Virus record (IMG/VR): IMGVR_UViG_3300033571_009650
Location: 1 to 42,086 of that record
DNA from: a virus
Direction: 5' to 3' (one strand)
DNA length: 42,086 nt
This document shows, piece after piece, positions 1-42,086 of the stretch (positions are counted from its first letter, which is position 1; each line of letters begins with the position of its first letter). A model generated the notes under the pieces. It made no database searches. It was not told where the DNA came from and worked only from the letters and a program-made list of their open reading frames with translations. A program made the position numbers and the translations under genes.

Positions 1-2
1 CG

Positions 3-191
3 GTACTCTGCTACGCCGGAGTCGTGTTCGCTTTGATTGCCGTCATTGGTTTCATCGTTGCCATTTCTATGGCATCTGCTGAGAACGGATATCGCAAGGG
101 ATGGTGCGAATCTCGCGGGGGGTATCACATCTCTGACGGACTCTGCGACATCAACGGTGCGGTGGTCAAAGTCGATGAACGAAAAGACTAA
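3..191 (+). CDS. Membrane protein, 5' truncated by the window edge
   Basis: The frame is open from base 3 and ends in TAA at 189-191, giving 62 residues of a protein that starts outside the window. The visible part begins with a hydrophobic segment of about 22 residues (rich in V, A, I, F), which is a transmembrane helix or signal anchor. It is followed by a polar tail with two cysteines (KGWCESRGG and DGLCDING), possibly a disulfide pair outside the membrane. The next gene starts inside its 3' end. I do not recognise a family. Confidence 0.6.
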   Translation, partial: VLCYAGVVFALIAVIGFIVAISMASAENGYRKGWCESRGGYHISDGLCDINGAVVKVDERKD

Positions 192-369
192 CTACCAGTT
201 GCGCTTGGAGATCGCTCAGGAGATTTGCAACTCTGAAGCGTTTGCACGACTCATGGTTGGATCTAACACTGTCAATGATGATCTAGACATGCTTCGTCCA
301 GCATGGAAGAGATATCTGGAAGTGAACGGTGGGTACGGCAAAGGTCGAGATCGGAGAGCAGAAGAGTGA
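175..369 (+). CDS. Small hypothetical protein, 64 aa
   Basis: ATG at 175 lies inside the end of the upstream membrane gene, so the two overlap by 17 bases and are probably translationally coupled. The protein is charged and probably helical: MNEKTNYQLRLEIAQEIC, then a middle segment with NDDLDMLRPAWKRYL, then a basic glycine-rich tail. It has no membrane segment and one cysteine. Its stop TGA overlaps the GTG start of the next gene. The function is unknown. Confidence 0.55.
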   Translation: MNEKTNYQLRLEIAQEICNSEAFARLMVGSNTVNDDLDMLRPAWKRYLEVNGGYGKGRDRRAEE

Positions 370-560
370 GCCATGATCCGCTTTGTCAGTCTCTTCGGTT
401 CGTCATGGCTGAAGATCATTTTGCAGGTTCTTGTCCTTGGTGTTCAAAGATCAAGATGATTCGAGAAAACGAGGCCGAACAAGCCTTTACTAAGGGCTAC
501 CAACACGGGTACATTCGCGGGCAGTTGGACGCTATTGCCGAATGGAAGTGGAGTCCCTAA
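366..560 (+). CDS. HDPLC/CxxC family small protein
   Basis: GTG start at 366 overlaps the previous stop as GTGA. The 64-residue product has the N-terminal SHDPLC motif, a CPWC knuckle and a basic/acidic helix (IRENEAEQAF). It belongs to a family with at least eight members in this window (also at 560, 3089, 3424, 3702, 3944, 5579 and 5987). These share HD-x-x-C, a CxC or CxxC, then R-x-DE-R/A-x-KA. The conserved His, Asp and Cys suggest a small metal-binding fold. Similar proteins recur in actinophages without a known role. Its TAA overlaps the next ATG. Confidence 0.6.
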   Translation: MSHDPLCQSLRFVMAEDHFAGSCPWCSKIKMIRENEAEQAFTKGYQHGYIRGQLDAIAEWKWSP

Positions 561-850
561 TGTCAGAACACGACAGCCTGTGTCTAAACAAGTACCTAAG
601 TCTTCCGGCTGATTGTCGGATATGTCAGGCAATGGCTGCCGCTCGTGAAGACGAAAGACGGAAGATGATTGGATCGGCAATTTGGAAGATCAGTGTTGAA
701 GATGGCACTACGTCTGTTTATCTTCATACGACTCCTGCCGACACGCAAACTAGAGACTCTGGATTAACAGTTCATCGTGATGCTTATCTGGACATTGACG
801 ATCTTGGAAGAGTCACCGGAGTTGAAATCTTTGATTGGCCTTTGGAGTAA
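560..850 (+). CDS. HDSLC-family protein with a DUF2283-like C-terminus
   Basis: ATG at 560 shares a base with the upstream TAA (TAATG). The 96-residue protein opens with the family signature EHDSLC, CRIC and AREDERRK. It then continues into a beta-rich part (residues 45-96) ending in YLDIDDLGRVTGVEIFD. That ending resembles DUF2283 proteins, whose typical end is a D-x-D-G-R-(L/V)-x-G-(V/I)-E-I-x-(D/N) strand pair. It therefore looks like a fusion of the small metal-knuckle module with a DUF2283-like domain. Function unknown; the domain match is judged by eye. Confidence 0.6.
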   Translation: MSEHDSLCLNKYLSLPADCRICQAMAAAREDERRKMIGSAIWKISVEDGTTSVYLHTTPADTQTRDSGLTVHRDAYLDIDDLGRVTGVEIFDWPLE

Positions 851-868
851 CTGAGGAAAGAGGGATCA

Positions 869-1132
869 ATGCTTGATCGAGTGCAGTTGGAGAACACTGG
901 TATCTGGATAAATTGTCATCATCCAACTCAGTGTGAGTACGAGATTTGCTCTCTACATAACAGAACTCCACACCACATGCGGGATTGGCGTCAGAATTGG
1001 CGTTCCGACATGCACTTGATGGAGCGCATCTGTCCGCACGGAATCGGACATCCAGATCCTGACGACCACACTCTTATGTCCCAGCCCTACAAAGAGAAGC
1101 ACGGCTGCGATGGATGCTGCCGGTTGCTATGA
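869..1132 (+). CDS. Cys/His-rich protein, 87 aa, actinophage type
   Basis: ATG at 869 follows a good ribosome site (AAAGAGGGA). The protein is rich in Cys and His: CHHPTQCEYEICSLH near residue 17, CPHGIGHPDPDDH near 56 and HGCDGCC at the C-terminus. The CPHGIGHPDPD and HGCDGCC blocks recur in many actinophage proteins of unknown function and would suit two zinc sites. The stop overlaps the next start as ATGA, so it is probably coupled to the beta-propeller gene. Confidence 0.65.
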   Translation: MLDRVQLENTGIWINCHHPTQCEYEICSLHNRTPHHMRDWRQNWRSDMHLMERICPHGIGHPDPDDHTLMSQPYKEKHGCDGCCRLL

Positions 1133-2055
1133 CCACCTTTGCAGAATTAGGTGGAGTGCTCAAACCTCTAGGTCGCTATGCCATAGAAGGTGAGACGCGG
1201 TGGTCACTGTTTGCTCCTTCTATTGGCTGGTCGCCCGAGGAAGGGTATCGAGTCGTCTATCGCTCAAGTAATCACTACTTGTTGACAGATGGATCAGTGC
1301 GGCTAACGTACGGTGAGTTTCAGTTGACAAGAACGTACACCCAGAAACTTTCCGACAACCTTGAGAAGTTAGAGGAGCCGGTTAAGTTACCGGCCAGTAG
1401 TTATAGAGCCAGAGCCGGAGAAGTTGCAATCAAAAAGGGAGTTGAGGACATCCGGCTGTTCTGTCGCCCCGAGGGGTGGCACTTGATCGGGGCGCTGGTT
1501 GATAAAGATCCTGTGGTGCTCGTAGCCATCCTGTTTCCGGGTCAGGAGCCTCTGTGGGTGGCTGTTGAGGGCATTAAGGGTGCTCCTGACAGAGACTGGA
1601 TTCCAGCGGCGTACGGGGGCTCTGAGGGCTTTGATTACATCCTCCCTAGGGGGAAGGTGGTTCGACAGAAGAAGGTCGTGAGGGCCGGTTCAGAGGTCGA
1701 AGAACTGAGGCATTTCTTTGGTGGACCACCAGTAGTTCCGCTAGGTGACGGTACGTTTCTTGGCGCACCGCATATGGCTGAGGTCGTTGGTGTTCGAGTT
1801 TACACTCCATCAAGAATGGCGTACATCAACGGTACGAACCTTCACTACACACATAGGTTTGTGCGCTATTCAGAAGATGGTGCCGTGGTAGAGATGTCAG
1901 ATCCGTGGACATTTGAAAGCGGAAGTTTTGAGAAGTGCGCCGGAATGGTTCACTGGGGAGATGACTTTGCGTTGACATATGGAAGGAATGAGGTGTCCAG
2001 CGTTCTGGGTAGAATCTCCCAGAGGAAGACACTGAAACTTCTGAAGAAAGTTTGA
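1129..2055 (+). CDS. Predicted five-bladed beta-propeller protein (GH130/GH43-like)
   Basis: ATG at 1129 overlaps the previous stop as ATGA; 308 aa. The order of motifs follows the GH130-like five-bladed propellers. There is a first blade with YRVVYRSSNHYLL, then GVEDIRLF near residue 105 (the G-x-ED-x-R-x-F motif that carries catalytic-site residues in that clan). FFGGPPVVPLGDGTFLGAPH comes later, then YTHRFVRYSEDGAVVEMSDPW, and near the end FEKCAGMVHWGDDFALTYGRNE. In known relatives these enzymes hydrolyse or phosphorolyse glycosidic bonds, or assist glycosyltransferases. In a phage the likely targets are sugars on DNA, virion or cell surface; that is inference. The low overall similarity means the activity is uncertain. 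Confidence 0.6.
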   Translation: MTTFAELGGVLKPLGRYAIEGETRWSLFAPSIGWSPEEGYRVVYRSSNHYLLTDGSVRLTYGEFQLTRTYTQKLSDNLEKLEEPVKLPASSYRARAGEVAIKKGVEDIRLFCRPEGWHLIGALVDKDPVVLVAILFPGQEPLWVAVEGIKGAPDRDWIPAAYGGSEGFDYILPRGKVVRQKKVVRAGSEVEELRHFFGGPPVVPLGDGTFLGAPHMAEVVGVRVYTPSRMAYINGTNLHYTHRFVRYSEDGAVVEMSDPWTFESGSFEKCAGMVHWGDDFALTYGRNEVSSVLGRISQRKTLKLLKKV

Positions 2056-2059
2056 GGCT

Positions 2060-2155
2060 TTGTCTAAAGATCCGTGGCAGTGCGACTGGTGTGGAAAACG
2101 TTACGTCGTAGCATCTCTTGCCAGATCCTGTGAAGACAAGCACCTTCGAGACTGA
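2060..2155 (+). CDS. Tiny zinc-knuckle protein, 31 aa
   Basis: A short frame starts with TTG at 2060 and ends in TGA at 2153-2155, just before the terminator. The product is SKDPWQCDWCGKRY followed by SLARSCEDKHLRD, a compact Cys2/Cys-His pattern (CxxC then CxxxH) that would hold one zinc. The ribosome site (GAGG) sits too close to the TTG, so the start is doubtful. It is included because the zinc spacing is unlikely by chance. Confidence 0.4.
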   Translation: MSKDPWQCDWCGKRYVVASLARSCEDKHLRD

Positions 2156-2164
2156 TAAAACACA

Positions 2165-2195
2165 AACGGCGCTGCCCGAGGGCAACGCCGTTTTT
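2165..2195. terminator. Terminator between convergent operons
   Basis: Arms 2165-2177 and 2180-2192 pair at 12 of 13 positions and are followed by a run of T. It ends the rightward genes; the leftward block stops just beyond it at 2207, so it may serve both directions. Confidence 0.8.
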
Positions 2196-2206
2196 ATGTT
2201 TATGTG

Positions 2207-2404
2207 TCAAGAAGCGCGACGGAAAATTGCATCAATCTCTGCACGCTGCGAGGGGGATTGTGCGGTTGACAGGTAGTAGTCCCAGTCAGCCGCAAATGAG
2301 CGACGCTGACGCTGCTCGGGGTCTGGACGGAACAGGCGGTTAATCAGGGTTTTCACGGGATCTCCGATGTAGTGTTTTGTCGTCAGACTGCGTGGGGTCT
2401 CCAC
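2207..2404 (-). CDS. Small basic hypothetical protein, 65 aa
   Basis: GTG start at 2404 without a clear ribosome site. This is the last gene of the long leftward block. The sequence has a basic N-terminal half (RLFRPDPEQRQRRSF) and a C-terminal helix (YLSTAQSPSQRAEIDAIFRR) that recalls the short DUF3563-type proteins, in which an aromatic/Leu helix follows a short basic stretch. No membrane segment or cysteines. The family link is tentative. Confidence 0.5.
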   Translation of the reverse strand: METPRSLTTKHYIGDPVKTLINRLFRPDPEQRQRRSFAADWDYYLSTAQSPSQRAEIDAIFRRAS

Positions 2405-2437
2405 ACATGTCGAGGCAAGTCTATCGGGGATGCGCGA

Positions 2438-2665
2438 TCAATTCTCTGTAATGGACTGTGACTTCGCCAACTCTCTGGCGACATAGGTGGCTGCAACTCC
2501 AACAATCAAGATGTCATCCAGTTGCCCAAGGACAGGAATGAAATCGGGGATAATGTCGATGGGACAGAGCAGATATGCAAGTGTCAAGATAATGACGACC
2601 TTTACTCTTAGAGGAGTTGTCGGCAGTCGTAGAAGATTTCGATAGTGAGCAATCTTCTCTTTCAC
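2438..2665 (-). CDS. YkvA/DUF1232 family membrane protein
   Basis: 75 aa from a GTG start at 2665. The core [25 protein letters not shown] is the DUF1232 signature: a hydrophobic helix, then the P-x-D-x-x-P-D-x-x-P-x-x-G-x-x-DD motif. The domain occurs in small bacterial inner-membrane or membrane-associated proteins of unclear role, and in phages. The predicted topology is one or two helices around residues 22-37 and 47-62. The family assignment is firm; the role in infection is unknown. Confidence 0.8.
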
Positions 2666-2681
2666 TTCTTGTCTTTATCCA

Positions 2682-3092
2682 TCAGTGAGTTCTTCCCCTG
2701 AAAGTCAGCAAGGTCTTGCCTAGCCAGATGTCGAGAGTCTTCCTGCGCGAGATTGTGTCAGTCCAGATCAAATGTCCCCACTGACTGGTGGGACCGCCCT
2801 TACGGACTATGAAATGAATTGGTCCCCAGAAGTAGTCTCGACGGGTAACGCTTAAGTTTCTGTTCATTTCTTTCTCCAACGATGCGTAGGACTTTGGAGT
2901 TTCTTTACTTGCTAGTGACCACCAAACTGTTTTTGTAATCGGGCAGTCAGGACATGTAACGTGGGTAGTGAACCACGGTCGGACATCCCAACCCTCGTCA
3001 AAGGCGTCCTGCGCGATACCGTCAAAGGTCTTGTCGCAGCCTTCGCACTTGACGGAGATATGCTGCTGAGTAACCTCATCAAAGTCCTTCAC
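2682..3092 (-). CDS. Hypothetical protein with two CxxC pairs, 136 aa
   Basis: GTG at 3092 overlaps the upstream TGA and follows a GGGGAGG ribosome site. CEGC (residues 16-19) and CPDC (residues 47-50) could form a zinc ribbon; between them is an aromatic segment (DEGWDVRPWFTTHVTC). The second half has charged and aromatic stretches (RRDYFWGPIHFIVRKGG and WGHLIWTD) that look beta-rich. I do not recognise a family. Confidence 0.65.
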   Translation of the reverse strand: MKDFDEVTQQHISVKCEGCDKTFDGIAQDAFDEGWDVRPWFTTHVTCPDCPITKTVWWSLASKETPKSYASLEKEMNRNLSVTRRDYFWGPIHFIVRKGGPTSQWGHLIWTDTISRRKTLDIWLGKTLLTFRGRTH

Positions 3093-3427
3093 AATGCCTC
3101 CCCACGCGCAGCAGCGACAGCATGCTTCACGGCGAGGTCATACGCCGGTGCCTCTCCTGCACACTCATAGCAGGATTCTTTTAGCGGCGGTTGTTGCGGT
3201 GCCATGCCGAGTGATGCGCCGATCATTGCCCATGTCCCCACGGGCTTCGGCCAGATAGCGGTTTCGCTCGATAGGTCCGCGACTCTCTCGGCTGCCTTGT
3301 CCCGCTCATCAGCGCGGACTTCGGAAATCAGGTCGCAGTAGCAGCGTCTCCGAATCGTTCTGTGGCCGTCCACATCCAAAAACGTTTCCCATTCGTTGGG
3401 TAACTTGCACAGCGGATCGTGGTTCAC
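3089..3427 (-). CDS. HDPLC/CxC family protein, 112 aa
   Basis: GTG at 3427 overlaps the upstream stop as GTGA behind GGGGAGGC. It starts NHDPLC, has the CYC knuckle and the SEVRADERDKAAERV helix, then an insert with a second CYEC pair, and ends AAARGEAL. It is the longest of four tandem paralogues read in the same direction. The bases encoding the C-terminal ARGEA also form the ribosome site of the next gene, so coupling and the protein end are linked. Confidence 0.7.
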   Translation of the reverse strand: MNHDPLCKLPNEWETFLDVDGHRTIRRRCYCDLISEVRADERDKAAERVADLSSETAIWPKPVGTWAMIGASLGMAPQQPPLKESCYECAGEAPAYDLAVKHAVAAARGEAL

Positions 3428-3705
3428 GACGCCTCCCCACGGGCAGCGGCGATGACGTGCTGCATGTGCTCGTGCCTCTCGCAACGCCAGCAGGCACACG
3501 AGCGCTCATAGTCCTCGCATGGCTTTAGGTCCTGCTCGGCCACGCGTTGCGCTGCCTTCTCTCGCTCATCGGCGCGAGCCTTGGCGATCATTTCGCAGTA
3601 GCAACGTCTCCGCCACGATCTTTGGCCGTCTACATCCAAAATCTCGTCCCATTCGTCGGGGAACTTGTCGAGCGCGGGGAACGTGCAGAGTGGGTCGTGG
3701 TTCAC
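3424..3705 (-). CDS. HDPLC/CxC family protein, 93 aa
   Basis: GTG at 3705 with a GGGGAGG ribosome site supplied by the end of the upstream paralogue. It begins NHDPLC, then DEWDEILDVDGQRSWRRRCYC, closely matching the 3089-3427 paralogue, then ARADEREKAAQRV. A second Cys-rich stretch (CACWRCERH) precedes the shared ending AAARGEAS. It is probably a recent tandem duplicate of its downstream neighbour. Confidence 0.7.
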   Translation of the reverse strand: MNHDPLCTFPALDKFPDEWDEILDVDGQRSWRRRCYCEMIAKARADEREKAAQRVAEQDLKPCEDYERSCACWRCERHEHMQHVIAAARGEAS

Positions 3706-3947
3706 GACGCCTCCCCACGGGCAGCAGCGACGATGCCGTCAATCCAGTCGGCGGTTTCCATGCCGGTGAATAGTTTCGCGATGGCGTAATCAAAGGCGCG
3801 TTGTCCTGCCTTGTCCCGTTCATCTGTGCGGACCTTGGAGATCACGTCGCAGACGCACATTTCTGGCTCCCATGCGGAACCATAATTACGAGCCGGACAT
3901 AGTGGATCGTGCTGGTTCGTATCAGCCTGATACGTTTCCGCACTCAC
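3702..3947 (-). CDS. HDPLC/CxC family protein, 81 aa
   Basis: GTG at 3947 overlaps the upstream stop (GTGA). The HDPLC motif sits at residue 13 after a short polar extension, followed by CVCDVISKVRTDERDKAGQRA and the shared end AAARGEAS. The body between the knuckle and the tail differs from its paralogues, while the two ends are kept. Confidence 0.68.
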   Translation of the reverse strand: MSAETYQADTNQHDPLCPARNYGSAWEPEMCVCDVISKVRTDERDKAGQRAFDYAIAKLFTGMETADWIDGIVAAARGEAS

Positions 3948-4159
3948 GACGCCTCCCCACGGATAGCAGCGAGCGCACGATCACGTTCGACCCACGCGAC
4001 ATTTTCCTCAGGATGAAAAACAACTTTTTTGTAGTCGTATTCGCGTAATTGACTCATGCGCTTCACTGCCTTCTCCCGCTCATCAGCGCGTACTAGACGA
4101 ATCAGGGGACACACGCAGAACTCCGATGCCCAAACCAAGCAGATTGGATCGTGAGTCAT
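3944..4159 (-). CDS. HDPIC/CxC family protein, 71 aa
   Basis: ATG at 4159 follows AGGAGGACC, a strong ribosome site, and overlaps the upstream stop as ATGA. It is the first of the four tandem paralogues: THDPIC, CVCPLIRLVRADEREKAVKRM, then a variable part and AAIRGEAS. The start is chosen for the ribosome site and because it puts the family motif at residues 2-6 as in the others. Confidence 0.7.
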   Translation of the reverse strand: MTHDPICLVWASEFCVCPLIRLVRADEREKAVKRMSQLREYDYKKVVFHPEENVAWVERDRALAAIRGEAS

Positions 4160-4422
4160 GTGGTCCTCCTGTTCTTCCTTGTCGATACGGGGCCAAGTTT
4201 CACCACATGGTGGACAGGCTTTGCATCTGGGTTTGCGATGAGACCGAGCATCCTCATCAGGTAGATAGCGTCCTCTTTGTCTCTGGCTTTTCCACAAACA
4301 AGGAGAGATACCTTGCGAATGTCCTCCTGACTGGCAGACCCCAGTTCAAGCGTTCCAAGCACATCAATAGACACAGTCACTTCCTCTTTCGTATTGGATA
4401 CTGCAAGTATTAGTTGACCCAC
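4156..4422 (-). CDS. Hypothetical protein, 88 aa
   Basis: The GTG at 4422 gives 88 aa and overlaps the end of the upstream gene by 13 bases; a second GTG 15 codons later has a better placed AGAGGA site and may be the true start. The conserved-looking core is EDIRKVSLLVCGKARDKEDA, then YLMRMLGLIANPD, which looks like a small alpha/beta protein. Function unknown. Its stop overlaps the ATG of the first HDPIC gene. Confidence 0.55.
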   Translation of the reverse strand: MGQLILAVSNTKEEVTVSIDVLGTLELGSASQEDIRKVSLLVCGKARDKEDAIYLMRMLGLIANPDAKPVHHVVKLGPVSTRKNRRTT

Positions 4423-4634
4423 ACAATTTCTGTGCGGCCTTCATGACCATGAATTGCTTCGACCGAAGCAATTCCACCTTCATGGATAGCCGTTGACGTT
4501 GCGTTAGGACCGCGCCACCGAAGAGCAACAATGCCGTCTGGAAACTCGACGCCGTCAGCAACAATCCCTGTTCCAGAAACTCCTGATACATCCTGAGAGC
4601 GACGAAGAACAAAGAGCCTTGATGTAGTAATCAT
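4410..4634 (-). CDS. Conserved small actinobacterial/phage protein, 74 aa
   Basis: ATG at 4634 overlaps the thyX stop as ATGA, so it is coupled to thyX. The sequence MITTSRLFVLRRSQDVSGVS, then GTGIVADGVEFPDGIVALRW, then a C-terminal AIHGHEGRTEIVW follows a pattern seen in many actinobacterial and phage proteins of unknown function (FVLxRxxDVxGVSGTGxVAxG, GHxGxTxxVW). The fold is probably a small beta barrel. No catalytic motif is visible. Confidence 0.65.
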   Translation of the reverse strand: MITTSRLFVLRRSQDVSGVSGTGIVADGVEFPDGIVALRWRGPNATSTAIHEGGIASVEAIHGHEGRTEIVWVN

Positions 4635-5341
4635 GGCGCTATCCGTCCATTTTTGCAAAACGAGTAATAGGTCAGAGGCATCACCGACGAAAAGATTTTC
4701 TCGTACTTCTCTGCAACCATTTCAATCTCGCGCTGCGGGTAAGACGGGAAGTAACTTTCGGCATCCTTGATACGCAGACTGAGAAAGTTCATCAACGCAC
4801 GAGCGTTCATCGTGACATACGCGCTGGAGTAGATGTTGAGCGGAAGGATGATTCTGGCAACCTCGCGGGCAATTCCGTTGTTAAGCATTGACTGGTAGTC
4901 GTTGTACGCCTGTCGGCAGACTTCCTTACTCCGCACCTGCACATGCAACTGCTGCTCGTAAGTGCCGGGAGTGAATTCGTACTTGCCAGCCTTGCCAATC
5001 TGCTGGAGATTGCGCTTGTTGTCGGGAATGTAGAAGACCGGCTGCAACTCGCGGTAGCGTCCTGACTCCTCGTTGTATGAGGCAATGCGATGACGCATGT
5101 GCTCGCGCCAGACAAAGATCGGTGCGCTGACAAAGAACGTAAAGACGGAGTGCTCGAACGGTGTGCCGTGGCGCTCGCGAATCAGGAAGTCAATGAGACC
5201 GCTGGCTTCTTCTGGAGTTGTCTTTGTTGTGTAAGAACGCTCTCCGATGGTTGAAACACGAGCAGCCCAGACAATATCCATGTCTGAGGCGGAGTGCTTG
5301 ACGAGTTCGACAGTCATGTCAGAACGGAATGTGACACTCAT
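4631..5341 (-). CDS. thyX: Flavin-dependent thymidylate synthase ThyX
   Basis: It converts dUMP to dTMP using methylene-tetrahydrofolate, FAD and NADPH. The 236-residue length fits the family. The diagnostic RHRx7S motif is at residues 83-93 (RHRIASYNEES), followed by GRYRELQ, where ThyX proteins bind dUMP and flavin. A second conserved block, REVARIILPLNIYS, lies near residue 160. It is coupled by ATGA overlaps to its upstream and downstream neighbours. With the ribonucleotide reductase in the same block, it would supply dTTP for phage DNA synthesis without the host ThyA route. Confidence 0.95.
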   Translation of the reverse strand: MSVTFRSDMTVELVKHSASDMDIVWAARVSTIGERSYTTKTTPEEASGLIDFLIRERHGTPFEHSVFTFFVSAPIFVWREHMRHRIASYNEESGRYRELQPVFYIPDNKRNLQQIGKAGKYEFTPGTYEQQLHVQVRSKEVCRQAYNDYQSMLNNGIAREVARIILPLNIYSSAYVTMNARALMNFLSLRIKDAESYFPSYPQREIEMVAEKYEKIFSSVMPLTYYSFCKNGRIAP

Positions 5342-5574
5342 TTCGGCTCCTGTTTCCTTGGTTGATAGACCAGAGTGTAGAAGGGTCTGTTGCGCTTGTC
5401 GGACTTCAGCATGGTTATGAACTTATTCTTCACTGACTCATACTTCTCTTTGACGAGAAAGATAAACCTTTCTTTGTCCATGAGATAAGCACCTGTTGCC
5501 ATCCCAACGGTGGTACAGAACAGGATGAAGAAAGCAAATACTCCCTCGCTGATTCCTCCAAAAACAAAAGTCAC
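5338..5574 (-). CDS. Small single-span membrane protein, 78 aa
   Basis: GTG at 5574 lies inside the AAGGGAATGACGAA context just after the stop of the upstream gene and is preferred over a longer frame that would overlap it. After GGISEG, residues 11-29 (VFAFFILFCTTVGMATGAY) form one membrane helix. The basic C-terminal tail (KYESVKNKF and YQPRKQEPK) should be cytoplasmic. The stop overlaps the thyX start as ATGA. Function unknown. Confidence 0.6.
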   Translation of the reverse strand: MTFVFGGISEGVFAFFILFCTTVGMATGAYLMDKERFIFLVKEKYESVKNKFITMLKSDKRNRPFYTLVYQPRKQEPK

Positions 5575-5578
5575 TTCG

Positions 5579-5746
5579 TCATTCCCTTTCAGTAATCTTC
5601 TTGCGTTCGTCTTCGCGGATCTCAGCAATGAAAGAACATGGTCCGCACTCTGTAACGTGAGACCACATCTCTATGCCGTATGCACGACAAAAAGGATCAT
5701 GTCGGAACTCGCTGACATGATGAGCAATGTCGGCGTTCTCTGACAT
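5579..5746 (-). CDS. HDPFC/CxxC family small protein, 55 aa
   Basis: ATG at 5746 shares a base with the upstream stop (TGATG). The product has RHDPFC at residues 15-20, CGPC at 34-37 and IREDERKK at 43-50, the same order as the other HDPLC-family members, so it is a short member lacking the variable C-terminal part. It lies three bases upstream of the next GTG. Confidence 0.6.
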   Translation of the reverse strand: MSENADIAHHVSEFRHDPFCRAYGIEMWSHVTECGPCSFIAEIREDERKKITERE

Positions 5747-5985
5747 CAGAGATACAACCTCGATGCCTTATCGTTATTCTTCTCTATAGCGCGTTGGCGG
5801 ATGATCTCGGAAGAGAACGCGCCGATAGATTGGACAATGACCGCTGAGTTTATTGCCATGTCTTCAGGATGCCACTTCTGTGTGTCAAGTTTATCCAGAT
5901 CGTCGTCTAGGTAGACGCGAGCAAACGCTAGTTTGACGGCATCAAAGAATTCGCTTGCGGTGATGTAGTAGTCGTTGTCATCCAT
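5746..5985 (-). CDS. Small acidic hypothetical protein, 79 aa
   Basis: ATG at 5985 follows a GAGGGAACTGAG ribosome site, just after the upstream stop. The protein is acidic and helical: MDDNDYYITASEFFDAVKL, then LDDDLDKLDTQKWHPEDM, then IRQRAIEKNNDKASRLYL. It has no cysteines and no membrane segment. Its stop overlaps the start of the 55-aa HDPFC protein. I do not recognise it. Confidence 0.6.
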   Translation of the reverse strand: MDDNDYYITASEFFDAVKLAFARVYLDDDLDKLDTQKWHPEDMAINSAVIVQSIGAFSSEIIRQRAIEKNNDKASRLYL

Positions 5986-5986
5986 C

Positions 5987-6445
5987 TCAGTTCCCTCGCT
6001 TCTTGTTGTTCGTGATCTTCTTTGGGTAGGCAGCAGCCAAGGCAATTTTCAACATCAGATCCCGGCTGCCGCAGTCGTCCGCTTCTGACCACGGAAGAAC
6101 CTTCTGTGGCCCAAATAGCGCGTAGTAGACGCGACGAGTTTTCTTGTCCATAGAGAGAGGCTCTGAGCAATTCTTAAGGCACTTCCGGCAGACTTTTGGA
6201 TCTTCTACCTTGTCGTACATGCCATTGCCGCGAGCGGCACTCTCAGCCTCTTCCCAATCGCAGACATCCATATCCATACTCGCGTCGTACCAGCCGGTGA
6301 CGGCTGACACTCTCATGTATGCCTTCTCTGCTTCATCCTTGCGAATCTCACGGATGTAGTCGCACATGCACTGACAGGTGCAGTCCTTCAGCCACGAACA
6401 ACATGAGCCGGTGAAGTTTGGGCATTTCTCATCGTGCTTGGTCAT
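5987..6445 (-). CDS. HDEKC/Cys-rich family protein, 152 aa
   Basis: ATG at 6445 behind GGAGAGAA. The largest member of the HDPLC-like family: KHDEKC, then CTCQCMCDYIREIRKDEAEKAY. A second half with CRKCLKNC and a late CGSRDLMLKIALAAAYPKK segment could hold another metal site. The extended C-terminus contains the RD-x-x-(L)-KIALAAA ending that echoes the AAIRGEA end of the shorter paralogues. Function unknown. Confidence 0.65.
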   Translation of the reverse strand: MTKHDEKCPNFTGSCCSWLKDCTCQCMCDYIREIRKDEAEKAYMRVSAVTGWYDASMDMDVCDWEEAESAARGNGMYDKVEDPKVCRKCLKNCSEPLSMDKKTRRVYYALFGPQKVLPWSEADDCGSRDLMLKIALAAAYPKKITNNKKRGN

Positions 6446-6456
6446 TTCTCTCCGAA

Positions 6457-7374
6457 TCAGAAATCGCCGTAGGCTACTTGGAAGGTTGGAAGTTGTAGAC
6501 GGTCGCGCCAGAGGGTGACCACCTGATCGCGGTCATCCAGAACAAAGCGCACACAGAAGCGGTTCTCGATGTGCTCCTGAAAAAGTTCATGCTTGACGAT
6601 CCAGTCTGGTCGGTGGTCTTTTGACGGACGCATGTATAGCGGGAGGTTCGGCCATACGTTTTCATTTAGCCAGTTCTGGGTGACTTCTCTACAATCCTCA
6701 CTTCGTCCTGACATGACGATTATCTTCCAGCCATAGGACGCGAGCATGGTGACAAGCCGAGAGACAGCCTGATTAGGAGTGTCAAGGTGAACTAGGTGGT
6801 AGTCATGGATATCCCTGTCAGGAGACTTGACAGCAAGAGTTCCGTCAATGTCAACAATGACTACTGGAGGAAGCCTGTGATCGTTGTGATAGGGCTGAAT
6901 CTCCGGTAGTCGGGGGAAACTCCACGGCTTCAGTTTTAGAGCACGCTGGTGTGCCTGCTCGATGACATGCTCAGGAACAGGATGCTCGCGGTTGGCATTG
7001 CGCTGAATGGCGGTCTCCAGCGGAACTTGGAGGAACTCGTCATTGACCGCGAAGTGGGCACCATGCTGGTGAGCAATGGCTTCCAGTTTGCGGAGCGCGG
7101 AGACGGAGAGATTGGTGTTGTCGAGGAAGATCACTTCAATGTCTGGGTTCTGAAGAAGGGAAACCAGCATCTTCTTCCGCATGGACTCCAGCATCGCTCC
7201 GTTTGCGTCGCTGCGAACTCCGAATGGATGACCGTAGAGCATGGTGCAGAGGTCATCGTTGTTGATGCGAGCGGCAGTACCGGGAGTTGCATTATTGACC
7301 TGCTCCCGCACCCAAGTGCTCTTGCCCGACGCGGGGATTCCACGAGGGGCAATCACCGCTTTCTGCTTAGTCAT
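6457..7374 (-). CDS. Polynucleotide kinase / 3'-phosphatase-like protein
   Basis: A 305-residue two-domain protein laid out like T4 PseT. The N-terminal kinase domain has a P-loop, RGIPASGKST (residues 11-20), and a later FLDNTNLS strand. The C-terminal HAD domain has VDIDGTLA (nucleophile D175, acid D177) and MSGRSEDCR, the usual motif after strand 2. Such enzymes phosphorylate 5'-OH ends and remove 3' or cyclic phosphates, preparing nicks for ligation; in T4 this repairs cleaved tRNA. The hammerhead ribozymes elsewhere in this window create exactly 5'-OH and 2',3'-cyclic phosphate ends; a link is speculative. No clear ribosome site precedes the ATG. Confidence 0.85.
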   Translation of the reverse strand: MTKQKAVIAPRGIPASGKSTWVREQVNNATPGTAARINNDDLCTMLYGHPFGVRSDANGAMLESMRKKMLVSLLQNPDIEVIFLDNTNLSVSALRKLEAIAHQHGAHFAVNDEFLQVPLETAIQRNANREHPVPEHVIEQAHQRALKLKPWSFPRLPEIQPYHNDHRLPPVVIVDIDGTLAVKSPDRDIHDYHLVHLDTPNQAVSRLVTMLASYGWKIIVMSGRSEDCREVTQNWLNENVWPNLPLYMRPSKDHRPDWIVKHELFQEHIENRFCVRFVLDDRDQVVTLWRDRLQLPTFQVAYGDF

Positions 7375-7529
7375 GGACGTAGTAAATCACAGAGGTATGT
7401 TAGATGCAAGGACCGTTAGGGGGATCTTTAGGTCTGTTGCATTCTATCTTTGATGACGGAGGCAGATTTGGTGGGTGCTGGGAAGGGGGAAAGTGCTAGG
7501 GAGCGGGGATAGTCGATTATAGAGACAAG

Positions 7530-7712
7530 TTACCCGCGAGAAGAGTAGAAGCCAGTTCCCTTAAACATGATCGGCGCTGCGTTCCAGACTCGCTTGAGAG
7601 GGGAGTTGCAGTCTGGTTCTTGGCAGGTTGTGTGGCGCTGGGTCTCGCCCATTGAGCGGCTTTCTTGATGCAGGTGGCCGCTGGCTTCACATTTGTAAAT
7701 GTATGTTGGCAT
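7530..7712 (-). CDS. FmdB-type zinc-ribbon protein, 60 aa
   Basis: ATG at 7712, two bases from the end of the protease gene. MPTYIYKCEASGHLHQESRS, then MGETQRHTTCQEPDC and a hydrophobic GTGFYSS end fit the short FmdB/CxxC regulatory-type zinc ribbons (P-x-Y-x-Y-x-C at the start, CP-x-C later, and GxGFY at the end). Here the first pair is C-x-x-x-x-H rather than CxxC, so the metal site is variant. These proteins are common in bacteria and phages; the role is not known. Confidence 0.75.
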   Translation of the reverse strand: MPTYIYKCEASGHLHQESRSMGETQRHTTCQEPDCNSPLKRVWNAAPIMFKGTGFYSSRG

Positions 7713-7713
7713 T

Positions 7714-8415
7714 TTACTCTGTGGTTGGTGGAAGGGTTCTAGTAATGGGAACGCACATCTCCCCACCCTCGGAGACAAGGCGCTGCATATCAGATGTGAT
7801 AACAAACGCGGAGCCGTCGATGCCATAGGACGGACCCCATGAGTTTCGCCAACGGAACATGTCGGCGGTGACTCCCGCTTGGGTGTGGTTGGGGATATAG
7901 CCGGTGACAATCAGACAATGACCGCCGACCAGTTCGCCGGAGATCTGGACAAGACCGTTCGGGGCTTCATACATGCCGGAGTACCACGGGACGCCGATTA
8001 CCACCGGGCCATAGTTCAGGACCGTGTCGCGAAGATCGTCTGTTGAGAAGCACCAGCGGTACTCCGTGAGATAGCCCTTTTGTTGCATCGCCTTTGCTCC
8101 CGCGAGAACAGATGTGCCGGAGTAGTTCTCACCGGGAAAATCATCGAGAGTCTGCGCGAGGTGGTAGATGTCGAGCGCATCTGTCTGAGCGGCGGCAGTA
8201 AGTGGCATTGGGTCTGGAGCGATTGGTTCTGCAAGTGCCTCTCCCATCCAGCCAAAGCCGACGCACGCGCCTTCACGTCCCTGATCCAGCACCGGACCCT
8301 CTGTCCACAGCCGAGAAGCCGGAGCGCTGGAGGGATCAAGCATGGGCCGCATCGCGTAGTTGCGAGAGCGGGGATCGTGACGGGAACGCCAGTCAAGAAT
8401 GCGGTCTTGGGTCAT
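7714..8415 (-). CDS. Papain-like (C1 family) cysteine protease
   Basis: With ATG at 8415 the protein has 233 residues. It has the C1 layout: oxyanion Gln45 and nucleophile Cys51 in DQGREGACVGFGW, His166 in GGHCLIVTGY and Asn191 in WRNSWG. There is no pro-domain and no signal peptide, so it should be made active in the cytoplasm. Papain-like proteases of this size occur in several actinophages; possible roles are host takeover or capsid processing. An upstream TTG would add 12 residues but would run through the promoter. The start is probably leaderless. Confidence 0.85.
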   Translation of the reverse strand: MTQDRILDWRSRHDPRSRNYAMRPMLDPSSAPASRLWTEGPVLDQGREGACVGFGWMGEALAEPIAPDPMPLTAAAQTDALDIYHLAQTLDDFPGENYSGTSVLAGAKAMQQKGYLTEYRWCFSTDDLRDTVLNYGPVVIGVPWYSGMYEAPNGLVQISGELVGGHCLIVTGYIPNHTQAGVTADMFRWRNSWGPSYGIDGSAFVITSDMQRLVSEGGEMCVPITRTLPPTTE

Positions 8416-8421
8416 GGGATA

Positions 8422-8451
8422 ATTATATTCGGTTTCTTGGGTGTGAGCCAA
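8422..8451 (-). promoter_or_regulatory. Promoter for the papain-like gene, probably leaderless
   Basis: On the minus strand TTGGCT (8451-8446), an 18-nt spacer and TATAAT (8427-8422). Only six bases separate TATAAT from the ATG at 8415, so transcription would start at or next to the start codon. Consistent with this, no Shine-Dalgarno is present. Confidence 0.6.
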
Positions 8452-8475
8452 GAAAGCGCATGTAGTTCAAAAGCG

Positions 8476-8505
8476 AAGAGCCGCCCCCTATGGGACGGCT
8501 CTTCT
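8476..8505 (-). terminator. Terminator after the ribonucleotide reductase gene
   Basis: AAGAGCCG (8503-8496 on the minus strand) pairs with CGGCTCTT (8483-8476), followed by CGCTTTT. It separates the reductase transcript from the protease promoter. Confidence 0.75.
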
Positions 8506-8521
8506 GCTGTTCTCTTGGAGA

Positions 8522-10564
8522 TTACTTCTGGATGGTCGCTGTCTCCACCTTTAGAATGCACGAATCTGTCGAGCAGAACGCTTCTCCAATTGCGTCGGCG
8601 GTCATGCCCTCGTAGACGGGTTCGAGAGGAACGGGGAGTAGGCGGTAGGTGTACTCGTTGTACTCGTCTTCCGTGATCTGCGTGTACGGCATTTGTGGGT
8701 AGGTGAAGTTGCCAGAGGGGAGGAACGAAACAGTCTTGAGTTGGCCGTCGTACATGTGCAGGACGGTGCCGACATGCTTGCTTTCGGTCTCAGGATCAAA
8801 CGAGACGGTGACTGAGACGGAGTTGTCGGACCAGTAGCGCTGCGCTGTGGCCGCCAGTGCCATCTTCTCGAAGATGCTTACGTCTCGTTCTGCACGTTCA
8901 GCGTTGCTCTTGATTGGGAAGAAGACAACGGATGTGTAGTCGGGATTCTCGCTCGCTGGTTCGACGGTGTAGTTTGCCATTCTAAAGAGCGGCAGCATTG
9001 CGTCATCGTTTGCGAAGCGGATTGCGCGAAGGAAGTATTTGCCGCCCGGTGTCCAGTGAACGCCGGGTGATTCGCCCGCAAGAATGCTGACGGTACCGGA
9101 GGGCTTTACGGTCGTGGTCTTGATCGAGGGACGGATGCAGAGCCACTCTGAGTAGACGTTGTCGTAGTACTGAACCGTCTGGTAGCCCTCGTCCATCCAC
9201 TCGCGCAGAGCCGGAAGACCCTTGGTGTCAGCGAAGTTTGCGATGCCGGACATGGAAAGTCCGATGCGGCGATTACGCTGCATGATTGCGTTGGTCTCTT
9301 CCCAATGCGTCGGAAGAAGTGTGACGGTCTTGCCGTAGAGGTACGCAACCTTCAGCGTCTTTTTGTAATCCTCAAGGCTGTCATGGTTGTTGAGATATGT
9401 TTCAGTTAGTGTACAACACTCGCCACTTTCAAGACTCTGCTCAGCACAAGGATTATATCCAGCAGCGCGATGGTCCTTGTTGTTGACAGGATCAGCAAGC
9501 CGTCCGTACTTGCGCGTCGTGTCCATCCAGATAACACCGGGTTCACCGTTGAGCGCAATGCCTTCAATGATGCGAGAAAGATCGGTGCCAACCGTGACTG
9601 CAACGGAGTTGTTGGACATGTACGCCCAGCCGGGTGCATCTGGTGTGTAGGAGTTACGCGCTGGGTAACGTTCGGCGTTCTTCAGATTGAGGAAGTCGTC
9701 GTCGTCAATGGAGCCCATCAGAAGTTCGGCGCTGCGACGGACGTTGCCGGAAACGGTGCAGACGCCAATCAGGTTGCCAAGATCGGCAATGTCTACGGAA
9801 GTGAGAGGAGTTCCCTGACGGAACTCGAACAACTTCCGAATCGCTTCATGGAGTCGGATCAGTGGATCTGGACCGGCAGCCGTTCCGCCGAAGGTACGGA
9901 TCGGCTCTCCTGCCGGACGAATCTGGGAGTAGTTGAAGATGTAGGTCGGTTGATTCGGCTTTAGGTAGGAGTCGATGAGCGCAGAGGTGGATTCGACCCA
10001 GCCCTCGCGGGTGTCGGGGATGACGTACTCGCGGCGCTCTTCAGAGGGAAGTTGAATAATGAAGTCCTTTTTGGCTCCCTCTGTATCGAAGCCGACTCCG
10101 ACGCCGAGCATCGAGGCTTCCTGTAGGAAAGCGAAGGGCTTTGACGGAGAGTTCTTGGTCATCTCCTTGGTCGAGATGAAAGCGCAGTTCTGAAGTGCGG
10201 CAGAGTTTCGCTGATCCATGACAAGGGGAGTTCCCATCACCCAGAGTCCGCGACCGGGTGGAGTCCACTTCAGAAGGAAGAGACGGTCAAACGCATCCTG
10301 TGCGGTGGTCTGTGCCTTTGCATTATTCCACGGCAGACGGTTCGCCTTGCAGTGATCCTTCTGGATGGAGAACATGCCTTCAATGACTCGTCGGCAGACA
10401 TCAACCCAAGTTTCCTTGCCAGAGCCGTCAGCCTTGAGGCGACTATAAGTGCGGACAAAGGTGATCTCGCCAATCGAATTTCCGCCTGCATCGCGGTAGC
10501 CAAAAGGTGGAGTACGGGTCTTGTAGGAGTCTACGAAGTCGTCTGTCAGACGGAATGAAAACAT
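8522..10564 (-). CDS. nrdJ: Adenosylcobalamin-dependent (class II) ribonucleoside-triphosphate reductase
   Basis: 680 residues, the monomeric RTPR type known from Lactobacillus leichmannii. The thiyl-radical cysteine is C373 in NPCAEQ with E375 behind it. The redox pair is C127 (ALQNCAF) and C384 (GECCTL), and the C-terminal shuttle pair is C664/C669 in a CxxxxC. It reduces NTPs to dNTPs using B12, so the host must supply cobalamin. ATG at 10564 is preceded by AAAGGGATAAC. It is the first large gene of its transcript. No cobalamin riboswitch fits in the 65 bases upstream. Confidence 0.95.
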   Translation of the reverse strand: MFSFRLTDDFVDSYKTRTPPFGYRDAGGNSIGEITFVRTYSRLKADGSGKETWVDVCRRVIEGMFSIQKDHCKANRLPWNNAKAQTTAQDAFDRLFLLKWTPPGRGLWVMGTPLVMDQRNSAALQNCAFISTKEMTKNSPSKPFAFLQEASMLGVGVGFDTEGAKKDFIIQLPSEERREYVIPDTREGWVESTSALIDSYLKPNQPTYIFNYSQIRPAGEPIRTFGGTAAGPDPLIRLHEAIRKLFEFRQGTPLTSVDIADLGNLIGVCTVSGNVRRSAELLMGSIDDDDFLNLKNAERYPARNSYTPDAPGWAYMSNNSVAVTVGTDLSRIIEGIALNGEPGVIWMDTTRKYGRLADPVNNKDHRAAGYNPCAEQSLESGECCTLTETYLNNHDSLEDYKKTLKVAYLYGKTVTLLPTHWEETNAIMQRNRRIGLSMSGIANFADTKGLPALREWMDEGYQTVQYYDNVYSEWLCIRPSIKTTTVKPSGTVSILAGESPGVHWTPGGKYFLRAIRFANDDAMLPLFRMANYTVEPASENPDYTSVVFFPIKSNAERAERDVSIFEKMALAATAQRYWSDNSVSVTVSFDPETESKHVGTVLHMYDGQLKTVSFLPSGNFTYPQMPYTQITEDEYNEYTYRLLPVPLEPVYEGMTADAIGEAFCSTDSCILKVETATIQK

Positions 10565-10629
10565 GTTATCCCTTTACAAAGTTGATGTGATTGGGCTGAG
10601 GCGGAACCTCGATGGTAGTCGAGTTGGAT

Positions 10630-10818
10630 CTAGGTGAGGTTGAGTTTTACCGAGTCAATAGCGGCGCTAATTCCCGCGCAGAAGTCCTCTGAGCGTCCCT
10701 GAGATTCGGGGGCCGCAAGAAGCCCCTCTAGCAAGGACAGAATGCTGAGACGTGTCTGATAGGCCACCTCGTCGCGGCTGCGTTGATAGTCGCGCCAAGT
10801 GATCGCGGTGTCGTCCAT
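10630..10818 (-). CDS. Small hypothetical protein, 62 aa
   Basis: ATG at 10818 with GGAG six to seven bases upstream. The protein is polar and helical: MDDTAITWRDYQRSRDEVAY, then TRLSILSLLEGLLAAPESQG and a C-terminal AGISAAIDSVKLNL. It lies upstream of nrdJ in the same direction. No motif is recognised. Confidence 0.55.
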   Translation of the reverse strand: MDDTAITWRDYQRSRDEVAYQTRLSILSLLEGLLAAPESQGRSEDFCAGISAAIDSVKLNLT

Positions 10819-10863
10819 CAGTCGCTCCAAGTGCTTGAGAAAGGTTGAACGGTCGTGAGCGTA

Positions 10864-11070
10864 TCAGCCTGTCTTGTCTGCTACATCGGATGACCGGAGT
10901 AGCAGTTTATGTGTTTCGTCCTCTACGTCAATAGCCAAATCTAAAAGGGTGTCTTGGTACATCTGGGAATGATGCCTACAGAACTGTAGGTCTTGATCGT
11001 CGGGAAAATGAAAGCGCACGAACGCTTGAGCGGAGCAACGGTCGCAGCGGTCGCTTGCAGTCAGGGGCAT
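10864..11070 (-). CDS. DUF7455-type zinc-binding protein, 68 aa
   Basis: MPLTASDRCDRCSAQAFVRF, then FCRHHSQMYQDTLLDLAIDV and DETHKLL is the actinobacterial DUF7455 pattern (LTAxDRCDRCxAQAxVR, then FCxHH, then a helix ending DET). CxxC and CxHH would bind one zinc. Proteins of this type are common in actinobacteria and their phages, without a known function. The ATG at 11070 lacks a ribosome site; TACACT lies six bases upstream, as in leaderless genes. Confidence 0.75.
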   Translation of the reverse strand: MPLTASDRCDRCSAQAFVRFHFPDDQDLQFCRHHSQMYQDTLLDLAIDVEDETHKLLLRSSDVADKTG

Positions 11071-11478
11071 GTGAGGAGTGTAGGCGCTGCGAGCGTGCGT
11101 GAGTTTTGGGGTCCGTTTGACGTTGGAGTTATGTACACAAGGGGCGCTGAAATTATGTACACAAGGGCTCTTTTGGAGGTCGGTGCAGACCATGTAACTA
11201 ATCGACCTTTCAGCATTAGAAGTAAAAATCCCCGAGGATGAAAAGTAGAATGAGGTGCGTAAGGTTGTGTTGGTGTTTGTAGTTGCGAATGCTGCATGGT
11301 CTTTGGTTGATTGCTTTGTTTGTGTTTCTGTTTTTCAGACCAAACGAAAGAACATGCACTACAACCAAACAAGTTAGTTTGACCAAAAAAACCATACAGC
11401 ATTAAGCATTAGGTACTTAATTCCCTCTACGCGCATACGCACGCGCTACGGGGGTCAGGGAAATTTAGTTGCTAATGC
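11071..11478. other. Gene-poor regulatory stretch
   Basis: About 400 bases with no convincing coding frame. It holds a 14-bp direct repeat (11129-11142, 11153-11166), an isolated AGCATTAG word (11212-11219), a T/G-rich stretch (11260-11335), several ACCAAAC words and the left half of a large inverted repeat. Its position between leftward and rightward operons suits a control region or replication origin, but neither is shown. Confidence 0.5.
11129..11166. repeat. 14-bp direct repeat pair
   Basis: TTATGTACACAAGG occurs at 11129-11142 and 11153-11166, a 24-bp period. TGTACA in the centre is palindromic. It lies 60-95 bases upstream of the leftward DUF7455 start, so it may be an operator. Confidence 0.6.
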
Positions 11479-11485
11479 TTAATGC
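11399..11485. repeat. Concentric inverted repeats
   Basis: GCATTAAGCATTAG (11399-11412) is the exact reverse complement of 11472-11485. Inside, AATTCCCT (11419-11426) faces AGGGAAATT (11457-11465); both pairs are centred near 11442. Each outer arm contains two AGCATTA words. The right arm also contains the TAA stop of the leftward gene 11479-11676. Confidence 0.8.
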
Positions 11486-11676
11486 CAAACAATGGTCGTT
11501 TGGTGTAGTGGTTTTCGGTTCTGGAGGGGTGTCATGTCTTTGGGGGTGTAGATGGGGTGTCTGAGAGGTGTGTTGGGGAGGGCTTTGAGCGACTTTACAA
11601 ATTGGTAGAAAGTGACGATGCGACACGCCGGGTCAATGAGGTACGGGCAACATCTGTCGTATGGATGTATGTTCAT
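11479..11676 (-). CDS. Hypothetical protein, 65 aa
   Basis: ATG at 11676. The product reads like a real protein: MNIHPYDRCCPYLIDPACRI, then VTFYQFVKSLKALPNTP and a C-terminal DMTPLQNRKPLHQTTIVW. Three cysteines near the N-terminus could bind a metal. The ribosome site is weak (CACGGA), and the gene is isolated between rightward genes and the inverted repeat. Either a small regulator or a chance frame; I lean to real because of its balanced composition. Confidence 0.5.
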   Translation of the reverse strand: MNIHPYDRCCPYLIDPACRIVTFYQFVKSLKALPNTPLRHPIYTPKDMTPLQNRKPLHQTTIVWH

Positions 11677-11710
11677 TCCGTGATTGGTCTCTGCTTCGGA
11701 GGTGAGCGCG

Positions 11711-11968
11711 TTGGCGAATAGTGAACTGCCTGCCGAACGTGAAGCGTGGCGATTACTGGTCGGGGATCTTGATCTGGACGCGGCAACCGACCTGCGAGAT
11801 TTCGGACCTGTGAGAGAGTGCTTCTGCGGATCAAACCTGTGGCGGATTCTGGGAGCGTTCGATGAAGACGGGGAGTTGAGTTTCTACTTTCTTGACATCG
11901 TGTGTTCAGCGTGCGGAGCGGTAGCGAAAGCACCGACACCAGAGGACTGCGAGAACTGCCATGACTGA
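11711..11968 (+). CDS. Small zinc-finger-like protein, 85 aa
   Basis: TTG at 11711 is chosen because GGAGGTGA lies at ideal distance; longer starts would lack a ribosome site. Cysteines cluster in two parts: CFCG (residues 37-40) and, after a beta strand (ELSFYFLDI), CSACG and CENC at the end. The C-terminal CxxC plus CxxC should form a zinc ribbon. It leads a chain of overlapping rightward genes to 13105. Confidence 0.6.
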   Translation: MANSELPAEREAWRLLVGDLDLDAATDLRDFGPVRECFCGSNLWRILGAFDEDGELSFYFLDIVCSACGAVAKAPTPEDCENCHD

Positions 11969-12122
11969 GCATGAGATTGACACATTGAAGTTGCTGGGAG
12001 TGACGGTCCTGTTCATCGCTGGTTCGTGGGCGGGATGGAAGGGCTACCAGTGGGTGAGAACGCAGGCCATGAAGCGCGACATTATGAGCATCATAAAGAA
12101 GGGCGAGAAGGATGCTCGCTGA
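11961..12122 (+). CDS. Small membrane protein, 53 aa
   Basis: ATG at 11961 lies inside the end of the previous gene (8-base overlap). One hydrophobic helix, LGVTVLFIAGSWAGW (residues 12-26), is followed by a basic amphipathic tail (MKRDIMSIIKKGEKDAR). The likely topology is N-out with a cytoplasmic tail. Too short for similarity by eye; included for its coupled position and clear membrane pattern. Confidence 0.55.
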   Translation: MTEHEIDTLKLLGVTVLFIAGSWAGWKGYQWVRTQAMKRDIMSIIKKGEKDAR

Positions 12123-12273
12123 TCTTGAGTGGGCATTGCTGTTCATTGCTTTGACAGGACTGGCTTGGTTCTGGTTTGCGCTTAGGAACTTTGACAACGC
12201 AGATGCTCTGCGACGCTGGGCTGAGGAAATGAGAAACGACGATGAGCAGGAGGGCAAGAATGAGCGACGCTGA
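12112..12273 (+). CDS. Small membrane protein, 53 aa
   Basis: ATG at 12112 behind GAGAAGG overlaps the previous gene's end by 11 bases. Residues 6-24 (EWALLFIALTGLAWFWFAL) form a Trp/Phe-rich membrane helix, then a charged cytoplasmic tail (ALRRWAEEMRNDDEQEGK). Together with its upstream neighbour it forms a pair of one-span proteins in one operon. Function unknown. Confidence 0.55.
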   Translation: MLADLEWALLFIALTGLAWFWFALRNFDNADALRRWAEEMRNDDEQEGKNERR

Positions 12274-12730
12274 GGATGCACTTGAGGCGATGGGAATCTC
12301 GCTGGAAGAGGCGGTCGAGATCGACGAATCGCTGAGGGAGCGACCTTCGGTTAGGGATGGTCGGGTATGCCTGTGCGGTCACGGGATGGGACGACACTCG
12401 ACAACGGGGGGAGTCGTCTGGTGCAAGCCTGCTCGGATGGACTGTCCGTGCAAGAAGATTCGTCCGGCAATCGAGGTCGATGACACACGAGCGTTCCTGA
12501 GGAAGACCGCAGGCGGTGGACCGATGCACGCTCTGGTTCGTGGGATTTCTGCTCTGGCGGCATCAGGTAAGCCGATCACTTGGCTGATTGAACTGAAGTG
12601 CGACAAGTGCGGAGCGGAGGGTAAGGGAGCCGGAGTGGTCCCTGTTCCGGTTACCAAGAACGGAGTCGTCTCTGACGAGGCGACTGGATATGATGCTTTG
12701 CTGTGCCAAAAATGTCGGACGGGTGCTTGA
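12260..12730 (+). CDS. Cys/His zinc-binding protein, 156 aa, actinophage type
   Basis: ATG at 12260 with GGAGGGCAAGA upstream. After an acidic helix (residues 1-30) comes CLCGHGMGRHS, then VVWCKPARMDCPCKK, a Cys/His block found in many actinophage proteins (C-x-CGH-x-x-x-H-S ... C-P-C). Near the C-terminus CDKCG and CQKC form a second zinc ribbon. It is probably a nucleic-acid or protein adaptor; function unknown. Confidence 0.65.
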   Translation: MSDAEDALEAMGISLEEAVEIDESLRERPSVRDGRVCLCGHGMGRHSTTGGVVWCKPARMDCPCKKIRPAIEVDDTRAFLRKTAGGGPMHALVRGISALAASGKPITWLIELKCDKCGAEGKGAGVVPVPVTKNGVVSDEATGYDALLCQKCRTGA

Positions 12731-12749
12731 GGTGGCTCGTGGCGACGAT

Positions 12750-13025
12750 ATGATTCGTCTCCCAGCCTCAGTGATTGAAAACTATGAATGGCAAAAAGAT
12801 GGCGCTTGCGTTGGGCTAGATCAGGACATCTTCTTCCATCCGTGGAACGACACTCCTCGAAATAGAATGCTTCGTGAGCAGAAAGCCAAAGCGATCTGCG
12901 CTGGCTGTTCCGTAAGAGAAAGATGCCTTCAGTGGTCCATCGAGGTTCAAGAACCGTACGGAGTCTGGGGCGGAGTAGGTGAAGACGAAAGAAGGGCAAT
13001 CCTGAGACGGAGACGAATACGATGA
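12750..13025 (+). CDS. WhiB-family [4Fe-4S] transcriptional regulator
   Basis: 91 aa with the four WhiB cysteines C20, C50, C53 and C59 (C-x29-C-x2-C-x5-C) and the GVWGG turn at residues 71-75, then a basic end (RRAILRRRRIR) that would contact DNA. WhiB proteins hold a 4Fe-4S cluster and bind the primary sigma factor of actinobacteria; phage copies such as WhiBTM4 interfere with host WhiB function. That makes it a candidate host-takeover factor. A GTG at 12732 would add six residues. It is placed directly before the lysis genes. Confidence 0.9.
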   Translation: MIRLPASVIENYEWQKDGACVGLDQDIFFHPWNDTPRNRMLREQKAKAICAGCSVRERCLQWSIEVQEPYGVWGGVGEDERRAILRRRRIR

Positions 13026-13105
13026 TCTGGTTGATCGTTGGAGGCTTTGTTCTCCTGCTTGCGTATCTCGTCTGGGCAAATGAGCACGGAAAGCGAAAGA
13101 AGTAA
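13022..13105 (+). CDS. Tiny membrane protein, 27 aa
   Basis: ATG at 13022 overlaps the WhiB stop as ATGA. The product is one membrane helix (WLIVGGFVLLLAYLVWA) with a basic tail HGKRKK. The length and position, last in the operon before the lysis genes, would suit a small membrane effector, but nothing shows a function. Confidence 0.5.
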   Translation: MIWLIVGGFVLLLAYLVWANEHGKRKK

Positions 13106-13398
13106 AGCATTTTCTGGTAGTAAGTTCATAAACTTTACAGAAGTTGAATTTGTCGAATGGACCCGAAAAAGGCCCGATTATGGGCTCCTATCATAGAATT
13201 GTTTATGAATGGGGCCAAAAGCCTTCCTACTGTCAGAGACCCGCGAAAAAATCGTTACAAAATTGTTATCCTATTCTTGGCCTAGCAGAAAAAATAATCT
13301 TTGTCAAGCGCCGTTACAAAATTGTTATATTGTCAACCGCTACCACAGAAAATTTTATTTGTCAAACCGCTAGGCCCCAAACCGAGAAAGAGGAAATA
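13106..13398 (+). promoter_or_regulatory. Repeat-rich region upstream of the lysis genes
   Basis: A 17-bp direct repeat, CGTTACAAAATTGTTAT, occurs at 13253-13269 and 13312-13328 (59-bp period). TTGTCAA followed by G/C-rich bases occurs three times (13301, 13330, 13359). A possible rightward promoter is TTGTCA at 13301 with TTATAT 18 bases on. The stretch is far richer in A/T than its surroundings. Probably the control region for holin, endolysin and following genes. Confidence 0.5.
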
Positions 13399-13794
13399 AT
13401 GAAGACCAAGAAATTCTGGGAGGACGCAGCCGAGCGTGCGGTTCGCACTTTCGCGCAGGCTCTCATCGCAATCCTCGGGGCCGGTGCGGTAAACATTATG
13501 ACCGTTGACTGGGCGCAGGCTCTGAGCGTCTCTGCCGGTGCCGCCATCATTTCTCTCCTGATGTCAATCGCGTCGAGCGGCATCGGGGCGAAGGGCACCC
13601 CGTCGGTGCTGCCCGAGGCCAGCGCCTCGGCTGGAGGAAAAAAAGTTTCGGAGGATTCTCCAAACCTCGACGCAGCCGACGTTGACATCGAGTCGTGGAA
13701 TTCCAAGCGCGGCAACCCGAAGCCAGAACTCGTGGATGCCGACCCGAACCCAGCCGATGTCCGCGACACCAACCCGAAGGACGATGACAAGTGA
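13399..13794 (+). CDS. Holin (actinophage r1t/LydA-like)
   Basis: ATG at 13399 after GAGGAAATA. The start KKFWEDAAERAVRTFAQALI is the typical opening of actinophage holins (FW-x-DA-x-ERA-x-x-T-FAQ). It is followed by a first helix to about residue 35 and a second helix (ALSVSAGAAIISLLMSIAS, residues 47-65). The last 60 residues are polar and acidic (Pro/Asp-rich), expected to stay in the cytoplasm. It forms membrane pores that release the endolysin encoded just downstream with a GTGA overlap. Confidence 0.85.
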   Translation: MKTKKFWEDAAERAVRTFAQALIAILGAGAVNIMTVDWAQALSVSAGAAIISLLMSIASSGIGAKGTPSVLPEASASAGGKKVSEDSPNLDAADVDIESWNSKRGNPKPELVDADPNPADVRDTNPKDDDK

Positions 13795-14747
13795 TCGGTG
13801 ACAAGAACATCAACCCGACTCCCTCGCAGGTTTTAGCCGCCCTGCTAGATCACGGCGTGGATGTCCAAACCTACAAGGGCTGGGACACCAAGGGCCGACC
13901 GTGGTCGTGCGACTACGACCCCAGCGGGGTCGGCGGTCTCGGCGCGATCATCATGCATCACACCGCGACGGCATCGGCCAGCATCAAGAACCCGGTGCCG
14001 ACTCTCGACTGGTGCGCGAACGCCTTTGACAAGCCCGCCGCGAATATGATCGTCGGCAAGATTCCCGGCACGACCTACCTGCTGAGCGCAGGCTCGTGCT
14101 GGCACTCCGGTGACGGTGGCCCGTTCCCCGCTATCGGAATTACACAAGCGGCTAATGTCGGACACTATCGAATCTTCGGCGTGGAGATCGACGATCCCGG
14201 TGTCTCGGTCGGCACGATCACCGAGTACCAGATCGAGCAGGCGGCGCGGATTGGCGCAGCCCTGCACGACCTCTGCGGGTGGCCCGACCTGAACCGCGTC
14301 ATCACGCACGGCGCGTGGACGGACGGCTCGTACGGTGTCAACCCGAACGGCCCATCGAAGTGGGTCGGTCGCAAGAACGACACCATCGCGGGACCGTGGG
14401 GCGACTATCCCGGTTCGAAGGAGGCCCGCGACTACAACCCCGTCTTCTGGCGCGGCGAGGTCAAGAAGTACCTCGCCAAGCAGCCGACGTGGGATGGCGG
14501 CGTGCCCCATCGGATTGTCTGCGAGAAGGCATTCGCGGACAAGACGGTTGCCAACGGCGCGACGTGGCGGCTGGCCTGTCGTCTCTACGATCTCGGGTTC
14601 AAGGATCGTCCGAGTGCGGCTCGCGGAAAGCAGACCTACCCGACATCCGCGATGAAGAAGTTCCAGAAGTCTCAGGGACTTAACACCACTGACGGCTCGC
14701 CAACCAAGACGACGTGGCGACGGCTGTTCGGCAAGGACAAGCCGTAG
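13791..14747 (+). CDS. Endolysin, N-acetylmuramoyl-L-alanine amidase
   Basis: GTG at 13791 overlaps the holin stop. 318 aa. The N-terminal amidase_2/PGRP-like domain shows zinc ligands H56 or H57 (IIMHHTAT) and H173 (ITHGAWTDG), with VEIDDPG between them. The C-terminal part from about residue 235 (HRIVCEKAFADKTVANGATW, then SAMKKFQKSQGL) looks like a peptidoglycan-binding domain. It cuts the bond between MurNAc and L-alanine in the host wall at the end of infection. Confidence 0.92.
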   Translation: MIGDKNINPTPSQVLAALLDHGVDVQTYKGWDTKGRPWSCDYDPSGVGGLGAIIMHHTATASASIKNPVPTLDWCANAFDKPAANMIVGKIPGTTYLLSAGSCWHSGDGGPFPAIGITQAANVGHYRIFGVEIDDPGVSVGTITEYQIEQAARIGAALHDLCGWPDLNRVITHGAWTDGSYGVNPNGPSKWVGRKNDTIAGPWGDYPGSKEARDYNPVFWRGEVKKYLAKQPTWDGGVPHRIVCEKAFADKTVANGATWRLACRLYDLGFKDRPSAARGKQTYPTSAMKKFQKSQGLNTTDGSPTKTTWRRLFGKDKP

Positions 14748-14768
14748 GGAAGTTGACGGCATGAACGG

Positions 14769-14805
14769 CGGGCCAGACCGGAAAAATAATTTCTGGTCTG
14801 GCCCG
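14769..14805 (+). terminator. Hairpin after the endolysin gene
   Basis: CGGGCCAGACC (14769-14779) pairs exactly with 14795-14805; GAAA/TTTC inside extends the stem around an AATAA loop. No T-run follows, so it may work as a terminator or an mRNA-end stabiliser. Confidence 0.55.
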
Positions 14806-14841
14806 ATCCGTATCCAAAAAATTTTTTCGATTGGACTTTAA

Positions 14842-15825
14842 ATGTCTGACCTTTCTAAACTTTTTTCCAACGAAGACGAAGAAGAAATCGACCCGTCGCT
14901 GGGTGAACCGGCTGTGGACGAGCCTGTGGATAACCGGCCCGACCTTTCGGAACTCGGCATGATCGAGCACGAACGCGGCGTGGTTGAGGACACTTATGAA
15001 AACCGTGCCGCTCTGCGGCGAGCGAAGTTGAACTGGCAGCCGGTCTACGACCAGTCGGGAAACCCGACCGGCCTGATCGCGGCCCGGTCAGCGGAAGCCA
15101 TGAAGGAGCGACGGATGCTGTCGCTCCACGAGAAGCGACCGCTGCTGGTGGACCCGAAAAATCCGAACTCCGATTACCTGACCGGACTCGACTTGCTGGT
15201 GGATGCGGACGCCTGCCGGATCGCCCCGCCGTGGGTGGTCGGATCAACCCGTCACTGGCAGATGGAGCAAGAAGCAGGCGGCGTGCCCGAGGGATCACGG
15301 CGAGCGCCGAAGGCACTGCCACATCGCTGCCGAATGATGAAGTCGGACGGTATCCGCTGCATGCTCTGGAGTTCGGGACGGCTGAAGGATGACGGCCTGT
15401 GTCGGATTCATCTCCGAGTACAGCGCAAACCCGGCGAGGACATCGAGCGGGCGCGGAAAAAAATTATTCAAGCCGCACCGTACGCAGTGGACGTTCTCGA
15501 AGAACTGATGGAGTCCGCGATCTCCGAGCCGGTTCGCCTGAAGGCGAGCACGGAAATCCTCGACCGAGCCGGAGTCCGAGGCGGTATCGAGATCGACGCG
15601 AACATCGAAGTCACGGATGCACGGCCTGCCCATGTCGTAGTTGCCGAAAGATTGGCGAAGTTGGCGTCCGGGGCAGCCGCCATCGAGATGGCTCTGGGCG
15701 GCGTGCCCGGAGCGACTTCTGGAAACGGTGCCGAAGTCGAGGAGGGCACTGCCAAAACCTCCGAGGACGAATCGGACATAACGGATGCCATCGTGGTCGA
15801 GGGCGAAATCGTGGACGAGGACTGA
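14842..15825 (+). CDS. Probable terminase small subunit / DNA-binding protein
   Basis: 327 aa. After an acidic N-terminus comes a central CRMMKSDGIRCMLWSSGRLK, then CRIHL, a possible metal knuckle. The segment IIQAAPYAVDVLEELMESAI, then VRLKASTEILDRAGVRGGIE, resembles the helix-turn-helix part of actinophage small terminase proteins (AP-x-A-VD-x-L, then EQVRLKA-x-EILDRAG). ARPAHVVVAERLAKL continues that family pattern. The C-terminus is acidic. No large terminase follows here. ATG at 14842 has no ribosome site. Role: packaging-site recognition, by family inference. Confidence 0.6.
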   Translation: MSDLSKLFSNEDEEEIDPSLGEPAVDEPVDNRPDLSELGMIEHERGVVEDTYENRAALRRAKLNWQPVYDQSGNPTGLIAARSAEAMKERRMLSLHEKRPLLVDPKNPNSDYLTGLDLLVDADACRIAPPWVVGSTRHWQMEQEAGGVPEGSRRAPKALPHRCRMMKSDGIRCMLWSSGRLKDDGLCRIHLRVQRKPGEDIERARKKIIQAAPYAVDVLEELMESAISEPVRLKASTEILDRAGVRGGIEIDANIEVTDARPAHVVVAERLAKLASGAAAIEMALGGVPGATSGNGAEVEEGTAKTSEDESDITDAIVVEGEIVDED

Positions 15826-15828
15826 TCC

Positions 15829-16002
15829 GTGGAAAAAATTTTTGAAGCGGCCCGCGCCCTAGCGGACTCCCTCGCCGCCGACATCGAGCAGTGCTCAACC
15901 CGAGCCGAGCACATCCGAGTGACGGCGCGGGCTAATGCCGCTGCTGAGATTGTCTTGATGTTGGAAGCGGCGCGGGGCGATTTGACAGACGGTAGTTTTT
16001 AA
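15829..16002 (+). CDS. Small helical protein, 57 aa
   Basis: GTG at 15829, three bases after the terminase-like stop. MEKIFEAARALADSLAADIE, then STRAEHIRVTARANAAAEIV, is a strongly amphipathic alanine-rich helix. The final codons and TAA lie inside the left arm of a 21-bp hairpin. No family is recognised. Confidence 0.5.
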   Translation: MEKIFEAARALADSLAADIEQCSTRAEHIRVTARANAAAEIVLMLEAARGDLTDGSF

Positions 16003-16035
16003 GATACGGTGTAAACACCGTATCTAAAAAACTAC
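15992..16035 (+). terminator. Very stable 21-bp hairpin
   Basis: 15992-16012 and 16015-16035 pair at 20 of 21 positions with almost no loop. The left arm covers the stop codon of the 57-aa gene. It has no outside T-run, but T6 and A6 lie within the stem. A TTGACA 11 bases upstream with TACGGT 17 bases on could be a promoter whose -10 box is in the arm. Confidence 0.6.
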
Positions 16036-16121
16036 TAAGCGGCCAGCCCGTTGTAAACGGCGGGTCTGGTAAATCGGCCAGACCGCGAGTACTATGACCG
16101 TTACCAACAACGGAGGTCTGG

Positions 16122-16307
16122 ATGAGCGAGTACTGGTGGTGGGATACCCTTGCGGTGATCGGCTTGGGCTGCGCGGTGACCACCGCCCTCGTGACGGTGT
16201 ACATGTTCGTCTCCGAGTTTCGGGCGAGACGGAAGTTCACCCGTGAGATGCGCGAGTTCGACCGACAGATGGGTGCGCTAGTCCGAGCGTGGGAGAAATC
16301 CGAGTGA
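16122..16307 (+). CDS. Small membrane protein, 61 aa
   Basis: ATG at 16122 is preceded by CGGAGGTCTGG. After EYWWWDT a membrane helix (LAVIGLGCAVTTALVTVYMF, residues 10-29) leads to a basic coiled tail (FRARRKFTREMREFDRQM). The topology suits a cytoplasmic C-terminus. The 110 bases upstream contain two smaller hairpins and repeated GGTCTGG words shared with 14795. Function unknown. Confidence 0.6.
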   Translation: MSEYWWWDTLAVIGLGCAVTTALVTVYMFVSEFRARRKFTREMREFDRQMGALVRAWEKSE

Positions 16308-16849
16308 GCGTCCCAAACTGGTTCTGGATTGCCGAACCGTACTTTGCCAGTGTCACCTTCAGTGCTCCCCTTCGTGTTCTTCAGATCGGTGTGTTTTCTG
16401 GGGATGCAACCGAGTGGTTGCTGAAGAACCGAAATATAGAAAGCATCGACGATGTCGATACATGGGAAGGCGGGCCTGACCATGACGGCATGGCTATCGA
16501 CTTTGCTGAAGTTGAACGGATGTATGACACCCGGATGGCTGGAGAAGACCGAGTTGTAAAGCACAAGACAACCAGCGATTTATTCTTTGCTTCGAACAAC
16601 AAGACCTACAATTTTATTTACATCGACGGTGACCACACTGCGATCCAGACCGCTCTCGACGCGCTTAACTCGTGGAGAGTTCTCGAAGTCGGCGGGGTCT
16701 TGGCGTTTGACGACTATCAGTGGGGCCACCCAGACCTAGAACGAAAAGACATGCCGAAGGACGGGATTGACGCTTTCCTTCATACCGTTCGAGGACAGTA
16801 CTCCGTCGTGCTTAGCGGCTATCAAGTCTGGGTAAGGAAGGAAAAGTGA
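16304..16849 (+). CDS. Class I SAM-dependent methyltransferase (Methyltransf_24-like)
   Basis: GTG at 16304 overlaps the previous stop (GTGA) with GGGAGAAAT upstream; 181 aa. SAM-binding motif I is VLQIGVFSGDATEWLL (residues 25-40). The later FIYIDGDHTAIQTALDA (104-120) and VGGVLAFDDYQW fit the Methyltransf_24 family, in which D107/D109/H111-type residues line the active site. The family acts on small molecules or sugars such as those in surface glycans. The glycosyltransferase close downstream supports a glycan-modification role. Confidence 0.75.
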   Translation: MSVPNWFWIAEPYFASVTFSAPLRVLQIGVFSGDATEWLLKNRNIESIDDVDTWEGGPDHDGMAIDFAEVERMYDTRMAGEDRVVKHKTTSDLFFASNNKTYNFIYIDGDHTAIQTALDALNSWRVLEVGGVLAFDDYQWGHPDLERKDMPKDGIDAFLHTVRGQYSVVLSGYQVWVRKEK

Positions 16850-17208
16850 TGGACCCGAGAGTGCCACCGATTGTGCAGGAAATTCTTTCCCGCCATCTGC
16901 CCGGAAAAATTATTTCTGAGATCCATCCCGATCTCCGCGAGGCTGCGAAAAAAGAAGCAGAACTTCTTCTCGAAGTTCTCGACGGCCTGCGCCCGCCGGA
17001 CATCATGGTTCTCGCCAACCGCCAGATCGAGCGGATTGCGGCGAGCGCCCGCCAGTCTCAACTTTCAGACTGCATTGCGGTGTTGAAGGAAGAGATGCAA
17101 AATCTTGAGCATTCAACTTCTCAACAGTATGGCCATCTGAAGTCCGGGCTCCTCTGGGCCATCGACGTTCTTTCCAGCCGTACCGCCTCAGACCGTACTG
17201 ACCTGTAG
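16849..17208 (+). CDS. Helical hypothetical protein, 119 aa
   Basis: ATG at 16849 shares bases with the previous stop (TGATG); a GTG three bases earlier is an alternative. The ribosome site is AAGGAAGGA. Mostly helical: LREAAKKEAELLLEVLDG, then MVLANRQIERIAASARQS and a third helix with VLKEEMQNLEHS; coiled-coil character is likely. It has one Cys and no membrane segment. It lies between methyltransferase and glycosyltransferase but shows no enzyme motif. Confidence 0.6.
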   Translation: MDPRVPPIVQEILSRHLPGKIISEIHPDLREAAKKEAELLLEVLDGLRPPDIMVLANRQIERIAASARQSQLSDCIAVLKEEMQNLEHSTSQQYGHLKSGLLWAIDVLSSRTASDRTDL

Positions 17209-17217
17209 GATCGCTCC

Positions 17218-17931
17218 ATGCGCCCAGACGAAAAAGTTGTTCTTTCATTTGTAGACCACGGCACGGTTCGCGGCGAGTTCGCGCACGACATCGCCTTCCT
17301 TGCGATGTCCATGCCCGGAAGGTTCGGTGCTCTTTCGAACGTGAGGGACAACCTGATCGCGCGAGGTCGGAACCTTGTTGTAAAAAATTTTTTGGCCGGG
17401 GACTTCGACTGGCTGCTGATGCTTGACGCAGATCAGCGGTTTACAGTCGGCGCGGTTAACACGCTGTTCGAGGCTGCGGATGCAAACGACCGACCAATGA
17501 TGAGCGGTCTGTATTTTGGACTCAATACTCTTGAAGGTTCTTTATACCCGCTCCCAGTTCCTCAGATGTATCTAAAGCGGCCAGACACACAGTGGTCTTA
17601 CACCCACATCATGCGGTATACCGAGAACTCGGTCATCCAGATTGACGGATGCGGCGCGGGGTTTCTGCTCGTACATCGGAGCGTCTTTGAGAAAGTTCAG
17701 CAGATGTCTCCCCCGGAGTTTTCAGAAGTTTGTTGGTTTCAGGATTTCCCCACTGAAAACAACGAGTGGGTTGGAGAGGATCTTGCTTTCTGCCTGAGAG
17801 TTAAATCATCTGGGATTCCAATTCACGGACATACCGGCGCGGTCAGCGCTCACATCAAGTCGTATGCCATCTCCGAGGAACACTTCCTCGACTACCGTGA
17901 ATATTTCGAGCGAATTGGTAAACCGTTGTGA
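17218..17931 (+). CDS. Glycosyltransferase, GT2-like
   Basis: 237 aa from ATG 17218. FDWLLMLDADQRF carries the metal-binding DxD (D70-A71-D72). After GCGAGFLLVHRSVFEKV comes VGEDLAFCLRVKSSGIPIHG, the ED motif and helix that place the catalytic base in GT-A enzymes. The sequence between covers an acceptor region. Likely substrates are nucleotide-sugars; the acceptor may be a virion protein, DNA base or host glycan. Together with the methyltransferase this looks like a surface-glycan module. Confidence 0.75.
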   Translation: MRPDEKVVLSFVDHGTVRGEFAHDIAFLAMSMPGRFGALSNVRDNLIARGRNLVVKNFLAGDFDWLLMLDADQRFTVGAVNTLFEAADANDRPMMSGLYFGLNTLEGSLYPLPVPQMYLKRPDTQWSYTHIMRYTENSVIQIDGCGAGFLLVHRSVFEKVQQMSPPEFSEVCWFQDFPTENNEWVGEDLAFCLRVKSSGIPIHGHTGAVSAHIKSYAISEEHFLDYREYFERIGKPL

Positions 17932-17932
17932 T

Positions 17933-17961
17933 TTGACAATGTCGGCTCGTCTAGGTACGAT
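17933..17961 (+). promoter_or_regulatory. Promoter, first of the early array
   Basis: TTGACA (17933-17938), 17-nt spacer, TACGAT (17956-17961), right after the glycosyltransferase stop. Confidence 0.8.
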
Positions 17962-17997
17962 GGACCGACAGGCATGACCAAACGACGGAGGGACACT

Positions 17998-18330
17998 GTG
18001 AAGACAATTGAAATCATCTGGGCGACAGCGGCCTGCGAAGACACACCAGTGACGACAAAGCGCGTCGAAACCGATAAGTTCGACGGTGCCACCGATCTGG
18101 AAATCTGCGAGAAGTTTTTCCACGATACGAACCTTTATGAAGGCACGGCGTGGGATGTGATTCAGCCGTTGCCAGATAACCGCACCCACACGTCGCTGTC
18201 GGTCGGAGACTACGTCGTCGTGGACGAGCAGATGTACCGTTGCGCCCGGATCGGTTGGGAACATACAAATACGTTCGAGCCGGGATTGAATTTTACTGAC
18301 CCGCTCTTTCCGGGTCCAGAAGATATCTGA
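17998..18330 (+). CDS. Hypothetical protein, 110 aa
   Basis: GTG at 17998 has GGAGGG at six bases and lies 36 bases past the -10 box; an ATG at 17974 lacks a ribosome site. The protein starts with a beta strand (TIEIIWATAACEDTPVTTKR), then a helix with DLEICEKFFHDT and a late VGDYVVVDEQMYRC strand pair. It is acidic overall and probably a small alpha/beta protein. Not recognised. Confidence 0.65.
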   Translation: MKTIEIIWATAACEDTPVTTKRVETDKFDGATDLEICEKFFHDTNLYEGTAWDVIQPLPDNRTHTSLSVGDYVVVDEQMYRCARIGWEHTNTFEPGLNFTDPLFPGPEDI

Positions 18331-18342
18331 GATACTGCCTCT

Positions 18343-18663
18343 GTGCGTATCACTGTCTTCTTTCCCGGTGCGAGATATTGCCGAAGAACTTTTTTTCTGA
18401 CGGAGACCGAGCCGGATCATCACGACGTGATCTCGCAGTTGACCGAGGAAATCCGTGCTCTGGACGGACCACTGTTCAAGAAGATGAGAAAACTCCCTGT
18501 CTACGCAATCTCACACATCAAAGAACATGGTTGGTCAAGTCTGATCGTGATCGACGGGACGACCTATTGGGTCATGCCGAGCGGTGTGATTGTCTACGCC
18601 TTCGATGATTATTCAAAAATTCTTTTACCGCAAGCGGTGTACGAGGTGTACGACGAGATTTGA
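18343..18663 (+). CDS. Hypothetical protein, 106 aa
   Basis: GTG at 18343, no ribosome site; GATACT lies six bases upstream, so a leaderless start is possible. The protein begins with a strand (RITVFFPGARYC), has a central amphipathic helix and ends in beta-rich SSLIVIDGTTYWVMPSGVIV. Its TGA lies inside the TTGACA of the next promoter. Confidence 0.55.
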   Translation: MRITVFFPGARYCRRTFFLTETEPDHHDVISQLTEEIRALDGPLFKKMRKLPVYAISHIKEHGWSSLIVIDGTTYWVMPSGVIVYAFDDYSKILLPQAVYEVYDEI

Positions 18664-18689
18664 CAGAGTGCCGGTGCGTTTGCTATAAT
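18660..18689 (+). promoter_or_regulatory. Promoter for gene 18732
   Basis: TTGACA (18660-18665), 18-nt spacer, TATAAT (18684-18689). The preceding stop codon is embedded in the -35 box. Confidence 0.85.
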
Positions 18690-18696
18690 GCTCCCA

Positions 18697-18715
18697 TGCG
18701 ATCAGGGAGGTCGCA
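18697..18715 (+). promoter_or_regulatory. Leader hairpin with AGGGA loop
   Basis: TGCGATC pairs with GGTCGCA (7 bp, one G-U) around the loop AGGGA, upstream of the ATAGGGAG ribosome site of gene 18732. Confidence 0.65.
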
Positions 18716-18731
18716 GAATAGGGAGAAAAAC

Positions 18732-19220
18732 ATGCAGACCACACTTGCACGAGCCGAGGTCGTGACCACGATCACTGCTTTCGGTCAGGACTGGATCGTG
18801 TCGATCAGGGACCACAACGATCCCTACACCAAGCCCCGGTACAACTGGAAGACGCTTGGCTACACCCAGCCGCGCACGCGGATCTTTGTCAGCACGCCCG
18901 ACGAGTTCGATGATCTTGCGACGGCGAGGTACCCGCACCCCGTCAAGGAGATGTTCCCGGCGCTTGCGCTGGAGAGCGTCTACACCTCGCGGGGCGACTA
19001 CCCCGAGGTGGACAAGGCGTGGGACCAGTTCAACCGGGCCTACACCAAGGGCCAGTCGCTGGTGCTCGCGGCCATCGCGCACCTGACGGGCGTGGACGAG
19101 TTCCGCTTCGACCGGCGTGCGGGCTGCACCTGCCCCTGCTCGCCGGGGTTCATCGGCAAGGCTGGTCTCCGCGCTCGCGGTACGACCATCAGCGTCAGCG
19201 TCAGGCGTGCAACAGCCTGA
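18732..19220 (+). CDS. Conserved phage protein with a CTCPCSPGF motif, 162 aa
   Basis: ATG at 18732 after AGGGAGAAAAAC. The N-terminal half is beta-rich (VVTTITAFGQDWIVSIRD) and the middle contains paired-aromatic turns. The end, RRAGCTCPCSPGFIGKAGLR, then ARGTTISVSV, is a signature seen in actinophage proteins and could bind a metal through its two cysteines. Function unknown. Confidence 0.65.
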   Translation: MQTTLARAEVVTTITAFGQDWIVSIRDHNDPYTKPRYNWKTLGYTQPRTRIFVSTPDEFDDLATARYPHPVKEMFPALALESVYTSRGDYPEVDKAWDQFNRAYTKGQSLVLAAIAHLTGVDEFRFDRRAGCTCPCSPGFIGKAGLRARGTTISVSVRRATA

Positions 19221-19221
19221 T

Positions 19222-19251
19222 TTGACACGGTGCGGGGGCATCGGATATGAT
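19222..19251 (+). promoter_or_regulatory. Promoter for the 19293-19989 operon
   Basis: TTGACA (19222-19227), 18-nt spacer, TATGAT (19246-19251). The leader lacks the AGGGA hairpin; the ribosome site is TTAGGGAG. Confidence 0.82.
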
Positions 19252-19292
19252 GCTCCCGCACCACCAAACGACACACGACATTAGGGAGAAAC

Positions 19293-19418
19293 ATGGACCT
19301 CTACTGCGAGCGCTGCGGAGCCGAGGGCGGACTCCGCACCTACACCGACCGGGGCAACGGGGACAAGTACCCGCTCTGCCGCGAGTGCTACCAGACGAAG
19401 GCGCGGGATGCGGCGTGA
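19293..19418 (+). CDS. Zinc-ribbon protein, 41 aa
   Basis: ATG at 19293 behind TTAGGGAGAAAC. YCERCG (from residue 4) and LCRECY (from residue 28) form a classic CxxC...CxxC ribbon around a short Gly/Asp-rich hairpin. The stop overlaps the next GTG. Tiny ribbons of this sort recur among actinophage early genes; no function is known. Confidence 0.65.
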   Translation: MDLYCERCGAEGGLRTYTDRGNGDKYPLCRECYQTKARDAA

Positions 19419-19522
19419 GGAAATGCATCTCTTGTAGTCGCGAGGACGGCCTGCCCGCATACGCGGGCATGTGCCGTCCTTGCTTCACGCTCTGGATGAC
19501 ACGGTCGGGAGTGAAGCGCTGA
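19415..19522 (+). CDS. Zinc-ribbon protein, 35 aa
   Basis: GTG at 19415 overlaps the previous TGA (GTGA). RKCISCSREDG and MCRPCFTLW give a second CxxC...CxxC ribbon, with a basic end (TRSGVKR). TGATG overlap couples it to the glycosylase-like gene. It may be an adaptor for its neighbours, but this is only context. Confidence 0.6.
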   Translation: MRKCISCSREDGLPAYAGMCRPCFTLWMTRSGVKR

Positions 19523-19989
19523 TGCAAACATTTTTGCCGTACGCAGATTTCGAGGAAACGGCGCGGGTACTGGACTACCGACGGCTTGGGAAACAACGGG
19601 TCGAAACGTTCCAGTTGCTCAACGCGCTTGACGGCAAGACCAAGGGCTGGGTGACGCATCCCGCTGCGATGATGTGGCGCGGGTACGAAGCCTCGCTCGC
19701 GCTTTACGGCGTGGTCATCTGCAAGGAGTGGAAGCGGCGCGGGTATCGGGACACGATGCACGAACGCCTGACCGAGTTGTACCTGCTTCACCGCGATCAG
19801 GGCGAGCACGGATACACGGTCGATCCACCGTGGCTTGGGGATCGAGCGTTCCATCTCTCGCACCAGTCGAATCTCGTGCGGAAGTTGCCCGAGTTCTACC
19901 GACCACTGTTCCCCGGCGTGCCCGATGACCTGCCGTACATCTGGCCGTGCGCTCCACTCCAAGCAAAAAATATTTACAACCTACAATGA
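19522..19989 (+). CDS. Pyrimidine-dimer DNA glycosylase family protein (MSMEG_6728-like)
   Basis: 155 aa from ATG 19522. MQTFLPYADFEETARVLDYR, then RLGKQRVETFQLL, then THPAAMMWRGYEASL and WKRRGYRDTM fit the Pyr_excise family (PF03013), which includes T4 endonuclease V and its actinobacterial relatives. T4 EndoV uses its N-terminal Thr2 amine; here residue 2 is Gln, so activity may differ or depend on another residue. Possible role: UV-damage repair or base removal from host DNA. Confidence 0.75.
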   Translation: MQTFLPYADFEETARVLDYRRLGKQRVETFQLLNALDGKTKGWVTHPAAMMWRGYEASLALYGVVICKEWKRRGYRDTMHERLTELYLLHRDQGEHGYTVDPPWLGDRAFHLSHQSNLVRKLPEFYRPLFPGVPDDLPYIWPCAPLQAKNIYNLQ

Positions 19990-20001
19990 AAAGGAGTTTG
20001 T

Positions 20002-20355
20002 ATGTGGATTATGACTACCGACGGGTTCTTCTCTGCTGTGCAAAAGAATCCATCTGACCCCAACACCATCACGGTGCGAAGTCGCAGCCGTAATGATCTC
20101 GTCAATCTGCTGGCAGTTTCTGGGCTGGACAAGACGATCAGCAACAGCCAAGGAAAGAGTGACTACCCGTTCCGAGTTGTTATGACGAAGGGCGAGTGGG
20201 CCGCGTATCTTTCGGAAGCAGCAGAGCGGCTTGACTACGACAACTTCAAGAACGCTATTGCCAAGGAGAACAAGGGCCGGTCTCGTATCTACGGATACGT
20301 CTGGGGAGAACTAATCTCCATCGAGGACGAGAACGAGAACGAGTACCTCAGGTAG
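20002..20355 (+). CDS. Conserved phage protein, 117 aa
   Basis: ATG at 20002 after AAAGGAG. WIMTTDGFFSAVQKNPSD, then TITVRSRSRNDLVNLLAV, is a pattern I associate with widespread small actinophage/actinobacterial proteins. A later VVMTKGEWAAYLSEAAERLD suggests an alpha/beta fold. The C-terminus is acidic (ISIEDENENEYLR). No catalytic site is evident. Confidence 0.65.
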   Translation: MWIMTTDGFFSAVQKNPSDPNTITVRSRSRNDLVNLLAVSGLDKTISNSQGKSDYPFRVVMTKGEWAAYLSEAAERLDYDNFKNAIAKENKGRSRIYGYVWGELISIEDENENEYLR

Positions 20356-20370
20356 CGAAAGGATTCTTGT

Positions 20371-20772
20371 ATGCGAATCGGAAAAAAGTTTGTTGCTGTT
20401 CCCGCAGTCTGCTTGCTGTTTCTGTTAGCGGCCTGCGGGAACGCAACGCCCGCCCAGATCAACACGGTGTCGTCCTACATGGAGCCTGCTTTCGATGATC
20501 CGCCTGACGGCGAGCCAGTAGCGGACGCCCTCTACCTGTCGTCGGTACGGAGCCTTCCGAACGCGCTGATTGAGTCCACGTCCGATGCGACTTTGGTGGA
20601 GATCGGTGAGACCGTGTGCGCCACGCTTGACACCGGATTGACGGTCAAGGAGTTGGTACGCGGTCTTGCGGTTTCTTTCGCGGAGGACGGAACGAGTTCG
20701 AGCGTGAAAAACGAAGCGGTCGGGTACATCATTGCCTCATCGCTTATGGCGTATTGTCCGTGGTATGGATAA
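20371..20772 (+). CDS. DUF732-like lipoprotein, 133 aa
   Basis: The signal peptide MRIGKKFVAVPAVCLLFLLA ends in a lipobox with Cys22 (LLAAC), so it should be lipid-anchored outside the host membrane. The mature part has the DUF732 layout: two cysteines in one small helical domain (VCATLDTGLTVKELV and a final SLMAYCPW). A second DUF732-like lipoprotein lies at 39340. Phage lipoproteins often act in superinfection exclusion; that role is inference. Confidence 0.7.
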   Translation: MRIGKKFVAVPAVCLLFLLAACGNATPAQINTVSSYMEPAFDDPPDGEPVADALYLSSVRSLPNALIESTSDATLVEIGETVCATLDTGLTVKELVRGLAVSFAEDGTSSSVKNEAVGYIIASSLMAYCPWYG

Positions 20773-20971
20773 GACCCCGACCAGAAAAAATATTTCTGAC
20801 GAAGAAGCAATCGAGTTCCTCGACTGGCTGAACCAAGGAGTCAATCGAGGATGGGTGAGTGAGGCAGTCTGCGTCACCCACAATGGACTTCCCAGCACAG
20901 AGGACGAGGATTCCGAGTGGGAAGAAGGATACGATCCTTGCGTGCCCGGACTTCGCATTTGGGTTGAGTAG
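20765..20971 (+). CDS. Conserved small phage protein, 68 aa
   Basis: ATG at 20765 overlaps the lipoprotein end by 8 bases. The second half, WVSEAVCVTHNGLPSTEDED, then SEWEEGYDPCVPGLRIW, is a recurring actinophage pattern (CATHDG-x-P, then E-W-E-x-G-x-DPC). Two cysteines flank an acidic stretch. Its TAG shares a base with the next GTG. Confidence 0.65.
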   Translation: MDKTPTRKNISDEEAIEFLDWLNQGVNRGWVSEAVCVTHNGLPSTEDEDSEWEEGYDPCVPGLRIWVE

Positions 20972-21201
20972 TGTCCGAGTTTGCTGTCTCTAAGACGCAG
21001 AAGTTTGGCTGGTGCAACGACGGATTTCACGATGGCTGCACCGTGCGTTTCGCGTACTACGAGAAGGACTATCAATGTGCGTGCGAGTGTCACACAGAGG
21101 AAAGTTTGCCGCCGCTGGTTGCTGGAAAAAATATTTATCCTCCCAAGCCTGAGAAGCCCGAGCGAGCAACTTCCACAACTCCACGGAAGAAGCGGAGTTG
21201 A
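20971..21201 (+). CDS. Cys/His-rich protein, 76 aa
   Basis: GTG at 20971 overlaps the previous stop. CNDGFHDGCTV and YQCACECHTEE supply four or five Cys and two His for a zinc site; the C-terminus is basic and Pro/Lys-rich (PPKPEKPERATS). Its stop codon is inside the next TTGACA. No family is recognised. Confidence 0.6.
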   Translation: MSEFAVSKTQKFGWCNDGFHDGCTVRFAYYEKDYQCACECHTEESLPPLVAGKNIYPPKPEKPERATSTTPRKKRS

Positions 21202-21227
21202 CATGCTGACACCCGCTATGTTATGAT
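21198..21227 (+). promoter_or_regulatory. Promoter for gene 21269
   Basis: TTGACA (21198-21203), 18-nt spacer, TATGAT (21222-21227). Confidence 0.83.
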
Positions 21228-21235
21228 GCTCCCAC

Positions 21236-21252
21236 GGAGTCAGGGAGGCTCC
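21236..21252 (+). promoter_or_regulatory. Leader hairpin with AGGGA loop
   Basis: GGAGTC pairs with GGCTCC (6 bp, one G-U) around AGGGA, upstream of AAAGGGAG and the GTG at 21269. Confidence 0.65.
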
Positions 21253-21268
21253 AAGAAAGGGAGAAATC

Positions 21269-21514
21269 GTGCTTACATTTGAGCAAGCGCAGGAAGTCCA
21301 CTACAGCCTGAGCAACGACACGGTGCTCTATCCGCTGCTGCGTGGTCTTGCGGCAGAGAGCCTTCAGCAGAATGGCTGGCCCGAGGATGAGGGGATGGGG
21401 ACGAGCGACATCAGCATCGCGCTGACGCACCTCATCCAGCGTTTCGACATCCCGCTGGTTGGAGCGGTGCGCGAGGCGTATGCCGAGTGCGGCTTTGACG
21501 CCCCAAGCAACTGA
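21269..21514 (+). CDS. Hypothetical protein, 81 aa
   Basis: GTG at 21269 behind AAAGGGAGAAATC. Helical: LTFEQAQEVHYSLSNDTVLY, then GLAAESLQQNGWPEDEG, then SIALTHLIQRFDIPLVGAVR. One cysteine near the end. Not recognised. Confidence 0.6.
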   Translation: MLTFEQAQEVHYSLSNDTVLYPLLRGLAAESLQQNGWPEDEGMGTSDISIALTHLIQRFDIPLVGAVREAYAECGFDAPSN

Positions 21515-21527
21515 GATTCCCGAGGAC

Positions 21528-21556
21528 TTGCGTGCGGGAGCGAGGTATGATAGACT
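21528..21556 (+). promoter_or_regulatory. Promoter for gene 21599
   Basis: TTGCGT (21528-21533), 17-nt spacer, TAGACT (21551-21556). The TTGCGY variant of the -35 box recurs at 21839, 27088 and 34409. Confidence 0.65.
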
Positions 21557-21598
21557 CGCTCCCGCAAGCGAAACACAACGACAACTAGGGAGGCAACA

Positions 21599-21835
21599 AT
21601 GAGCACCTACATCGTGGTTCTGGAGATCGAAACCGATCCCACCGAGAAGGCACCGAGCCGCTGGAACTGGGCCGAGTTGCTTGACACCCCGCACCGCGCG
21701 GCGTGCATCAAGGAGATTCAGGTTGAGGACGAGCCGACCGACGCGCAGTACGAGTTGTTCCGCGACCTGACCGACGACTATGCCAACGCGGTTCGGCAGG
21801 AGGTCGGCTACTACGACGAGGCCGAGCAGGACTAG
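21599..21835 (+). CDS. Small acidic protein, 78 aa
   Basis: ATG at 21599 behind CTAGGGAGGCAAC. STYIVVLEIETDPTEKAPSR starts with a strand; WNWAELLDTPHRAACIKEIQ and AQYELFRDLTDDYANAV follow. The C-terminus is acidic. Looks like a small alpha/beta protein of the early array; no known family. Confidence 0.6.
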   Translation: MSTYIVVLEIETDPTEKAPSRWNWAELLDTPHRAACIKEIQVEDEPTDAQYELFRDLTDDYANAVRQEVGYYDEAEQD

Positions 21836-21838
21836 GAC

Positions 21839-21867
21839 TTGCGCGGTGGAGCGAGATATGATAGGCT
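21839..21867 (+). promoter_or_regulatory. Promoter for gene 21929
   Basis: TTGCGC (21839-21844), 17-nt spacer, TAGGCT (21862-21867). Spacer and flanks closely resemble the promoter at 21528, probably by duplication. Confidence 0.62.
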
Positions 21868-21928
21868 CGCTCCACCGAGCAAGACCAGCACGACAAACGA
21901 CAAACGACAACTAGGGAGATGATGCAAC

Positions 21929-22510
21929 ATGGGTTACTTCACCAAACTGACGGACTCCAACTTCGTGATCCCCGAGACCCCCGAGGTTCTCGCGGCGATC
22001 CACGAGATGGATACCAAGTTCGATGCGCTGAAGCGCGGCGGCTCGTTCGGTCCCGAGGGCAAGACCGAGAAGTGGTTCTCGTGGATGCCGCAACTCAGCA
22101 CCTTCACCACGGTGCGCGAGGTGTTCGAGGCTCTTGGTTTCGACTGCTACGACGACATGCGCGGCACGGACGGCGCGTTCTACTTGCAGGGCTACGACTC
22201 CAAGACCGGACAGGAGGACTTGTTCCTCGCGGTCGTCGCGCCGTTCGTGGAGGACGGCTCGTACACGGAGTGGCGTGGCGAGGACGGAGCGATGTACCGA
22301 TTCACCGTCGTGAATGGTCGTCTCACTACTCAGTCTGCGGTGGTCAAGTGGACCGACCCCGAACCCCTCACCATCGCGCACTACGACTCCGTAGGATCGT
22401 TCAAGGACGAGACGTACCGTTCGTTCTCCATCCTTGTGGACCCGTACGAGGACGACGCGGATTCGATCCAGAACCTCATCAACGACGCGGTGGCTAGTCA
22501 CACCGTCTGA
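21929..22510 (+). CDS. Conserved phage protein, 193 aa
   Basis: ATG at 21929; CTAGGGAG lies further upstream than usual (about 10 bases). LTDSNFVIPETPEVLAAI, then GKTEKWFSWMPQLSTF, then VREVFEALGFDCYDDM mark an N-terminal alpha/beta part; the second half is beta-rich and acidic (DGAMYRFTVVNGRL, then FSILVDPYEDDADS). Similar proteins are found in actinophages, without known function. A long-stem terminator follows. Confidence 0.65.
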   Translation: MGYFTKLTDSNFVIPETPEVLAAIHEMDTKFDALKRGGSFGPEGKTEKWFSWMPQLSTFTTVREVFEALGFDCYDDMRGTDGAFYLQGYDSKTGQEDLFLAVVAPFVEDGSYTEWRGEDGAMYRFTVVNGRLTTQSAVVKWTDPEPLTIAHYDSVGSFKDETYRSFSILVDPYEDDADSIQNLINDAVASHTV

Positions 22511-22516
22511 CAGACC

Positions 22517-22561
22517 CCGGTGCCGCCTCCATCTCTCCCCCGTGGTGCGAGGCGGCACCGG
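22517..22561 (+). terminator. Long-stem terminator
   Basis: CCGGTGCCGCCTC (22517-22529) pairs exactly with 22549-22561; no T-run. Confidence 0.65.
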
Positions 22562-22567
22562 CTCAAC

Positions 22568-22596
22568 TTGACAAGCAGATATGATGCGAGTAGACT
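22568..22596 (+). promoter_or_regulatory. Promoter for 22640-23486
   Basis: TTGACA (22568-22573), 17-nt spacer, TAGACT (22591-22596). Confidence 0.78.
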
Positions 22597-22605
22597 TGCA
22601 CTACC

Positions 22606-22620
22606 GGCTCAGGGAGAGCC
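22606..22620 (+). promoter_or_regulatory. Leader hairpin with AGGGA loop
   Basis: GGCTC and GAGCC form 5 bp around AGGGA, upstream of ATAGGGAG. Confidence 0.68.
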
Positions 22621-22639
22621 ACCAACATAGGGAGACAAA

Positions 22640-22990
22640 ATGAAGGCTTACATCATCAACATGGACGGCACGGGCGGCGTGGTTGAGTTTGAGCGCGGCG
22701 AGTCGTACTCCGTCCTGAGCGGCGCGGTCGGTGGATACATTGAGTGCGTCTCGCTCGCCAGCGATCTGGACATGTGGGTGAACGAGGAAGGCAAGTTGAA
22801 CGGCCTGTTCACCAACGTGATCGGCACGCGCATGTGGCGTGCAGCGTTCGGCCCGACCGATGTCATCGTCGGGAACATCATCTTCACGGGCGGTGTGGAC
22901 GAGGACGGCGAGACGCTTGGCCTGTCCGACCGACACATCGAACGGCTTGACGAGGTGCGGCTTGCGTACCTGACGACGGTGGGGGGCTGA
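22640..22990 (+). CDS. DUF3846 domain protein, 116 aa
   Basis: ATG at 22640 behind ATAGGGAGACAAA. The pattern GGYIECVSLASDLDMWVNEE, then GKLNGLFTNVIGTRMW, then IVGNIIFTGGVDEDGETLGL is the DUF3846 core (G-Y-I-E-x-V, then M-x-NE-x-GK-x-x-x-x-x-N, then x-G-x-x-x-x-G). The domain is known from phages and some bacterial proteins, including putative antirestriction-linked ones; no activity is proven. One base separates it from the next gene. Confidence 0.8.
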   Translation: MKAYIINMDGTGGVVEFERGESYSVLSGAVGGYIECVSLASDLDMWVNEEGKLNGLFTNVIGTRMWRAAFGPTDVIVGNIIFTGGVDEDGETLGLSDRHIERLDEVRLAYLTTVGG

Positions 22991-22991
22991 C

Positions 22992-23486
22992 ATGAGCCTC
23001 ACCACCGAAGAACGGCTAAGCCTACAGTCTCGCGGTCTTGACATAATCACCTGTAACGGATCGTGGTTTCTTGTACGGCTAAACGACGCGGTTGCCCCTG
23101 AGTGGCGTGGGCATATCACGCTGGTTCAGACTGTCCGCAGACACGGCGAGTTTGTGGTGGTGGATGCCTCTATGGGGCCGCTAGGAACGCCCCCTAAGAG
23201 CATCTTCCGTCGCTGGTTGTTGGAGTCTGCTGGACAGGAGCGCAACGAGTACGAGCAGGGATTCATCGCCCGTGTGACGGACGAACATGCCATGCTTGAC
23301 GCTCAGCGGAGCCTGAAAGTCGGAGACCGTTTCACGACGCACCTAGAGTGGTCATTCAGCGACGGAGTGACGGAGCGAGAGTTTATCTACGAAGGAAAGT
23401 ATCGCGCCCGCCGTGCGAGTGACAACAAGACCTTCCAACTTCCAAGAAACTTCCGAAAGTCGGTCGCTGCCGAAGTGCGCGACTGA
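22992..23486 (+). CDS. Hypothetical protein, 164 aa
   Basis: ATG at 22992 after GGGGGG. Helical start (TTEERLSLQSRGLDIITC), a beta part with WFLVRLNDAVAPEWRGHITL, and a basic C-terminus (YRARRASDNKTFQLPRNFRK). No Cys cluster. It shares the transcript of the DUF3846 gene. Not recognised. Confidence 0.6.
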   Translation: MSLTTEERLSLQSRGLDIITCNGSWFLVRLNDAVAPEWRGHITLVQTVRRHGEFVVVDASMGPLGTPPKSIFRRWLLESAGQERNEYEQGFIARVTDEHAMLDAQRSLKVGDRFTTHLEWSFSDGVTEREFIYEGKYRARRASDNKTFQLPRNFRKSVAAEVRD

Positions 23487-23487
23487 T

Positions 23488-23509
23488 CTTTCTTCCCCTC
23501 CCTAGAAAG
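23488..23509 (+). promoter_or_regulatory. 3' hairpin with anti-Shine-Dalgarno-like loop
   Basis: CTTTCT pairs with AGAAAG around the loop TCCCCTCCCT, between the stop codon and the terminator. The loop can pair with AGGGAGG. Confidence 0.5.
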
Positions 23510-23513
23510 CGAG

Positions 23514-23545
23514 ACCCCCGGTGTGGAAAGCCGGGGGTTCTTGCT
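23514..23545 (+). terminator. Terminator
   Basis: ACCCCCGG (23514-23521) pairs with CCGGGGGT (23531-23538), then TTCTTGCTTT. Confidence 0.85.
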
Positions 23546-23596
23546 TTGGGCGTGAAAAATATTTACTCCACACGGAATGTCAAAAATATTTAGAAC

Positions 23597-23638
23597 GTCT
23601 GTCGACACTCCCGGTTTGTCTGTCGACACTCCCGATTT
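23597..23638. repeat. Tandem 21-bp repeat at a promoter
   Basis: Two copies (23597-23617, 23618-23638) differ at one base. Each contains GTCGAC. The second copy runs into the -35 box at 23637. The 21-bp period puts both on the same DNA face, as for operators. Confidence 0.75.
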
Positions 23639-23666
23639 GACTGATGGCAGGTGCATGGTGTAAAGT
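23637..23666 (+). promoter_or_regulatory. Promoter for gene 23714
   Basis: TTGACT (23637-23642), 18-nt spacer beginning GATGGCAGG, TAAAGT (23661-23666). Almost the same spacer and -10 box occur at 34409-34438. Confidence 0.78.
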
Positions 23667-23672
23667 ACCGTC

Positions 23673-23691
23673 ATGGCGTAAGGGACGCCAT
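23673..23691 (+). promoter_or_regulatory. Leader hairpin with AAGGG loop
   Basis: ATGGCGT and ACGCCAT form 7 bp around AAGGG, upstream of CCTAGGGAG. Confidence 0.65.
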
Positions 23692-23713
23692 ACAACCTAG
23701 GGAGTTGATCTAG

Positions 23714-24277
23714 TTGGTCGATACAGAGACCTACATCTGCGCGGAATGTGATGAGCCGTGCGATGACCCGTACTCCAGCGACACGCGCTGGAGCAACGTC
23801 AAGCAGGCGTGGATTTGCTGGCCCTGCTTTGAGTCGGCCTCTCAGTACGCTTCCACGCTGTGGATCGTGGATGGGGACGGCCCGCGCAAGTATTACGTCT
23901 CCGACGTTGAGATCATCAACGAGTACGGGGACGACGTGGACGATCTTGGAATCTCGCGGACATACGTTCCTACGAGCGGCTGGCGCGGGTATCACGTCAC
24001 GAAGATTGAGGGCTGGACCGAGATTGAATCCGGTTGGACAACGGGAGGATGGGGAGACCCCATCGCTGACAGCAAGCGACCCTTCAACGAGTGGGCCGAA
24101 GATTTGCTGTCCGGCGAGATTGTCCCGCCGTTCCCTGTCGCGGTTGCGTTTGACCCGACGAGCAACGTGTTCAGCACCGCCGTGTCGGTCTACGTCAAGG
24201 CCGACAACGCCTCCGCCGAGCCGTGGTCAGCGCTCACCGGAGACGATGCTGAGGGACTGCACCTGTCGCTTGGCTAA
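23714..24277 (+). CDS. Zinc-ribbon protein, 187 aa
   Basis: TTG at 23714 is used because the frame has no nearby ATG/GTG and the CTAGGGAG site precedes it. YICAECDEPCDDPYSS, then WICWPCF form an N-terminal ribbon. The rest is acidic and beta-rich with aromatic repeats (GWRGYHVTKIEGWTEIESGW, then TTGGWGDP). No enzyme motif. It is followed by a perfect terminator. Confidence 0.6.
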   Translation: MVDTETYICAECDEPCDDPYSSDTRWSNVKQAWICWPCFESASQYASTLWIVDGDGPRKYYVSDVEIINEYGDDVDDLGISRTYVPTSGWRGYHVTKIEGWTEIESGWTTGGWGDPIADSKRPFNEWAEDLLSGEIVPPFPVAVAFDPTSNVFSTAVSVYVKADNASAEPWSALTGDDAEGLHLSLG

Positions 24278-24289
24278 CCTGATGGACAC

Positions 24290-24322
24290 AAGACCCCCGG
24301 CGAAAGCCGGGGGTCTTGCTGT
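24290..24322 (+). terminator. Terminator with GAAA loop
   Basis: AAGACCCCCGGC (24290-24301) pairs exactly with 24306-24317 around GAAA, then GCTGTTT. Confidence 0.9.
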
Positions 24323-24370
24323 TTGGCGACGCTCAAAAAATATTTGCAGCGACACGAACATGCCCACGAT

Positions 24371-24400
24371 TTGACATTCGCCAGAGGTATGATGTACGCT
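24371..24400 (+). promoter_or_regulatory. Promoter for gene 24429
   Basis: TTGACA (24371-24376), 18-nt spacer, TACGCT (24395-24400). Confidence 0.7.
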
Positions 24401-24428
24401 GTCACTACCAACTACTAGGGAGGTAGCC

Positions 24429-24779
24429 ATGCGAGTAGAGGCGTACTACAACCTGCACCTGAAGTGCCTCTCGTTCCGAGAGACGCGCAAGGGTGCGCGA
24501 GTGCAGCACACTGAGACCCTGCACCTGAAGAACGTCAAGTTCGCGGTGCAGCCAGCAGGACGCGCCAAGGTGCTGCGCGAGCAAGCCAAGAACGTCCATG
24601 CGTTCGTGCGCGGAGAGGTCGTGTCTGTCGGGCACGGCATCCCTTCGGGCGACAAGTGGGTCAAGGTGACCTACAACCCCTACAAGTACGACTCGTTCGT
24701 GGTCGCGGAGACTGGCGAGCCGATCCACGAGGCACGCGCCGCCGTGATTGAGGACCGGCGAATCTACGTTTGGATTTGA
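24429..24779 (+). CDS. Basic hypothetical protein, 116 aa
   Basis: ATG at 24429 behind CTAGGGAGGTAGCC. RVEAYYNLHLKCLSFRETRK begins a beta-rich fold; FAVQPAGRAKVLREQAKNVH is a basic helix; GEVVSVGHGIPSGDKWVKVT follows. The net positive charge would suit nucleic-acid binding. Its TGA lies in the next TTGACA. Confidence 0.62.
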   Translation: MRVEAYYNLHLKCLSFRETRKGARVQHTETLHLKNVKFAVQPAGRAKVLREQAKNVHAFVRGEVVSVGHGIPSGDKWVKVTYNPYKYDSFVVAETGEPIHEARAAVIEDRRIYVWI

Positions 24780-24805
24780 CAAGTGGCAGGTCAGTGCTCT
24801 ACAAT
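24776..24805 (+). promoter_or_regulatory. Promoter for the ribozyme-separated operon
   Basis: TTGACA (24776-24781), 18-nt spacer with TGGCAGG, TACAAT (24800-24805). It is the only promoter seen before the three genes 24831, 25066 and 25406. Confidence 0.85.
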
Positions 24806-24830
24806 GGAAGCACCAACTAGGGAGGTAAGC

Positions 24831-24998
24831 ATGATGGCAATGAAGATGACGACCCCGGTCTTTGAGGACCGGCGTGCAGGTGGGCGGTTGCAGCCCTTCG
24901 TCTACTACCAGACTGAGGACGGCGTCGCTTGGTCGCCTGATGGCGAGGGGTTCTTCTGGTACGACACGATGACGGAGGCTCTGGCTCAGCACGGCTGA
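24831..24998 (+). CDS. Small hypothetical protein, 55 aa
   Basis: ATG at 24831 (ATGATG; first used) behind CTAGGGAGGTAAGC. MMAMKMTTPVFEDRRAGGRL, then FVYYQTEDGVAWSPDGEGF and a short final helix. Its stop lies two bases before the first hammerhead ribozyme, so the ribozyme forms its 3' end. Confidence 0.62.
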   Translation: MMAMKMTTPVFEDRRAGGRLQPFVYYQTEDGVAWSPDGEGFFWYDTMTEALAQHG

Positions 24999-25000
24999 CA

Positions 25001-25050
25001 GGTCGAAACGCCGTGAGGCGTCGGTGCGTAAGGCGCACCCTGATGAGACC
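25001..25050 (+). ncRNA. Type II hammerhead ribozyme 1
   Basis: All core elements are present. GGTC (25001-25004) pairs with GACC (25047-25050) as open stem II. GAAA is 25005-25008. Stem III is CGCC/GGCG (25009-25012, 25017-25020) with a GTGA tetraloop. The cleavage triplet GTC ends at 25022. Stem I is GGTGCG/CGCACC (25023-25028, 25034-25039) with loop TAAGG. CTGATGA is 25040-25046. Self-cleavage would cut after C25022, leaving a 2',3'-cyclic phosphate on the upstream mRNA and a 5'-OH hairpin leader on gene 25066. Confidence 0.93.
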
Positions 25051-25065
25051 ACTAGGGAGGCAAGC

Positions 25066-25338
25066 ATGGAACACACCAAGGGCAGGATGCCCACAATCAC
25101 GTTCTCTGATGACGCGGACTACGACACGCTCAACGCCGTCCTCTTTACTCCGAGAGGCGAGAATGGAGATTCGTGGGTAGCGCGGATCGTCACTAAGGAC
25201 GGCCTGCACTATGACCTGATGCTCAACTCCAAGGCACCCGCAGACTTCATCGGCGGGAGCGCGTGGCAGAGCGGAGAGTGGCGCGGGAACCCCGTCTGGA
25301 TTCATCTGGACGACGTTGCCGAGATCATCATTCACTGA
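25066..25338 (+). CDS. Small hypothetical protein, 90 aa
   Basis: ATG at 25066 behind CTAGGGAGGCAAGC, 16 bases past ribozyme 1. EHTKGRMPTITFSDDADYDT, then NGDSWVARIVTKDGLHYDLM, then WRGNPVWIHLDDVAEIII suggest a small beta-rich domain. There is no own promoter; expression depends on the upstream one. The second ribozyme begins two bases after its stop. Confidence 0.65.
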   Translation: MEHTKGRMPTITFSDDADYDTLNAVLFTPRGENGDSWVARIVTKDGLHYDLMLNSKAPADFIGGSAWQSGEWRGNPVWIHLDDVAEIIIH

Positions 25339-25340
25339 CA

Positions 25341-25390
25341 GGTCGAAACGCCGAGAGGCGTCCACGGGTACGGCCCGTGCTGATGAGACC
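25341..25390 (+). ncRNA. Type II hammerhead ribozyme 2
   Basis: Same architecture as ribozyme 1. GGTC (25341-25344) pairs with GACC (25387-25390). GAAA is 25345-25348. CGCC/GGCG closes on a GAGA tetraloop. GTC ends at 25362. Stem I is CACGGG/CCCGTG (25363-25368, 25374-25379) with loop TACGG. CTGATGA is 25380-25386. Stem I differs from copy 1 at most positions yet pairs perfectly, which is strong compensatory evidence. Predicted cleavage is after C25362. Confidence 0.93.
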
Positions 25391-25405
25391 AACTAGGGAG
25401 GAAGC

Positions 25406-25705
25406 ATGACAAAACTGATTGTTCACCCCGGCACGGGGACGATCATCGACGCAAATGACGGCACGCTCATCGTGGACGTGGTAGATGCATCGGTGTGGGA
25501 GGACGACGAGGACGTAGTCTCGTACGCGGAGGCACACGGCTCGCCCGTCGTGCCTGATGAGCAGTACGCGGTCGCGGTCGGTGAGATGTTCGACGGGATC
25601 AACTTCCACGGCCCGTTCGGAAGTTTCGATGACGCGGAAGCGTGGGCCGGACACAATGCCGGTGGCAACTGGTGGGTTGTACGGCTAGAGTCTCCCACGG
25701 CTTGA
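25406..25705 (+). CDS. Acidic hypothetical protein, 99 aa
   Basis: ATG at 25406 behind CTAGGGAGGAAGC. TKLIVHPGTGTIIDANDGTL, then IVDVVDASVWEDDEDVV, then EQYAVAVGEMFDGINFHG and a C-terminal AEAWAGHNAGGNWWVVRL. Third gene of the ribozyme operon. Its TGA is inside the next TTGACA. Not recognised. Confidence 0.62.
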   Translation: MTKLIVHPGTGTIIDANDGTLIVDVVDASVWEDDEDVVSYAEAHGSPVVPDEQYAVAVGEMFDGINFHGPFGSFDDAEAWAGHNAGGNWWVVRLESPTA

Positions 25706-25730
25706 CACCTGTCTCCCTAGCGGGTACAAT
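25702..25730 (+). promoter_or_regulatory. Promoter for gene 25760
   Basis: TTGACA (25702-25707), 17-nt spacer, TACAAT (25725-25730). The spacer contains CTCCCTAG, the complement of the leader element. Confidence 0.83.
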
Positions 25731-25759
25731 GGCTCTACCGACAAGGCTAGGGAGGCCAA

Positions 25760-25912
25760 ATGAGCAAGAAGAAGCCGAAGGCTTCGGACCTGTTCGTGAT
25801 CGGACGTGCGGGATACGTTCTGAACCAGAAGGTGCAGAAGTTCGCACACAAGAACACGAAGCGGACCAAGACCCGCGCAACGCAGAAGGCCCGCGCTCTC
25901 ACCGACTGGTGA
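25760..25912 (+). CDS. Small very basic protein, 50 aa
   Basis: ATG at 25760 behind CTAGGGAGGCCAA. SKKKPKASDLFVIGRAGYVL, then QKVQKFAHKNTKRTKTRATQ: about a third Lys/Arg, with little acid. It could bind DNA, RNA or the ribosome. The stop codon sits inside the stem of the following terminator, so coding and termination signals overlap. Confidence 0.65.
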   Translation: MSKKKPKASDLFVIGRAGYVLNQKVQKFAHKNTKRTKTRATQKARALTDW

Positions 25913-25926
25913 GGCGCGGGTTTTTT
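25890..25926 (+). terminator. Terminator overlapping a stop codon
   Basis: CCCGCGC plus CTCACC pairs with GGTGAG plus GCGCGGG with one bulged T, then T6. It includes the TGA of gene 25760. Confidence 0.88.
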
Positions 25927-26034
25927 GCCGCCGAGGCGCGGATAAATATTTTTCTGCCAGCGATGCGGCCCGTCGGATTTGCGCTCCCCGCGAGAACTCT
26001 TTCCCCGTTCATGGCGGCGTGCCGGAGCGTGGAC

Positions 26035-26064
26035 TTGACAATCCCTGCCCCGGTATGGTTCAAT
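26035..26064 (+). promoter_or_regulatory. Promoter for gene 26103
   Basis: TTGACA (26035-26040), 18-nt spacer, TTCAAT (26059-26064). Confidence 0.72.
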
Positions 26065-26102
26065 GGTTCCTGTAAGACACCACTACTGCTAGGGAGGCAG
26101 AC

Positions 26103-26336
26103 ATGATGACGGACCTGATCGACTTGCACGAGTGCTCGCGTGCTGGGTACTACGATCTCGCGTGCGGGGGAGACCTCGTGCTGCGGGTGTCCCGTTCGGG
26201 ACTCACGCGCTCGTGGATTTGCGAGGATCACGCGGACGCACTTGAACGTGCGCTTGACGACATTGAGCGCCGGTACCCCGAGGTGAATCACCCCGAGTGG
26301 TGCGGATGCTACGGGTGTAGCGACGGCTCGTACTGA
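26103..26336 (+). CDS. Cys/His-rich protein, 77 aa
   Basis: ATG at 26103 behind CTAGGGAGGCAGAC. CSRAGYYDLACGGDLVLRVS, then WICEDHADALERALDDIE, then HPEWCGCYGCSDGS: six Cys and two or three His, enough for a zinc site in which CEDH pairs with the N-terminal cysteines. The arrangement recalls DUF7455-like knuckles (C...C...CxxH) but is not a clear match. Confidence 0.6.
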   Translation: MMTDLIDLHECSRAGYYDLACGGDLVLRVSRSGLTRSWICEDHADALERALDDIERRYPEVNHPEWCGCYGCSDGSY

Positions 26337-26348
26337 GCCACCCGCCGG

Positions 26349-26376
26349 AGGCCCGCCCGAAAGGGCGGGCCTTTGC
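26349..26376 (+). terminator. Terminator with GAAA loop
   Basis: AGGCCCGCCC (26349-26358) pairs exactly with 26363-26372 around GAAA, then TTTG. Confidence 0.85.
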
Positions 26377-26462
26377 GCGGAGCAGCGGAGAAAAAAGTTT
26401 GCGCTGCGTCAAGATTCTGGGTTCGCGGCCCGGATCAACTTTCCGACACTTTCGCGTTCTAC

Positions 26463-26491
26463 TTGAATCTGTCACCCCTGTCTGCTACAAT
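26463..26491 (+). promoter_or_regulatory. Promoter for gene 26524
   Basis: TTGAAT (26463-26468), 17-nt spacer, TACAAT (26486-26491). Confidence 0.7.
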
Positions 26492-26523
26492 ACTCAGTAG
26501 CACCACCTAGGGAGGTGATGACG

Positions 26524-26658
26524 GTGCCTAAGACCTACTTCGACTTCCTGCCGGAGGATGGCTCGTTCGATGAGGACGACCTCTGGGAGGCCATTGCCGA
26601 GAGCATCGGCGTGGACGTCTCCGAGATCGCTGACGGCGATCTCGTGGACTACCTCTGA
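26524..26658 (+). CDS. Small acidic protein, 44 aa
   Basis: GTG at 26524 is eight bases from GGAGG; an ATG at 26518 is only two bases away and less likely. PKTYFDFLPEDGSFDEDDLW, then EAIAESIGVDVSEIADGDLV: about a third Asp/Glu with no basic patch. Acidic small phage proteins sometimes mimic DNA; that is a guess here. Confidence 0.6.
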   Translation: MPKTYFDFLPEDGSFDEDDLWEAIAESIGVDVSEIADGDLVDYL

Positions 26659-26665
26659 CGCTCGC

Positions 26666-26693
26666 GGGGGCCGCGCCGAAAGGCGCGGTCCCC
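26666..26693 (+). terminator. Hairpin terminator with GAAA loop
   Basis: GGGGGCCGCGCC (26666-26677) pairs with 26682-26693 (one mismatch) around GAAA; no T-run. Confidence 0.7.
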
Positions 26694-26720
26694 AAGAGCG
26701 AGGGTTCTGTCAGTCCCCGG

Positions 26721-26729
26721 TGATACAAT
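26721..26729 (+). promoter_or_regulatory. Possible extended -10 promoter for gene 26773
   Basis: TGATACAAT is an extended -10 box (TGn-TACAAT). No good -35 box is found 17-18 bases upstream. Confidence 0.4.
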
Positions 26730-26772
26730 AGACAAGCACCACACAGACACAACGACACAAGGATGTGATCCC

Positions 26773-26976
26773 ATGCAGGACACCGAGATTCTTCCCCTTG
26801 ATGACCGCATCCGCTGCGCGATTCAGTCGCTCTCCGTGCGCTACGAGCGGTGCCAGTCGCCCGAACTCCTTCCCCGACTGGCGATGCAGTCCGCGAAGGA
26901 GTGGGGGACGAGCAATGACGAGTCCAAGACGATCTACCGCATCCTCATGGACCAGATCAAAGGGGCGGTGGGCTAA
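26773..26976 (+). CDS. Helical hypothetical protein, 67 aa
   Basis: ATG at 26773 behind AAGGATGTGATCCC, one of the few early genes without CTAGGGAGG. QDTEILPLDDRIRCAIQSLS, then RYERCQSPELLPRLAMQSAK, then SKTIYRILMDQIKGAV: three amphipathic helices. No known family. Confidence 0.6.
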   Translation: MQDTEILPLDDRIRCAIQSLSVRYERCQSPELLPRLAMQSAKEWGTSNDESKTIYRILMDQIKGAVG

Positions 26977-26981
26977 CCAGA

Positions 26982-27009
26982 GAGGGGGCGGTCTGGCGAC
27001 CGCCCCCTC
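26982..27009 (+). terminator. Hairpin terminator
   Basis: GAGGGGGCGGTC (26982-26993) pairs exactly with 26998-27009; no T-run. Confidence 0.7.
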
Positions 27010-27087
27010 GCTCAACGCGAGAAAAAAGTTTTACCCAGCACCAAAGATCACGAAACGATAACGATGAGAGAAATAGGCTGTTTCAAC

Positions 27088-27117
27088 TTGCGTGGTGGCA
27101 GGGGTGTGTGCTTTACT
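27088..27117 (+). promoter_or_regulatory. Upstream tandem promoter
   Basis: TTGCGT (27088-27093), 18-nt spacer with TGGCAGG, TTTACT (27112-27117). No gene lies between it and the next promoter, so both probably serve gene 27261. Confidence 0.6.
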
Positions 27118-27170
27118 GTCCCTACAACTGAACAGCACAACGAAGGACAGCAAGACACAACGACAGACCT

Positions 27171-27212
27171 TTAGCGTACGACTTGACAACTGTCAGGCTC
27201 ATACGCTAAGGT
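27171..27212 (+). promoter_or_regulatory. Promoter enclosed by an inverted repeat
   Basis: TTGACA (27183-27188), 18-nt spacer with TGTCAGG, TAAGGT (27207-27212). TTAGCGTA (27171-27178) is the reverse complement of TACGCTAA (27202-27209), so the right arm overlaps the -10 box. Confidence 0.75.
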
Positions 27213-27221
27213 TAGACCACA

Positions 27222-27240
27222 AGCCAGTAAGGGACTGGCT
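27222..27240 (+). promoter_or_regulatory. Leader hairpin with AAGGG loop
   Basis: AGCCAGT and ACTGGCT form 7 bp around AAGGG, upstream of ATTAGGGAG. Confidence 0.68.
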
Positions 27241-27260
27241 CTATTAGGGAGAAGATGCAC

Positions 27261-27599
27261 ATGTCAGTCAAGATCGAGAAGCGCGTCGTGGCCGTCGAGG
27301 TCGAGGTCGCGGCGGACGTTGCGGTGCTGGACGGCACCAACGCGCAGGACTTGATCGTGCGGCTCACCACCGCGCGTGAGGCGCTGAAGGAGTTGGAGGC
27401 CGAGAAGAAGGAGGCCGAGACTGCTCTCCGCGCTCTGCTGGGCGATGCCACGGTCGGCACCATCGGTGGGGTGGACCGCGTGTTCATCCAGTCGGTCACC
27501 CGCGAGGGAGTCGACCGCGAGGTTCTCAAGGAGAACTTCATCGAGGCGTACGAGGCTGCTCGTACTGCCACCACCTACACGGTCCTCAAGACCAAGTGA
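27261..27599 (+). CDS. Coiled protein with YqaJ-exonuclease-like C-terminus, 112 aa
   Basis: The second ATG (27261) has better spacing from TTAGGGAG than the one at 27255. After a strand region comes a coiled coil (LTTAREALKELEAEKKEAET). The end, GTIGGVDRVFIQSVTREGVD, then LKENFIEAYEAARTATTYTV, resembles the C-terminal add-on of phage YqaJ/RecE-like exonucleases, without the nuclease domain. It might be a partner or remnant of a recombination protein. The match is by eye. Confidence 0.6.
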   Translation: MSVKIEKRVVAVEVEVAADVAVLDGTNAQDLIVRLTTAREALKELEAEKKEAETALRALLGDATVGTIGGVDRVFIQSVTREGVDREVLKENFIEAYEAARTATTYTVLKTK

Positions 27600-27603
27600 G
27601 CGT

Positions 27604-27635
27604 GCGGGGGGTCGCCCTTAGGGTCGGCCCCCCGC
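27604..27635 (+). terminator. Hairpin terminator
   Basis: GCGGGGGG (27604-27611) pairs with CCCCCCGC (27628-27635), with further inner pairs; no T-run. Confidence 0.7.
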
Positions 27636-27689
27636 CCCTCTCCCCTCGCGGAGCGAAAAATATTTCATTGACCTATTGGAGGTGACAGC

Positions 27690-27899
27690 ATGAGCCGCGT
27701 CCCGCTGATCCGTAACGTACCCGGCGCCCGGTACAGCGTTCGTCTATCTAGCACGATGTGGGGCCGCCGCCTTGTCCTGTGGGACAACGAGGCCGACGTC
27801 CGCATGGACCCGAACCTGCATTGCTGGCCCTGCACCGCCCGAGGTGCGCGAGATGCCGAGGCTGAAGCCATGCGGCTCTCGCTGAGTTTGACATCATAA
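27690..27899 (+). CDS. Small basic protein, 69 aa
   Basis: ATG at 27690 behind GGAGGTGACAGC. RVPLIRNVPGARYSVRLSST, then WGRRLVLWDNEADVRM, then one CWPC pair and a Ser/Leu-rich end. No promoter fits between it and the preceding hairpin, so it may depend on read-through. Its last codons lie in the next TTGACA. Confidence 0.55.
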   Translation: MSRVPLIRNVPGARYSVRLSSTMWGRRLVLWDNEADVRMDPNLHCWPCTARGARDAEAEAMRLSLSLTS

Positions 27900-27916
27900 C
27901 TTCCACCTGCTAAGGT
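27888..27916 (+). promoter_or_regulatory. Promoter for the 27966-29505 operon
   Basis: TTGACA (27888-27893), 17-nt spacer, TAAGGT (27911-27916). Confidence 0.8.
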
Positions 27917-27965
27917 GGTACTAGCAACAAAGCAAGACACCCACAACGACGAAAGGACACCCACG

Positions 27966-28451
27966 ATGCTTGACAAGGACAAGCCTGTTCAGGGCTACGT
28001 CATCTATGCAGAGTTTCAGCACGCTGTCTACGGAACTAGGCAGATATTCTTCACCCCCGATGGTTTCACCTCTACTGGTCGTCTGGTTCCGATGCAGGCT
28101 CACTACCGGACGATCTCCAAGGACACGCCGCGCAAGCAATGGAAAACGACCTATGCTGGCAATGCCGACCTCGCAACTGCGATCAGTCGTTCAGAGTCCG
28201 GTGAAGGCGACTTTCATGCTCTGACAGCGACTCTCAGCGAAGAATGGGCTGAGACTCGCGTGCTTAGTGTTCTACGCGCTTACCTCAACCAGACCATCAT
28301 CAACAACTGGACGATGGTTGGCTCTCCGCTGGTGGTGGAGGCTTCCAAGCAGGACATGGACGATATCGTCCAGCGCAAGACACCCACGAAGATCATCTAT
28401 CGAATCAACCAATCTCGTGTGGCCGCAGGCTACCCTGAAGAGTTGTTCTAG
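27966..28451 (+). CDS. Hypothetical protein in the MoxR operon, 161 aa
   Basis: ATG at 27966 (CGAAAGGACACCCACG upstream). LDKDKPVQGYVIYAEFQHAV, then TRQIFFTPDGFTSTGRL begin a beta-rich part; helices follow (ETRVLSVLRAYLNQTIINNW, then SKQDMDDIVQRKTPTK). CTAGGGAGG lies between its stop and the ATPase gene, so the two share a transcript. A partner role for the ATPase is possible; no motif proves it. Confidence 0.62.
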   Translation: MLDKDKPVQGYVIYAEFQHAVYGTRQIFFTPDGFTSTGRLVPMQAHYRTISKDTPRKQWKTTYAGNADLATAISRSESGEGDFHALTATLSEEWAETRVLSVLRAYLNQTIINNWTMVGSPLVVEASKQDMDDIVQRKTPTKIIYRINQSRVAAGYPEELF

Positions 28452-28470
28452 GAACTAGGGAGGAATAGAC

Positions 28471-29505
28471 ATGAATACCGACTACATCAACATTGGAACG
28501 AAGGATGCCACAGGCACATCGTTCTATGAGAACATCATTCTCGCAGCGATGCAATCTGTCTCTGACGATGCTGCAATGCGATTGAACGCAAAGGTGCTTC
28601 CTCAGGGTCGCTACACAGAGCGTGCTGCGATGAAGCCTCGCACCCCTCGCGTCACGGCTGCTGCGGCTCCTGTCGTTTCCGCCGACGACGTATTCATCCG
28701 GCCCAATGGCGATCAGTATCACGCTCGCTTGTGGGGTGAGCATCAGGACGTGATGGTGCTCCGCAAGGCACGAGAGGCAACGAAGCGTGCTTATGCTGGT
28801 GCTGGTGGCTCCGCGATGTTCACGATGCTCTACGGCGCACCGGGATGCGGAAAGACTGCACTTGTGGAAGCAGCGTTCGGCGCAGAGTGCTACACGCTCC
28901 TTGGTACTGGTGACGTCGAAGTTGCGGACCTCATTGGTGGCTATGTTCAGTTGCCTAGTGGTGGGTTCGTCTGGCAGGACGGCGACCTCATCAAGGCTGC
29001 TGAAGAGGGCAAGGTCTACTTCATCGACGAGATCGGACTCATCGACCCGAAGGTGCTCTCTGTGCTCTACGGACTCATGGATGGTCGTCGTGAGATCACC
29101 ATCAATGCGAACCCTGAGCGCGGGACTGTCAAGGCTCACGAGGACTTCTACGTCGTGGCCGCGACCAATCCCAACGCACCGGGAGTGCGGCTCTCTGAGG
29201 CTCTCCTGTCGCGCTTTACGGCGCAGGTGGAGATGACTACCGACTGGTCGCTCGCTCGCAAGTTGGGCGTGCCGACGACTCTCGTCACCGCCGCGCAGAA
29301 TCTCAACAAGAAGCGCGACTCTGGTGAGTGCTCGTGGGCACCTCAGATGCGAGAGTTGCTCGCGTTCCGCGATATCGCTGCTGAGTTTGGCACGAAGTTT
29401 GCGATCTCTAATCTGCTCGCCGCTTCACCTGAGATGGACCGGCCCATCGTGGCCGATGTTCTGACACGGGCATATGGCGACGAGTGCAAGCCTGCGCGTA
29501 TCTGA
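28471..29505 (+). CDS. MoxR-type AAA+ ATPase
   Basis: 344 aa from ATG 28471. Walker A is GAPGCGKTA (122-130) and Walker B is VYFIDEIG (D186, E187). Sensor 1 lies in VVAATNPNAPGVRLSEALLSRF, with the arginine finger nearby. The N-terminal 110 residues are poorly conserved. MoxR ATPases work with VWA-domain proteins as chaperones that insert metals or remodel complexes; the next large gene (29659) encodes exactly such a partner. Confidence 0.9.
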   Translation: MNTDYINIGTKDATGTSFYENIILAAMQSVSDDAAMRLNAKVLPQGRYTERAAMKPRTPRVTAAAAPVVSADDVFIRPNGDQYHARLWGEHQDVMVLRKAREATKRAYAGAGGSAMFTMLYGAPGCGKTALVEAAFGAECYTLLGTGDVEVADLIGGYVQLPSGGFVWQDGDLIKAAEEGKVYFIDEIGLIDPKVLSVLYGLMDGRREITINANPERGTVKAHEDFYVVAATNPNAPGVRLSEALLSRFTAQVEMTTDWSLARKLGVPTTLVTAAQNLNKKRDSGECSWAPQMRELLAFRDIAAEFGTKFAISNLLAASPEMDRPIVADVLTRAYGDECKPARI

Positions 29506-29528
29506 TCCCTAGCAGGTATGCGCGGAAG

Positions 29529-29566
29529 GGGAGGGGGGAGTGCATGTGGGTGTCCTCCCCCCTCCC
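29529..29566 (+). terminator. Terminator after the ATPase gene
   Basis: GGGAGGGGGGAG (29529-29540) pairs exactly with 29555-29566; no T-run. Confidence 0.7.
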
Positions 29567-29575
29567 GACTCTCAC

Positions 29576-29605
29576 TTGACACCCCACCCATCTATGCCTT
29601 ACCAT
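29576..29605 (+). promoter_or_regulatory. Promoter for the VWA gene
   Basis: TTGACA (29576-29581), 18-nt spacer, TACCAT (29600-29605). Confidence 0.78.
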
Positions 29606-29611
29606 AGACAC

Positions 29612-29632
29612 TAGCCGGAGGGACACCGGCTA
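29612..29632 (+). promoter_or_regulatory. Leader hairpin with AGGGACA loop
   Basis: TAGCCGG and CCGGCTA form 7 bp around AGGGACA. Here the ribosome site is ACAGGAGGCAAGG rather than CTAGGGAGG. Confidence 0.55.
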
Positions 29633-29658
29633 CAACGACGAATGACAGGAGGCAAGGA

Positions 29659-31482
29659 ATGGCTCATCTAAAGCACACAGGAGAGCGTGCGGCTGCGACT
29701 GATATTCGCTGGCTAAAGCGCGGTGCAGAGATCGCGGCTCTGGCTAATGAGTGGTCGGGACGTGGCGATCTGGTCGCGTACGTCGGCCCCGGTGCCGGTG
29801 GTCCGGCTCCGGCTTGCTACGCGCCGCACCTCGCAGAGATCGAAGTGAACGTGGACGTTGCATTCGCTCCCGGCATCGACCCTGACGTCGTGGGTGATCT
29901 CCGCGACCGCGACAACCAATACGCATGGGCTAAGGGCATCGGCGCAATCAAGCATGAGGCGCTACATGCTAAGTGCTCTCATTGGTCAATGCCTAATGCT
30001 CAGGCTGCATTGAAGGCTGATGAGTATGCGGCTCTGGTGTTGTTGGAAGAAGGTCGTATCGAAGCGCGTGGAGTGCTTGCCAATCCTTCCGACCGTGTAT
30101 TCCTCCGCGCTTGCGCGATGGACATTGTGCTTGCTGACGCTCGTGTAGCGTTCGGCTCAATGACCGACATTCGTGCGGCTGCACAGTTGGTCGCCTTGCT
30201 TCATGCTCGTGTGATCGTTGGCATCCTTGATGAGTCAGAGGTGTACGAGATCATGGATAAGGTCGAGGACATTCTTGGTTCTGATCTGGTGGACTCTTTG
30301 CTCGCTCTCGTTCGTACGGCGCAAGCACACTCAAACGATTACAACATCGACGCGCTCTACCCTGTAGCGCAGGAGTGGGCGCGTCTCGTGCGCGAGGCTT
30401 CACAAGAAGCAGGAGAGCCTCAGCCGAACGAAGATGGTGAAGGCATCCCCGGTGGCTCTGGTGAATCCTCTGAGGACGGTTCAGGATGCATGAGTGACTT
30501 CATGCAGGACATTCTTGAAGCGATGGAAGATGCGGCTGAGACTGTCGCTATCAACAACAACGACGACCTCGCGGATCAAGAAGAAGGAGAGGCATGGAAG
30601 AAGGTTGTCGAGGCACGCGCTAAGAGCGCCCGTGAGCAGAAGGACAACGCACACACCGCCGCTAAGGTCTTTGATCGTCCGAAGGAGGGAGGATCGAAGA
30701 GTGCTTCATTCCTGTGCGAGCGACGTGCTCCGCGTCCGAATGAGCGCATCGCTGCGGTGACAGTTGCTCAACAGTTGGAGCGTGCAAAGTACCGCGAGCG
30801 CGATATCACCGAAGTGCGTGACATTCTTCCTCCCGGTCGGCTCCGCACCCGTGCGATGGTGCAGGCTGCGGCTCAGAAGGCACAGGGTCGTATGGTGCAG
30901 GCCGAAGCATGGAAGCGCAAGGTACGCAAGCACACGGATGAGCCGACGCTCACCATCGGCGTGATGGTCGATATCAGCGGGTCGATGGGCATGGCGATGG
31001 AGCCAATGGCGACGACGGCGTACGTTATGAGTGAGGCAGGACGCCGCGTGCAGGCTCGCTCTGCGATGGTCTACTACGGGAATACAGTCTTTCCGACTCT
31101 GAAGCCGGGTGAGCATCTCAGCGAGGTGCAGGTCTACACCGCACCTGACGGCACGGAGAAGTTTGACGAAGCGTTCCGCGCTCTGGACGGTGCGCTGAAT
31201 CTCCTGCACGGCACGGGAGCGCGACTGCTCGTTGTCTGCTCTGACGGTGCGTACACTCACGAAGAGCGCACGGCTGCTCATCATTGGGTGAAGCGATGCG
31301 AAGCCGAAGGAGTCGCGGTTCTCTGGCTCCCGTTCGGTGACGGTCGGGATGCTGACTACATCCTGAAGGGCACTAGCACGGCGAGCATCGTGCGCGGCAC
31401 GATGAACCCGGCTGCGGCTGCGTTGGAGATTGGCAAGGCTGCTGCGGCTGCGCTGACGAAGGTCGGCCAGCGCGTCGGCTGA
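29659..31482 (+). CDS. VWA-domain protein with HExxH metallopeptidase-like motif
   Basis: 607 aa from ATG 29659. The N-terminal half contains IKHEALHAKCSH (HExxH at 99-103), the zinc-site pattern of the metallopeptidase-like domain often found before VWA domains in phage and bacterial MoxR partners. An acidic linker (about residues 255-320) follows. The C-terminal VWA domain has the MIDAS motif DISGSMG (D438-S440-S442) and a later LLVVCSDGAYTHEERT. With the upstream ATPase it should form a MoxR-VWA remodelling pair. The peptidase activity is not certain, since a third zinc ligand was not identified. Confidence 0.85.
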   Translation: MAHLKHTGERAAATDIRWLKRGAEIAALANEWSGRGDLVAYVGPGAGGPAPACYAPHLAEIEVNVDVAFAPGIDPDVVGDLRDRDNQYAWAKGIGAIKHEALHAKCSHWSMPNAQAALKADEYAALVLLEEGRIEARGVLANPSDRVFLRACAMDIVLADARVAFGSMTDIRAAAQLVALLHARVIVGILDESEVYEIMDKVEDILGSDLVDSLLALVRTAQAHSNDYNIDALYPVAQEWARLVREASQEAGEPQPNEDGEGIPGGSGESSEDGSGCMSDFMQDILEAMEDAAETVAINNNDDLADQEEGEAWKKVVEARAKSAREQKDNAHTAAKVFDRPKEGGSKSASFLCERRAPRPNERIAAVTVAQQLERAKYRERDITEVRDILPPGRLRTRAMVQAAAQKAQGRMVQAEAWKRKVRKHTDEPTLTIGVMVDISGSMGMAMEPMATTAYVMSEAGRRVQARSAMVYYGNTVFPTLKPGEHLSEVQVYTAPDGTEKFDEAFRALDGALNLLHGTGARLLVVCSDGAYTHEERTAAHHWVKRCEAEGVAVLWLPFGDGRDADYILKGTSTASIVRGTMNPAAAALEIGKAAAAALTKVGQRVG

Positions 31483-31488
31483 CAGGCT

Positions 31489-31542
31489 CCGGTTGGGTGA
31501 CGTTCGCAAGCCTCCCTGCGTGTGTCCCCGTCACCCAGCCGG
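31489..31542 (+). terminator. Hairpin after the VWA gene
   Basis: CCGGTTGGGTGACG (31489-31502) pairs with 31529-31542 (one G-U) across a 26-nt loop; no T-run. Confidence 0.6.
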
Positions 31543-31555
31543 TGACTCCCCCAAC

Positions 31556-31584
31556 TTGACAATGTCGGCACGGTCCTGTATCGT
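31556..31584 (+). promoter_or_regulatory. Promoter for gene 31629
   Basis: TTGACA (31556-31561), 17-nt spacer, TATCGT (31579-31584). Confidence 0.8.
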
Positions 31585-31593
31585 ATCTCCTGT

Positions 31594-31610
31594 CAGCCCA
31601 AGGAGGGCTG
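31594..31610 (+). promoter_or_regulatory. Leader hairpin with AAGGA loop
   Basis: CAGCCC and GGGCTG form 6 bp around AAGGA, upstream of ACAGGGAGG. Confidence 0.6.
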
Positions 31611-31628
31611 CGAAACAGGGAGGCAGAC

Positions 31629-31922
31629 ATGGCGCTACGATGCGAGGACTACCCGTGCTGCGGACACACCCCCAGCGACCCGTGCGACTACAGCGGCCCG
31701 ACCAGCAGCGACATGCTGGCGAATCCGGCCCGGTACCACCTCGGCTGTGACCATGAGGTCGGCTGCGAGTACGAGGCGGACGAGGACTACGAGGACGAGG
31801 ACGAGGATGAGCGGGAGGACTACGAGGACCACGAGTCGGTCGATGCGGACTCCTACGTTCTCGCCTCAGCCGGGTGGGGAACGGATGAGGACTACGGTCA
31901 CTTCAGCGGCTACGAGGACTAG
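31629..31922 (+). CDS. Acidic protein with Cys knuckle, 97 aa
   Basis: ATG at 31629 behind CAGGGAGGCAGAC. CEDYPCCGHTPSDPCDYSG is a Cys/His block, then CDHEVGCEYEADEDYEDEDE runs into a low-complexity Asp/Glu stretch, and the end is YGHFSGYED. The acidic tract comes from repeated GAGGAC codons, as also in gene 34118. Possibly a DNA-mimic-like or metal-binding protein; unproven. Confidence 0.62.
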   Translation: MALRCEDYPCCGHTPSDPCDYSGPTSSDMLANPARYHLGCDHEVGCEYEADEDYEDEDEDEREDYEDHESVDADSYVLASAGWGTDEDYGHFSGYED

Positions 31923-31931
31923 CGGTTGCAG

Positions 31932-31959
31932 GTGCGGGGGAGAGCAATCTCCCCCGCAC
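31932..31959 (+). terminator. Hairpin terminator
   Basis: GTGCGGGGGAGA (31932-31943) pairs exactly with 31948-31959 around GCAA. Confidence 0.75.
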
Positions 31960-32062
31960 GGCACGCCCACTCAAAAATATTTATCGCCCCCGCGCTAGGC
32001 GAGCACAAAAAATATTTGCCAGCACCGGGCGTCTGCTCCTTGGTGACACGTTGGCATAGGAC

Positions 32063-32091
32063 TTGACAATGGCAGGTAGGTATGATACGAT
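32063..32091 (+). promoter_or_regulatory. Promoter for gene 32121
   Basis: TTGACA (32063-32068), 17-nt spacer beginning ATGGCAGG, TACGAT (32086-32091). Confidence 0.85.
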
Positions 32092-32120
32092 GCTCTCATC
32101 ATCACCTAGGGAGGTGAAAC

Positions 32121-32360
32121 ATGGAGCAGATCAACAAGAGCGCACGCGAGTGGCAACTATTCTCCGACGAGGATGGAGCCGACGCCGCAGCGCAGGCGCT
32201 CAACGACGCGGCCAATGCGTTCGTGCAGGCGTTCACGGAGGGCATCCGTAACTGGAACCGTGTAGCCAACCAGCACGCCGAGGTTGGCGCAGCGGATACG
32301 GAGCCGCGTGCGGAGTTTGCGGAGATCGTCCGCAAGACCATCGCGGACTGGCTGGACTAA
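32121..32360 (+). CDS. Helical hypothetical protein, 79 aa
   Basis: ATG at 32121 behind CCTAGGGAGGTGAAAC. EQINKSAREWQLFSDEDGAD, then AAAQALNDAANAFVQAFTEG, then AEFAEIVRKTIADWLD: an alanine-rich helical protein, mildly acidic. No motif recognised. Confidence 0.62.
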   Translation: MEQINKSAREWQLFSDEDGADAAAQALNDAANAFVQAFTEGIRNWNRVANQHAEVGAADTEPRAEFAEIVRKTIADWLD

Positions 32361-32366
32361 CTGGAA

Positions 32367-32388
32367 GGCGGGGGCCTTGGCCCCCGCC
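32367..32388 (+). terminator. Hairpin terminator
   Basis: GGCGGGGGCC (32367-32376) pairs exactly with 32379-32388, then CTCTCC. Confidence 0.72.
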
Positions 32389-32400
32389 TCTCCACAGGAC

Positions 32401-32430
32401 TTGACACCTGTCAGGTCTATGCAATAGAGT
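32401..32430 (+). promoter_or_regulatory. Promoter for gene 32465
   Basis: TTGACA (32401-32406), 18-nt spacer with TGTCAGG, TAGAGT (32425-32430). Confidence 0.82.
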
Positions 32431-32464
32431 CTACACATCAGGCAAGACCAACTAGGGAGGCAAG

Positions 32465-32746
32465 ATGTTCACCAACGCACCAACCCTCATCAACGGTACG
32501 TCCTTGCAGGGAACGATCAGGACGACGCGGGCGCACATTGAATCCGTGTTTGGCGCACCGACGTACGACAACGGCGACCCTGAGGACAAGGTCATTACCG
32601 AGTGGCAACTGACGTTTGACAACGGCGTCATTGCGACGATCTACGACTGGAAGAACTACGCAAAGGTCGGCATGAACGATCCGTACGACTGGCACATCGG
32701 TGGCAAGGACTACCGTGCGGTCGAAGCAGTCAGCGCGGCTCTGTAG
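32465..32746 (+). CDS. Widely conserved small phage protein, 93 aa
   Basis: ATG at 32465 behind CTAGGGAGGCAAG. SLQGTIRTTRAHIESVFGAP, then DKVITEWQLTFDNGVIATIY, then DWKNYAKV and WHIGGKDYRAVEAV follow a pattern common to small phage proteins (L-x-G-x-x-x-T-x-x-x-L-x-x-x-FG-x-P, then V-T-x-EW, then A-T-I-YDWK, then W-HIGG). No function is known; the fold is probably a small beta domain with a C-terminal helix. Confidence 0.75.
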   Translation: MFTNAPTLINGTSLQGTIRTTRAHIESVFGAPTYDNGDPEDKVITEWQLTFDNGVIATIYDWKNYAKVGMNDPYDWHIGGKDYRAVEAVSAAL

Positions 32747-32764
32747 CCAACCTGAGCCACCGAC

Positions 32765-32794
32765 TTGACAAGTGGCAGGTCGGTATGATAGAGT
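32765..32794 (+). promoter_or_regulatory. Promoter for the long non-coding transcript
   Basis: TTGACA (32765-32770), 18-nt spacer with TGGCAGG, TAGAGT (32789-32794). No protein gene follows before the terminator at 33180. Confidence 0.8.
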
Positions 32795-32973
32795 TGTGCC
32801 AACGACGACAACGAAAGGATGTGATGCGATTGCTCTAAGGCAAAGAGGCCAGAGGAGACAGACTCTCTAAGGCGACAATCCTCTAAGGGGAGGGACCGCC
32901 GAAGCCTCATCGAATCTCCGGGGAGAGACCGCAACCAGCGGTCGGCTCCCACAGGCCAACAACTAAATAGCGA

Positions 32974-33041
32974 GCGCCGGGTGCTGGGCACGGATTGGTC
33001 TCCAAAGCCGATCCCGCTGGGTTCGATTCCTAGACGGCGTG
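32974..33041 (+). tRNA. tRNA-Trp(CCA)-like domain with reduced D-arm
   Basis: The acceptor GCGCCG pairs with CGGCGT at 33035-33040. The anticodon loop CTCCAAA has anticodon CCA on a stem TTGGT/GCCGA, extendable to 7 bp. The variable loop is TCCCG. The T-arm CTGGG-TTCGATT-CCTAG is canonical. The D-arm is odd: GTGC-TGG-GCAC, with a three-base loop and no GG pair to dock with the T-loop. No CCA is encoded. It could be a minimal tRNA, a tRNA mimic or a decaying gene. Confidence 0.65.
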
Positions 33042-33179
33042 CGGGCATCACTTCCCTGCAAACAGAGGTGATGCGCTGGCGGAGGGTTGCAGACCTCGCG
33101 GCCAGCCGGGACGACGACGAAGGTCGGGGATGCGGCGGCATCATGGCTCCCTTTGGGGAGAGACCGCCACCACGTCAGG

Positions 33180-33214
33180 AAAGACCGGGCGGGATACCTG
33201 CCCGGTCTTTCTTT
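33180..33214 (+). terminator. Terminator of the non-coding transcript
   Basis: AAAGACCGGGC (33180-33190) pairs exactly with 33200-33210, then CTTTG. Confidence 0.88.
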
Positions 33215-33338
33215 GTGCGGAGGCGCGGAAAAAATATTTGCGCCGAGAAAACAAGAAAAAATAAAATAGCAACTTCCCCAAAGTTTCGTGATCTTGGCAC
33301 GTCCTCTTGGAACATCCTGCCGCACCCTCTCCCACAAC

Positions 33339-33367
33339 TTGACAATGGCAGGGGCATCCTGTAAACT
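33339..33367 (+). promoter_or_regulatory. Promoter for gene 33406
   Basis: TTGACA (33339-33344), 17-nt spacer beginning ATGGCAGG, TAAACT (33362-33367). Confidence 0.83.
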
Positions 33368-33405
33368 ACCTGCTACAAGGCACGGCCAACCTAGGGAGGT
33401 ACAAG

Positions 33406-33540
33406 ATGTGCGTCAGCCAGACTGACAAGATCGACACCACGGTCACCCGCGTGTGGTGCGACAACTGCAACTGCTCGCATGTGCAGCACCCCCGCGCTCC
33501 GTGGATTTCCTGTCCCGAGTCGCCGGACTGCGAGTTTTAG
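33406..33540 (+). CDS. Cys-rich protein, 44 aa
   Basis: ATG at 33406 behind CCTAGGGAGGTACAAG. WCDNCNCSHVQHPRAPW, then CPESPDC: five Cys and two His in 28 residues, suggesting a zinc knuckle. MCVSQTDKIDTTVTRV forms the N-terminus. No family is recognised. Confidence 0.62.
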   Translation: MCVSQTDKIDTTVTRVWCDNCNCSHVQHPRAPWISCPESPDCEF

Positions 33541-33546
33541 CCTCGC

Positions 33547-33578
33547 GTGCGGGGGTCGGAGGAATCCGGCCCCCGCAC
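33547..33578 (+). terminator. Hairpin terminator
   Basis: GTGCGGGGG plus CGGA pairs with TCCG plus CCCCCGCAC with one mismatch around GGAA. Confidence 0.72.
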
Positions 33579-33604
33579 TTCCCACCGCGACACGGCGACA
33601 CAAC

Positions 33605-33633
33605 TTGACAATGGCAGCCAAGTGTGGCAAGAT
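33605..33633 (+). promoter_or_regulatory. Promoter for gene 33671
   Basis: TTGACA (33605-33610), 17-nt spacer beginning ATGGCAG, CAAGAT (33628-33633). Confidence 0.7.
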
Positions 33634-33670
33634 AGGACACAACAGCAGGACAACCACTAGGGAGGAACCA

Positions 33671-33928
33671 ATGAACAACTACCCACCCGGCGTCACCGGC
33701 AGGGAGCCGCAGATCGCTGGCTTCGATGACGAGACCGACGAGTACCGTGAGTGCGACGGCGAGGTCTACAACGACGAGACCGACGAGTCCACGCCGTGTG
33801 TGTTCGCTGGCAAGGTCAGCATCGGCTGGTCTGGACGGCGCGGATTCTGGACGTGTCCGGTCTGCGACCGGGACAACGCGGATGAGGCGGACGAGCCTGA
33901 CTACTTCGACCTCTGGAACGAGGACTGA
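33671..33928 (+). CDS. Acidic protein with CPVC motif, 85 aa
   Basis: ATG at 33671 behind CTAGGGAGGAACCA. The N-terminal half is acidic (DDETDEYRECDGEVYNDETD). GWSGRRGFWTCPVCDRDN is a zinc-type knuckle that may pair with C28 and C43; then EADEPDYFDLWNED. Not recognised. Confidence 0.62.
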   Translation: MNNYPPGVTGREPQIAGFDDETDEYRECDGEVYNDETDESTPCVFAGKVSIGWSGRRGFWTCPVCDRDNADEADEPDYFDLWNED

Positions 33929-33942
33929 GAGGCCAAGACAAC

Positions 33943-33974
33943 AACGGACCCCCGGCGAAAGTCGGGGGTCCGTT
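33943..33974 (+). terminator. Terminator with GAAA loop
   Basis: AACGGACCCCCGGC (33943-33956) pairs with 33961-33974 (one G-U) around GAAA, then CGTTTG. Confidence 0.8.
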
Positions 33975-34077
33975 CGTTTGTGCGGCGGGACGCAAAAAAT
34001 ATTTATCCGCAGAGCGGTCGCGGAACGTCTGCGGAATCAAGTGTCAATGACTGGGAATAATCTAGTCCTCGCCGGAG

Positions 34078-34117
34078 TTGACATATGTGTAAGGCACCGC
34101 CAACTAGGGAGGCAACA
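34078..34117 (+). promoter_or_regulatory. Leader of gene 34118 with an orphan -35 box
   Basis: TTGACA (34078-34083) is followed after only six bases by TAAGGC, then CTAGGGAGG. All other promoters of the array have 17-18 bases here, so about one helical turn seems deleted. Expression may come from elsewhere. Confidence 0.5.
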
Positions 34118-34354
34118 ATGCGTTATCAACTGACCATCGACTTCGACTGCGATGAGGACGCCTACGTCGATCACGTCCGCGAGACGCTGGAGGCAATGCT
34201 CGGAGTCCTGCCGTACGTCGTGGACAACGTGGAAGTGAACCACTACGTCTACGAGGAAGTGGACGCGGACGAGTACGAGGACGAGGACGAGTACGAGGAC
34301 GAGGACGAGGACGAGATTCCCTCGGATTCATACTTCCTCGCTCTGGAAGCCTGA
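34118..34354 (+). CDS. Acidic low-complexity protein, 78 aa
   Basis: ATG at 34118 behind CTAGGGAGGCAACA. RYQLTIDFDCDEDAYVDHVR, then ETLEAMLGVLPYVVDNVEVN start as an alpha/beta fold; from residue 46 an Asp/Glu/Tyr repeat (EYEDEDEYEDEDEDE) leads to the end SDSYFLALEA. The tract results from repeated GAGGAC codons. The charge is strongly negative. Confidence 0.62.
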   Translation: MRYQLTIDFDCDEDAYVDHVRETLEAMLGVLPYVVDNVEVNHYVYEEVDADEYEDEDEYEDEDEDEIPSDSYFLALEA

Positions 34355-34360
34355 GAGAAA

Positions 34361-34390
34361 GAGGCCCGCCCTTCGGGGCGGGCCTCTTTG
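34361..34390 (+). terminator. Terminator with TTCG loop
   Basis: GAGGCCCGCCC (34361-34371) pairs exactly with 34376-34386 around TTCG, then TTTG. Confidence 0.87.
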
Positions 34391-34408
34391 TCTTTGCGGC
34401 GATTCGAC

Positions 34409-34438
34409 TTGCGCGGTGTCAGGTGCATGGTGTAAAGT
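34409..34438 (+). promoter_or_regulatory. Promoter for gene 34482
   Basis: TTGCGC (34409-34414), 18-nt spacer with TGTCAGG, TAAAGT (34433-34438). Confidence 0.72.
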
Positions 34439-34447
34439 ATCTACCAG

Positions 34448-34464
34448 AGCGGCAGGGAGCCGCT
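34448..34464 (+). promoter_or_regulatory. Leader hairpin with AGGGA loop
   Basis: AGCGGC and GCCGCT form 6 bp around AGGGA, five bases before CTAGGGAGG. Confidence 0.68.
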
Positions 34465-34481
34465 AAACTAGGGAGGCAAGA

Positions 34482-34688
34482 ATGAAATACGCCGTAGTCA
34501 TCACGACCTCTCGCGGGGAGTATTTCGTCCGCGCGACCAGCGCCACGCTGGAGGGCGCTCGTAAGAGGCGCTCTCGCTTCACCGACAGCCCCGCAGGTTC
34601 TCAGGGGGTTTTCATCGCGGTGGTCGGGGAGGACGTTCGCAAGGACCACGAACTTGATGAGTCCTGCCTCGCAAACATGGTCAGGTGA
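34482..34688 (+). CDS. Small basic protein, 68 aa
   Basis: ATG at 34482 behind CTAGGGAGGCAAGA. KYAVVITTSRGEYFVRATSA, then TLEGARKRRSRFTDSP, then GVFIAVVGEDVRKDHEL: strand-helix-strand pattern with a basic helix. Probably a small alpha/beta domain. No known family. Confidence 0.62.
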   Translation: MKYAVVITTSRGEYFVRATSATLEGARKRRSRFTDSPAGSQGVFIAVVGEDVRKDHELDESCLANMVR

Positions 34689-34692
34689 GACA

Positions 34693-34722
34693 GGAAGGCC
34701 CGCCCTTCGGGGCGGGCTTTCC
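34693..34722 (+). terminator. Terminator with TTCG loop
   Basis: GGAA-GCCCGCCC pairs with GGGCGGGC-TTCC around TTCG. About 30 bases are identical to the terminator at 34913. Confidence 0.85.
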
Positions 34723-34732
34723 TGGCCTTGAC

Positions 34733-34761
34733 TTGACAATCCTGCTAGGCTGTGCCATACT
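34733..34761 (+). promoter_or_regulatory. Promoter for gene 34793
   Basis: TTGACA (34733-34738), 17-nt spacer, CATACT (34756-34761). Confidence 0.72.
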
Positions 34762-34792
34762 TTCACCATCGTCACCAACTAGGGAGGAACAA

Positions 34793-34903
34793 ATGGACGA
34801 TCTGCTCCGCATCGCAATCCGCACGGCACGCTGGTGCCACGAGTGCGGTCGCAAGGATCTAAACGACGACGAACTGTCGTACGGACACGACTGCGAGTCC
34901 TGA
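34793..34903 (+). CDS. Tiny zinc-binding-like protein, 36 aa
   Basis: ATG at 34793 behind CTAGGGAGGAACAA. DDLLRIAIRTARWCHECGRK, then YGHDCES: CxxC plus HxC in a 36-residue protein, a plausible single-zinc miniprotein. Its own promoter and terminator support it as a real gene. Confidence 0.62.
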   Translation: MDDLLRIAIRTARWCHECGRKDLNDDELSYGHDCES

Positions 34904-34912
34904 CGAATCTCA

Positions 34913-34942
34913 GGAAGGCCCGCCCTTCGGGGCGGGCTTTCT
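34913..34942 (+). terminator. Terminator with TTCG loop
   Basis: A near-identical copy of 34693-34722; followed by CTTGTTT. Confidence 0.87.
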
Positions 34943-34985
34943 TGTTTCCGCTGCGGTGGCAGAATCAAAAAATTTTTGCTATGCT

Positions 34986-35085
34986 GGGTGCGCCCGCTTG
35001 AGCGACTCCCTAGCGTTCGCGGGTCGGGGCACCCCCACCCCGTTGACTAGCGCCGTCCCTCCCTAGACGGCGCTAGTCGCTTTCT
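34986..35085 (+). ncRNA. Predicted small RNA with two anti-leader loops
   Basis: An extended -10 box, TGCTATGCT (34977-34985), precedes it. Hairpin 1: outer stem GGGTGC/GCACCC, inner CCCGC plus GAGCG pairing with CGTTC plus GCGGG, loop ACTCCCTAG (35005-35013). Hairpin 2: GACTAGCGCCGT (35045-35056) pairs exactly with 35067-35078, loop CCCTCCCTAG (35057-35066), then CTTTCT as terminator. Both loops are complementary to CTAGGGAG(G), the element upstream of about 20 genes here, and to the AGGGA loops of leader hairpins. No reading frame is evident. Confidence 0.65.
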
Positions 35086-35114
35086 AGGCACTTTCCGGAG
35101 ACCTGCTACTTGGG

Positions 35115-35144
35115 TTGACATGTGGCAGTCCGGTGGAATACAAT
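35115..35144 (+). promoter_or_regulatory. Promoter for gene 35184
   Basis: TTGACA (35115-35120), 18-nt spacer with TGGCAG, TACAAT (35139-35144). Confidence 0.85.
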
Positions 35145-35152
35145 GGTGCCAT

Positions 35153-35167
35153 GCACCAAGGTGGTGC
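35153..35167 (+). promoter_or_regulatory. Leader hairpin with AAGGT loop
   Basis: GCACC and GGTGC form 5 bp around AAGGT, just before CTAGGGAGG; a variant loop. Confidence 0.5.
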
Positions 35168-35183
35168 TACTAGGGAGGAACAA

Positions 35184-35426
35184 ATGAGCACTGAGACCAT
35201 CTACCTGCCGGTCGAGGACCGCTTTCTCCTCGCTTTCTCCGATTTGGTGGAGCGGCTCTACGAGGTTGAGCCGCGCCGCGACGCGGTGTTTCCTGTGGCG
35301 ACCGTGGTGTCGGGAGAGTGGATCATTGCTGGTGAAGAGTTGGAGGAAATGGCCTTCGCCCTGACTGGCTTTTTCTTTGAGGTGCTGGAGCAATGGGCAC
35401 GCTGGCAGCAGGAGCGCGAACTCTGA
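35184..35426 (+). CDS. Acidic helical protein, 80 aa
   Basis: ATG at 35184 behind CTAGGGAGGAACAA. STETIYLPVEDRFLLAFSDL, then VERLYEVEPRRDAVF, then GEELEEMAFALTGFFFEVLE: amphipathic helices with Phe-rich faces; acidic. Not recognised. Confidence 0.62.
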   Translation: MSTETIYLPVEDRFLLAFSDLVERLYEVEPRRDAVFPVATVVSGEWIIAGEELEEMAFALTGFFFEVLEQWARWQQEREL

Positions 35427-35440
35427 GACAGATGAAAGGA

Positions 35441-35463
35441 GCCCCCTTCGGGGGGCTTTTTTC
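35441..35463 (+). terminator. Terminator
   Basis: AGCCCCC pairs with GGGGGGCT around TTC, then T5. Confidence 0.88.
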
Positions 35464-35506
35464 ATGCCTCCGATAGAAAGTCAAAGAATCCTGTATCGTT
35501 TCTTTC

Positions 35507-35758
35507 ATGCGGGACTTCGAGATTCTTGACAGCGCATATCACCCCAACGGTGGTGCGGTGCCTTTCGTCGTTGCCATTGTCGATGACGCGGACGAGAATG
35601 ACGTCAAGTTGGTCATCATGTTCGAGGACGAGGACTACACAGCGGTCCTGTCCCTTGACAGGCTGGAAGAAGATGAGGATATCTCAGATCGCTCGAACGG
35701 CTGGAGCGGTCGGCGGTATGAGTTTCTTCGGGACATTCTCTGGTCTGAAAGTCAGTAG
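35507..35758 (+). CDS. Acidic hypothetical protein, 83 aa
   Basis: ATG at 35507 has no ribosome site; TATCGT ends seven bases upstream, so a leaderless start is likely. RDFEILDSAYHPNGGAVPFV, then DENDVKLVIMFEDEDYTAVL, then ISDRSNGWSGRRYEFLRDIL: a beta-rich N-terminal half and a helical end. Function unknown; it precedes the proteasome-like gene. Confidence 0.62.
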   Translation: MRDFEILDSAYHPNGGAVPFVVAIVDDADENDVKLVIMFEDEDYTAVLSLDRLEEDEDISDRSNGWSGRRYEFLRDILWSESQ

Positions 35759-35773
35759 CAGTAGCGATATCGG

Positions 35774-36346
35774 ATGACAACCATTGCCGCTATCCAAGGA
35801 GAAAACTTCGCGGTTGTCGCCTTCGACTCGATGGTGTGCGAGGGAGATGAAAAAATCTTTATTCTCCCCCGTGATCTTCCAAAGGTAGTCAAGATAAATG
35901 ACTGCATACTTGGAGCGGCTGGTGATCTTCGTGCGGTCAACTTGATTTCGACGTTTGATCTCCCTATCCCAGAACCTAAACTTCGGGGGCGGAACCTTGA
36001 TCTCTGGGTTGGTAGAACTTTCGTACCGGAACTGAAAGAACTGTTTGAGGAGTCTGGGTACGAGAAAGAAGATCAACATGAGTCCACGATCCTCGCGGTC
36101 CTAAACTGTACGATCTACGAGATCGGAACTTCGTACGAATGGCTCCGAGATGATCGGGGAATCTATGCGATTGGATCGGGGAGTCCCTACACAATCGGCT
36201 ACCTTCGAGGCTGCGGGCCGGAGATCACTAAAGACTTTTTCAACGCACGCGACGCCGTAGTCCGAGCGGTAGAACTTGCGGTTGAGATGGACCCGACTAC
36301 TGGAGGTCCGGTCTACTTCGAGGAACTTCATCGTGTCGGTGATTGA
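35774..36346 (+). CDS. Proteasome beta / HslV-like Ntn-hydrolase
   Basis: 190 aa from ATG 35774. MTTIAAIQGENFAVVAFDSM resembles the mature start of proteasome beta subunits: Thr2 would be the nucleophile after Met removal, and Asp18 sits 16 residues on, exactly like Thr1-Asp17. KIFIL and PKVVKINDCILGAAGDLRAV follow the S1-S2 region; YAIGSGSPYTIGYL and the C-terminal AVVRAVELAVEMDPTTGGPV match the G-S-G and helix-5 region. The catalytic Lys equivalent is K27 or K37. It may form an own ring or disturb the host proteasome. No propeptide is present. Confidence 0.8.
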   Translation: MTTIAAIQGENFAVVAFDSMVCEGDEKIFILPRDLPKVVKINDCILGAAGDLRAVNLISTFDLPIPEPKLRGRNLDLWVGRTFVPELKELFEESGYEKEDQHESTILAVLNCTIYEIGTSYEWLRDDRGIYAIGSGSPYTIGYLRGCGPEITKDFFNARDAVVRAVELAVEMDPTTGGPVYFEELHRVGD

Positions 36347-36371
36347 CATTGTGGCTTGTGAGTTGTATTGT
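36343..36371 (+). promoter_or_regulatory. Promoter for gene 36404
   Basis: TTGACA (36343-36348), 17-nt spacer, TATTGT (36366-36371). The stop codon of the proteasome-like gene is within the -35 box. Confidence 0.8.
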
Positions 36372-36403
36372 TGCTCCTGTTGGTAACTACTAGGGAGGTA
36401 CTT

Positions 36404-36574
36404 ATGAACGGAGTCCGATTCACCCGTCGCGGCAAGATCGTCGTCGGAGTGCTCATCGCGATGGTCACCGTCGCTACTTTCTGGGCGCTGATAAATCTCG
36501 TTACGCCGGATGAGTGCAAGGTTCCCGCCTCCGAGATGAGTAGTGGCTGCATCGCGCTCATCTACGAGCGGTAA
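36404..36574 (+). CDS. Small membrane protein, 56 aa
   Basis: ATG at 36404 behind CTAGGGAGGTACTT. A basic N-terminus (NGVRFTRRGK), one membrane helix (IVVGVLIAMVTVATFWALI) and an outer tail with two Cys (DECKVPASEMSSGC) that could form a disulfide. The topology is N-in. Its expression from an early-type promoter hints at a membrane effector or exclusion protein; unproven. Confidence 0.65.
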   Translation: MNGVRFTRRGKIVVGVLIAMVTVATFWALINLVTPDECKVPASEMSSGCIALIYER

Positions 36575-36590
36575 TCCCAAATAATCGACA

Positions 36591-36630
36591 AAACCCGGTG
36601 TCATGTGAGAACATGGCACCGGGTTTTTTC
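36591..36630 (+). terminator. Long-stem terminator
   Basis: AAACCCGGTGTCATGT (36591-36606) pairs with 36611-36626 (one mismatch) around GAGA, then T-run. Confidence 0.9.
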
Positions 36631-36654
36631 GTGCTCGAACTTCGGAGGCTGAGA

Positions 36655-36825
36655 GTGAAAAACTTTTTTTCTCGTCTGCGCCGGACGGTCTGGACTTCCG
36701 TTCTCGCCGTACTTTTCTGCGCCGTCAGTTTTTGGTGCGCGGTCAAGGGGCTAGAACTTCAGACCTTTGCCAGCGGAATGTCGGCAGCCACTTTCGCGCT
36801 GCTCTCGCTTCGCGCCTCGCGGTAG
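36655..36825 (+). CDS. Small membrane protein, 56 aa
   Basis: GTG at 36655 with GGAGG six bases upstream. A basic start (KNFFSRLRRTVW) leads into a helix (TSVLAVLFCAVSFWCAV) and a second hydrophobic stretch (TFASGMSAATFALLSL). It could be a hairpin-like membrane protein. No own promoter is seen; it follows the previous terminator directly. Confidence 0.55.
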   Translation: MKNFFSRLRRTVWTSVLAVLFCAVSFWCAVKGLELQTFASGMSAATFALLSLRASR

Positions 36826-36836
36826 ATTCTTTCGAC

Positions 36837-36865
36837 TTGACAATGGCAGTCCCGGCGAGTAGAAT
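36837..36865 (+). promoter_or_regulatory. Promoter for gene 36900
   Basis: TTGACA (36837-36842), 17-nt spacer beginning ATGGCAG, TAGAAT (36860-36865). GAATCGGAC at 36862 is repeated inverted at 36873-36881, so the -10 box touches a palindrome. Confidence 0.82.
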
Positions 36866-36899
36866 CGGACCTGTCCGATTCACTACCTAGGGAGGCACC

Positions 36900-37460
36900 A
36901 TGAACAACCAATACCCTGCTACGGATAAGCAGCAGGCGTTTATTCGCTCGCTCGCTGACGAGCGAGTCTGCGACCGCGAGGTGATCCTCGCCGGTTTGCC
37001 GACCATGTCCAAGAGCGACGCCTCGCGCACCATTGAGGCTCTGCTGGATGCGCCCAAGACCGAGCGTCCGGCTCGTCCCGCTGCTGCTCGCGGCGGCAAC
37101 CCTAACGTCGCGGAACTGGTCAAGTCCAAGTACGCAATCCCGACTTCGGAACTGGGCATCGTCGCTGACGGTCTTGGCTTCGATCTTCAGGGCGACCTCC
37201 TGTTCATTGAGGTCAAGGAGTACCGGGGCACGGTCTACATGCGCCGCCTTCAGGGTGCTCCCGGTGCCTTCAGTCGCTTGCGGCTCCCCCGCGAGACTGA
37301 GGACACTATCGCTGCCCACATCAAGACCGACCCGTACCGTTTCGCTCGCCTGTTCGGGGAGCACTATCGCTGCTGCGGCAAGTGCGGTGCGGAACTCACC
37401 GACGAGACGAGTCGTCGCCTTCAGTTGGGGCCGGAGTGCCGCAAGGCGTTTGGTCTCTGA
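36900..37460 (+). CDS. DUF6011-domain protein, 186 aa
   Basis: ATG at 36900 behind CCTAGGGAGGCACC. The N-terminus, TDKQQAFIRSLADERV, fits the DUF3072-like KQ-x-x-FI-x-x-L-x-x-ER element. The middle is a linker rich in Pro, Ala and Arg. The C-terminus, CCGKCGAELTDETSRRLQLG, then PECRKAFG is the DUF6011 zinc site (CGKC-x(0-1)-LTDPxSxxxGxGPxC). The combination is frequent in phage and plasmid proteins. A DNA-associated role is likely; none is shown. Confidence 0.8.
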   Translation: MNNQYPATDKQQAFIRSLADERVCDREVILAGLPTMSKSDASRTIEALLDAPKTERPARPAAARGGNPNVAELVKSKYAIPTSELGIVADGLGFDLQGDLLFIEVKEYRGTVYMRRLQGAPGAFSRLRLPRETEDTIAAHIKTDPYRFARLFGEHYRCCGKCGAELTDETSRRLQLGPECRKAFGL

Positions 37461-37466
37461 GTCAAG

Positions 37467-37498
37467 GGGGAGGCGTTAGGTCCACCTAGCGCCTCCCC
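37467..37498 (+). terminator. Hairpin terminator
   Basis: GGGGAGGCGTTAGGT (37467-37481) pairs with 37484-37498 (one G-U). Confidence 0.75.
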
Positions 37499-37525
37499 AC
37501 AATCCACAACAACCAAGGGAGAATG

Positions 37526-37702
37526 ATGAGCGACACCAAGCCGATCTGCCCACGCTGCGGGGGATTCATCCCCAACAGTCTGCATCCCGGTGCGTATCCC
37601 GGTGCGATCTCGCGGGTGGACAACAAGACCGAGATATGTTCTCCGTGCGGTACGGATGAGGCACTAGAGGACTACTTCGGAGCGCGTAGCGGTAGACGCT
37701 GA
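37526..37702 (+). CDS. Conserved phage zinc-ribbon protein, 58 aa
   Basis: ATG at 37526 (the ATG three bases before is also possible) behind AAGGGAGA. ICPRCGGFIPNSLHPGAYPG, then ISRVDNKTEICSPCGTDEAL is a ribbon with CxxC at both ends; the second part (RVDNxTEICSxCGTDEA) is well kept among actinophage proteins. Probably binds zinc; function unknown. Confidence 0.75.
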   Translation: MSDTKPICPRCGGFIPNSLHPGAYPGAISRVDNKTEICSPCGTDEALEDYFGARSGRR

Positions 37703-37716
37703 GCGCGGAAAGCAAA

Positions 37717-37748
37717 GTAGGGGCGTACCCAAGAGGGTGCGCCCCTAC
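37717..37748. terminator. Terminator between convergent genes
   Basis: GTAGGGGCG plus ACCC pairs with GGGT plus CGCCCCTAC around AAGA. It stands between the rightward ribbon gene and the leftward Lsr2 operon. Confidence 0.78.
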
Positions 37749-37787
37749 TGCTGTCTAGCCTGCCGAGAGTGGAGTGAAAAGTTTTTC

Positions 37788-37928
37788 TCACTCGTCCCCG
37801 AGAAGTTGCAGCGCGGCCTCAGGACTTCCGCAAACTTCGATGAGCCGAATAGCAAGGGCGTCAATGAAGTCATCGGTTATCTCGATCTCCGAGATCAACT
37901 TGAGCACCGGATCAAGAGTGTCAATCAC
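37788..37928 (-). CDS. Small acidic helical protein, 46 aa
   Basis: GTG at 37928 overlaps the stop of the Lsr2-like gene (GTGA). IDTLDPVLKLISEIEITDDF, then IDALAIRLIEVCGSPEAALQ: an acidic, helical miniprotein. Coupled translation suggests a role with the Lsr2-like protein, for example as a modulator, but this is only context. Confidence 0.55.
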   Translation of the reverse strand: MIDTLDPVLKLISEIEITDDFIDALAIRLIEVCGSPEAALQLLGDE

Positions 37929-38338
37929 GAAGCGATAGCCTCGTCAAAAACGATTCCCGACTCTCCGGTTTCCACGCGGTACTGGTTTGTCACCTGAGCA
38001 GGGATGCGCCCACGCTCATTGACATGGATTCCTCGCCCACGCGCCCAAGCGCGGATTCTTCCTGCCTCGCTATCGGCTTCGATCTCAGTGGTCTTTGTCG
38101 GCTTTACTGCTGCCGGTGCTGGTGCTGGTGCCGTAGCCACAACGTCTGAGTCTGTAGAGCCTGCGTTGATTCGACTGGAATCAACCCATGACTCCCCCGA
38201 GCCGCCTACTGGTGACACCAAAAATCTCTTGTTGCCATATGCGGTCTTTGCATCATTGACTGTCATCGGCACGGTGAACCCATCCACCTTCACCATCACG
38301 GTGGTTCCGATCAGTCCCATCATCTCTCTGAGTCCCAC
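37925..38338 (-). CDS. lsr2: Lsr2-like nucleoid-associated protein
   Basis: 137 aa from GTG 38338 (CAGGAGAC upstream). The C-terminal domain GRIRAWARGRGIHVNERGRI, then PAQVTNQYR matches Lsr2, whose RGR loop (here R109-G110-R111) inserts in the minor groove of AT-rich DNA. A proline/alanine linker (about 66-82) joins it to an N-terminal beta-rich part (MVKVDGFTVPMTVNDAKTAY) that resembles, but does not clearly match, the oligomerisation domain. Phage Lsr2 proteins may silence or counter-silence genes. The genome around it carries many A-run/T-run sites. Confidence 0.82.
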   Translation of the reverse strand: MGLREMMGLIGTTVMVKVDGFTVPMTVNDAKTAYGNKRFLVSPVGGSGESWVDSSRINAGSTDSDVVATAPAPAPAAVKPTKTTEIEADSEAGRIRAWARGRGIHVNERGRIPAQVTNQYRVETGESGIVFDEAIAS

Positions 38339-38386
38339 TTAGTCTCCTGTGTCATTGTCTTTGTCGTCGCTTGTAGCGACTAGAGG

Positions 38387-38415
38387 AATGTACCTACCGC
38401 TGCCGGATAAGTCAA
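38387..38415 (-). promoter_or_regulatory. Promoter for the Lsr2-like operon
   Basis: On the minus strand TTGACT (38415-38410), 17-nt spacer, TACATT (38392-38387). A GTCGCT/AGCGAC hairpin lies in the leader. Confidence 0.72.
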
Positions 38416-38459
38416 ATCAAGATCAAAGAAAAATGTTTGCTCCTCCTTCGGGCACGAAA

Positions 38460-38486
38460 AAAGCGCGTCCGTTGCGGACGCGCTTT
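38460..38486 (-). terminator. Terminator for gene 38503
   Basis: On the minus strand AAAGCGCGTCCG pairs exactly with CGGACGCGCTTT, then T-run. Confidence 0.88.
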
Positions 38487-38502
38487 CCTCGTTTGGTCTG
38501 CC

Positions 38503-38790
38503 TTACGCTGAGACTGGCTGCTTCCTGACGTACGGGCCGATTGGCTTTAGCGTCCTGCCTCGTCGCTGCTGCTGGTAGTGAGTCATGCAGTAGCCCCTAC
38601 CGACGTAGGGACGGGTGCATCCATCAAACGTGCATGTGTCAGGCACACCATCGCCGCGATCTTTGATCTCGGTTAGCGGCACACCTCTCATGCTTTGTGC
38701 GTAGTGCGACCTGCACAGCCCTTTCGAGCGGTGCGGACGGTCGCAGCCCGGAAACGTGCATGTCTCGTCGTATCTCTTTGGTCTGCTCAT
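38503..38790 (-). CDS. Tandem zinc-finger protein, 95 aa
   Basis: ATG at 38790. Two similar repeats: CTFPGCDRPHRSKGLCRSHY (residues 11-30) and CTFDGCTRPYVGRGYCMTHY (53-72), each C-x4-C-x9-C-x2-H, expected to bind one zinc apiece. The fingers recall those in phage HNH-endonuclease-associated proteins (GCxRPxxxxGxCxxHY), but no HNH motif is present. Basic ends suggest nucleic-acid binding. Confidence 0.72.
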   Translation of the reverse strand: MSRPKRYDETCTFPGCDRPHRSKGLCRSHYAQSMRGVPLTEIKDRGDGVPDTCTFDGCTRPYVGRGYCMTHYQQQRRGRTLKPIGPYVRKQPVSA

Positions 38791-38796
38791 GTTACT

Positions 38797-38825
38797 ACCT
38801 TGTCATTTCCTTTCTCCTTTGTCAA
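38797..38825 (-). promoter_or_regulatory. Promoter for gene 38503
   Basis: TTGACA (38825-38820), 17-nt spacer, CAAGGT (38802-38797). The ATG is six bases from the -10 box, so the mRNA is probably leaderless. Confidence 0.65.
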
Positions 38826-38832
38826 GCGCGGA

Positions 38833-38858
38833 GGGGTACTGCCGACTGGCAGTACCCC
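38833..38858 (-). terminator. Terminator for gene 38885
   Basis: GGGGTACTGCC pairs exactly with GGCAGTACCCC across a four-base loop; close upstream of the next leftward promoter. Confidence 0.75.
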
Positions 38859-38884
38859 CCACGCTTTGTTGGTTGATGTAATGC

Positions 38885-39169
38885 TCACCACTCGTCGTGG
38901 TAGCACGCGGCTCGGTAGGCGGCTTCGGCTACTTCGTCACAGTAGACCCAAGTGCGCTCACCCTTGACCCACTCTTTGCCTGCACGAGCGAATACTCGCT
39001 GCACCGTGTAGGTGTCGCTTCCCTCGTCAAGAATGACGCGGACGCTGTACCCACGCGCCACGGGCAGGACAAGTGCGCCGTCGATCAGTCGCTTGCGGCC
39101 CCCGCTAATGGCGAGGACGTTCATGTGCCCGATCTGAGCGAGAACCTCAGTCGCCTGCGTTGTGTCCAT
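38885..39169 (-). CDS. Conserved phage protein, 94 aa
   Basis: ATG at 39169 behind CCTAGGGAGGAAACA. DTTQATEVLAQIGHMNVLAI, then SGGRKRLIDGALVLPVARGY, then DTYTVQRVFARAGKEWVKGE and a final CDEVAEAAYRAACY follow a pattern widespread in actinobacteria and phages (ILAQIGxGNxLAISGGR, then L-PV-x-x-GY-x-V, then TYTVxRVFxR, then GE-x-x-V-x-x-DEVGExAYxAxC). No function is known. Confidence 0.78.
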   Translation of the reverse strand: MDTTQATEVLAQIGHMNVLAISGGRKRLIDGALVLPVARGYSVRVILDEGSDTYTVQRVFARAGKEWVKGERTWVYCDEVAEAAYRAACYHDEW

Positions 39170-39187
39170 TGTTTCCTCCCTAGGTAC

Positions 39188-39202
39188 TCGGCCCCTTGCC
39201 GA
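39188..39202 (-). promoter_or_regulatory. Leader hairpin with AAGGG loop
   Basis: On the minus strand TCGGC and GCCGA form 5 bp around AAGGG, just before CTAGGGAGG. Confidence 0.62.
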
Positions 39203-39209
39203 TAGGCAT

Positions 39210-39238
39210 ATCTAACCACGTCTCGCCGTACTTGTCAA
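39210..39238 (-). promoter_or_regulatory. Promoter for gene 38885
   Basis: TTGACA (39238-39233), 17-nt spacer, TTAGAT (39215-39210). Confidence 0.8.
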
Positions 39239-39339
39239 GTCAAGACACAAGAAAGCCCCGCACGGAGAGGAGAATAGAAAAAATGTTTATTCCCTGCTAC
39301 TGTTGCAGCGTTCAGTAACTACTACAGGGGGGAATCCTC

Positions 39340-39747
39340 GTGAAGAAAACTCTTGCGGTCGCCGTTACAGTCGCGGCTTCCGTTGTCCTCGTCGCTTGCT
39401 CTAGCGGCGCAGCCCCGGCTCCTGCGCCGACTGTCACAGTCACTCAGGAAGTGCCTGCGCCTGCCCCCACGCCGACACCTGTGCCGAAGCCAGTAGTGCC
39501 TCAGAATGACGATGAGGGTCTGCTGTCATTTGTCCGTAGTCAAGATGCGGCTTTCTATGGGGTCGATGACTACACCATTCTTGACGTGGCGGGGAACATC
39601 TGTGACTCTCTATCTGTCGGCATCCCTGCCGAGGACTTGATCGGATACGCAATCGAGAGCGGTCTCACGTCTAATCAGACTGCGGCTCTCTTTGCGGGAG
39701 CAATCATCTACCTCTGTCCAGAGAATAGGTCGCTAGTGGAGAGTTAG
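39340..39747 (+). CDS. DUF732-like lipoprotein, 135 aa
   Basis: GTG at 39340 behind AGGGGGGAATCC. Signal peptide MKKTLAVAVTVAASVVLVAC with lipobox Cys20. A proline/alanine/threonine linker (APAPAPTVTVTQEVPAPAP) would span the wall. The C-terminal domain has DUF732 features: YTILDVAGNICDSLSVG, then AIIYLC, two Cys in a small helical fold. It is a paralogue in architecture of the lipoprotein at 20371, and the only rightward gene among the leftward ones here. Confidence 0.72.
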   Translation: MKKTLAVAVTVAASVVLVACSSGAAPAPAPTVTVTQEVPAPAPTPTPVPKPVVPQNDDEGLLSFVRSQDAAFYGVDDYTILDVAGNICDSLSVGIPAEDLIGYAIESGLTSNQTAALFAGAIIYLCPENRSLVES

Positions 39748-39764
39748 ACCCAATAAGCCACGAA

Positions 39765-39800
39765 AAAGGCGGGACAGTCCGTGAGGACTGCCCCGCCTTT
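39765..39800. terminator. Bidirectional terminator
   Basis: AAAGGCGGGACAGTCC (39765-39780) pairs with 39785-39800 (one mismatch), with A-run and T-run on opposite sides. It ends both the lipoprotein gene and leftward gene 39809. Confidence 0.88.
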
Positions 39801-39808
39801 CGCGGTTG

Positions 39809-40072
39809 TCAGACTGTGCGGGAGCGTGCCCAGTCGAGGGTGACGTAGCGCGTCTCGCCGGTCCTGTGGTCGGAGAGGTAGAGGTAGTGCAGGCCGTCAC
39901 GGAGGGTGACTCCCTGTGCAAACTCTGACACCCTGCCGTCTCCCACGTTGCCGTGAAACTCCCCTGTCCAGACCGGGGTGTAGCACCCTGAGATGTTCTC
40001 GTACAGCGCAATGCCGGTGAAGGTGAATCCTTCCGTAGCGTTCCTCGCGGTCGGAAGCGTTCCGTATGTCAT
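39809..40072 (-). CDS. Hypothetical protein, 87 aa
   Basis: ATG at 40072 behind TTAGGGAGGCAGTA. TYGTLPTARNATEGFTFTGI, then GCYTPVWTGEFHGNVGDG, then GLHYLYLSDHRTGETRYVTL: beta-rich, with Tyr and Gly. One Cys. It may be a small beta-barrel; not recognised. Confidence 0.65.
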   Translation of the reverse strand: MTYGTLPTARNATEGFTFTGIALYENISGCYTPVWTGEFHGNVGDGRVSEFAQGVTLRDGLHYLYLSDHRTGETRYVTLDWARSRTV

Positions 40073-40116
40073 TACTGCCTCCCTAATCAGCACCGCCCCC
40101 TGTGGGCGATACGGCA

Positions 40117-40145
40117 ATACTGCCACGCGGGGGATTGAATGTCAA
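40117..40145 (-). promoter_or_regulatory. Promoter for gene 39809
   Basis: TTGACA (40145-40140), 17-nt spacer, CAGTAT (40122-40117). A CGCCC/GGGCG hairpin with loop ACAGG lies in the leader. Confidence 0.7.
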
Positions 40146-40245
40146 GCCAAGAGCGGAAGTCTCGCGGGCAAGATTGAGAATCTGTCGGAAAGTTGCTGCT
40201 CCGGGTGAAAGTTTTCTCGACCACGCTCGTTTTTCTCGCGGCAAA

Positions 40246-40279
40246 AAGGAAGGGGCACCCTCTCGGGTGCCCCTTCCTT
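40246..40279 (-). terminator. Terminator for gene 40286
   Basis: On the minus strand AAGGAAGGGGCACCC pairs exactly with its complement across four bases, then T-run. Confidence 0.88.
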
Positions 40280-40285
40280 CCTCTC

Positions 40286-40528
40286 TCAGCGGATCAGACT
40301 CCACTCGAAGTACCTGTCGTCCCACCTCGCGGGCACTTTCTGTAGTGCCTGCACAAGCCACTTGTCGAGCGCGGCTTGGCTTGGGTACCGACGGTCGCGG
40401 TTGGTCATGCGGCGGTAGAGATCCCATCCCTTGACGGTGATGGGGTGGTCATCCCCCAGTCGCCTCCCGCACTTTTCAGCAAGGTCAAAGACTGCCAACT
40501 CTGCCGTTGTGGTTTCGACGTCGATCAC
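40286..40528 (-). CDS. Helical hypothetical protein, 80 aa
   Basis: GTG at 40528 behind ATAGGGAGACACC. IDVETTTAELAVFDLAEKCG, then DDHPITVKGWDLYRRMTNRD, then QAALDKWLVQALQKVPARW: helical, with aromatic residues near the end (WDDRYFEWSLI). No known family. Confidence 0.65.
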   Translation of the reverse strand: MIDVETTTAELAVFDLAEKCGRRLGDDHPITVKGWDLYRRMTNRDRRYPSQAALDKWLVQALQKVPARWDDRYFEWSLIR

Positions 40529-40582
40529 GGTGTCTCCCTATTGTGTTGTCAAAGGCACCGGGCTGTCTTGCCCGATGAGACA

Positions 40583-40611
40583 AGTATGCCAGACTCGCGG
40601 TCATTTGTCAA
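40583..40611 (-). promoter_or_regulatory. Promoter for gene 40286
   Basis: TTGACA (40611-40606), 17-nt spacer, CATACT (40588-40583). The 3' part of the leader (40531-40552) is identical over 22 bases to that of gene 40776. Confidence 0.75.
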
Positions 40612-40735
40612 GTCTTGACAGGAAAGGCGTGTCGAGCGCGGATCGAGAATCGGAAGCGGGAGGGAAGGACCGCGTCCGCCTGAGCGTGCGCGAAAAAGTT
40701 TTCCCGCGTGCGGGGGAGCCGACTCGGAGCACGAA

Positions 40736-40761
40736 AAAAGCCCCGCCGGAGCGGGGCTTTT
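40736..40761 (-). terminator. Terminator for gene 40776
   Basis: On the minus strand AAAAGCCCCGC pairs with its exact complement around TCCG, then T-run. Confidence 0.88.
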
Positions 40762-40775
40762 CTCGGGTGGGAGAC

Positions 40776-41039
40776 TCACTTGGGAGTGAGTCCTAGAGCC
40801 TCTAGGTGCTTCCAAAAGGCATGAGCGCGGCTGCGGGTGTCGGTTGTCCACCACTTGCGAATGTCCCAGTCTCCGGAGGTGTCTCCGGCGGGGATGTACG
40901 CCGACTCCCACTCTGGCCCGTCCTGATACGGGGACGGGTAGTTGATGATGCTCACGGCATCACCGTTGTCGAGTGTCACTAGCCACTGCTCACCGTTGTG
41001 AAGAACCTCGACCCCGGTGAAAAAGACTGTCGATGACAT
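40776..41039 (-). CDS. Hypothetical protein, 87 aa
   Basis: ATG at 41039 behind ATAGGGAGACAAG. SSTVFFTGVEVLHNGEQWLV, then TLDNGDAVSIINYPSPYQ, then WDIRKWWTTDTRSRAHAFWK: strands first, then a Trp-rich helix. Looks like a small alpha/beta domain. Not recognised. Confidence 0.65.
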   Translation of the reverse strand: MSSTVFFTGVEVLHNGEQWLVTLDNGDAVSIINYPSPYQDGPEWESAYIPAGDTSGDWDIRKWWTTDTRSRAHAFWKHLEALGLTPK

Positions 41040-41090
41040 CTTGTCTCCCTATTGTGTTGTCAATGTGCTGCCCGTTGTGGGCATGGGAGT

Positions 41091-41120
41091 AAAGTAGCAC
41101 GGCAGGGTGCCAAGTGTCAA
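41091..41120 (-). promoter_or_regulatory. Promoter for gene 40776
   Basis: TTGACA (41120-41115), 18-nt spacer, TACTTT (41096-41091). Confidence 0.78.
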
Positions 41121-41166
41121 GTGCAAAGACATGACACGCCGTCGAGAGTGTCGCGCGTGCCTGTCC

Positions 41167-41222
41167 GCGTGCGGGAGCGCGTGAGCGCGTGCGGGAGCGC
41201 GTGCGGGAGCGCGTGCGGGAGC
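41167..41222. repeat. 12-bp GC-rich tandem repeat
   Basis: GCGTGCGGGAGC occurs at 41167-41178 and three times in line at 41187-41222; degenerate copies continue to about 41290. It is non-coding on both strands as far as I can see, between leftward genes 40776 and 41341. Confidence 0.75.
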
Positions 41223-41292
41223 GCGTGCGTGCGCGGGCGAGAGCGGTCGCGAAAAAAGTTTCTGCGCGTGCGCGTGCGGGTGCGCGTGCGGA

Positions 41293-41330
41293 CAAACGAA
41301 AGGGCGCCCCGTAGGGCGCCCTGTCGTTTG
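41293..41330 (-). terminator. Terminator for gene 41341
   Basis: Long near-perfect stem with core AGGGCGCCC around CGTA. The same core recurs at 41707. Confidence 0.82.
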
Positions 41331-41340
41331 TGGGTGGGTG

Positions 41341-41574
41341 TCAGTCCTCGCGGCAGAGAGCCTCATCCGCGAGGGTCCACGCCTTGCCGTAGCGCTCCCA
41401 GTCCTCGCGGATTGTGTGGGAAAGATTGGCAAGGTCGGCAGCCTCTCGCGCCTTGCCACACTCGGTCCACTCGGCGCAGAGGGTGATACGGTCCTCGCTT
41501 GCGTCCGTGCGAGTGTCGTCAATGTCGACAACGTGCCCACAGTCGGTGCGGACGTATTCGATGCTCACGGTCAT
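41341..41574 (-). CDS. Acidic protein with Cys residues, 77 aa
   Basis: ATG at 41574 behind CTAGGGAGAGGAACCAAC. TVSIEYVRTDCGHVVDIDDT, then SEDRITLCAEWTECGKAREA, then AWTLADEALCRED: DCGH, C-x5-C and a late Cys may hold a metal. The C-terminal half is helical. No family recognised. Confidence 0.65.
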   Translation of the reverse strand: MTVSIEYVRTDCGHVVDIDDTRTDASEDRITLCAEWTECGKAREAADLANLSHTIREDWERYGKAWTLADEALCRED

Positions 41575-41593
41575 GTTGGTTCCTCTCCCTAGT

Positions 41594-41612
41594 GTGAGGC
41601 TCCCTGCCTCAC
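41594..41612 (-). promoter_or_regulatory. Leader hairpin with AGGGA loop
   Basis: On the minus strand GTGAGGC and GCCTCAC form 7 bp around AGGGA, four bases before CTAGGGAG. The same hairpin recurs at 42031. Confidence 0.7.
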
Positions 41613-41619
41613 TGTGCTC

Positions 41620-41649
41620 AGGGTACACCCTACGCCTGCCAACTGTCAA
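41620..41649 (-). promoter_or_regulatory. Promoter for gene 41341
   Basis: TTGACA (41649-41644), 18-nt spacer with TGGCAGG, TACCCT (41625-41620). Confidence 0.8.
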
Positions 41650-41706
41650 CCGGAGAGGCATGACACGCGGGAGCACGTCCGCATGCCTGAGCGCGTCCGA
41701 ACATGC

Positions 41707-41734
41707 GGAAGGGCGCCCCGTAGGGCGCCCTTCC
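41707..41734 (-). terminator. Terminator for gene 41751
   Basis: GGAAGGGCGCCC pairs exactly with GGGCGCCCTTCC around CGTA. Confidence 0.78.
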
Positions 41735-41750
41735 GTTGTGTGCGTCGTGG

Positions 41751-42011
41751 CTAGGCGCGGATTGTCTCGCGCACTGTCAGTGCCACGCGGTGACCCGCGT
41801 AGATTGACCCGCAGCCCCCGCACTCATTACGGGAGAACGACACGCGGTCATCTAGGGCGCCGAGAATGTCCACCCCCGAGAGGCGCGAGAGCGGGGTCAC
41901 GGTGTCGTCACCGGGGACGAAGTAGGCGTCGATGCCGTTGTGCGCGACGTAGGAACAATCGGCGCACACCAAAATGTCGTAGGTGGCGGTGGCGGTACGG
42001 GTGGTTGTCAT
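41751..42011 (-). CDS. Conserved phage protein, 86 aa
   Basis: ATG at 42011 behind CTAGGGGAAGGAAACGAC. TTTRTATATYDILVCADCSY, then a middle part with PGDDTVTPLSRLSGVDILGA, then CGGCGSIYAGHRVALTV. The start and the CxxC/CGGCG ribbon recur in many actinophage early proteins (TATATYDxLVCADC ... CxGCGxxxAGxRxxL). Probably zinc-binding; function unknown. Confidence 0.78.
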   Translation of the reverse strand: MTTTRTATATYDILVCADCSYVAHNGIDAYFVPGDDTVTPLSRLSGVDILGALDDRVSFSRNECGGCGSIYAGHRVALTVRETIRA

Positions 42012-42030
42012 GTCGTTTCCTTCCCCTAGT

Positions 42031-42049
42031 GTGAGGCTCCCTGCCTCAC
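42031..42049 (-). promoter_or_regulatory. Leader hairpin with AGGGA loop
   Basis: On the minus strand GTGAGGC and GCCTCAC form 7 bp around AGGGA, as at 41594; followed by CTAGGGGAAGG. Confidence 0.7.
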
Positions 42050-42056
42050 TGAGAGC

Positions 42057-42086
42057 AGAGTACCGTACGGGCCGGACAAGTGTCAA
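42057..42086 (-). promoter_or_regulatory. Promoter for gene 41751, at the window edge
   Basis: TTGACA (42086-42081), 18-nt spacer, TACTCT (42062-42057). Confidence 0.78.

Follow-up and report, generated by a model that had tools for sequence, protein, structure and literature searches.

The window, the whole 42,086-nt stretch analysed here (IMG/VR record IMGVR_UViG_3300033571_009650), is a metagenomic contig of viral origin. A unit of three small genes lies on its plus strand behind a single predicted promoter, with a type II hammerhead at each of the two internal junctions. The features of this unit and of the gene that follows it are listed below, all on the plus strand; Shine-Dalgarno cassettes are copies of CTAGGGAGG.

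24776..24805, plus strand: predicted sigma-70-type promoter of the three-gene unit, TTGACA-N18-TACAAT, 11/12 consensus
24817..24825, plus strand: Shine-Dalgarno cassette of gene 1, exact match
24831..24998, plus strand: gene 1, ORF of 55 aa, TGA stop at 24996-24998
25001..25050, plus strand: hammerhead ribozyme 1 (type II), whole element, from the core read in the sequence, the covariance model and the minimum-energy fold
25001-25004/25047-25050: ribozyme 1, stem II
25005-25007: ribozyme 1, GAA
25008-25012/25017-25021: ribozyme 1, stem III
25022: ribozyme 1, C17, predicted cut between 25022 and 25023
25023-25028/25034-25039: ribozyme 1, stem I
25040-25046: ribozyme 1, CUGAUGA
25052..25060, plus strand: Shine-Dalgarno cassette of gene 2, 1 nt past ribozyme 1
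25066..25338, plus strand: gene 2, ORF of 90 aa, TGA stop at 25336-25338
25341..25390, plus strand: hammerhead ribozyme 2 (type II), layout as ribozyme 1, predicted cut between 25362 and 25363
25393..25401, plus strand: Shine-Dalgarno cassette of gene 3, 2 nt past ribozyme 2
25406..25705, plus strand: gene 3, ORF of 99 aa
25702..25730, plus strand: next promoter, TTGACA-N17-TACAAT, 11/12 consensus, overlapping the end of gene 3
25760..25912, plus strand: gene 4, 50 aa, read directly
about 25889-25926, plus strand: terminator-like hairpin at the 3′ end of gene 4, CCCGCGC...GCGCGGG followed by TTTTTT, read directly and unlisted by a simple terminator scan

The cassette CTAGGGAGG has 31 matches within one mismatch in the window, against 7 expected, and the combination of promoter and cassette recurs ahead of single genes at 19 sites between 21585 and 36895 (plus strand). 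Among the other plus-strand genes with this cassette, 13 of 17 carry a TTGACA-type promoter scoring at least 9/12, a level that 10% of random segments reach, whereas the best promoter score at both ribozyme junctions is 7/12, the background mode. The initial annotation was thus right that no promoter separates the three genes, unlike their neighbours. Judged by these scores, the ribozymes occupy the position that a promoter usually takes in this genome.

Family scans of genes 1-3 were empty or insignificant and gave no informative match; gene 3 has no Pfam or PHROG family, and its C-terminal part shares about 60% identity with ORFs of two viral contigs in which no ribozyme was detected. For genes 2 and 3 together, relatives amounted to three weak or partial loci, with no ribozyme detected there. 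Conservation of junctions was therefore followed at orthologous junctions of Streptomyces phages. An actinobacterial host is likely, since the gene just upstream of the unit (24429-24779) is Phage_L5_gp82-like and further relatives belong to phages of actinobacteria. A near-identity search of the phage collection returned no match to the window. Elsewhere the window carries a tRNA-Trp gene with anticodon CCA (32974-33042, plus strand), a ThyX thymidylate synthase (4631-5341, minus strand) and a B12-dependent ribonucleotide reductase (8522-10564, minus strand).

Structure of the two hammerheads

Read from 5′ to 3′, both elements open with GGTC, which is the 3′ strand of stem II, and GAA. Stem III, capped by a GNRA tetraloop, and the cleavage base C come next, then stem I and CTGATGA, and GACC closes the element as the 5′ strand of stem II; this is the order of a type II hammerhead. 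The arms of stem III are ACGCC and GGCGT in both, enclosing GTGA in ribozyme 1 and GAGA in ribozyme 2. Stem I has 6 bp and a 5-nt loop in each copy, with arms GGTGCG and CGCACC around TAAGG in ribozyme 1, and CACGGG and CCCGTG around TACGG in ribozyme 2. Apart from stem I and its loop, a single base distinguishes the copies, within the GNRA tetraloop. In stem I itself four of the six pairs are changed, each on both sides, so that pairing is complete in both copies, as had been claimed. The core that defines type II membership (CUGANGA ... GAA, A15.1-U16.1, H17 and G10.1-C11.1) is exact in both copies.

The RNAfold minimum-energy structure is exactly the hammerhead fold for both copies, whether flanks are included or not. 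Both this fold and the covariation described below leave stem II open and close stems I and III. A search for the half-motif with up to three mismatches found only these two sites in the window (0.01 expected), and the full core pattern occurs twice in the window and never in 100 shuffles. Together, the complete core, the fold and the covariation strongly support the assignment of both elements as complete type II hammerheads, in agreement with the initial annotation, whose core letters and three stems were confirmed at 25001-25050 and 25341-25390.

The loop I-3′ tail pseudoknot, present in the majority but not all of type II hammerheads and accelerating those studied (PMC3088659), has no counterpart here: the longest Watson-Crick run between loop I and the tail is 2 in both window copies. 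Among 168 compact copies, runs of at least 4 were found in 20, against 11 with shuffled tails, which is no clear excess.

The Rfam search that had been suggested as a check did not recover the pair. No match was obtained in the window at the gathering cut-off; below the cut-off, RF02276 (Hammerhead_II) reported copy 2 at 25.1 bits (E 0.014; gathering cut-off 37 bits) and left copy 1 unreported. In a whole-window E-value search neither ribozyme appeared, and no hammerhead was found at E up to 1; the weak matches to unrelated Rfam families in that search were every one under the cut-off of its family. A gathering cut-off is a curator's threshold and not a biochemical criterion. Ten loci rich in copies gave just two Rfam hits, whereas the longer copies of Streptomyces phages R4 and Spernnie pass, and for this reason the miss seems to lie with the library model, which is geared to longer type II elements. 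A covariance model (R1) was built from an 83-row alignment of relatives. It scores ribozymes 1 and 2 at 73.1 and 71.8 bits, partly by construction since both are training rows; the next-best match in the window scores 11.6 bits.

Relatives and covariation

Stem I was left entirely free in the wide pattern with which relatives were collected; the fixed parts were core positions, a portion of the tetraloop and two pairs of stem III. A narrower pattern used before it specified stem III and one of the two stem II strands, and it too placed no demand on stem I. The wide pattern gave at least 120 loci in IMG/VR. Among the matches listed, all stem I pairs form in 81 of 83 unique matches of the form with a 5-bp stem III and in 49 of 49 of the form with a 6-bp stem III, that is in 130 of 132 core-pattern matches, with 60 and 35 distinct stem I arms, respectively. 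In the 83-row alignment of distinct relatives, 99.4% of the base-pair cells are paired (71.9% when shuffled), the covariation score is 0.720 (0.161) and both-side changes number 343 (94). Sliding one strand by a single base lowers pairing to about 30%. Pairing of stem I with dozens of different sequences is near-conclusive evidence for a selected RNA fold. Many contigs carry several copies, up to seven in one stretch. In one such locus (L175, 7361-9683, minus strand) seven hammerheads lie within 2.3 kb, most of them between single small genes.

Run over 257 Gb of bacterial and archaeal genomes, the same pattern had 8 matches: 3 were paired hammerheads and 5 unpaired chance matches. The compact form is therefore strongly viral, as judged by hit counts unadjusted for the exact sizes of the viral and cellular collections. 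These data bear on whether the elements could be chance resemblances, or hairpins that act as an mRNA stabiliser, an attenuator or a protein site and merely look like a hammerhead. The hairpins of stems I and III could indeed stabilise RNA without any cutting. However, the shuffle expectation is about zero, and nearly all viral matches are paired whereas five of the eight cellular ones are not. The complete core and the covariation largely refute such a reading, to which we attach hardly any credence.

Arrays were also found in cultured Streptomyces phages, with R1 model matches numbering 8 in Yara, 6-8 in Wentworth, 6-7 in phiRKBJ001, 8 in Spernnie and 6 in R4 (the lower figures omit weak hits far from the array); Rfam reports 9 hammerheads in the R4 stretch. 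Each phage thus has an array of 6-9 hammerheads, most of them at or against annotated gene junctions, and the stretches of their records that were read carry no ribozyme annotation. As in the window, the type II hammerheads sit between small genes that share a strand, although in R4 and Spernnie stem I is longer. No model match was found in DSL-LC01, the nearest phage by its vWA-like protein (48% identity), or in Mycobacterium phage Indlovu, and Microbacterium phage Leaf gave only a partial, insignificant one.

Two orthologous junctions of these phages have retained the ribozyme, with compensating changes in its stems. Ahead of the protein beginning MYDRKHR, the stem III arms of Wentworth and phiRKBJ001 are very different and each is fully paired; ahead of an acetyltransferase gene, stem I of R4 and Spernnie differs by a compensated change. 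The suggested search for ribozymes at the same gene junctions in related phages thus has a positive answer for orthologous junctions of Streptomyces phages, but not for the very genes of the window.

Conserved DNA at the junctions might instead mark recombination boundaries, or selfish junction sequences, that let phages swap small genes, catalysis being unimportant. The neighbouring genes are indeed small ORFans, and the two window copies are almost the same over the first 27 nt counted from the stop codon. Boundaries at the DNA level nevertheless need sequence identity, whereas here the stems change and the pairing stays. Moreover, all catalytic bases are kept, although the collecting pattern itself fixed most of the core bases. 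We regard this explanation as improbable.

In R4, the annotated mini-genes gp60.1, gp67.1 and gp75.1 (about 27-33 aa; 1263-1346, 3626-3718 and 6574-6675 of locus L184) fall on Hammerhead_II hits and probably do not encode proteins. A further R4 hammerhead (L184, 5248-5313) overlaps the annotated 5′ end of gp72, an OCR-like antirestriction gene whose annotated start may be wrong; this overlap recalls the association with ardA reported in PMC3088659.

Placement at gene junctions and probable transcript processing

Each window ribozyme begins 2 nt (CA) past a TGA stop (24996-24998 and 25336-25338) and ends 1 or 2 nt ahead of CTAGGGAGG (25052-25060 and 25393-25401), just as initially annotated. 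The generality of this placement was assessed on 176 non-redundant ribozymes with flanks among the matches listed, mostly from metagenomic phages. An ORF stop lies within -6 to +4 nt of stem II in 148 of them (29 in the antisense control, 15 at random positions), and 155 lie between an upstream stop and a downstream start (22 and 26 in the controls). The offset between stop and stem II is sharply peaked, at -2 in 54 of the 176, as in the window, and at +1 in 33, an offset at which the first base of stem II is shared with the stop codon. A Shine-Dalgarno-like word follows within 30 nt in 141 of the 176, a raw count without control, and the start codon is mostly 15-31 nt past the ribozyme.

The base preceding stem II is A in 168 of 180 cases, and in 107 of the 113 cases where it falls outside the stop codon; locally, A makes up 27% of the bases. 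Loop I usually has U first and G last, mostly as UNNNG. In four ribozymes whose loop I starts and ends in A, both bases flanking stem II are T. This small-number observation hints that loop I may touch the flank of stem II in a tertiary contact that stands in for the pseudoknot. Hammerheads with this exchange, A at both ends of loop I and T instead of A at the stem II flanks, lie in loci L073 and L142 and are possibly a swapped tertiary module.

Fold, core, covariation, strand, position and recurrence are directly supported. Given these, we consider it likely that the hammerheads divide the phage transcript into gene-length mRNAs by co-transcriptional self-cleavage. Each ribozyme would fold as the transcript emerges and cut itself once, after 25022 and after 25362. 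The upstream piece would end in the GNRA-capped stem III hairpin with a 2′,3′-cyclic phosphate, and the downstream piece would start at a 5′-OH, with the stem I hairpin leading and the Shine-Dalgarno site behind it. A ribozyme in the place of a promoter would thereby give the same outcome of one gene per mRNA that most CTAGGGAGG genes obtain from promoters of their own. The first RNA would start at the promoter (24776-24805) and the third would have no stem III at its 3′ end; the earlier proposal that every mRNA receives both a 5′ hairpin leader and a 3′ stem therefore fits only the RNA of the middle gene. Activity in the cell, the chemistry of the ends and effects on mRNA decay and translation are inferred from established hammerhead chemistry and from published tandem examples (PMC3088659). 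Against this reading stand the lack, in the window copies, of the pseudoknot that speeds type II ribozymes, the occurrence of relatives of the C-terminal part of gene 3 with no ribozyme detected nearby, and the three small genes themselves, which are without known function and give no hint why they should be separated.

The same placement raises the possibility, which we hold tentatively, that the ribozyme is real but gated by translation. Ribosomes at the adjoining stop and start could keep it unfolded, masking the core, and cutting would then occur only on ribosome-free RNA, so that the element would serve as a sensor or timing switch and processing would not be constant. Stem II starts within the stop or 2 nt past it, its other strand adjoins the Shine-Dalgarno site, and both the sharply peaked offset and the short distance to the start codon would suit such coupling. 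Compact phage genomes would, however, place any junction element tightly, which could explain the same spacing, and fast co-transcriptional cutting could come ahead of the ribosomes. A more specific version, rather doubtful as yet, is that these ribozymes form a stop-fused compact phage subclass used as a standard junction part. The conserved A at position -1, sometimes supplied by the stop codon (UAG overlapping stem II), would contact loop I, so that terminating ribosomes would switch cutting off and translation would decide whether neighbouring genes share one mRNA.

In another scheme, a pair of ribozymes would free gene-length RNAs, with 5′-OH and 2′,3′-cyclic phosphate ends, that an RNA ligase would join into circular mRNAs. 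The end chemistry fits RtcB, gene 2 has a ribozyme on both sides, and the window encodes an end-healing enzyme of a type that heals hammerhead-made ends:

6457-7374, minus strand: Pnkp-type polynucleotide kinase/3′-phosphatase (PF25109, 4e-45; phrog_505, 1e-78)

Neither RtcB nor a Pnkp phosphatase domain was found, however, in 14 other phage records, 13 of them ribozyme-bearing, and circular or spliced products were sought in PMC3088659 and none was found. A host RtcB is possible, but we consider circularisation very improbable.

The idea that ribozymes divide a phage transcript into single-gene messages has a precedent: Perreault et al. (2011; PMC3088659) described clustered hammerheads that flank single genes in prophages and proposed transcript processing; tandem hammerheads of this kind cut in vitro, and those of Agrobacterium also in E. 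coli. The window elements share with the type II hammerheads of RF02276 and PMC3088659 the element order, all core bases, the GUC triplet, the open stem II and the hairpins on stems I and III. They differ in being shorter, with a 6-bp stem I and a 5-nt loop that is mostly UNNNG, in having no pseudoknot and in falling under the Rfam cut-off. The prophage clusters (Agrobacterium ardA, Azorhizobium and Clostridium scindens) likewise separate genes of a phage transcript by several hammerheads, for which a like role was proposed. Taking at least two hammerheads on one strand at phage gene junctions as a cluster, there are two in the window and 2-9 in its relatives; the kind found here is of compact type II throughout, in most cases adjusted closely to the stop codon, and far commoner in viral contigs than in cellular genomes. 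The HDV-like theta ribozymes of gut phages (PMC10879173) are also small, self-cleaving, almost wholly confined to phages and placed to process phage RNA, but they have a different fold and trim tRNA 3′ ends instead of acting at mRNA junctions. A later paper on the junction-hammerhead arrangement was not found in the open-access literature, most subscription papers being beyond reach. New here are the compact, pseudoknot-less, phage-enriched form, its setting in a cassette of stop codon, ribozyme and Shine-Dalgarno site, and its occurrence in tractable cultured phages.

What bacterial and phage hammerheads do for their carriers has been a standing question since 2011, and the Rfam cut-off hides the compact form. 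Because this form is common in phages, rare in cellular genomes and located at stop codons far beyond chance, a role in mRNA processing is favoured. Cultured phages with 6-9 ribozymes each, above all R4 on Streptomyces coelicolor, would make the idea easy to examine experimentally.
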